48,829 nucleotides of DNA from Pigoraptor vietnamica (Eukaryota > Opisthokonta > Filasterea), in the NCBI GenBank assembly GCA_943704525.1, contig CALSCQ010002685.1:1-48829 (forward strand), in the 5' to 3' direction. Below the pieces are notes generated by a model. That model saw only the letters and a program-made list of their open reading frames with translations, did not search any database and was not told where the DNA came from. Position numbers and translations under genes: made by a program. Of this stretch, positions 1 to 48,829 are shown piece by piece (positions within the stretch are counted from its first letter, which is position 1; each line of letters begins with the position of its first letter).

Positions 1-534
<534 letters not shown>

Positions 535-2903
535 TCAGTACCGCGCAAGGCCCTCTGTCTTTGCGAGATTCCAGAGGAAGCCCTGCACATTCGCGGGAAA
601 GTTTCTCGACTTGAATTCGTCGGGTGTGATGACCACCTTGCCGTTGGGGCCGGGAGACCCAATCGACTCGAGGTTGCCGAGCAGCTCCTTTGTCTTGAGC
701 GCCAGAGACTGCAGATGCGATAAGATAACAGGCATTACGATTCAATTCCCATCGGATTCCCCAATATCGAATTAGAAATACATTAGAAATGTTCGATTGC
801 GAGGGTGCCTACTGTAATTATATTAAACGAATTATTCAGTGAAGTGCACCTATGGCAAAAAACAGCCTTCCCACCAACGTTACTGAAAGAAATTTAAAGC
901 AGAAGACGTACAACGAAACACAAAGTGATAGAGCAAAACAATTACAACTTATCTTACTCACACACAAGAAAAATAAAAATAAGGAAAAAAAAAGAAAAAT
1001 TAAAAGAAAAGAGAAACTGCTATAAAAAATTAAAGAAAAACAAAAAGAAAAATTAAAAGAAAAGAGAAACTGCTGCTGCAGCAGCATCAATCCAGTCAAT
1101 GGATCCGAAGGAATTTCGAATATCCACCACTCCATACAGCTGCATAGTTCTCTTTCCCGACCGATAAGAACCCTGCATGCTTACACAATGCAACCACACG
1201 CACGCACCTTGACAAGTGCCTGGTCGCCGGCGTCGGCATCCTCCGCACCGCTCAAGAGCAGCTGCGCAAACTCCTTGTGCACCTTTCCCATCACAAAGAA
1301 CTCTGCGCGTGACGCAAGGACGGCCACGTGAACGTGAGCACTTGCTTCTCAGTCTGCAGAAGACTCGAACATGTCCACAAATCGAATAAAGATGAGCGCT
1401 CTCACCCTTCGACTGAGGGGCAACGGCAACCGTTCCATCGGCGGCTGCAGAGACAGTCGTCATGAGAAAGGGTCGCGTGCAACACATAAAGTACTATCAC
1501 CAGTGACGCCCAAAGTCCTCACACGCACCGTTCACAAAGACGTCATAGAGGTCATCCCTGCTGCCGACGGCGGGGTCCGTGAAGCCCGCGCAGTAATGCG
1601 ATGTGTTGCGCAGGTCGTCCAACTCGGCGTCGGAAAGGCCCGCGTACGGCCGCAGCATGGCCCAGTCCTGGCGGTGCCACGCAAAGAGAGGCAACGCGCT
1701 GCAATGGGGGTCGACCTCAGACCACTCACGCTCGCGCGCGCACGCACGCACACACACACACACACACACATATAGACACACACACACGCACATGCACCAC
1801 TCGATGCATGCACGAATGTAGACAGGGCTTTCTTCGAGTCCACCGCACGTCGATAGCGTGCACTTTAGAGCAACGCACCGCATGAGCTTGAGGAGCGAAT
1901 CCACGCTCGGGCTATACACGACGACCTTCTTCTTCAGAAGTATCGCAGTGAAGATAAGGATGGACGCCTCCCCAAACTGCGTCACGACCTCTGCGGCCGG
2001 GAGAGCAAACAAGGCACGCGTCGGAATCAGTGACTCAGTCGCCGACGCCGCTTTCAACTGCTTGAGGCACACCACCAGGGCGTGCGATGGCTTTTGAGGA
2101 ACCGCTCACTGGCGAAGTCGCCGACACATCCAAAGACACGTGTGATAGCGCAGCGTATTCGCTCCCCACCTTGCAGCGAACCAGCAATATACGCCTTGCG
2201 CACATCGTGCTCGGCGTCGGAAAACTTCCCCGCGGCGGCGGACTTCGAGTCGAACACGCCGCGCGTCATCACGGCCAGATAGCCCTCGACAATGCGGCCC
2301 GTGTCGCCCGTCTCGCCGTAAAGGGTGGAGAGCACGCGGCCGAGTGCAAGGTACTTTTCGGGGTTATACACCTTGCTCAGCATAACAATGGAAAACGCGC
2401 GCACCTGCGACGACGCAGAGAGGCATCAGCATTGGGGCATCAACTGAGAAGAGCAACAGTACACGCGCCGGAAGTGCCACGGCTGCCGCACAAATGATGT
2501 GGAAACGCGGCCCACGCAAGGATGCAGCGCAGCATAAGCGCACACAACCACACTCCTACAGCAACAAAACGGCAGACGCATACAGTGCACTCTCACGGCA
2601 CTGTGCACACACACACACACACACTTCGCGCAATGCATCCGCGCAACTCACCTTTGGGAGCGGCGCAAACTGCCCCCCGGCCGTCACTATGTAGTACCAC
2701 GTGCTGTCGAGTTTCCCGAAGAGGAAGTCCGTGGCAAGCGAGTTCTCCTCGAGACCCGTTTTGGCAACGAGCACCTCGCGCAGCCGCGCATCGCACGTGG
2801 GAAAGCACCACGCCCACAGCACATCGCCGTTGGTGTCTTTCTCTGCGGCAACATACAAAGTATTCTCAGCACTTTGAAATGCGTAACTGCCCTCCAACGG
2901 CAT
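535..2903 (-). CDS. DENND10: DENN domain-containing protein 10 (FAM45-like)
   Basis: Seven exons: 2903-2652, 2404-2170, 1990-1879, 1698-1529, 1444-1406, 1302-1208 and 708-535. All junctions close in phase and give 358 residues, close to the 357 of human DENND10/FAM45A. Recognisable blocks in order are KDTNGDVLWAWCFP (longin-like start), YNPEKYLALGR, VVTQFGEASILIF, WHRQDW, DDLYDVFVN, MGKVHKEFAQLL and LALKTKELL near the C-terminus. Family knowledge: DENND10 is a small DENN protein acting on late endosomes and multivesicular bodies, linked to Rab27. The start at 2903 was chosen by length; an in-frame ATG at 2936 would add 11 residues. The last intron (1207-709) is A-rich. It is head-to-head with the aminotransferase gene. 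Confidence 0.9.
991..1074. repeat. 31-bp direct repeat in DENND10 intron
   Basis: The same 31-base A-rich stretch, ending agagaaactgct, occurs at 991-1021 and 1044-1074 (period 53). It lies in the last intron of DENND10 and is a simple local duplication. Confidence 0.85.
1741..1800. repeat. (CA)n microsatellite
   Basis: A CA-rich tract in a DENND10 intron, broken by tatag. Spurious long frames rich in His-Thr or Cys-Val run across it. Confidence 0.85.
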
Positions 2904-3442
2904 CCGTTCGACAAAGAGAGAGCAGAGCAAAGGCACTCCTAGTGCGATGCGATGAACGTGTCAAGCAGCGCACTGCTGAAGAGCGCCATGACGCTACGAG
3001 GCAAGTGCGTGCGTGGGTGTGCCTGCGTGCGGCCAACGCACCTATCACAGCCACGCCCGTCAAGCCGTCGACGCCCGCCATTCTGCACGCTGCAGCCGAC
3101 ACTCTCGTTGGCGCACTCTAATGCAGTGAGGGAGGGAAAGTGGAGGCTCGGAGGTCCCAAATCGTCCGCGATTGGAATAGTAAACAATGGTAGAGGCTGC
3201 TTTGCCCGGTGAATTGACGAGGACGTCACAATGACGTAACTTTGATGTCCAAGTAATGACTCGCAGAAGGTGGATGTTACCAAGCCTCACACATGTTGTT
3301 ACGCAACTGCATTACGAGTGCAACTGCCCTTCTCTCTCTCTCCCGCTCCCTCTCACTCTCTTAAAACTCAAGCGCCGCGCAGTCGTTTTCGCAGTCTCCT
3401 CTTTCCCTCTGCTGTCACCGGTATCGATCGCCGCACACCAGC
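2904..3442. promoter_or_regulatory. Divergent promoter, DENND10 / aminotransferase
   Basis: Head-to-head spacer with no supported gene. It holds gacgtcac at 3222-3229 and tgacgtaa at 3232-3239, two adjacent CRE/bZIP-like sites. A pyrimidine-rich stretch (ctctctctcccgctccctc) lies just before the aminotransferase start. Function is inferred from position and motif only. Confidence 0.4.
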
Positions 3443-5244
3443 ATGGCGACTTCGAACAGCGCCGACTTCCTCGGCGGTCGCAATGTGCTCCAACAGAAGA
3501 TACAGTTCAACATCAAGGCGGGCGAAATTCACATGGGCGTGGGCGCGCCCGGCGACGATCTCCTTCAGCACAGCGTGGCGGCCGCAGCGAAGGGCGCCGC
3601 GCACCGTCTCGTGAGTTGCCATGCTCTGTGTGCGCGTGTGCTGCGTCAGTGCGAGTTGGCAGTGTGCCAAAGCTTGCACACAATCGTCGCGGCTGATCTC
3701 TGTGGCGATTGCAGGCGCAACCGGACGCGTGCTGCCTCTTCCAGTACGGCCCAGAGCAGGGCGAGTGCGAGTTTCTCAAGGCGCTCTCTGGATTCCTCTC
3801 GACGCGATACGACGACACTGTGGTGCCGTGGGTGTCCTGCTCATACGACTGCTGTGCATGCAAGACCCCTATACAGCACGGCATCCCTCAACTCACCGTG
3901 CTGTGCATGCAAGACCCCTGCTCCTAGTCAGCACGGCTTCTCCCTCACGCGACTGTGCTGTGGTTGCAATGCATCTGCTTCTGGCCACACGACACTCACC
4001 CGCCACGTGACGCAGCAATCACCTCATGGTCACGCCCGGCGCCTCCGAGGGCCTCTCGATGGCGTGTGCGCTGCTTGTGAACCCCGGCGATCATGTGTTC
4101 GTGGAGGACCCCACGTACTTTCTCGCCAACCAGGTGTTCGAGGACCACGGGCTCAAGGTCGTCCCCATTCCCACGGACGCCGAGGGCATGCTCACGAGCG
4201 CGCTGAACGACGCCGCCACGTCGCACCGCTCCCCGCACCACGAGGATGTCCCTGCGGACAAGGTCCCCAAGCGCTTCAACGGCATGGTCTATCTCGTCCC
4301 GACGTTCAACAACCCCACGGGGCGCATCATGTCGGACGCACGTCGTCGCGAGGTCGTGCGGCTGGCCTACAAGCACGGGCTCGTGGTCGTGTGCGACGAC
4401 GTGTACGAGCTGCTTTCGTACCCGCCGAGCGGTGGGAAGGTCGACGTCCCCAAGCGCCTTGTGGCGTACGACACGGGCGCGGGGCGAGTGATCGGCAACT
4501 GCTCCATGTCCAAGATTTTTGGGCCCGGCATTCGCCTCGGGTGGTTTGAGGCGCAGCCAATGCTTGTGTCCCCCCTCGCCGACTGGTGGGTGTGATGCGC
4601 GAGGGCGTCTGAGGTCGGCCATGTCGATCGCGCGTACGTTGAACACATGCGCACACTCTGCCCTGTCTCATGTGTGTATGTCCAACGACACACGCACACT
4701 CGCGTTCGTGCGTGTCGTTAATTACACGCACGTTTTCTCCCCTGTCGCATGTGTTGTCGGCACATCGACCGTATGACTCCGAACTGACCATTCTATTTTC
4801 CCCCCTTTCTCTCCCTCTCCCTCTCTCTCCCTCAGCGGCAAGCTCGCGTCCGGCGGTGCGCTCAATCAATTCACCAGCGGCATCATGACGAGCGTCATCT
4901 CGCTCGGCCTCCTCGACAGCATCGTCGACACCCTTCGCAAAACGTACGGCGCGCGCCTCGCCGCACTCACCGCCGCACTCACGCGCGAGCTGCCGGAGGC
5001 CCAGTTCACGGCGCCACTCGGCGGTTACTTTCTGTGGGTGCGTCTTCCCGAGGGCGTCGACACGGAAAAGCTCCTCCTCCACTGCCGGGACGCCCACGCG
5101 GTCGCATTCCAGCCGGGCAACCGCTTCTCGGCGACAAAGTCGTTTGGGAATTACCTGCGGCTGAGCTTTGCGCACTACAACGAGGCGCAGCTGACGGAGG
5201 GCATCGCCCGCTTGGCGCGGGGATACCGCTCCATGGCAAAGTAG
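3443..5244 (+). CDS. PLP-dependent class I/II aminotransferase
   Basis: Four exons: 3443-3610, 3715-3827, 4016-4585 and 4836-5244. Phases close to give 419 residues. The fold-type I features are visible in order: PGASEGLS (glycine-rich PLP-phosphate loop), PTFNNPTG (the NNPTG block), VVCDDVYE (the Asp that pairs with the PLP pyridine nitrogen), SMSKIFGPGIRLGW (the PLP-binding Lys), then SGGALNQFTSG and a C-terminal GGYFLWVRLP. This block pattern resembles the broad 2-aminoadipate/aromatic (LysN/ARO8-like) aminotransferase group; the amino-acid substrate cannot be read from sequence. There is no obvious targeting peptide. Intron 2 contains a short direct duplication. The gene is convergent with the ACAD10-like gene. 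Confidence 0.9.
3851..3919. repeat. 20-bp direct repeat in aminotransferase intron
   Basis: The 20-mer gctgtgcatgcaagacccct occurs at 3851-3870 and again at 3900-3919 (period 49), followed each time by a related cagcacggc stretch. It lies wholly within intron 2. Confidence 0.85.
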
Positions 5245-5545
5245 GGCCGCTGTGGCAATGGCGAATTAATGGGATTTGCGCTTCGCTCTGTGTGTTTGTG
5301 CGTTGTATTGAGTCAGAAGAGCGCCACATTGACGATGGCGTCCAGGCGCACCGCAGTGGTTTCGTAGTTCACGCACGCTGAGACAACGTGAGAGGGCGCG
5401 TGAGAGTGGTAGAGTGTGCGAATATGGAGGAGAGGAAGAATAAGAGAGAAGAGAGATGGTGGAACGACATGCGAGAAGAACGAGAGCGCCTCTTCTAAGT
5501 GAACATTAAGCGTCCCTCGTCACAACGATTGAGAGCGCCGAGTCC
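5245..5545. other. Convergent spacer
   Basis: Tail-to-tail spacer between the aminotransferase and the ACAD10-like gene. It is purine-rich in part (gaggagaggaagaataagag). No coding signal is seen. Confidence 0.5.
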
Positions 5546-8500
5546 TCAGAGCTTCGACGCGGGTTTCCTCTCGCGGTACTTGGACAGCTCCGTAAGCGCC
5601 ACAGTCTGCGCATGCACCTCATCGGGTCCGTCCGCAAGCCGCAGCACGCGCGCCCACGTCCACAGCTGAGCGAGCGGCGTGTCCCCGCTGAGACCGAGCC
5701 CGCCATGCGCCTGCATCGCTCGATCAATCACCCGCGACGCCATCGCCGGCGCCACGACCTTGATCATCGCAATCTCCGCACGCGCGGCCTTGTTCCCGTG
5801 CGTGTCCATCAGCTCAGCGGCGCGGAGCGTGAGAAGGCGCGCCTGCTCAATGTCCAGACGCGACGCCGCAATGTCAGCCATGATCGTCCCCTGCTCCGCG
5901 AGGGGCTTGCCAAACGCCGTGCGCAAGAGCACGCGGCGGCACATGAGTTCGAGCGCGCGCTCGGCATGGCCGATGAGGCGCATGCAGTGGTGGATGCGGC
6001 CGGGTCCGAGGCGGCCCTGCGCAATCTCAAAGCTGCGCGATTGGGCTGCGCGGTCAGACATGTCGTTTGTGCGCTGCACTCGATGGACGGCAGTCACAAG
6101 GCCCGAAGATCTTGTGGAAATGGGCGTGGGCCACGCAACGCCAATCGTTCTGCAGGTCCCACTCACCCGCGGCCAAAGCCGAGCAGGATGTTCTCCGCGG
6201 GGACGCGCACGTTTTCAAAGAGGATCTCGGCGTGTCCGTGGGGCGCGTCGTCGAAGCCCATGACGGTCATCGGGCGCTTCACGGTGATGCCGGGCGTGTC
6301 CATCGGCACAAGCACCATCGAGTGCTGCCGGTGCCGGGGGGCGTCGGGGTCCGACTTGCCGAGGAAAATGGCCAGCTTGCAGCGAGGGTCCATGGCGCCT
6401 GTGCGGGAAGAGTCATGGTGCGATGTGAGCAGGTGTGCCGGGTGCGCGGAGAGATAGGAACATGGCAGGAAGCCCAAAGGGAAGCAATCGTCGCAGCCGA
6501 CAGCACGCAGCCCACACAACAGCGTCGCACACGCGCCCCTCGCAAACCGGCGATAACGTGCGAGTCACCCACCGGAGATCCAGTGCTTGTGGCCGTTAAT
6601 GACAATTTCGTCGCCCACTCGCTCAATACGCGAGGAAATGTTCGTCGCGTCCGACGACGCCACCGCCGGCTCCGTCATCGCGAAGCACGAGCGGATGCGC
6701 GCGTCGAGGAGCGGCTGCAGCCACTGCGCCTTCTGCTTCTCCGTGCCGTAGCGCACCAGAATCTGCGGAGCATTCATAGCATGCATGCCGACGAGTGAGA
6801 TGAGAGACGATAGGGCATTGCTGAAAGCAGCCGCGTAGAGATGTCGGACCAGCTAACATCGTAGACGGCAGTAAATCGACTAATCCACCGCGCAGAGAAA
6901 GAAAGCGCGGAGGCGTGCCACACACAAGGGAGCGCACAACAAGGCGCACACGGACGCACCTCCATGTTGCCGGTGTCCGGTGCGCTGCAGTTGAAGATCT
7001 CCGAGGAAAACAGCACGCGGCCCATGATCTCGCACAGGTGAGCGTACTCCCAGTTGCTCAGCCCAGCGCCGTACTTGCCGCCGTCCGTCTCCGCCGGGAG
7101 GAAGAGGTTCCACAGCCCCGCCGCCCGCGCCTTCTCCTTCAGGTTCTCGACGAGCGGGTGGATCGTCCACCGCGCGTCGCTGAGTGCGTGCGCCGCCATC
7201 GTCGCCTCCGCCTTGTAGACGTGGTCGTTCATGAACTGCAGCAGCTTCACGCGCAGCTCCTCCGCGCGCCCGGTGAGCTTGCGCGTGGGCGCATTGTGTG
7301 CCTCGATGGCGTGGTGCGACGTCGACTGCGCGTCCGTCTGCAGTGAAGCACCAGTGTCCTTCTGGATGCCCGCGAGCCGCACGGCAATCGCCGCCATTTC
7401 CTTGGCCATCGCTCCGACGGCCTGTGCGTTGGCGGCGCTCGCCTGTCCCTTGAGCGCGCGCTGGTACACGCCCTGCAGAATGGCGGCGACGCGGAAAAAC
7501 GAGAAGCCCATGTAGAAGTTCCACCCGCGCACGGGGCTGCGCTTGGCCAGGCGGCAGTACTCGGCGACATACTCTGGCTCGCTGGGGATGCCGAGTGCCG
7601 CAATGTCCTTTCCCGCCAGACCGCGGAGGCCGGGGAACTGCGGGCTGAGGTGGTACGGGAGGCAGTTGTACGACACGTCCGAGATGGGGTCGCCGAGCGT
7701 CGAGAGCTCCCAGTCGAGGACGGCGAGGACGCGGGGCTCGGTCGGGTGGAATATGAGGTTGTCCAGACGGAAGTCGCCATGGACAATCCCCGTGGGCCCC
7801 TCCGGAGGGACGTTCTTCGGCAGCCACTCCATGAGCTGCTCCATCGCGGGTATCTCCTCCGTCTGCGACGCGCGGTACTGCTGCGACCACCGCTGCACCT
7901 GCCGCACGGCGTAGTTCTCGCGGCGCCCGTAGTCCGTCAGCCCGATCGTGTCCGGATTGATCGAGTGGAGGTTGGCGAGGACGGCGCACATGGCCGCGTA
8001 GATGTCCGCGCGCTCCTTCGACGACATGCCGGGAATCGTCGGGTCCTTGAAGATGCGGCCGCGCACATAGTCCATCACGTAAAACGGCGTGCCCACAACC
8101 GACTCGTCCTCGCAGAGAATGTGCATCCGGGGCACGGGAAAGCCGGCCTGCGCGAGGGCGGCCATGACGCGGTACTCGCGCTCAATCGCGTGCGCAGACG
8201 GCAGCAGCTTGCCCGGCGGCTTCTTCCGCAGCACAAACTCGCGGCCGTTTGGCGCGCGGATGTGGAACGTGGGGTTGCTCTGGCCGTGCGCAAACTGGCG
8301 AACGGACAGCGGCCCCTGCCCGAGGTCGATCGTGCGGCTGAGGTACTGCCGCAGGGTCTCGACGTCAAACTGGTGTCCCTGGCGCACGAGCGTCGTCCCC
8401 TTCACGTAGCCCTTGAGCGGGAACCCGACGAGCCGCTCTAGCTTCTCGACGGCGATCGCGGGGTCCGTCACCTTGATCGCGAGCATCCCGAGGCTCGCGG

Positions 8501-9344
8501 CGGACTTGCAGTTCGTCCCAATGTCGTCGAGGTAGATGGCCTCGTTGGGGCGGATCCCGAGACGATCGCACGCGCGCTGGAAAATGCGCGGGTCCGGCTT
8601 GCGCAGCCCCTCCACGCACGACTCGACCACCTTGTCAAAGATGTCGGCGAGCCGGATCGACTCTCCCGTGTCCTTGCTCACCGTCCCAAACATGATGAGC
8701 CCGGCCGTGTCCTGCGGGGTCACCTTCCAGTTGTTCGTCAGCGCCGCCGTCTTGAGTCCCTCCGCGCGGATGCACTGAATCGCGTCGAGCATCTGCGGCG
8801 ATGGCTCGAGCGCGGCGTGTATGCCGGCAAACAGCTTGCGCGCGTCAATCTTGATGCCGCCGACGGTGTGGCACTCCTTCTCGAAGATGGCGAGGAACTC
8901 CTCGAGGGCCATTTCGCCCCTCTCCAGCCGCGAGAACGCGCCCGTCTCGCCGCCGGCGCGGATCACGCTGTTGATGGACCCCGGCTTAATGCCAGCCTCA
9001 ATTTCGTACGCGGCAATGGCACCGAAGGGAGAGCCGACAACAACGCCACCGAGATCTGCACGCAACGCAACGAAAGGTTAACGCGTTTGCAGGTGGGATC
9101 GACAATGCTGCCCACGCAATAATGGAAGCAAGACCCGAACAGCCACAACTCGCCCACCAAAGATGACGGCCTTGTACGGCGAACTCTCCGCCGACAGTCC
9201 GCGACGGGGCGCCATGGCAGCTTGTGGAAGGAGTCCGCGGCGCGTGTCTGCCGGGGAGATCCTCGATGCGCAGGCTGCCGGGGCGAGAGCGAGGGGAATC
9301 ACGGAGCGGAGGGTCCGTGAGGTGCCGAGGCGAAGCACGGACAT
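5546..9344 (-). CDS. ACAD10: ACAD10-like HAD / APH kinase-like / acyl-CoA dehydrogenase fusion
   Basis: Five exons: 9344-9158, 9055-6960, 6762-6573, 6398-6167 and 6032-5546, giving 1,063 residues. The N-terminus ([15 protein letters not shown] onward) is Arg-rich and lacks acidic residues, like a mitochondrial presequence. A HAD module follows: KAVIFDLGGVV, with the nucleophile Asp codon split by intron 1, then IYLDDIGTN. Next is an aminoglycoside-phosphotransferase-like domain with [11 protein letters not shown] and LDWE. The C-terminal acyl-CoA dehydrogenase shows [29 protein letters not shown] and [10 protein letters not shown]. The protein ends in SKL, a canonical peroxisomal PTS1. Human ACAD10 has the HAD and ACAD11 lacks it; this protein has the ACAD10 architecture. 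Family role: oxidation of 4-hydroxy or long-chain acyl substrates. Another in-frame ATG lies upstream at 9437. Confidence 0.93.
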
Positions 9345-9830
9345 CGCCGTCAGAATGCCGCCAATAGAGTGGGAGAGCAGGAATCCGCGGCTGGGCAAGT
9401 GCGCAGCTGCGTCCGCTGAAATGTGCTGCGTGCCCAACGGTGTTCAGTACATCAGCGCGAGTGCGTGTGTGTGTGCGAGTGTGAGTGACGCAGCTGTTTG
9501 GCTCCCGCGTGCGGAAAAACCGGCCATTGGTCAGCCACTGCTGCCGAGATCTCGCTAAATAATGACGCCACTTACAAGATTACATCATTATGACGCACAT
9601 TTGGAGCTTGCAACACCCCGGATTGCGATGGTTTGTATCAGCTGTTCACAGCGAGAGCATAGAGGCTGCCATCCGACGGCACTTTGCGCTCACAAAACAC
9701 ATCATCCTGGTGCCATCGTGCGTCTGCGCTGTGTTGTGGTATCATTCAGACTGTGGGGCACCATAGTCTCTCTTTCAGACAGACTTTTTCACTCGCTGGC
9801 TGCCACCGAAGGCGCCGAAGTGCTGCCATC
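9345..9830. promoter_or_regulatory. Divergent promoter, ACAD10-like / SmD1
   Basis: Head-to-head spacer without a supported gene. It contains tgacgcca and tgacgcac half-sites near 9561-9600, similar to those in other divergent spacers of this window. Regulatory role is inferred. Confidence 0.35.
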
Positions 9831-10661
9831 ATGAAGCTCGTTAGGTGGGAGACGTCGTCAGATTGTTCCGCGACAAATGCTGGAGTGTGATGGCTTGGCG
9901 TGATTGCGCGCGTCGTTGTGCCCGGAGTCACGCGCGCATTTGAGCTGATTACTATTTTGCGCTTGTCATACGTGAGATCTCACCCGCGTTTGTTTTGGCG
10001 CAGGTTTTTGATGAAGCTGAGCAGCGAGACGGTGACAGTGGAGCTCAAGAATGGGACGGTCGTGCACGGGACTGTTGTTGGTGGGACTCCTCATCGAGCC
10101 TCGTGAACTTGGTTTTGTATAGTGTTACAAATGTACACTGCGATTGCAACTGCACCTAGAAGATGGATGCACGCAGTCGGAGCGTTGTCGTGTTTTCTAA
10201 CACGCGGACGTGCCTCGCAGGCGTCGATCACAGCATGAACACCCACCTGAAGGCGGTGAAGATGACGGTGCGCGGCAAGGACCCCGTCAACCTCGAGTCG
10301 CTGAGCATTCGCGGCAACAACGTGCGGTACTTTATCCTCCCCGACAGCTTGCCCGTGGACACGCTGCTGATTGACGACACGCCAAAGATCAAGGCCAAGA
10401 AGAAGGAAGGTGCGTGGGAGGCCGCTGCTCTGTCGTGTGCCGTGCGTTTCGCTCGTGTTGGGATGCAGACGGAGTCAGCTCGGTTGCTCGGTTGATAGGG
10501 GGATGCGTAGTGTGCGTTGGAGCGAGTTGCTCACTGTGCCATGTTATGTGTCGTCAGCGACGATGGGGCGGGGTCGTGGTCGTGGCATGCGCGGTGGACG
10601 CGGTGGTCGCGGTGGGCCTCGAGGGGGCGGTCGGGGTGGCCGTGGACGCGGCGACCGCTAA
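9831..10661 (+). CDS. SNRPD1: Small nuclear ribonucleoprotein SmD1
   Basis: Four exons: 9831-9844, 10004-10080, 10221-10409 and 10558-10661, giving 127 residues. The first exon codes for only MKLV plus two bases of an Arg codon. Sm motif 1 is seen as [15 protein letters not shown] and Sm motif 2 as [15 protein letters not shown]. The tail is rich in Gly-Arg repeats ([17 protein letters not shown]), as in other SmD1 proteins, where these arginines are methylated. It is a core subunit of the heptameric ring on U1, U2, U4 and U5 snRNPs. The family match is unambiguous. Confidence 0.97.
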
Positions 10662-10914
10662 GCTGCTATCTACTCTCTTGCGCCAATTTTTCGCGTGCGG
10701 CGGCGTGGCGTGGGCTGTGGGCGTGTGCGCGTTGCCTTGCGTTCTGGGTTCCTTTGGGAGACGTCGTCGTACGCCTCCTATGTGTCTTTTGTTACGGAAA
10801 CCCTCTCTCCACTGCTGTGGATGCGGCCATGGAGGGTTTGTTTGGCACTCTCTCCGGTCTGATGTTTATACACACACGAGGCTTCTGTTCCGTCTGTCTC
10901 TGCTGGGGTCTTTG
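10662..10914. other. Convergent spacer
   Basis: Tail-to-tail spacer between SmD1 and the tandem-PX gene. A long open frame on the plus strand runs through it but has no recognisable domain and is rejected. Confidence 0.5.
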
Positions 10915-12671
10915 TCACGAGGAGGGCGGGGCGATTGCGTTGAAGGTCGGGTGGAGAAAGTAGCGCAGTTGTTGGCAGTCGCTCGTGAGCTCGTTGGTCA
11001 TGACGTACTGGAGAGGGGCGGGTTGAGAACACGCACATGCGCACAAACACTCGCACACCCACGAAAACCACACACGCGTCGCGCGCGCACACACATCACA
11101 CTCAAACGCGCGCGCCCACTGTATGCGCACCACACGCATACACAAAGCGATGAAAGCCGCATGCTATGCACTCAGAGACACCACATGCACTTCATCAATC
11201 CACTGGCCGTGCATTGTGTCTCACTCACTTGCATAAATTTGTTGAGCTCTGGGACGCGCTTGTCGGCGACGTCCTTCACCTGGCCTGCGCACGCACCCAG
11301 CCCACAGTTGGCATTGCATCACATTGACGAAGAAACAAACAGCAAACAGCACCCACTTCGTCCAAAAAACACGCGCGGGGGGAGTGCGGCGTCCAGCCCT
11401 TCCGCTTCGGACGGATAGATTTCCTTCAGTCGTGCCACAAAGTCAAAGAACTCGCGGTACCGCCGCCACACTGTCACGGTGCTGCCGTCGCCGTGAGACA
11501 CCTCCAGCGCGTAAGCCTGCCCAGGTCACAGTTAACATAACGACCCAAAAATTCAGTGCGGACACGCAATTAATCGACCCACGTAGTACTTCTCGCTCGG
11601 TTCACGAATCTTCTTACAGTCCGTCACAGCGACGCCGAGGACAGCTGCAGGCTCGCTCCTGCAGTCGGGAGCATGTGTCACGCACAGGCAAGCGATGGTT
11701 GTAACAAGACACTTGTAACGCACCTCCTCGCCGCCTTGAGCGCGCCAGCTTCGCGTTCCTGCAGGTCCTTTGGCGTCGGGCGGAAGAAGTCTTCGACAGC
11801 GGGCGAGTAGACGACCTCCTCCGGGAGTGACATGAGGGCGTGGAAGTAAGCATCGAGGTCATACACTGCCTGGTCCATGCTACCGAAGACCCCGACGTTC
11901 ACGGCGGGAAAGGCGGGCGGGTCGCCGGCGTTCATCTTCGCGAGCATCTTGGTTATCTTCACGTGGAACTCGCGTGCTTCGGCGAGTCGTCGGAACACTG
12001 TTTGTCCTCTAAAATCGATGCGGTATAGCTGCGAAAGCGGCCGTTAGAGGCGTCGTTGTTCCTCGCCAGGCGCGGGCGGCACACAACCACTTACCACAAT
12101 CTTGTCCTTCGTGAAAGCATCCGTTTTCACTTCGAAACCACGCACCCGGGGGTACTCTCCATTACTGCCGCATGAGACCGATTAAAGAGTTGCATGGGCC
12201 AGACATTTCGCACATTTGCGCGACCACTCACTCATTCACAGCACCGGCCTTCGGGGCTTCGCGGCTCACTGCGGCGGTCGCATTCGGTACCTGGCGTGCT
12301 CGAGGGGGCGGCAGCGCTATCTTCCCAGGCGTTACGGGGGACTCGGCATCCGCGGGCGCAGATGCTTGCACAGGTCGCGCAGGTGGCGGCGGTCTGCTCG
12401 GCGACGCGGCTTCATGCGTGTCTGGCACTCTAGGCGGCGGAGGGCGCGCAGTGGAAGGAGAAGCCGGCGCGGGCGGGCGTGTAGACGGCGATCCAGGCGG
12501 CGACGAAGCGCTGGTCGGAGCACGCGAGACAGCGGCGACGGCGGGCGGCGGTGGGCGCTGAGGCGATGACATGGACAGAGGGGCCGGCGCTGCTGTGGAT
12601 GCGGAGGGCGACTGGGGTCGCGGGGGAGCAGAGGCCCCCGCGGGCGACGGCGGCCATGCACGCGTCGCCAT
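10915..12671 (-). CDS. Tandem PX-domain protein with Pro-rich N-terminus
   Basis: Seven exons: 12671-12232, 12164-12095, 12028-11724, 11658-11583, 11516-11357, 11284-11229 and 11007-10915, giving 399 residues in closed phase. Residues 1-145 are Pro/Ala/Ser-rich with many PPxP runs, likely SH3- or profilin-binding and disordered. PX-like domain 1 (about 155-265) has VRGFEVKTDAF, VFRRLAEAREFHVKI and YFHALMSLPEEV, and by eye most resembles the PX of p47phox (YCSTLMSLP). PX domain 2 (about 280-395) is more canonical: VLGVAVTDCKKI, VTVWRRYREFFDF with the RRYxEF phosphoinositide-binding Arg, PPRVFFGRS and KRVPELNKFMQ. Predicted role: cytosolic protein recruited to phosphoinositide membranes. No SH3 or PB1 domain is seen. 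An alternative ATG lies at 12707. Confidence 0.85.
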
Positions 12672-13057
12672 GGTATATTGCGTGTGTTGAGCCAATAATC
12701 TTCTCACTACTAGCTATAGCAATTCACGCCGGCGGCTTTCTCCTCTCGGCCTGTGTTGTTGTGTGACGGTGAAACCCTCACCCCTCGTGATACCCGTGAG
12801 GTAACCTGAGAAACAATATGCTTTAAATAGAACAGCCACAGGTTCGACCAATCAGCGCTCATCGAATAATCCTGTTCGGGCAACTCCGTCAAAATGAGGC
12901 CAAATATGGATATAAATGGGCTCGTGACGTCACGACATTGTCCAGACGTGAGACGAACTGAAAACATCGCGAGACAAACGTAAACGACTCATCAGAGAGA
13001 GATTACGTTCAAACATCCCTCGTCTCTCTCCACAGCACTTTTTTTTGCTGTACAGCC
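12672..13057. promoter_or_regulatory. Divergent promoter with TATA-like box and CRE palindrome
   Basis: Head-to-head spacer between the tandem-PX and PARP genes. It has a tataaa at 12911-12916 and a perfect CRE palindrome tgacgtca at 12925-12932, both about 130-150 bases before the PARP start codon. Function is inferred. Confidence 0.45.
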
Positions 13058-14753
13058 ATGAAGACGCGGCACAGTCTGCGTGCGCGGTCGAAGCGTGCCT
13101 CGGGTGTCCTTGCCGCTGCACTCGAGCGCCGAAATGCGTGGGACGCAACCCCATCGGACAATTCCCCGCGTGCACGCTCCGGAAAACGCCGCGCGCCCGT
13201 GCAGGCAGCGCACGTGTCTGACGACGAGGATGACGTTGAGGAGGAGCACGAAGTCAAACCCGCGGTTCGAGCGCGTGTCTCGGGGAAACGCAAGAGGGCG
13301 CGTCGCGAGGAACCCGCAAGCGACGACGGCGACGGCGGTGGACCTTCGGCCCAAGTCGAGGATCCGATCGACGTCGCACCCTCCACACGCAAGCGCAAGG
13401 CCACCGCGCCCGCTCCCAATGAGCCGCCAAAGCGGCGTGCGCGTGCGTCGTCGAAGGGCAAGGGGGCTGCCGTGGCCGCCGTGAACTCGAACCCCGTGCC
13501 GACGGCGGCAATTGCCCAGCACGCTCCCGGGGCGGCGCATCCCAGGCCTTCCGTTGAGGAGGCGCCGCTTGGGGGCGACGGCCGCTCTGGTGCGTCGATT
13601 GCGGTGTCGCTTCCTGCGGGCGCAGTGCCTGTCGAGCTGAGTGGGAAGAAGCGCCGGGAGGAGGACTTGCGCGTAGCCCGTGCCCGCGACGTGCAGAGTC
13701 GGCCACTTCCCCCGTTGGCCCCGCGGCTGCGCTTTGAACACGAAGACCAGCGCGCGTGTTGCACGGGGTGTGCGTCGTTGGCGATGTTCGAGGCTGTGCG
13801 TACGTCGAACCTCGCGCTTGTCGAGAGCCTCGTGGCTGACAAGAAGGCCGTGGCGCAGTCAAACCCCCGCCTCGCCCCGGATGCGTACCTCTACGCGCTG
13901 ACCGTGGCCATTCGCAAGGGCGATCTGCCCGTCCTCCGCGCCCTCACGGCGGCGGGCGTGGACGCGAACCGTGTGCCCTTGCCGCAGAACTCGATCGCGC
14001 GGGAGAACAGCACGGGCAGCGTGGGGTCGCACACGTACTCTCACAACGTGCGAAAGGTCAACGTCGCCCGCGGCGGCAAGGAGGGCAACATGGCGCTCGT
14101 GGACGCGACGGCGACGGATCCGATGGAGCCCGGGCGCGACACGGCGTGGCAGTCCTTCCGCCGCGCAATCCAGACACTGCCGGACACGGACGGTGCGATG
14201 CAGTGCGTCGAGTACCTTCTGCTCGCCGGCCACACGAACTTCCGCCGGTACATCGAGAACTACGGCGTGTACGACGCGGCCGAGTCGGGCAATCGGAAGG
14301 TGGGCGAGGCGTGTCTCCTTGTGCCAGCTTCCAGCCGCTGTCACTTCTTTCTCTTCCACTCTACCGTACCATGCGCCTTATCTCGTATTTGCCTGTGGCC
14401 CTTTGTTTTGACTGACGCCATTTAACCCCATTCCTTTACACTTACAGCTCACCGCCCACCTCGTGCGTGCGATCGGCGGCGGCGGACCCGAGGGCCCTAA
14501 GAAGAACAGCGGCAGCGGCTTCAATCGGCTGCACCTCGAGGTGCTAGGGGACGCCCCCCTCAGCCCATTCAAGCGCGTGTCTGTTCCGAAGAAGGCGACG
14601 AGCAACGCAAGCATCACGCCCATCCACTTTGCCGCGATCAACCCCAACGTGCGTCTCGCAATTGTCGCTGGACGCTGTCTTCTTCTCCTCTCTTCCTGTC
14701 CTTATTCCGCTGCGTATTCGTTTTCAATCACACGCACGCACGCACGCACACAC

Positions 14754-14827
<74 letters not shown>

Positions 14828-17800
14828 GTACTGCTCGCTCATACCTATCACTCATACCCTCGGTTGTTAACGATGGCGGTGCAGGCGGACTACATTCGAG
14901 CGCTCTTCCAGACGCTCAACTCGAACGACGGCGACACGACGGCGGATCGTCGCGGGCGTCGCGCCGTCCACTTTGCAGCCGCGTGCGACGGCAGTGGCCC
15001 GCTCGAGTACCTCCTCTCCCGCAACAACGACCTCGGGAAGGCGGACCAGTCGGGCATCCTCCCGATTCACCTGTGCGCCAAGTGGGTTGTGGTCTATTCG
15101 GCGCGTGCAGTCTTATGTCATGGTATTACTTCACTCTCTTCTCTGTAAGGCAAGCAAGTCCCATTCATATCGCACCATCCCCTGCAGGCACGGCAAGGCG
15201 CACAACGTGCCCGTGTTTGCGCGCTTCTACGGCGGTTCGCTGGGCGCGATCACCAACGAGAAGGGCGGCCGCACGGCCTGCCACTACGCCGCACACTACG
15301 GCCAGGCTGAGACCCTCGCAGAGCTCATTCGGCACGGCGCCGCGTTCGATGCGGCCGACAAGGAGAAGAAGCTGACGCCGCTCATGGACGCCGCTCGCTC
15401 GGGCCACCTTGCGTGCGCGGAGGTCCTCGTCTCCGCCGGTGCCATTGTCACGGCGAAGGACAAGGCGCACCGCACGGCGCTTCACTACGCCGCGAAGAAC
15501 GGCCACACGTCGGTCGTCGTTTTCCTCCTCCGCGCTGGCGCCGACCCAAACGGCGTCGACTCGTCCGGCAACGGCGCGCTTCACTACGCCGCCGCGTTTG
15601 GGCACCTCGCGACGGTCGAGCTGCTGGTCACGTGGGGCCAGTGCCCCGCGGGCATGCTGAGTGCGTGGAAGACGTCGCCGCTGTCGATTGCGTTTATTAA
15701 GGGCCACATGCGTGTGGTGGACTTCCTCTTGAAGCAGCCCGACAGCCGCCTGGACCTGCGCGACACGGAGGGACGCTCCCTCGTGCACCACGCGCTGCTG
15801 GCGTGCGAGTCGCCCGCAACGAACGCCAGCGCAGAGGCCTCTGCGGCAACGAACGAGACCACCGTGCGCCAGATTGAGTTTCTCCTCTCACGCGGCGCGG
15901 CGCCGGGCGTCGCCGATTCGTCCGGCAGCACGCCTCTCCACATTCTCGCGCGCATCGTGCAACCGGAGACTGCGGGAAATGCCGGAAGCGCGCAGCCGGC
16001 GAACGAGCCTGACGATGCGTGGAAGCTGAGCGTCGCCTACATGCTGGTGAAGGCGGGCGCTCCCCTCGACGCGCTCGACGGCGAGGGTCGCACGCCCCTG
16101 ATGGTTGCGATCGGTGCAAAGAACCTCAAGCTCGCATCGTGGCTTGTGGGCCAGAGAGCTTCCCTAAAGGGAAGGGGAAGCGGCGCAAACGCCCTCCACG
16201 CGCTCGTCGCCGCGGGCGCTGCCTGCGATGTCGCTCCGCTGTGGGACGCCATGGGCAGCGGGGACCGTCAGGAGGAGTTGGCTGCGTGCGCGGCGTCCGT
16301 CGACAAGGAAGGCTTCACGCCCCTGCTGCGGCTGCTGTGCATTGCCGATCCTCCGACAGACGCGCAGGCCGGCGCGCGCGCGGGAGACAAGGCGAACGGA
16401 TCGTCGGCCACGCTCATGGATGCCACCAAACTCCACGCGCTCGTCGAGTCGATCGTTGCCAAGTGCAAACCGGACCTGAACGCCGCCGTGACGGCGGTGT
16501 CCGAAGCCGAAAAGGCGCCTGTGGCCGACGAGTCGCAGGCAGGACCGAGCGACGGCGGTGCGGCCGGGCCCATGGACGTCGACGGCGAGGCGCAGGGCGA
16601 CAAGGAGAAGCCGCTGCCCGAGCACGCCGGTCGCACCGCGCTCCACTTTGCGGCGTACCGCGCGGCCGGGGGACCCATTGTGCGCCTCCTGTGTGCGAGC
16701 GGGGCCGACGCGAACCGCATGGATGCGCGGGGCATCACGCCGATAGCGCAGGCGGTGGCGTCCGGTTCGGCCGCGAGTGTCGAGGCGCTGCTGCAAGCGG
16801 GCGCAGACCCGAACGGGTGCGTGTGTGGGCCGCACCGACGCACTCCGCTGATGATGGCGGCGACGAAGGGGCTGACGGCGACTGCCAAGTTGCTGCTGCG
16901 CGCCGGCGCCCTTCCCAACGCGACGGACGCGCGCGGGCAGACGGCGCTGATGCTGGCTGTGATTGAAGGACGGCGTAACAAGCGCCAGGGATTCGCCATC
17001 GAGCGTGCCATTGCTTCGATCGGTGGCGATGTCAACGCGCAGGACTCGGCCGGGTGCACGGCGCTCCACTACGCCCTGCGCGACTCGCCGTTTGAGGAGG
17101 ACGAGGGCGCGGCGAAGAAGCCGAAGACACCGAAGAAGGCGTACCCGGTACGCCGGTTCCAGGTGCACTCGGACGTTGCCCCGCCGGCGCCGACGGACGG
17201 CGCGAAGGCGGAGGACCCGATCGAGGCGGTCATTGACCTGTGTTCGCTCGAGGGCGTGCAGATGAACGTGCGCGACGGCAAGGGGCGCACGCCTCTCCAC
17301 TACGCTGCGCTCTGCGGCGCGATCATATCGACCATGTACCTGCTCCAGCGTGGGGCCGACGCCGACGCCCCGGATGCGCTCGGCAACGGCGCACTTCAAT
17401 TGGCGCTCTCCGCGGGCCACACGAGCTACGCCGCCGTCCTCATCAACAAGGGGGCGGACGTGCTGCGTGACGTCACGGTCGAGCCTGGGGAGGCGGACGC
17501 CGGCGCTGCACCGGAGACGCTCTCGACGTTCAAGTTTGTCGTGTCGCGCGACATGATGGGGATATGCTATCTGCTGATGGACCTCGGCGTCGACCTGCTA
17601 CGCGCCGCCGGGGACGCGCTCGACTGCGCCAAGTTCCAGGCCGTCGCCACCATGCTTGACAAGCGCCCGGCGGCTGCCGCGCGCGCGGTCGACGCCGACG
17701 GCCGCACCCTCTTCCACATTCTGGCAGCATGCCGCTTTCGCAGGCCGGGGCAGGACCCGCGGATTGCGCGCGAGTTTGCCGAGACTTTCGCGCCGCTGCT

Positions 17801-20585
17801 GTGGGCTTCGCTCGAGGAGCGTGGAGTCGACGTGTTGCTTAAAGACAAGCGCGGCCGCACTGCGCTGCACCTGGCCGCCGCCGGAGGGTACGCGGAGCTG
17901 TGCGACTACTTCATCGGCCGCGGTCTCTCCGTTGCCGACGAGGATGCCGACGGTCTCACGCCGCTCGCCCACGCGCTTTCTTCCGCGGAAGAGACGAACG
18001 CGGCCGTCAAGCTACTTGTCGCGAAGGGCGCCAAGGTCAACGCGCTGGGACGCCTGTCGCCGCCCGCGCTGCTCCTCGCCGTGCGGAAGGGCGACATGGC
18101 CACGCTGAAGGACCTCGCCGCGGCAGGAGCGGACCCGAACATACGCAGCCCCGTCGACGGCCGCACTGCGCTCATGGAGGCGGCGTCGCTCTGCCGCCGG
18201 GATGCCGTCCAGGAACTGCAGGAGCTCTGCGTCGGCCCTCGCGCCCTGGATCCCCATGCGGTGGACGCTGCGGGAAGGACGGCGCTGCACTGGCTCGTCA
18301 AGGGCAGTGGCGGACTGTACACGTTTGAAGACACGGAGCTCCTCGGGACGCTTGTCGCGCTTGGCGTGCCCATCGACCTCGGGGACGCGTCCGGCAGCAC
18401 GCCGTGCGACTACGCGCGCGAGCAGGCGAGTGGGCGTATGCTTGCCGCCCTCCGTGAGCTGGGCGCAAAGGATGCGCAGCCGCTTCCCGCGGAGGTCATC
18501 GCGCAGCGCATGCGAGAGCAGGACGCCGCTCGCTTTGCTGCAGCGCCGGCGTTTGACGAGGTCGACGCCGTCGCCGACAGCCGCGCGGAGAGGGCCAAGC
18601 AAGACGCCGAGCGACTGGAGGAGTATCGGAAGAGCCGCGCGGCCGCGGGGACGCACGGCAGCACCGTGGATCCCGTGTCCGGACTGCAAGTGACCGGGAA
18701 GGTGGTGAACGGCGCCGACGGCGGTGCGCTGGACCTCACGCTGCACAAGGTCGATGTGCGGGCGGGTTACCACGGGCAGAACGACTTTTACCGGATGCAG
18801 GTCATCCACGTGACCACGCAGGACCTGTACATTCTGTGGACGCGGTGGGGCCGCGTGGGCGAGACGGGCATGCACCAGCGCACGCCCTTTGCGACCGCCG
18901 CCGAGGCAGAGGCCGAGTTCTGCAAGGTGTTCAAGTCGAAGAGCGGCAACGTGTGGCAGTCGCGGAACGCCTTCGAGCCGAAGGACGGCAAGTACGTGCT
19001 CGTGCCCACGTCGGAGATGGCGGACGCCGCCGCGGCCGCCAACGCAAGCGGGGACGGACCCATGCGCAAGTTTGGCGCCAAGGCGGTGGCGCTGCCAACG
19101 GCGCTCGATCCACGCGTCGTCACTCTCATGCGCGTGGCGAGTGACCACAAGGCGCTGCTGCAGGCCACGCGGCGCGAGCGGCCTCTCGTGCTCGGCGGCG
19201 TCACGGAGGAGCAGATCGCGGAGGCATTTGGCGTACTGAGGGACATTTCTGAGCTCGTGGCCCAGTGCGACGCGGCCGACGGCGCGCTTGACCTTGCGGG
19301 GATCACCGCGTGCCGCGAACGAATGGCGGAGCTTGGGCAGCGCTTCTACTCGCTGATAAGGCACGACGCGTGGGAGCTTGGGTCGCAGTGGACACGGCAG
19401 CGCGTGGCGGACAAGGCCGCGATGCTGACGCGCATCAGGTGCGTCGCCGTCTGCGTGTGCACCGTCCGAAGCATCCTTCCTAGGACGCATCTGTGTTCGT
19501 TTGTGTGTGCCGTCTGTGTGCGCGCAGTCCTATGTCTGTCTGTTTGTTTCCCCCTCTCAAACCATGCGTTGCCGCACGCAGCGATCTCCAAGCCGGCATA
19601 AAGATGCACCTGGCGGCGCAGTTCCGCTCGACGGAGGTGAATCCCTTCGAATACTGCTACCGCTGCCTCGGCGCAGACATCATCGCCCTCGACAAGGACA
19701 GCAGCGAGCGCGCCCTCGTGCAAAAGTGAGTTTGCGTTATACTTCTTGTGCCCACCGGCGCTTTGTTCCAACCGCGTGCTTCCAATGACTGTACTCATTC
19801 TGTCTTCCCAGGTATTTCGATACGTCTGTCGGGGACAATTCGAACCTTGAGATTGCCGACGTCTTTGCGGTGCGTCGTCGCGGCGAAGTCGAGCGATTTG
19901 CGAAGCACGCGACCCTTCCGAACCAAATGTTGCTGTGGCACGGCTCGCCCGTGACGAACACGCTCGGGCTGCTCTCGGAGGGCGTGTGCATTGCCCCGCC
20001 CAACGTTCCCCTTGCGGGCGCCATGTTCGGATCGGTGGGTTGCCCTGTGGCCTCTGCGAATGTCACGTGGTCCTTGCTGTGAGTTGCAGCAGCAAACTGC
20101 CTCGCTCGTGCTTGATGTGCATTGTGCCTGACGTGCCTGTCTCATGTGTCGCGCAGGGCATCTATTTCGCCGACATGTTCGCAAAGAGCTCCGGCTACAT
20201 GCGCGTGGGGATGGTCGGCGGCAGCCATGAGACGCAGGCGCACGGCCTCGCCCTTCTCTGCCGCGTCGCACTCGGCGACATGGTCGAACTAACGGAGGCC
20301 ACGGGCCCTGCGCCGGCCCACGACGGCCGCACGTCCACGAAGGGGATTGGCACCGTCCGTCCCAACCCGCGCAACGCCGTCGTTACGGTGGCGGACGGCG
20401 TTACAGTGCCGCTGGGTCCGCCACTGGAGACGGAACGGCCGACGACGGGGATGCCCGCGTGGCGCGCGCTCAACTACAACGAGTACGTCGTGTACGACCA
20501 GTCACGCGTGCTTATACGCTACGCAGTGTTGCTGCGCACGAAAGGGTACCGACCCAAGACGAAGAGGAAGGGCGCTGCCGTGTGA
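13058..20585 (+). CDS. Ankyrin-repeat, WGR-domain poly(ADP-ribose) polymerase
   Basis: Seven exons: 13058-14299, 14448-14648, 14885-15081, 15188-19438, 19582-19725, 19812-20034 and 20157-20585. Phases close at 2,228 residues. The N-terminus (1-220) is basic with several NLS-like clusters (GKRKRARREE, PPKRRARASSKGKG). An ankyrin-repeat array follows to about residue 1660, with repeated units such as GRTALHFAA and GADPN. A WGR domain (ILWTRWGRVGETG, about 1720-1830), a PARP regulatory helical domain and the catalytic domain follow. The H-Y-E triad looks intact: His2055 in LWHGS, Tyr2089 in GIYFAD and Glu2195 in NEYVVYD. This predicts a polymer-forming enzyme. The order ANK-WGR-PRD-PARP and the length recall nematode PME-5 rather than animal tankyrase, which has SAM and no WGR. 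Likely nuclear. Confidence 0.95.
14729..14826. repeat. (CA)n microsatellite in PARP intron
   Basis: About 95 bases of CA dinucleotides inside the PARP intron between 14648 and 14885, upstream of the acceptor. Confidence 0.95.
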
Positions 20586-20790
20586 AGGCAATGGCGCGAA
20601 TGAAAGTGAAACCCTCACCGTCAATCAAGAAGAAGGTCACGATGTATTTGGCGAAGCACGTGACTGACGTCCACGAAACAGTCATCGGGTTGCCGGCTTT
20701 CGGGAGGGCAATGAGCTGTCAAATCGTTTGACACTGTCGACGAGAGTGCGCATATTACGATCGCAAGCGCATGCTGTGCCACTGAGCGAG
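20586..20790. other. Spacer between PARP and the F-box/LRR locus
   Basis: Short spacer between two plus-strand genes. It carries tgactgacgtccac near 20662, a CRE-like half-site. No gene is seen. Confidence 0.4.
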
Positions 20791-23700
20791 ATGGCGTCCT
20801 TTCTCGACCTCCCCGTGGACACACTCGGCGACATTGGCGCATCTCTCTGCAGCGCCGACCGCCGCGCCCTCTCGACGCGTGTCACGTGGGCTGCGCAACA
20901 CGGCCGTGTCCCTGTGGCCAGACGATGTCGCCGTCCGTCTCCATGCGCGCGTACTGCGCGTCATGGGCCTGGACGCGGCCTTCTGCGCGCGCGTGCGCAA
21001 CGCCCTCCTCTTCGGTCCCCTTGCGCCGCTTCCGATTCACGCGGTGGTGGAGGACTACTGCCAGCGGGAGAACAGGCACAAAAGATTCGCTCCGGCGGCG
21101 GAAGGGTTTGCGATTCGGGAGGAATGTTGCGTCTGCGGTGCCCGCAAGCCACTTTCCCGCCTTCCCGCCGCAGAGCGCGAACTGGCATGCGTCGCAGGAT
21201 TCTATTGTGTCGATGTGAAAGGGGCGCTGTCTCTGGAGAGCGTGTCGCGGCTTGCCTCCGTGAACACCCTCCTGCTTTACGGCTGCCGCGTGTCGGACAT
21301 TGGGTGCCTGGGGCAAAGCGAGACGCTCCAGAGGGTCGTGCTGTCGGCGTGCAATCACGTAACGACACTCCCACACATTCGCTTTCTTCAGCGAGCGGAG
21401 ATTCGCCGCTGCCGTGCGCTGACGTCGGTCGATGCGCTGGCACACGCCCGCGAAGTCGTCTTGGAGGAGTGCGAGGACGTGCGAGACGTGAGCCCGCTCG
21501 CCGGTGTGCACGCCGTCACGATCGAACACCGCGAGGGTCTTACGGACGTGTCGGCCCTTTTTTTGGGCCGCGTGCACTCGCTGGTGCTGAACTCGGTGCT
21601 GATCTCGCCTCTACCGGAGGGCGCGCGCGTTCACTCGCTCACGCTGTTCGGGGTGCGCGTACTACGAGGACGGGAACTGCCTCGAGAAGAGCATCCTTCC
21701 ATTTCGTCGCGGCAGTCGCTCGACGACCCTTATGACTGCGTGGACCTTGCGCGTCTCTCGCTCACGTCGCTGTCCCTGTGCAAGGGCCCTCTTCCGCCGT
21801 ACGACAGCCCTCGGCGTGATACAATTGATCACGACAATTACGCGCCTCGGCACGGCTTTGACGTCCTTGCGGCGACTTTGACGTCGGTTCGCCTCGTTGT
21901 CGACCATCACGAGCACTTCGATCTCTCGTGGGCATGCCGCCTGTCCAGGGTGGTCATTGAATTCCACGGGCCGGACGTGCTGCAGTTGTCGCTGGCGCCG
22001 CTCGTTAACGTGCGTTATGTGACTGTGCGTGGGGGCAGCGAGTCGGTGTACGGACTGCTCGCTGCCGTCGCCAGTGTCATGCGAGAGGCGCCGGCTGACG
22101 TGCGCGTGCAGCGGGAGGGGTGCGCCGCACTCGCCGGCCGTCGTTGGTCCATCGGTTGGAGAGGCGACCGGTTCCGCGACGAGAGTTACGCGAGCGCTGT
22201 CCTCGGCGCCATCGCGTCGTTTCCGACGGACGAAGTGGTCGTGCGCTGCGGACTGAGGTCGCTGGCGAAGATGATTGCGCCGAACGTCTCTCGCCACAGG
22301 CGAAGTGACCAACTGTGCGACCCGGCGTGGGTGGCGGTCGCCCGCACGTGCCTCGGAAGAGACGGGGTGCCGCCGGCGTGCGCTGCGGCCGCGCTTTCGC
22401 TTCTGTTCAAAGCGGCAGTAAGCGCGTACTGTAGTCCGGACAAAGATGGTGCGCTAGAGCTGCGCGTCGCTTTGCCTCTCGACGAAATGGCTCGCGCGGC
22501 CGTCCGTGCTGCGCGCGCGTGGCCGGGCCACGTGACCGTCCTGGAGGCTGCGGGACAAACTGTCGAATTCTGCGCCTCGATGCCGCGTCTCGCCGGACGG
22601 GAGAGGTTGAGCATGCATAATCGATATTTTCCCTTGTGGGTGCACCAAGCGAACTACGCCACTGTGTTCCCCGTCGCAAATACGCGCCAGGATCGCTCGT
22701 GGGTGTCGACCGCCATCGGCGTGGCGCTGGCACTCGCGCAGCGCTTTCCCTTCGACCGCCGCATGTCTTCGTTGCAACTCCCGATGGACCTCATTGCGGC
22801 TGTGGCGGACATTGACCGCGGTTGCGCGCGTGAACTGGGGGAGGCCGGTGTGCTCGACGTGCTGCTAGATCGCGCCGCCGCGTGGTTGGACAGCCCTTCC
22901 GAGCCGGACAATTGGTGGATCGGCCCTCTCGGCAGACTCGCGCAGTACGCGTGCGACGACGCGGATACCCACACGCCTGCACTCGTGTCGGCCGATGCGA
23001 TGCTTGACGTTGCGCGGCGACTGGCTTGGCGTGACATCGCTTTCATGGGCTGTGTCGAATTGGTGGAACTGCTTCTCGCCGGACAGTCCCGTTTCCCGTC
23101 GCGAGGGTGCGTTGAAAGCCACTTAAATGAGGACGATTGGGAAGACGACCCCACTGAGTCGGGAGACGACCTCGTCATGAATCGCCACCGCTTCGACCAC
23201 GAACTGGAGGTTGCTTCCGCGCTCGCCCATTATCGCGTCCGTGGGCGGCGCGACCTAAAACGCCACATTCTCACCGGACTATCCACATATGTCGCGCGCA
23301 GCTCTCAGCCGGAGTGGCATATCGCGTCGCGGTTACTTTCGCTGGAGGGGAGTGCCTCGGCGATCGGCCGTGCGGGCGGTGGCTTTGCGTTTCTCTCGGC
23401 GGTTATAAGGGCCTCGCTCTCCCGTGAGTGTGACCGGGAATACGCGAAACTTGAACTCGAACACCTCTGCAATCTTGTGGAGGGCTTCTGCGAGCTCGTT
23501 GCTTCCGGCGAGGACGGAGGGCGCACGGACGCCGCCGACACGGCACTGGAGAACTGCATCGTGTGCCTTGAGACGGAGCGCTTGTGGCATCCCGACCATC
23601 GGTCGTGCCTTCATGACATTGCGCGCGCGGCGTCTCTGTTGCTCTTTGCGAAGTGCCGGCCAGATCGCAACGCTGTGGCGCCCGTGACCCTCTGCGCCCT

Positions 23701-23917
23701 GGCGGCGGCGGCGGCGGTGGGACTTAAACCTTGGGAGCCAAACTCGATGGGGATGATGAAGCTGAGAGTACCTGACTTGCGCGAGCTTTACGTGTCGGTC
23801 GAGGCGATTGCGGAATACTCGGCGTGTGAGGCGGTGCGAGCTTGTGGAACGCTGCTCTCGCGGACAGCTCGGCTGGTTTTCCCAGGCGCCTACGAAACGC
23901 GTAGGATGGCTGAGTAA
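20791..23917 (+). CDS. F-box/LRR-like protein with a frame break near its start
   Basis: One long intronless frame runs from 20834 to 23917 (1,027 residues). An ATG at 20791 in a neighbouring frame starts MASFLDLPVDTLGDIG, which looks like the first half of an F-box (LPxDxLxxI). The second half (RVSRGLRNTAVSLWP) lies in the long frame, so a single-base indel around 20875-20885 seems to split the F-box. Residues about 120-330 of the long frame are leucine-rich repeat-like (VNTLLLYGCRVSDIGCL, LQRVVLSACNHVTTL). The remainder is helical, of ARM/HEAT type at best, and not recognised. F-box/LRR proteins usually supply substrates to SCF ubiquitin ligases. After the stop, frame 23961-24246 also looks coding and could be a last exon. 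The break may be a sequencing error or real decay. Confidence 0.6.
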
Positions 23918-24246
23918 GCGGGTGGCGACGATCGTCGACGACGGCTCCGTTGGGTCAGAGGTTCGCGCCGCGCGCTCCCGTCATCGCGAGGGGCGGGCTA
24001 TTGGCTGCTGCGGAGACGGACAAGCTCGCTCTCTTTTTCACTCACGGCAACTTCAATGCGGCTGCAAACATCCTTGCGTTGTGCGCAATGGACGGCCAGC
24101 AGCGCGCCTCGCTCGTCGAAGACGTGTCACACACGGTGCAAGCGCTGCGCAGGCTGTGGGCGAGTGCTGTTACCTCGTTCGACGTGCAGACGGCTTCTGT
24201 TGCTGCGCTGGACGAGCTTCGGAAGCTGTTGTATTGCAATCAATAG
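23914..24246 (+). other. Possible extra C-terminal exon of the F-box/LRR gene
   Basis: A donor-like gtaagc at 23914 and an acceptor-like cagag ending at 23960 would join the long frame to an open frame ending at 24246 (APVIARGGLLAAAETDKLAL, ending LRKLLYCNQ). The intron would be only 47 bases, shorter than most here. The alternative is that the protein simply stops at 23917. Confidence 0.35.
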
Positions 24247-24746
24247 TATGTAAGAACGGGAATTGGCTCACGCAGAGCGTCGCTTGTTCGGAGCTTAAAA
24301 ACTTTTTTTTAGTCACGACTGTCGGCGAGACCTCAGCCACCGCATTATTCCATTCAATAACACACAACTCATTTCAGTGCGCGCCCTTTAGATCGCAGCA
24401 GGTGTGATTAGTACGGTACTGGAACAAGTGTAGGTTCGTATGTGTAGTGTGAAGGTTTCAGGGCGACGTGAAATTTGTTTGTAACAGTGTTACTCAAAAT
24501 TTACGATCATCGTAAACTTTGTCCGATTTATTCCGATCGTCTCCGTGGCAACCGGCTTGAGGCGGCACACGAGAGAAAGACTCAACACACAACTGTCGCA
24601 CATCGAGCGTGCTTTTTCCAAGAGCCCCGTCACACACAGGGGAAGAGCGTCTGCGCGTGATAGTTTGAGCCCCGTCTTGCCTGTGCGCACCAGGCGATTG
24701 CTCTCTGTTGCGGTCACTGCGGCTGCGTGGCCGCGGGACGTGCGAG
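24247..24746. other. Spacer upstream of the CFAP210-like gene
   Basis: Two plus-strand genes flank this AT-richer stretch. Open frames are short and show no domain. It presumably holds the CFAP210-like promoter. Confidence 0.45.
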
Positions 24747-27300
24747 ATGTCCGTCGTCCAGCACGGACGGCGCGCCGGCGTCGTTTCGAAGCGTGGAAAG
24801 AGTGGGTTGTGGTCTTTTTTGCGAGAGAATGCGAGCGGGTGTGTGAGAGGCGAATGTGGTCCGTGCTCATCGCCACGTGTTTCCGCAGAGGTGTTTGCAC
24901 AGACGTTTACGCACGGAGGGTCAGAAGATGTCGAGCCGATTGCGACGCTCGTGTTGCACACCGACCCGAGCCAGGTTGCCGTGTTGGACGCCGCCGACAT
25001 GCGACGAATCCAGGACGAGCTGAGCAACTACAACAGCGAGACAAAGAAGATGCTGGCGGACCGCGCAGAGGTGCGTGCGTGCGCCAGTCGCGCATTGTTT
25101 CCGTCGCGCGTATGCACGTTGCCGTGGCGTTGACGGTTCTTTGCACTGTGCATTTCGCCGATGACTAACTTGTATCGCGACGCAACGCAGCGAGAGCGGT
25201 TGCGTAACATGTCGAAAGAGCGCGCGAAGAATTGGGAGAACACGATCGAAGGGCAGCGGCTCAAAAAGCTGCACGCGCGCGAGGAGCGGTTCGCGAGGGA
25301 GGAGGTGGGTGGACTGATTGCACGTGTGGACTGAATTTGCACACGCCGTACTCGTGCGCATGTCTCACCGCAAATGGCACGACTCGGGTTTGCGCTATCG
25401 CGTCATTACATGGCCTGCACGTGTTCGCTGTATCGTCGTCTCACGCGCCGAGCACTGTTTCGTCTCAGGCCGAGCGCGTGAAGATCGACATTGAGGAGGC
25501 GCGCATCCAATCGGAGAAGCGGCGCGAGGCCATTGAGCGCGCCAAGCGCCTGCAGTACAGCCAGGTCGACCGCGTGCGGCAGCTCCACTCTGCCGTCGTG
25601 CTCAGCGAAGTGCTGGCGGAGAGGGACGCGCAGATGGAACAGCTGCGTCAGCGGTCATCGCGTGACAAGCGGCGCACGCTGGAGGAGCGCGCTGCGATTG
25701 ATGCACAGACGGAGGCAGAGCTGACGAAGGACGAGCGGGATCTCGCGACCCGCCGCGAGCGCAACATGACGGTGGCCGACTTTCTCAAGTCGCAGATTGG
25801 GGAGCACTGCGAGTCGGACTGCAAGGCGCGGCAGGCGGCGCAGCAGGAGGGCGAGCGCGTGCTGAAGGACGTCGACGAGTACCGCGCGGAGCAGGCGCAA
25901 CTCCAGGCTCAGCGGCGGCAGAAGGCGATCGAGCTCCACGAGGAGAGCCTGCGCATGAAGCAGCTTAAGCTGGTGGGTGGTCGTGGGTTGGGGTTGGGGT
26001 TGGGGTTAGGATTTGTGGGTTGCCTTGTGTGAGGTAGTGCCATCGCCGTTGGTTGTTCTCAAGTCTGCGGCGTGCGGCCTGAACTCGAGTCAGTGGCCGC
26101 CTTGTTCGTCGTTTGCCGTTTGGGAATGGTCGAGTTGGCCGTTACGTTGGACCTGTTACGGTGCCCCTTCACATGGCACACCCATGCACTGCTTCTGACG
26201 CGTGTTGCTTGCTTTGCGCAGAACGAGGAGGAGGAGCACATGCGGCAGGCGGAGGCGGAAGCGGCGCGCCTGAAGGAGTACCACGCGGGCAAGGAGCGGC
26301 TGTTGCGCATTCGCAAGATGCGTGACGAGGAGCGCGACCGGTGGGTGCTGAAACAGAATCCGTGTATGTGTGGTCTGTGTGGTGTGTGTGTATTTGTCTT
26401 GCCGAGGCCAATTCAGGTGTCGTCGTCCGCACAAAGTGACACTGTTGACGCGCTCGTGCGCAGGGCCCGGCAAGCGTTCAAGCAGCGCATTCTGGACCAC
26501 CAGACGGCGCTCATGAACACGCGGAAGGCGGAAGAGGAGGCGCGCCTCGAATCGAATGCCGCCGAGGCCGAGGCTCGCCGCGCCGCCCGCGAGAAGGCGG
26601 ACCAGGAGAAGCGCCAGCGCGACATTGAGGCCATCACGGAGCACATGAGGCACACGGTGCGTTTGCCGTCGCTTGTGTCGTCGTGGGTTTCGGCGCTGTG
26701 GGAGCGGCGACGCTGACATGTACATTGTGGACGATTGATTGCGCAGATGAAGGAGCACGAGGAGGAGCGTCGCAGGCAGATTGAGGCCGACCAGCAGACG
26801 CTCGCGGAGCTCCGGAAAGACTGGGAGAACATGCGCCGTGACGAGGAGGCGCGCCGCGTGCGGAACCTGGAGAATGGCCGCGATCTGCAGCGGTTCTACG
26901 AAGGCCAGATGGTGCGTGCATGGCGCGTCGTGAGAGTAATGTTGTTCGCACGCGTTCTTATCAGCGTGCATTGCGTGCGCGCGTACATGGTCTCTTGGCC
27001 TTCACTTTCTCACACGACACGTGGCGTGCCCTTGTTTGTCTGCAGGACTTTCGCAAGAGCACCGTGGACAAGGAGCAGCAGGACCGCCTGGCGTTCGACA
27101 AGTTCCTCGCGGACAAGGTGCAGAGCGAGGAGGAGCAGTTCCAGGAGTACGCGCGCGCCGTCATCGCCGAGTGGGAGGCCGCCGGTCGCAACACGATCCC
27201 CATGCGCAAGGCTGCCGAGACGAAGAAGTTGCCCGTGCGGCACAACGCGTCGGTGGACACGCGCAGGCGCCTTGGATTCAACCAGACGGCGCACAACTGA
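24747..27300 (+). CDS. CFAP210: Cilia/flagella-associated protein 210-like (CCDC173)
   Basis: Seven exons: 24747-25070, 25191-25304, 25469-25972, 26222-26340, 26464-26656, 26747-26911 and 27046-27300, giving 557 residues against about 552 for human CFAP210. The protein is almost entirely charged coiled coil of the trichohyalin-plectin-homology type. Diagnostic blocks resembling CFAP210 are KNWENTIEGQRLKKL, REAIERAKRLQYSQVDRVR, HSAVVLSEVLAERDAQME and MTVADFLKSQIGEH. Family knowledge: CFAP210 is a microtubule inner protein of axonemal doublets. This implies the organism builds a motile flagellum. The first exon is less certain; a short internal intron (about 24839-24887, gtgtgag to ccgcag) could be removed without changing the downstream frame if phases allow. 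Confidence 0.85.
25984..26010 (+). repeat. Telomere-like G-rich repeat in CFAP210 intron
   Basis: Three tandem TTGGGG-type units followed by ttagg, about 10 bases downstream of the exon 3 donor. On the transcribed sense strand it could form a G-quadruplex. Confidence 0.8.
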
Positions 27301-27613
27301 GCCATCCGCATGCGCGCACCTCACGTTCGTTGCTGGCCATTTGTAATTATGTGAGAGGTTTGCCACAGTGTCGCGGCTACTGCGTTTGTCGCGTTGTTGC
27401 CGTCTGCGAGCGCTTGTGCGGCCTGCAGGCGAGCCATTTCGGGTTTGGCGTTTCCGTTTTCCCTCCTTTTTCTGTTTGCGTCGCTGCTGTCGCGCGTGCG
27501 CATCGCGTCTCCGATGGATTCCAAAGGAATTAAACCAAGCTAACGCACGCTCTCTTCATTGAATCAGCGTCCCCGCAATAGGGTATGTGACAAACGCACA
27601 CGCGCACGCGCTT
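27301..27613. other. Convergent spacer
   Basis: Tail-to-tail spacer between CFAP210 and the arrestin fusion. No supported gene. Confidence 0.5.
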
Positions 27614-27970
27614 CTAGTACTCCCAAGCCGAACCGCGGCGCGCGGCAAACTTCTTGCGCTGCGCGTTGTTGACCTCCTCCTCGAGCTTCATGGCCGTCAG
27701 CTCACGCTCGAGCTCGGGGGCCGTCGCAGCACCGGCGCCACCCGCCGCCTTCTCCTGGCTGCGGATGCGCACGGCCGCGTCCACGGCCGACGCGAGGTTG
27801 TCGGCGGCCTGGTGCACGGAGCGCGAGGCAACCTCGACGTCGTGCTGAGAGTCCGAGCTCACGGCCTCCTGGACCTGGGACGCGATGACCTGCACCGCAA
27901 CACACCGACGAATGTCAGCCCATGGCAACAAAGACCAAAAGAGGGGGGGGGGGGGGGGGGGNNNNNNNNN

Positions 27971-28043
<73 letters not shown>

Positions 28044-31000
28044 GGAAAAAAAGAGCACGTCTAAGACGAGAGATCGCTTGCACTCCATTGCTGCACATCA
28101 AGCGCGCACTCACCAGGTCGGCGGCCGACGAGGCGACGTCCTGCGCGGCCTGCACGAGCGCGGCGACATCCTCCTCGCCGTTGCTGACATTGTCGGCCGT
28201 GAGCACGAGGGTCGCCACCGTCGCGCTGAGGTCCGTCGCGCTCTTCGCGAGGCCCTCCGACCACGACTTGTCCTTGCGCAGGTGCTCTGCGTTCGCGGCG
28301 TGGAACGCCTGGCCGAGAAGGCCGAGCTCGTTGACGCGGCGGCGCGCGTGGCCGATGAGGTTCGAGACGGCGTTGACGATCGGGAGCATCGTGTCGAGGA
28401 CGGTCGTCTGGCCAGGGAGGATCGGCTGGTTGACAATGATCGAGCGGCGGCGAGGCTTGTTGCGCGAGTCGATGAGGCTCTTGCGGACGAGGTCCACCTT
28501 CCGCTTGGCGCTCGCGAGCTTCGCGTCGGCATCGGCGTACTGCTTCGACAGCTCTGCGGGCGCACACACGAGGAACGTGCGTGAGAAAAAAAGCAGGCGC
28601 ACTTGTGCACGTCCGAGCACATAGAGGTAGCTGCTGCTTACCAGAAGAGTGGTCCGACACGGTCGGCGCGGGCGCGGCGGCACCAGCGCGCGCCTGGATA
28701 AAGTCCTCGAACGAGTCGCGGCGCGCAGGCTCCGCCTTGATGCGCGCGAGGGCCTCGGGAACGGCCTGGGGCCTGGTCGACGGCAAAGAGCAATATTATG
28801 GATGCGTTAGCTATGGTGTGTGCACGCCAAACTTAAACTGGCAGCAGACCAAGCCGCATGTGTCATTCACGAAGTAACTGTGTGCAAAGACCAGACACGG
28901 AAATGCACGGGCACGTACTTGGCGGCGGCGGCAGCGGGGGAGGCCCAGTGCTGCTTGAGGTGGTGCGTGATGCCGAGAATGGCGCGCATCGACTCGACAA
29001 CAGCCGACCCGGCGACCTCGAGGTGGTGGCGGTTCTCCGCCGAGGGCTCGATGATCGTCGCCTTGGCCACGTTGAGGAGGTTGATGCTCGTCTGGCCGAC
29101 GGCCTTGAGGAGAGCAATCACCTGCAGGCGCAGAGAGGGGAAGTAAGCAAGCGCCCGTCAAAGCAAGGCACGCGGCGCCATACACACGCGCACGTGGCAA
29201 TGTACCAGCGCACGTGGCCATGTACCAGCGCACGTGGCAATGTACCAGCGCACATGGCAATGTACCAGCGCACATGGCAATGTACCAGCGCCACACATCC
29301 CCTCATCAAAGTGATCTACTATCATCCCCACATATACAGTCACCGACGATTCACTGCGAGCCCCACCTGCTTGCGCTGCTCGGGATCCGAGATGGCAATG
29401 ACGACGTTCTGGCCCGACCCAATGACCTTCGGGATGGCCGCCTCATAGTTGCGCGCGGCTTGCGCAAGCTGCACAAATTTGATACTTGCGTCAACAGACG
29501 AGCCCTTCACAGACAAGACCACACACACAGCGGCAAGCAACGGCACGCACCTGGCTCATGGCCGTGGGGCCCAGCGCAGCCTGTCCGACCGCCTTGAAAG
29601 CCTCCGACAGCGCCTGCGCGTGGAAGTGGAGCGCGTCGACGGCGGGCGCAAGGTCGCCCTTCACAGGCATGCGGAAGGTCGAGTCCAGGTGCGACGTGCA
29701 CGTGGCAATCGTGTCGCAGCTGTACACGCACTCGCGGGGACCGGGCAGCGCGTTGATGAGCGCGGGGAAGGCCTGCGAGAGGTACTCGCCCAGCGAGGCA
29801 AGCTCAGAGCGGCGCTCGACGGACGGGGCCGTGGCGTGCGCCTTGGCCGACTCGAGCATGAGCGCGGCCTTGGTGAGAATGTCGTGGACAGAGTTGAACA
29901 GGTCCTGCTGGGGCGTGTCGTCCGTCACAGCCTTGGCAATCGCCACGGCCGTGTCCGCGAGGGAACGCAGGGCGCCCACGCACGCAATGGCGCTCGCCGT
30001 GAGGACGGCGGCCGTCTGCGGGTCGTTGGTGCGCAGTTGGCTCGCGTCGGCGAGGAGGCGGCCAATGGCACCGCCCGCTTGCTTCGTGCTGAGCACAAAG
30101 CGAGGGACATCGGTGCCAACGCCGTCCGAAGACGCCGTCGGGAACATGTCCAACTGGCCGTTCGCCGCGAGCGACTGGGCGCGGAGCAGCTCGCGGTCCA
30201 CGCCGCGGATGGCCGCAACGGCCGCGTCAATGCTGTTCGGCTCGCCCACGGAGCCGTGGCCGGGCGCGGGGACGAGCGCCGGCTGCGTCGGGAGGGGGTC
30301 CGAATCAAAGTCGATGAGGAGGTCGACCTCGGGTTCCTTGTGGGCGGCGGGCGCGGCCGACTGCGACTGCGACTCGGAGCGCGGCTTCGTCTCCTTGGGC
30401 ACGGGCTCTGCAAACAAAGAGAGAGAGAGATCAGCAAACGCTGCCTCGACCCCTAATCCCCTGGGCAAACGCATGCGATGAAGGCATTGCAAACAGACTC
30501 AAACGAGCACAACTGGCATACTCACTCGGGGGCTCGGGGTACGACACCGTGAAGGGGATCTTCGTGATGAGATCCGCGCCCATAGCGACGACAGCGTGCA
30601 CGTTGAGGTAGTACGAAATCGTGACGCCAGAGCCCTCGTCATTCCGCGAGTGCGTGAGGCGCGTGGACGCAGCGAGGCGCGAGGCGTCGGCCATGTTGAG
30701 CTTCATCTCCTGCGCAACGTGGTGCGTCTCCTGCGCCATCACCTTCGGCACGACGCTGCAGGCGAGTAACTCGTGAGTAACACACCCATCCAGCAACCGC
30801 ACGAGAGACCCGTGAGAGTGGGCGCACACGAAAGCCGCAAGCAGTGAATCACGTACCTGTACGAATAGATGAATGTGTCGTGCTTCTTGATCGGGCATCC
30901 GCGCGTCGACTCGAGCAGGGCGACCTGCGACAAATACAAATCAGCCATCGCGCTCTCCGCCATAATGAGCAGCAGAAGGACGTGACAAGAGCGGCCCTCA

Positions 31001-31988
31001 CCTGGCTCTTGAGCTTCTCCTTCTTGTTGCCGATGCGGATCTCGGCAATCTGCTTGACGGACACCTTGATCGCGTACACCTCCTTCTTGCTCATGTTCTC
31101 AATGTCCACCTTGACGACAATGGGCTCGCCGTGCGTGAACACGTCCTTCTCGAGGCTCGCGCGCAGGCGCAGCGGGCGCTGAGAGTCAAACATGAACGAC
31201 TTGGTGTTCTCCGCCGCCGGCGCGGGCATGTCCTTGACGAGAGGGATGAAGTTGACCTTCTGGAAGGGAAGGTTCACGACGCTCGACTTGGAGCCGAGGC
31301 TGCCGCTCATGAGGTACGCGCTCACGGTCCACGTGATGCCAATCTGGTGGCCCTCGTAGTACATCTCGGGCTTGAGAATCACCGACGCGGGCGAGTTGTG
31401 GGGAAGCGTGACGAGGAACGGAAAGCACTTGTCGCCGATCTTCTTCATCAGCGCGCGCTGGGCGCCATTGGGCTGGCACTCCTCCGACGCCGACGGGTAC
31501 AGCGTCAGCACGCGCTCATAGAGCGTCTCGCGGTGGATCTCCCAGTCCTGATCCTCGAAAATGTAGTCGCAGGTCACGCGCGCATAGAGCACTGCGTCGC
31601 GGCAATGTTCGGTGAGCACTTTTGCGCGTTTGTGTCGTGCTGAAACTGGGGAAAGCCAAACAAAAAGAAAAACACAAATATAAAAGAACCCACCCTTGCC
31701 CTCCAGGGAGGCGGGGTCGTTGATCTTCACGACACCCTCGATGGGCTCGACGGTCTGGTTGGGGAAGTCGTAGATGGTCCGGCTCCCTACATACAACAAT
31801 TGCGCACGAGCATTAGAGACAAGGGAATCACGTGTACATATGAACAGTCCCTCGCAAAAAAGAAAAAAAAAAATAAGAGGAGGGGAAGTCGTCCTGCAAG
31901 CGACCACAGGGCACAGTCGCCCACCGAGGTAGAGGCCGACGATCTTGTCCTTGGAATTGCGAAAGCTGAACGTCCGCGTCGTCGCCAT
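27614..31988 (-). CDS. Beta-arrestin fused to a talin/HIP1R-type I/LWEQ region
   Basis: Eleven exons: 31988-31925, 31786-31694, 31591-31002, 30924-30857, 30755-30526, 30407-29551, 29468-29367, 29121-28919, 28772-28642, 28553-28114 and 27889-27614. Phases close across all junctions at 1,017 residues. Residues 1-348 form a full two-lobe beta-arrestin: VEPIEGVVKINDP, LYARVTCDYIFEDQDWEI, KCFPFLVTLPHNSP, SLEKDVFTHGEPIVVKVD, VTISYYLNVHAVV, PFTVSYPEPP. A linker follows with LIDFD (379-383), matching the clathrin box LxxF/L[D/E], as beta-arrestins have LIELD or LIEFD. Residues about 400-780 are Ala-rich helices like talin/vinculin bundles. Residues about 780-1017 match I/LWEQ (THATCH): SWSEGLAKSA, AAQDVASSAADL, RSVHQAADNL and a final helix ending RRGSAWEY. 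Predicted role: receptor adaptor that could bind clathrin and F-actin. The fusion is not known to me. Confidence 0.9.
27944..28040. repeat. Poly(G), 9-base gap and (GA)n tract
   Basis: A run of G, then N at 27962-27970, then about 70 bases of (AG)n. All lie in the last intron of the arrestin fusion, so the coding sequence is not affected. The N run marks an unresolved assembly gap of uncertain true length. Confidence 0.95.
29186..29290. repeat. 20-bp minisatellite, five copies
   Basis: Five head-to-tail units of cacgtggcaatgtaccagcg, the later ones with cacatggc instead of cacgtggc. They lie in the intron between arrestin-fusion exons 7 and 8. Confidence 0.9.
30304..30318 (-). other. Clathrin-box-like motif LIDFD
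   Basis: This codes for residues 379-383 of the arrestin fusion, in an acidic, Pro-rich linker (EPEVDLLIDFDSDPLP). It fits the L-hydrophobic-x-hydrophobic-acidic clathrin-box consensus and sits where beta-arrestins carry LIELD or LIEFD. Confidence 0.7.
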
Positions 31989-32980
31989 TTTCAGCCAAAG
32001 TTCGGCGGCTCAACACCGTCAAATTCAAGCGAACGAGAGAGAGGGCGCGTATGAGAGCACTCTGGACCCTGGGAGAGAGCAACAGCGCCCGTTGTACGGT
32101 GAAGAAGACAGCGCGCTCGATTTTAAATGTCGAGCCGAGTGGATTTCCGGTTTTCGTGGGTGTTTCCGCCTCGACGGGACAGTGTGAAAAAGTGGCTGAC
32201 TCACCGCAGGCACGTGGGGACTCGTTAATTTGAATTGGCTCCAATTTGTTCGTATTTTTGTGACTGTGTCCAAATTGCGTGCCGTTACTCCTATGGAAAA
32301 ATGGTGGGCGGGCCATTCGACTTATCAGCGAACATGAGTATTGCATTATGCAGCGAATTCTTTCGCAGTATGAACGGGCCTGTTGTCATTGAAAAGGCCG
32401 ATATAGTAGCTTTGTGTTCCAATAGTGTCCGCTGAGGGCACGTGCCGTGTTTCACAACTTTCATTGTCGCTTCCACAGCAACAGGGCAAATTGTGACAAA
32501 TTCGCACATCAACTGAACTGCGAATCGCGCGAACTCCCAACGGACGTCGAACATGCTGCAGCTTGTCAGACCTTGTCAGTAGAAAGAGGAAGAAAAGTCA
32601 GCGTGATGCAAAATGCAAGAGGACTGAAGGGCAAAATTTTGAATTTCTTGGGCACGCAAAGCCAGGCGCCGCGCACGCGCACGCACAAAGCAGAAAAGGA
32701 CACGGGTCTTCTCTTTACACTCCCCAACGATCAACGCTGAGGCAGACAAGGACGCGACAGCTCGAAACGAACGACAAGAAACGGCCACGAGATGACGCAT
32801 TTCTCCCTTTCGACGAGCCCATTCACCACTTGACAGCACAGTCCGAAACTTCTTGGAACGACACGACCACTCCAAACTCACAGTCAGACGACGACCTGCC
32901 ACACCGTCAAACACGACGCCCACACAAAATGTGAGCCACAGGGACAGACACAAACGAAAGCAAGAGGGGAAATTCTCACC
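31989..32980. other. Spacer upstream of the arrestin fusion
   Basis: Almost 1 kb between two minus-strand genes. Frames on both strands are under 130 codons, without recognisable domains. It must contain the CELF 3' untranslated region and the arrestin-fusion promoter. Two cacgtg-containing sites occur (near 32210 and 32440). Confidence 0.5.
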
Positions 32981-34747
32981 TCAGTAGGGCCGAGACGCGT
33001 CGCGAGGACGCTTGTGCTGGACCTTCAAGCGCTTGTTCCCAATCTGGAAGCCGTTCATCGCCTGAATAGCGGCCGCGGCAGACCCTGGGTTGTCGTAGCT
33101 CACAAAGCCTGACGGGCCGAATAATAAGTGTCAGACGGAGAGCCAAAACACACACGAAAAAAACACGACAACACGGACATTGGAAGTGACAACGTACCGA
33201 AGCACTTGCTCTGGCCCGTGAGGCGGTCAATAAAGACCTTCGCCGAAATGACGTTGCCAAACGGCGCAAAGGTCGCCGCGAGGTCGTTGTCGAGAAACTC
33301 GGGGGGAAGGTGGTAGATGAAGAGGTTTGCGCCCTCGGGACCGGCAGCCTCCGTGACACCGGCACCCCCTGCACGCAATACAAGGAATGTCAGTAACAGT
33401 GTACCGACAAGCGAAATGGAGAGTCAGGATGAAGGACGACTCACCCTGCGCGCGCCCCTGGCCACCGGGGAAACCGCCGTACGGGGCCGGATAACCACCT
33501 GGTGCGAGAGAAGTAGAACGCGATGAGACGTGCTCCAAAAAGGCAACACAGTCGTCACGCAGGCACACGCACACACGCACGCACGCACACACACACACGC
33601 ACATACACACACACGCACATACACACACAAGCACGCACGCAACATGAGAATTTGAAATAAAGCAGACAACAGACACTCGAGGCGCACCGGCAAACGGCCT
33701 GGGTCCGCCGTACATCGGGTCCATGCCCATGGCGCCAGCGCCAGGGAAGGGCGGGTAGAAGCCCGGGTACTGCTGGTAGGGGTAGCCGCCCATCGGAAAT
33801 CCCATCGGAGGGCGCGTCATCTTCTTCTGCATCTTTTCCTTCTCCGTGTCCGCAAACTTCACGACGAGCGGCTGCGTCGAGCCCTGTTGGGTGGACGTAA
33901 CAGCAAAGTGATCGTAAGAACAATGCATAGTCCGCACTGGACAAAGCGCGACGTTAACTCACCTCGAGCGTGGTGCGCGCGTTGAGGGCGTTGATGGCCG
34001 CCATGGCGCTCTCCCTCCGCGAAAACTTGAGGAAGGCGCAGCCCTTGCTCGTGCCGTCGTGCATGCGGAGCACAGTCACGTCTTCGATCTCCCCAAACGG
34101 CTCAAACATCTTGCGGAGGTCCTCCTCGCCCAGCGTCTTGGGAATCATTCCAATAAAGAGCTTGCGATTCTCTGCACGAGAGTCAAACGCAACGCCGTTA
34201 ACACACGCAAATTACGAAGGGCTTATCGTTTTGACCTCAAGTAACGCACACCCACCGGCCTTCTCTTCGCTATCGGCGGGCTTCACTTGCATCGGATGGC
34301 TCATCTGATTACGACAGCAAAATGTCAACAACGGCTTTCCGGCCAACTACCTCCGTTACGCCTCGCTCACCCCTGGAAGCGTCTTTTTTTCGTGCAGCGC
34401 GTCCATCGCTTGGAGCGCACTCATGCGCGTGCAGAAGGTCAGGAAGCCGCACCCTGTCGAGAAACCAGAGACACGCCGTTGCTTTTGAGACAAGCGGCGA
34501 CCACACGCACGTGCTGATATGTGCGGCGAAACGGGGCATTACCCTTGTGCATGCCCGTGTGGCGATCCTTGAGAATGGTCAGCTCAAACACGCGGCCAAA
34601 CTCCTCGAAGATGCTGCGGAGGCCCTGCTCGTCGAGCGTGCGGGGAATCTGGCCAACAAAGAGCTTGATGGCGTCCGCATCTTTCGTCAGACCCTCGCCG
34701 TTGGTGGTGGCGGCGGCCGGGGCGGCGGCAGCAGGCGCGACTTCCAT
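32981..34747 (-). CDS. CELF/Bruno-type RNA-binding protein with three RRMs
   Basis: Eight exons: 34747-34543, 34453-34371, 34304-34256, 34171-33963, 33883-33688, 33498-33445, 33368-33198 and 33108-32981, giving 364 residues. RRM1 has [18 protein letters not shown] and a spliced KGCGFLTF. RRM2 has [18 protein letters not shown] and KGCAFLKF. A Met/Pro/Gly/Tyr-rich divergent linker follows ([17 protein letters not shown]). RRM3 has [17 protein letters not shown] and CFGFVSYDN, ending in [10 protein letters not shown]. The order RRM1-RRM2-linker-RRM3 and the NLFIYHLP start of RRM3 are typical of CELF proteins, which bind GU-rich RNA to control splicing, translation and decay. The linker is much shorter than in animal CELF1. 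Confidence 0.92.
33568..33632. repeat. (CA)n microsatellite in CELF intron
   Basis: Interrupted cacgcacaca repeats between exons 5 and 6 of the CELF-like gene. Confidence 0.85.
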
Positions 34748-35121
34748 TCTCACAAACACACAACAAACACGGGCACAACGCGCGCGCACGAAGACCACGC
34801 ACACAAACGAAACACGCACAAAAACGCACGAAAAGAACGCGGTTAAATGCGTCTGATTTTCCAACAGCTGACAGGCCCACTTCGCGCCATTAGGCCCCAG
34901 GGAAAAAATCCCAGAAAATTTGAACCAACGCACGTGGAAACCGGGATTTTGTGGAGTTTACTCCCTCCATTTTTATCACGTGAGAGCCTCACGTGCACAA
35001 CAGTAACGCCCGAACAAGCCGAATACTCGGCTGTCGGTCCTCCTTGCTTCGAGTTTTTTACAAAAGAGCAAAGCTTTGCCGCACAAGGGCCTTGGTGCGG
35101 CTAAAAGGGTATTTCGGAAGC
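34748..35121. promoter_or_regulatory. Divergent promoter, CELF-like / EMC4
   Basis: Head-to-head spacer. It holds cacgtg-type E-box sites, including tcacgtga (34977-34984) and cacgtg (about 34990). No gene is seen. Confidence 0.35.
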
Positions 35122-36255
35122 ATGGCAACATATCGGCGGAGGCCCCAATGGGCAGTGGATCTGAGCGGAGTGGCTGGCAGGTGAGCGAAATCACTCGCAC
35201 GTGTGCGTTGCATGTGTGCGTGACGTGGCTCACTGGATTTGCGCAGGGATGCCGCCACACTCGCCGAGCCGCCTGGATTTTCTCGTCGTGGTGCCGATAA
35301 GGTGAGCGAGCCTTCAGATGCCCCTTGTTGGATGAGCGGTTGCTTTGCCAGTGCTATCCTCGCTCCTGTACCCCTTTGGTCTCGTGTCTTCGTGCACTTT
35401 GCTAATTCTTTTTTTTCTAGCAGGAGTCGCAAGTGAATGTTCGGGTGGTCCAGGAAGCAAGCGATGTTCTGAAGCTCAAGGTGCGTTATTCTAAGTTGCA
35501 CATTAGCGATCCCATCTGTACGCTTTCTTTCGAGCGCGAAATGGCAGCTCGTGGTTTGTCGGCCGCATGCACATAGGGGCGTGCAGGTCATCGGAAAACC
35601 CGGCTGAACGAGAGTGTGCGTGACACGCGCAGAAAGCGTGGGAGGTTGCCGTGAGTCCCGGCAAGTCGCTGCCGATGAACGCCTTCATGATGTACATGGC
35701 TGGCAGCACCGTGCACATTTTCAGCATCATGATTACCTTCATGATGTTCTTCAACCCGATCAAGGCCATCCTCGGCGTCAATCAGGGTACGCCGCGTGCG
35801 CCCGTGTTGTCCGTGCAACCCTTAGTGCATGCGAAGGCGGATCTTTTGAAGTGTCGCAGGGCAGCCGACGTAGCAGTATTATACCCTCAGCTATAGCACG
35901 AGCACATTCTCACACTGCCACCGATGATCCTATTCCGCAGCCTTCGCCAAGTTCGAGGGTCTTCCGCTCGCCCCGCAGAAGCTCGTGTTTGTCCTCTGCA
36001 ACTGCGCGGGCATTGCGATGGCCCTCTACAAGTGCTCCACACTCGGCCTCCTCCCAACAGCCGCGTCCGACTGGCTCGCATTCCGCGACTTTGCGAAGGT
36101 GCGTTGCCGCTTGCAAATGTCGCGGACGTGTGAGAGACACATATCGCAGTTGTTGTTGTTGTGTGCGTGTTTTGCTTGTTGGCATTTGGCGGCGATTTGA
36201 CACTGTGCCTTGTGCGCAGATAAACGAGGTCTCTGGGGGCGGTGTTGTGTTTTGA
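35122..36255 (+). CDS. EMC4: ER membrane protein complex subunit 4
   Basis: Six exons: 35122-35180, 35247-35301, 35421-35480, 35633-35786, 35941-36098 and 36220-36255, giving 173 residues against 183 in human EMC4. Conserved blocks are [11 protein letters not shown] at the start, [18 protein letters not shown], the first membrane segment with [14 protein letters not shown], the second with [13 protein letters not shown], then [13 protein letters not shown] and the terminal SGGGVVF (human SGGGLLL). It is a subunit of the EMC insertase for tail-anchored and multipass proteins at the ER. The match covers the whole length. Confidence 0.96.
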
Positions 36256-36424
36256 GGCGAAGCGTGCGGCGCGTGCGTTTGTGTGTGCGTGCGTTGATGC
36301 CTGCGTGTGCGCGATATAGAAAAGGCGTTTGTACATTGGGGAAAGGACTAGCGCCGCGAACCTGCCGCGGACTACACAGAAAGAGACACAGAAAACAGAG
36401 GCAAAAACGCGCGGGAGAGTTCGA
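36256..36424. other. Convergent spacer
   Basis: Short tail-to-tail spacer between EMC4 and the STMP1-like gene. Nothing else is seen. Confidence 0.5.
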
Positions 36425-36972
36425 TCACTTGTTCCTTCGGCTGCCCTCTTCCAGCTGCTTGAATTTTTCGACGAGTGCGGCAGCAAGCCCGTTGATGTTG
36501 GGCACCTGCATGACAGCAATAGCCAAACGCCAACTGTTGAGCTCAAGCAAAATAGACTCACGCGCCACAGGCGAACTTATCGGGACTCACTGTCCCTTAA
36601 ACGCCCATATGCGTAAACGCACACACACATTTACACTCACACTCACACTCACACTCACACTCACACAAACATCACACAATTCACACACTCACGCACACAG
36701 ACACAGATACACGCAAGCAAACAAAGCACGCACTCATTCTAGGCGTGCACACGCGAATAAACTCGGACAAAATGCTCGCCTGATAGTTTTGTGCGAGATA
36801 GATGCCGATGGCCGTCCCAGCGGCAAACCCGACCTACATCGACAAGAACGCGTAAGCAAAGGCGCACTGTCTGCACCAAGTATGCATCTCTCTCTACAGC
36901 GAATAAAGCTCCACCCACAATCAGTCCGCCGACACGCGGGCCGCGGTGGGGAGGCGGGGGATAGTGACACAT
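36425..36972 (-). CDS. STMP1: STMP1-like short transmembrane mitochondrial protein
   Basis: Three exons: 36972-36919, 36833-36780 and 36505-36425, giving 62 residues. Exon 2 codes for VGFAAGTAIGIYLAQNYQ and exon 3 begins VPNINGLAAALVEKFK. Joined, the core aligns with human STMP1 ([27 protein letters not shown]), including the invariant YLAQNY and the N-terminal membrane helix. The C-terminus is charged (QLEEGSRRNK). The N-terminus MCHYPPPPHRGPRVGG is longer than in human. Family knowledge: STMP1 is an inner-membrane microprotein linked to respiratory supercomplexes. The second intron has a GC donor (CAG then gcgagc); no GT donor keeps the frame at this point. It is head-to-head with the kinase gene. 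Confidence 0.85.
36506..36779 (-). other. GC-AG intron of the STMP1-like gene
   Basis: The donor reads CAG then gcgagc and the acceptor catgcag. Splicing here restores the conserved NYQ-VPN junction in phase 0. The intron also contains an (actcac)n tract at 36632-36665. Confidence 0.7.
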
Positions 36973-37225
36973 GGCAGCGGTTGCTCAGGCGTTGGCGGTA
37001 CTCTGCTTTGCGCTCCTCTCAGTCGTTTCGCAGTCGTTGTGCCTTTACGACAGAGGTCCACACCTTGCTGGCCTTTATGACGCACGCCAAGCCGTGACGT
37101 CATCAGTCCCACGGCTTTGTCACCGCCGGGTTATCGCGCACATCAACACAGTGCCTACAACCCGTGGCAGAAGTACTTATGCTGCTGCGTTGGAAGAGAA
37201 ACTCGCGCGAAGAAGGACGTTCACA
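36973..37225. promoter_or_regulatory. Divergent promoter with CRE palindrome
   Basis: Head-to-head spacer between the STMP1-like gene and the kinase. A perfect tgacgtca lies at 37095-37102. Function is inferred. Confidence 0.4.
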
Positions 37226-38445
37226 ATGGACGACTTTGACCGCGAGGAGAAGTTGGGCGCAGGAGGTTTCGGCGACGTATGGCGCGTGAAGCGAAAATCG
37301 GACGACAAGGTGTTTGCGCTGAAGAGCATCGCGTTGAGGGGCAACGTGCGTCGCGAGGACGTCGAAAGAGAGGCGCTGCTGCAGACGGACATTGCGCACC
37401 ACCACATTGTGCTCTGCGAGGGCCACTGGGATGTGCACGAACTGCTCTCGTCGTCGTACGTGCTCCTCCTCGAATTCTGCGCGGGTGGATCGCTGCGGGA
37501 CGTCATCGAGGAAGTGCTGGTCAGCGGCGAGAACCTGTTCCTCCGTCTGCCGTGGGAGGGCGCGTGACATGATCACTTTTCCCACCTCTTGGCGTCGATG
37601 TGGACGCGCTCGCGTACCTTGCTGCGCGCGGGATTGTGCACGGCGACATCAAGCCCGACAACATTATGCGCGGAAGCGACGGGCGGTTCAAGCTGTGCGA
37701 CTTTGGGCTCGCGATGGTCATTGGGTGCGACGCGTCGAAGACGTACGCGTGGGACCGACCGAAGGGCTCGTTTCCGTACATGGCGCCGGAGGTGTTCGCT
37801 GCGTTCGACAAGGGGCAGGAGGTGCGCTTCAGTGTGCAAACGGACGCGTACTCGTTGGGCCTGACCATGCTCGAGGTGCTTCGTCTGTCGATCGTGCCGC
37901 TCGCGGGCGGTGATCGTGCGGCTGTGCGTGCATTCCACGCGAAAGGGACACGGTTCCCTCTTATACCAAGCCTCCCGAACGCTGACGTCCAGTTTGTGCT
38001 GGAGCGTCTTGTTACCCGCGATCCTTCGCAGCGCATTGTGGCGAAAGTTGCGCGAGAGAGGTTCGCTGAGAGCGGCGTCCTGGACGAGTCTTGCTCGCGC
38101 GAAGGCGCGCGCAATTTTTGGCGGGATTTTCACGACATGAACGCTGCCGAATGGAATTGGCGCGGATTTTGGGCGTGCGCCGTGTCCGAGTGGCCTCGGG
38201 TGGACGAGGTGTGGTGGCTTCTCTTGCACGAGGGGGAGAAGATGGTGACTCTCTCGCGGCTGAACGATGCACTTGCGGACTACTGGTCGATGCCGCCGCT
38301 CTCACTCGGCGATGCGCTCCTCTTGAAGGTCACCTCTGCGTTCGATGCACGAAATGCGCGGGCCAGGAGGGAAGTGGTTGCGATCATTCACGCGTCACGG
38401 GATCCCGACGTTGTGGGCGCTGCCTTGTGTGCATCACGCCGGTGA
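37226..38445 (+). CDS. Protein kinase gene with a broken frame
   Basis: Intronless. The N-lobe frame starts at 37226: MDDFDREEKLGAGGFGDVW (glycine-rich loop), FALKSI (ATP-binding Lys) and the hinge region LLLEFCAGGSLRDVI, stopping at 37567. The C-lobe is in another frame from about 37573: ALAYLAARGIVHGDIKPDN (catalytic loop with HGD instead of HRD), CDFGLA (Mg-binding DFG), YMAPEVF (APE) and DAYSLGLTMLEV, to a stop at 38443-38445. No AG acceptor lies between the frames before 37600, so an intron cannot explain the shift. A C-terminal extension of about 120 residues is not recognised. All catalytic residues are present, so the break is either recent or a sequence error. The family is uncertain. 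Confidence 0.65.
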
Positions 38446-38450
38446 TAGTC

Positions 38451-39129
38451 ATGGATAGCATTACTGCTGATGACGTTCGTATCATTACGTCCGCGATGCG
38501 ATGTCACGTGGGACGCGCTGTCGTGCAGGAGGAGGGATGCAGGGCGCTGTGGAAGCTCTCAGGAAAAGTCGACAACAAGGTGACGATCGAAAGAGGGCGG
38601 GATTGCGGCGATAGTGGCCGCTATGGGCGCACACAACGTACATGCTGGGGTGCAGGAGCAAGGATGTGCTGCGCTGTGGAACCTCGCTTCGAACGGCGAC
38701 AACAAGGTGACGATTGCGAAGGAGGGCGGGATTGCGGCGATAGTCGCCGCTATGCGCGCACACACCATACATGCTGGGGTGCAGGAGCAAGGATGTGGAG
38801 CGCTATCGAACCTTGCTTCGAACGGCGACAACAAGGTGACGATTGCGAAAGAGGGCGGGATTGCGTTGATAGTCGCCGCTATACGCGCGCACACCGTACA
38901 TGCTGGGGTGCAGGGGCAGGGATGCAGGGCACTGTCGAGCCTCGCAGCGAAAGTCGACAACACGGCGACGATCGTGAAAGAGGGCGGGATTGCCGCGATA
39001 CTCGACGCAATGCGCACACACAACTCTCATAAGGGCGTCCATGAGTATGGACGCAACGCGTTAAGGTGTCTCGGAGTGGACGTCGTCAAGGCTATCGCCG
39101 ATTTTAAGTTGATGTCAACCGGCAATTAA
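38451..39129 (+). CDS. Armadillo-repeat protein gene with a frame break
   Basis: Intronless. A frame from ATG 38451 (MDSITADDVRIITSAM) codes for a first ARM unit up to about 38589. The rest is in another frame to 39129: GVQEQGCAALWNLASNGDNK and KEGGIAAIVAAMRAH, repeated. Comparing units at DNA level, the first unit lacks two bases (atcgaaagag against attgcgaaagag in later units), which accounts for the shift. The ARM units are about 42 residues (126 bases) and very similar to each other, so they arose by recent tandem duplication. The gene lies only 5 bases after the kinase stop, so the two could once have been one kinase-ARM gene. Function is unknown; ARM repeats bind proteins. Confidence 0.6.
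38640..39010. repeat. 126-bp tandem repeat (ARM units)
   Basis: Three near-identical 126-base units plus flanking partial ones. The phrases gacaacaaggtgacgattgc and catgctggggtgcaggagca recur with period 126. Confidence 0.85.
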
Positions 39130-39597
39130 ATGAGGTGCTCCGTACTGATGTATGCAGGGCGTGTTCACAATGATGTCGAAAAACACTCAGTCAAATTATA
39201 GCTCGCAACGTCAGCGAGTCAGTGGGTCTGTGCGTCAGCATCTTGACGTTCACGGCAATGCACTGGTGGCTCAAGTGCGCACCGAACCTGCTCTTTCTCG
39301 CCCTGCGTGAACGGTACCTGTGGAGTCGCCGCACCGTTTCATACTTCGTGTCGGAATTCTCGGCCGGCGTTGCGCCGAGTGGTGTGCTTGAACCCTCTGC
39401 TGAACACCGCCGCACTCAGTGGCGGGTACTATCTCCAAAAAAAAAAAAAGAAGTCGCAATTTTATTACATATTGTTCGCGCATGTATCGGCTTCGTATAT
39501 ATACAAATGACAGCCGTGTGGCGAGGTCCACCCTCACACACTCTGCCACAATAACGAAACAACAGAGAACTATACACAGAGGAATAGAACACAGCCT
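39130..39597. other. Convergent spacer
   Basis: Tail-to-tail spacer between the ARM gene and NTAQ1, with a poly(A) run near 39437. No supported gene. Confidence 0.5.
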
Positions 39598-40824
39598 CTA
39601 CGCGCGCGCGAACCGGCCGAGGATTACGGGCATCGAGATGACGTCGCCAACAAAGTCGTGGTCCGTCATGTCAAAAAAGCGCGGGAGATTCATCGCGTCC
39701 GCAGCGTCCGGTGAACGAATGGGGGCGTACGGCGGCGGCGGCTTTTGAAACTCGCCGTCCGCGCCGCGCATGTGCGAGCGGTCAGACGCAAACGTGCGCA
39801 GGTATTGCTCTGCGCCGACCACGCGAAACACGCTGGAAGGAAAACGCGTGGACGAGTCAGACTAGGGAGTTCTTATTCGACTTTAGATAAATGGGAAATA
39901 GCTGCGCACCCACCCTCGAAAGCGCTTGTCGATTTTGAGGTCCTCACGAAACGAGAGCATAAAGTACGCCTCCAGGGGGCAGGGGAAGGGGAGACACGTG
40001 TCGAAGTCATACACCCACGCGCCATTGGGCCTGCGGGACAAGGTAGGCAGTCGGTTGGCATCCAATCGGCCCACACACGCGCGTCGCCTGGCCACGTGTG
40101 TGACATGGACGTAGGGAGAGGCACACACACATGCGTAGTTTTGCGTCTCACCTCACGTGAAGGAGAATAACATGATAGTCCTACGCATGGAGAAAAAAGA
40201 GGGGCAAGTCAGAAGAACTTCACGACGCAATCGCAAGTGAATCAAACGGCCACAGTGACCCACCCACACAACCGGGTTGTGCGCGTCTCGCGCCGCGCGC
40301 TGATGCCACATGGCAACCTGCACGCACAAACGCACGTCAGCGACCGCGAAAGCCCTTGGGTTGTCAGGGTCAACGATGGGTTGAACGGAAGTGAGCATGA
40401 AGCATGTGTAGCAATGGGGGCCGCCCTAGTGAACGTCACGTGAGAGTCCCCTCCCAAGTGACCCACCGACTTTCGCGGATTGGATATAAACACGACGCTC
40501 CACTCGGCAAGCGACTCTCCGCGCGCACGAAGGACTTCGCATAGCTTGTAGATGTTCTCCTCACTGCGACAGTTAAAAAGAACGATTTAACAAGCATTCC
40601 GCGCATGCACGTTGGCGAGGAGTGCTCGGGCACTAACTAACACTCTGTGCAAATTCACTGCAACGGGTTGCACATGCACACAGCGCCGTGTGCGCACTTG
40701 CGCAAAGCCTGCAGCACTGCCGTATTCCAGATAAGCTCCCCTAGTCGCCCACCCACCAGTAACAGCTCGTGTACTCGCACTCGTCCCGCTCAACAACCGC
40801 CCTGTAGCCGCCACGCCATCCCAT
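39598..40824 (-). CDS. NTAQ1: Protein N-terminal glutamine amidohydrolase
   Basis: Six exons: 40824-40757, 40563-40467, 40317-40264, 40180-40152, 40030-39914 and 39832-39598, giving 199 residues (human 205). The catalytic triad is visible: Cys in TSCYCEENIYKLCE (its codon is split by intron 1), His in VVWDYHVILLHV (the WDYHV motif that named the family) and Asp in WVYDFDTCLPFPC. The C-terminal block FASDRSHMRG and PPPPYAPI is also conserved. The enzyme converts N-terminal Gln to Glu, feeding the Arg/N-degron pathway. In-frame ATGs at 40869 and 40926 would give longer starts; 40824 was chosen because the distance to the catalytic Cys is closest to human. Confidence 0.93.
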
Positions 40825-41067
40825 CGCGTCAAAGGGAGTCTTAATGTCCCGCGTGACTTCGACCGCCATCCCCTGCCGCTGTTTGATATGCCGTCCACAC
40901 CGACGGCTCCGTCCCGTTGTCCGCACGGTGTGACCACTATCCCTTTGAGCCTAAAGCTCTCTGAGCGCAATACGAAAGCGCGAATGCGTGCAGTGGCAAA
41001 AGAGAAGTCCAGGCTTCTTCGGCACGGGAGGCGCTTATGGTCTGTTTGAAACAGGCCGTTGGCAACC

Positions 41068-41104
<37 letters not shown>

Positions 41105-41432
41105 TTTGCGCACTTTTGGGGATTTGTGCACTCCGATATGTGCTTATCGGATAATTACATACTATGGAATAAACTTGAATCGAATGCACATAAATTTAAG
41201 TATCAAACAACTACTTAAAATTATGACATCATTTTGTCCTAAAGACACCTGTACGTCATGAAAACGTCATTTCATTCGCGCCAAATTTTCAAACGGGCGC
41301 GAACAGTCGACGGCGTGAGTCAGTCGCACAGTTTCTCCATTCTAATCATATTGCTGTTGGCGCGCAATTGGGCAGCCGCGCGTGATCCTTGAAGGAGTGC
41401 CATTGTGTCGTAGTCGCTGTTGAGGTCCGAGA
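40825..41432. promoter_or_regulatory. Divergent promoter, NTAQ1 / WD40 gene
   Basis: Head-to-head spacer with a (GT)n tract at 41069-41098 and CRE-like half-sites gtacgtcatg and aacgtcat at about 41251-41270. No gene is supported. Confidence 0.4.
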
Positions 41433-43855
41433 ATGCTTGGTAACGAGGATGCGGTCGAAGCACCCGGTGCTGCCGGTGAGTGGCTCTCACCCTCTGCAGC
41501 AGCGTGTGTTGCGTTTGCCTCTCACATACAGCCGTCGCTTTCCATGCGACTTAAATTTCCACGCGCGCGCTTGTTGCTGCACGGCAGACGTGAGCGAGCA
41601 CTCTGGCGATGCGAGCGAGGCACCGGAGGATGTCGCCAAGGACGACGCCGGGTTCACACAGACGGACATCTTCAAACACATGCGCCTGAGGAAGATCGTC
41701 CGCGAAAACCACTCCGAGCGCGTGGCATATCTCGAGCTCAACCGCGTGGACGACAACAGCGAGAACATGCTGCTCGCCGTGGGCGCGAACGCGGTGGGTT
41801 TGCGCGGCCGTGCCACTCGCGTGCTTGTTGCCGTCACATTGGTCATCGCGAATTGTGCGAACCAGTGTTGCATTCTCTCATACTGTGCTCCCGAGTCGTG
41901 GCGCGTGTTGTATGTGACGCTGCCCTTTTCTACTGCGCACTCCCGTTCACACACACACACACACAGACACGTGCGCTTTGTGTCTGCATGCACTCTCGGT
42001 GCGTGCCGCTTCCACCCACCACTGACCCGGCCATGTGTGCCAATTGCGACGGCAGGCGAATGTGTACGACAACGAACACGTTGGCGATCACCTTGATATT
42101 GTCTCGAGCTTCACAAACGACAACGTGCCCGAGGAAGAGGTGCGAACTGCCCCACATTCCTTGCCAAATGACATAAATTCCCCCTTGTTTTCTTGCTAAT
42201 AAACGTGACCACAGCGGCAGGCACTGTGTGCGGGCGCGTGGGTGCCGTCCAAAGGGGACTCTGTGTTTGCCGTGGGCGGCGCGGAAGGGAGCCTCCATGC
42301 ATGCAGCCTCGCGCGCAGCGAACAGCGCTGCGAACTCACGGGGCACAAGAGTGAGTGCGTGCGTGCAACGCGAGCGCGTGTGCGTGCCTCCAGTGTGCTG
42401 ACTCATTCTACTGCGCACTCGCTTGGCTGTTCTTCATCCATTCCGACCCACTTTCACCGTGCGCGGAGTGTGTGTGTTTGTTGTTTTTCAATCTCTGCCG
42501 CACGCCCACAGTGGAGTCGTTGGCCAACCGCCCATGGTGTCAGTTGGTCCAACTGTCTCACGATTGCATGTCCCCACCCTCAGGCGCCATCATCGCCGTG
42601 GCCGCCAACCCTGCGCGCTGCGGTCACGTGCTCTCGCTGTCGAAGGACGTGGCCATTCTGTGGGATGTGAATCGCGTTGGGACCGACAGGTCACTCGCGC
42701 GCGTCGCTGTGGCGGACGCGTCGGCTGTGGTGGGTCGCGCAATTGCGCGGCATGAGACGATGGACTCGATACGTCGCTATGCCACCCAATTACACACGGC
42801 CACCGTCACACTCTCACACTTACTCACGCGCACACTCATATCACACGCACACGCACACCCTCACTCACGCGCACACGCGCAGGCGTTCGATTTGGCCGGC
42901 AACACACTCGCCGTCGGCACCACCAAGGGCCACGTGCACCTCTTCTCCGTGGACGCCATGATCGAAGCGGGGTCGTTGTCGAAGGAGCCCTTGAAGGTTG
43001 CGGACGCCGCTGCGTCGCACAAGCTGCACACCGGCACTGTTGGTACGTGATCCGCGTCGCAATGGACCTCCTTGATGTACGCGCCGCACATTGAGACAAT
43101 GCTTCCCATCTGTCAGATTTCATCAAGTTCACCTCGGCCGGATACACCGTGTCCAAGAATGCGGCGACGTTTGTGCTGTGGGACGCAGAGGGGAAGGTGC
43201 GTGACTCAGAGGGCGCACGCTGTTGAGTCGTGCTGCGCGCCTGTTGTGACTGAGGAATTGAGCATAACTGAGAGCGGATTTGGCTTTGCTTTCGCAGGTC
43301 ATTCGAAAGGTATTGGCAAAGGCCGTCGCCGAGGACATGCGCCCGGATGTGAGGTGCGTTTGCGCCGGCTATCTTCTGCGATTGCTGTTTCTGCATGGTA
43401 CTTCTGTGGCTTATCGCAGCTTATCGCATGGCTGCCACTCTCGTCCTCCTTTCGGTGCTGTAGTGTGGATGGCAAGTACGCGTGCGTTGGAGCACAACGG
43501 GGCATCGTATCAATTCTCGACCTCGGGACGGGGAAGGAGGTGGCGACGCTGAGGCACCAGAAGCTCAAGAGCACCATTGCGGCGTGCGTCTTTGGGCGCG
43601 ACTTGAGGTGCGTGTCTTGCACTGGCGTTGCGAGAGAGCGGGTGAAAGCAGTGCGCTCTCTCTTTTGCTAGAGTGCGTATGCCCACACGCACGCGCGCAC
43701 ACACGACACTGAGTGGCATGGCCACGCGTCCCCCACGCAGGCACGTGCTGTGCTCCACCAAGGACGGCTTCATTCTCCGATACGACTATGTGTCTCCGCG
43801 CGAGTGGGCGGAGTGGACGAAAATCGCCAAGGAAATTCGCGAGGACGAGGACTGA
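41433..43855 (+). CDS. WD40 protein of EED/LRWD1 type
   Basis: Ten exons: 41433-41475, 41588-41793, 42056-42139, 42215-42350, 42584-42675, 42883-43042, 43117-43196, 43298-43353, 43464-43607 and 43741-43855, giving 371 residues. Exon 5 uses a gttggg donor, chosen because it keeps the frame. The N-terminus is acidic. A beta-propeller then runs in the order seen in EED: LLAVGANAANVYD, GAWVPSKGDSVFAVGG, GHVLSLSKDVAILWDV, DFIKFTSAGYTVSKNAATFVLWD, VGAQRGIVSILDLGTGK and HVLCSTKDGFILRYDYV. This resembles EED/ESC (PRC2 subunit reading H3K27me3) and the related LRWD1 propeller, but identity is low and the aromatic cage was not verified. A generic WD40 protein remains possible. Confidence 0.7.
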
Positions 43856-44021
43856 GCACGAGGACTAAACTGCTAGATAACAAACGCACCGCACTCTCAC
43901 AAACACACACACACACACACGCACACGTGCACAAACGCACAGGCACCTGTCCTTCTTCACCACTAGCACACGAGCGAGAGAACCAGACGGGCGACGCATG
44001 GCACACGGCGTGTATTCGCCC
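43856..44021. other. Convergent spacer
   Basis: Short tail-to-tail spacer with a CA tract. Nothing else is seen. Confidence 0.5.
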
Positions 44022-48419
<4,398 letters not shown>

Positions 48420-48829
48420 GGCCAACGCGCTGCCGCTCAAGCGACCACAATAGGAGACTGTTCGCGCGCGTGGACTAAACAGGCAACAGCACGCCCATGA
48501 GAGCCCGAATCAACCACAGCCAGCCACGCACGAACCCACTGGAGGCTGTGAGAGCGCGAATGAAGGCGCGTGCGACAACGAAGGGGCGCAATTCGCACAG
48601 CGCAACTTTTTCCAAACGGGCTGACGCCGGCCTGAGAGCTAAACAGCAAGCGGACTTACGAGATCTCGCTTAGTGTAACATTGTTACTTCAAATTTAGAG
48701 CGCGCCTTTTTATGGTATGCCGGTTGCAGAGCCCGAGGGTGGCAGCGGAGCGGGGCGGAGTGTTCGGATCAATCGAAAGTGAAAAAAGTGAGCGTATCAG
48801 AAGAAGGGGGCTGGGGGAAGGGTTTTGGG
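48420..48829. other. Upstream region of VPS52
   Basis: No supported gene. It presumably holds the VPS52 promoter. The end is G-rich (gaagggggctgggggaaggg). Confidence 0.45.

What the first reader, a model, noticed from the sequence alone, without database searches (positions are those of the whole stretch)
27614..31988. Beta-arrestin fused to a talin/HIP1R-type I/LWEQ actin-binding region
One gene, with eleven exons whose phases close at every junction, joins a full two-lobe beta-arrestin (residues 1-348) to Ala-rich helical bundles and a C-terminal I/LWEQ domain (SWSEGLAKSA, RSVHQAADNL, a charged final helix). In Sla2/HIP1R an ANTH domain precedes the I/LWEQ module; here an arrestin takes that place. 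Inference: an adaptor that could couple activated receptors directly to F-actin during endocytosis. I know of no described protein with this architecture.
Basis: partly seen in the sequence, partly recalled or inferred. Interest (0 to 1): 0.92.

Follow-up and report, generated by a model that had tools for sequence, protein, structure and literature searches.

The report
Arrestin fused to a talin rod
A single gene in a one-celled relative of animals joins a beta-arrestin, a protein that helps pull receptors into the cell, to a piece of talin, a protein that ties adhesion receptors to the cell skeleton, and the same joined gene is found in several other one-celled relatives of animals.

Summary
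Eleven GT-AG exons (31988-27614, minus strand) encode 1017 residues: a two-lobe beta-arrestin, a linker, two bundles matching talin R5-R6, a second linker, an I/LWEQ bundle and a last helix. Co-linear homologues exist in Pigoraptor chileana, Capsaspora, Chromosphaera and two unnamed metagenome sources. The same genome keeps a separate arrestin, talin and Sla2-type protein. The rod is talin-type, and the linkers match the clathrin box (LIDFD) and the beta-arrestin AP2 motif (DSFEDFIQAR). The actin-contact triplet KVK of talin is QVQ in 4 of 6 family members, LVQ and KNA in the others, with loss of positive charge around it, so direct F-actin binding is doubtful. The arrestin polar-core arginine is glutamine in 5 of 6, a change expected to pre-activate it. 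Best reading: a phosphorylation-independent clathrin/AP2 cargo adaptor on a talin-type rod (0.5). I found no description of it in the papers that I could search.

The parts
31925..31988 (-). exon 1, start codon, arrestin residues 1-21
   Evidence: start methionine aligned with that of P0001
31694..31786 (-). exon 2, arrestin N-lobe
31002..31591 (-). exon 3, arrestin N-lobe and start of C-lobe (Arrestin_N 20-147, Arrestin_C from 190)
30857..30924 (-). exon 4, arrestin C-lobe
30526..30755 (-). exon 5, end of arrestin C-lobe (to residue 348)
29551..30407 (-). exon 6, residues 349-634: linker with clathrin-box match, then most of the talin R5-R6-like bundles
29367..29468 (-). exon 7, R6-like bundle continued
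28919..29121 (-). exon 8, end of R6-like bundle (residues 669-735)
28642..28772 (-). exon 9, second linker with the conserved RRDSFEDFIQAR element
28114..28553 (-). exon 10, residues 780-926, first helices of the I/LWEQ bundle
27614..27889 (-). exon 11, end of I/LWEQ bundle, C-terminal dimerisation-like helix, stop codon
30304..30318 (-). clathrin-box match LIDFD, residues 379-383 (LINFD in Capsaspora)
28688..28723 (-). RRDSFEDFIQAR, residues 753-764: match to the AP2 beta2-appendage motif [DE]nX1-2FXX[FL]XXXR, with an RRxS site in front
31260..31262 (-). Gln163 at the position of beta-arrestin-1 Arg169 (polar-core arginine)
27869..27877 (-). Gln-Val-Gln (931-933) at the position of the talin/HIP1R Lys-Val-Lys

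Best explanation
The gene encodes a dedicated arrestin-talin rod adaptor that is conserved in unicellular holozoans and exists beside an ordinary arrestin, a talin and a Sla2-type protein. Shown: domain order, conservation across the family, sequence motifs. Inferred mechanism: the arrestin head sits on PIP2-rich plasma membrane through three conserved basic residues and binds cargo tails with little or no need of receptor phosphorylation, because its polar-core arginine is glutamine. The first linker offers a clathrin box and the second an AP2 beta2-appendage motif, possibly gated by phosphorylation of the serine in RRDSF. The two talin-type bundles and the I/LWEQ bundle with its C-terminal helix form a long, probably dimeric, spacer and scaffold. 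Any link to actin is weak, through another surface, or through partners, because the standard actin-contact triplet is gone.
For: Architecture. Homologues with the same order. Arrestin heads (97/97, 8 rows) and I/LWEQ ends (100/98, 12 rows) of the 6 family members each group apart from the canonical proteins sampled, which fits one origin. Clathrin-box match at the same place in 4 of 6. AP2-type motif at the same place in 4 of 6, with 0.01-0.07 match expected per shuffled protein (5 proteins shuffled), inside an otherwise poorly conserved linker; motif definition from PMC5694535 passages. R169 is Q in 5 of 6; neutralising or reversing the homologous arginine in arrestin-1 raised binding to unphosphorylated receptor (PMC7913897 passages). 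The PIP2 site K232/R236/K250 (PMC10686989 passages) is K/R, K, K in 6 of 6 fusions and R, E, H in the same genome's canonical arrestin.
Against: No function was tested. About 0.6-1.0 clathrin-box match is expected per shuffled protein, P0005 has LIDLS and P0004 none. The AP2 motif is off by one in Capsaspora and lacks the acidic lead in P0005; its helix in the P0001 model has pLDDT about 30, too low to use. In one study the clathrin and AP2 elements of the beta-arrestin tail were dispensable for clustering of one receptor (PMC9681205 passage). P0004 keeps R169. Other basic positions tied to receptor phosphates are kept: K11 basic in 5 of 5 rows that cover it, R25 in 5 of 5, K107 in 5 of 6, although K294 is lost in 6 of 6 (which of these contact phosphate is mostly recalled), so phosphate binding need not be lost. 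The structure model rests on 4 sequences (mean pLDDT 58.9, pTM 0.34), so packing and autoinhibition cannot be judged. Receptors of this species were not examined.
Confidence: 0.5

Rival explanations
1. One reading: the protein ties activated receptors directly to F-actin through a working I/LWEQ domain, as a Sla2/HIP1R analogue.
Against: KVK replaced in 6 of 6; net charge of the segment around and after it -6 to 0 against +1 to +5 in 6 comparison I/LWEQ proteins. But one comparison protein, the BAR-SH3 one, also lacks it (ATK), and the KVK to DDD change in talin lowers without abolishing actin binding (PMC11075885 passages).
Confidence: 0.22
2. Adhesion or cortex scaffold: the talin-like R5-R6 bundles bind talin partners or vinculin-like proteins and the arrestin head sets where it sits; endocytosis is secondary.
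For: The bundles are talin-like by sequence and fold; the genome has a talin with FERM and rod parts.
Against: Both linkers carry endocytic motif matches; no Pfam vinculin-binding-site match in the fusion.
Confidence: 0.18
3. Gene-model artefact: two neighbouring genes joined.
For: No transcript of this species was read here.
Against: Five database proteins with the same order, three of them from named genera; phases close at all junctions.
Confidence: 0.02

Closest known systems
Beta-arrestin (arrestin-2/-3)
   Same: Two-lobe head, 33% identity to beta-arrestin-1 over 347 aligned columns; basic PIP2 site; clathrin-box and AP2-motif matches C-terminal to the head.
   Different: R169 to Q, D26 to T; the two motifs are separated by talin-type bundles instead of lying together in a short tail; about 670 extra residues after the arrestin lobes.
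Talin
   Same: R5-R6-like pair of five-helix bundles, I/LWEQ bundle, C-terminal helix, in talin's order.
   Different: No FERM family in the Pfam scan, most rod bundles absent, KVK lost.
Sla2/HIP1R
   Different: Arrestin instead of ANTH; linkers and talin-like bundles instead of the coiled coil (ANTH and coiled coil recalled); I/LWEQ outside the Sla2/HIP1R group.
BAR-SH3-talin rod-I/LWEQ protein of the same genome (contig C464)
   Same: Another membrane-type head on a talin-like rod with I/LWEQ.
   Different: BAR and SH3 instead of arrestin; its I/LWEQ falls on the talin/Sla2 side of the split, not with the fusions.

Membership tests
Beta-arrestin | Arrestin_N and Arrestin_C lobes, closest to beta/visual arrestins | tested here: met
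   (of 74 PDB sequences matched the best 60 were shown, and of 636 Foldseek matches the best 50)
Beta-arrestin | Polar core (D26, R169, D290, D297, tail R393) | tested here: not met
   R169 is Q and D26 is T in the window protein; gate-loop columns (D290, D297) are ambiguous in the alignment
Beta-arrestin | Clathrin box and AP2 beta2-appendage motif | tested here: met
   pattern matches only, binding untested
Beta-arrestin | Binds activated phosphorylated GPCRs | not testable with these tools
   needs a binding assay
Talin | FERM head binding integrin tails | tested here: not met
   no FERM family in the window protein
Talin | Rod bundles with I/LWEQ end | tested here: met
   R5-R6-like plus I/LWEQ only
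Sla2/HIP1R | ANTH domain | tested here: not met
   no ANTH family in the window protein
Sla2/HIP1R | I/LWEQ (THATCH) domain of the Sla2/HIP1R group | tested here: not met
   the 6 fusions are split off with 100/98 support; 12 rows, P0004 a long branch, and the program warned that long branches meet; pairwise, Sla2 scores a little higher than talin in 4 of 4 fusions with a BLASTP match
F-actin-binding I/LWEQ module | Basic KVK-type actin-contact triplet | tested here: not met
   QVQ in the window protein and 3 homologues, LVQ in P0005, KNA in P0004
F-actin-binding I/LWEQ module | Binds F-actin | not testable with these tools
   co-sedimentation needed

The most novel reading that the evidence does not exclude
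The common ancestor of filastereans and ichthyosporeans, which on current trees (recalled) is also an ancestor of animals, had a naturally pre-activated, phosphorylation-independent arrestin built into a dimeric talin-type rod: a receptor adaptor that combined clathrin/AP2 recruitment with a mechanical or cortical scaffold in one chain. Animals, which use separate arrestin, talin and HIP1R proteins, later lost it.
Probability: 0.3. Interest if true: 0.85.

Novelty: new variant of a known kind. Interest (0 to 1): 0.72.

Why it matters
It links receptor endocytosis and the talin rod in one conserved protein in lineages that branch just outside animals, next to a normal arrestin in the same cell. 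The natural R169Q-type change gives a ready test of whether strict phosphorylation-dependence is a specialisation of canonical arrestins, and the QVQ I/LWEQ end tests whether that fold has uses other than actin binding. Capsaspora carries the gene and, as recalled, can be transfected.

Tried and rejected
Gene-model error: rejected by five homologues with the same order. Sla2/HIP1R origin of the whole tail: rejected for the bundles (no significant match to the 419-residue Sla2-type frame outside I/LWEQ; the rest of that gene was not compared). For I/LWEQ itself BLASTP scores Sla2 above talin in 4 of 4 fusions with a match (65.5/62.0, 67.4/58.5, 57.0/40.8, 55.1/53.5 bits; P0004 has none; P0001 was not in that call), while the tree puts the fusions with neither. 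Second arrestin-talin copy in the same genome: none found in exon-wise searches. One search found one clear further arrestin (contig C420), which ends in its own stop codon after an arrestin-type tail, and one weak match (C1012, E 0.0115) that was fetched as L017 but not read. The C1312 protein is called Sla2-type from its I/LWEQ end (best PDB match HIP12; tree); its ANTH part was seen by eye only. Taxon of P0004 and P0005 unknown; Chromosphaera is not in the local taxonomy under that name. Gate-loop residues (D290, D297): alignment ambiguous, no claim. Structure job: P0001 with 3 homologues as stand-in for the window protein; parts of the arrestin and both linkers are below pLDDT 50 and contacts were not used. 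Foldseek's 50 listed rows are arrestins; the talin and THATCH fold matches come.

Literature: searches for Capsaspora+arrestin (17 papers), arrestin+talin+LWEQ (2 papers), Pigoraptor+arrestin, two of Capsaspora/talin/I LWEQ, CAOG_02203. Passages seen in PMC3307776, PMC12716839, PMC4824007 and PMC6912373, and a term search without hits in PMC12686525, mention no such fusion; PMC3307776 says only that Capsaspora encodes two arrestin-like proteins. PMC9492541 passages treat gene fusions in general and the text holds no 'arrestin' or 'talin'. Supplements were not read; the library lacks most subscription papers.

Full report
Observation. The minus strand from 31988 to 27614 holds eleven exons with GT-AG introns and closing phases, giving 1017 residues and a stop. 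Pfam finds Arrestin_N, Arrestin_C, Talin_IBS2B and I_LWEQ, all over their cut-offs. Against solved structures the head matches beta-arrestin-1 at E 1.8e-47 over residues 4-361. The helical part matches talin-1 1047-1350, that is R5-R6 (the PDB entries 2l7n and 2l10 bear those names), and then talin R13, SLA2 and HIP12. So the finding is real and a little more specific than stated.

Not a chance join. Protein searches found P0001 (EukProt 'Opistho-2', the clone name of Pigoraptor chileana, PMC7147346 passages; 85% identity), P0002 (Capsaspora CAOG_02203, 42%), P0003 (Nk52, the gene prefix of Chromosphaera perkinsii, PMC6981761 passages; 39%), P0004 (28%, metagenome) and P0005 (metagenome; listed at 33% to P0003). 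All five run co-linear with the window protein from arrestin to the C-terminal helix. In P0004 the I/LWEQ match is below the curated cut-off (23.8 against 27.5 bits). The window genome (32.5 Mb, 1395 contigs) is therefore a Pigoraptor-like filasterean, probably P. vietnamica; that name is an inference.

The rest of the tool-kit is present. The same genome encodes a separate arrestin whose tail ends with DDLIDFGD and EFSEFVKER, matching the clathrin-box and AP2 patterns roughly by eye (contig C420), a talin (C232), a Sla2-type I/LWEQ protein (C1312) and a BAR-SH3-talin rod-I/LWEQ protein (C464). The fusion is thus an extra, dedicated protein.

Head. Residue by residue, the polar-core arginine R169 is Q in 5 of 6 fusions and R in P0004; D26 is T or V in 5 of 5 (P0005 does not cover it); R165 is lost in 6 of 6. 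The same genome's canonical arrestin keeps R165 and R169. A review reports that neutralising or reversing the homologous arginine in arrestin-1 invariably increased binding to unphosphorylated receptor, and that charge reversal did so in arrestin-2 and -3 (PMC7913897 passages). The same passages say that this arginine does not itself contact receptor phosphates in solved complexes. Several other basic positions of the head are kept (K11 basic 5 of 5, R25 5 of 5, K107 5 of 6) and K294 is lost in 6 of 6, so the head may still bind phosphates. The PIP2-binding residues K232, R236, K250 (PMC10686989 passages) are K/R, K, K in 6 of 6 fusions, but R, E, H in the canonical paralogue. This points to a membrane-seated head that needs receptor phosphorylation less (inference).

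Linkers. LIDFD (379-383) fits the clathrin-box pattern; it is LIDFD or LINFD at the same place in 4 of 6, LIDLS in P0005 and absent in P0004. By chance about 0.6-1.0 match is expected per shuffled protein (5 proteins shuffled), so position and conservation carry the weight. In the second linker RRDSFEDFIQAR matches [DE]nX1-2FXX[FL]XXXR, the beta2-appendage motif of beta-arrestin, ARH and epsin (PMC5694535 passages). It is met at the same place in 4 of 6 (P0004 has a second match elsewhere), off by one in Capsaspora, and reduced in P0005; 0.01-0.07 is expected per shuffled protein with a slightly wider pattern. It is an island: 50-83% identity to the window protein in the five homologues, against 11-56% in the following 18 residues and 17-63% in the preceding 30. 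In animal beta-arrestin the two motifs sit in one short tail (recalled; the AP2 peptide starts at residue 383); here the talin bundles lie between them. RRDS is kept in 5 of 6 and its serine could be a kinase switch that supplies the acidic lead; this is a guess.

I/LWEQ end. Trees split the 6 fusion I/LWEQ domains (100/98) and the 6 arrestin heads (97/97) from canonical ones. Rows are few, and P0004 and the canonical arrestin are long branches. The KVK triplet, whose change to DDD cut talin actin binding by 40-73% in vitro (PMC11075885 passages), is K/R-V-K in 5 of 6 comparison proteins (ATK in the BAR-SH3 protein) and in 0 of 6 fusions. Net charge from just before that triplet to the end of the bundle is +1 to +5 in the 6 comparison proteins and -6 to 0 in the 6 fusions; over helices 2 to 5 it is +1 to +4 against -10 to +1 (P0003 is the +1); between the conserved Trp and the triplet the two groups overlap. 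The fold is kept; the known actin-contact triplet is not.

Conclusion. The architecture is established at about 0.97. The favoured mechanism, a pre-activated arrestin adaptor with clathrin and AP2 motifs on a talin-type rod, is inferred at 0.5. Direct F-actin coupling drops to 0.22. Presence in Filasterea and Ichthyosporea implies an origin before animals, barring transfer between lineages; whether animals or choanoflagellates keep it was not settled.

Noticed in passing
L019:3752-6536 (genome contig C464): A gene with BAR, SH3, talin rod segment and I/LWEQ in two overlapping frames that meet inside the SH3 domain (the second SH3 part is under its cut-off): another membrane-type head on a talin-like tail in the same genome. 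Its actin triplet reads ATK.
   Followed up: partly
P0004 residues 366-400: A UBA-like stretch (Pfam E 0.058, below cut-off) in the first linker, where the other family members have the clathrin box or a variant of it.
   Followed up: no
window protein residues 753, 814 and 1010: Three RRxS basophilic kinase-type sites (RRDS, RRRS, RRGS). By pattern RRDS is in 5 of 6 family members, RRxS near 814 in 4 of 6 and RRGS at the C-terminus in 4 of 6.
   Followed up: partly
window 14871-19598 (+): Long open frame with ankyrin repeats, a WGR domain and a PARP regulatory domain.
   Followed up: no
window 6777-9077 (-): Open frame with HAD hydrolase and APH phosphotransferase domains, as in the front part of animal ACAD11 (that comparison recalled).
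   Followed up: no
window about 29180-29290 and 27940-28040: Introns of the gene hold a short tandem repeat (about five copies by eye) and a CT microsatellite followed by an N gap and a C run, an assembly weak spot outside the coding exons.
   Followed up: no
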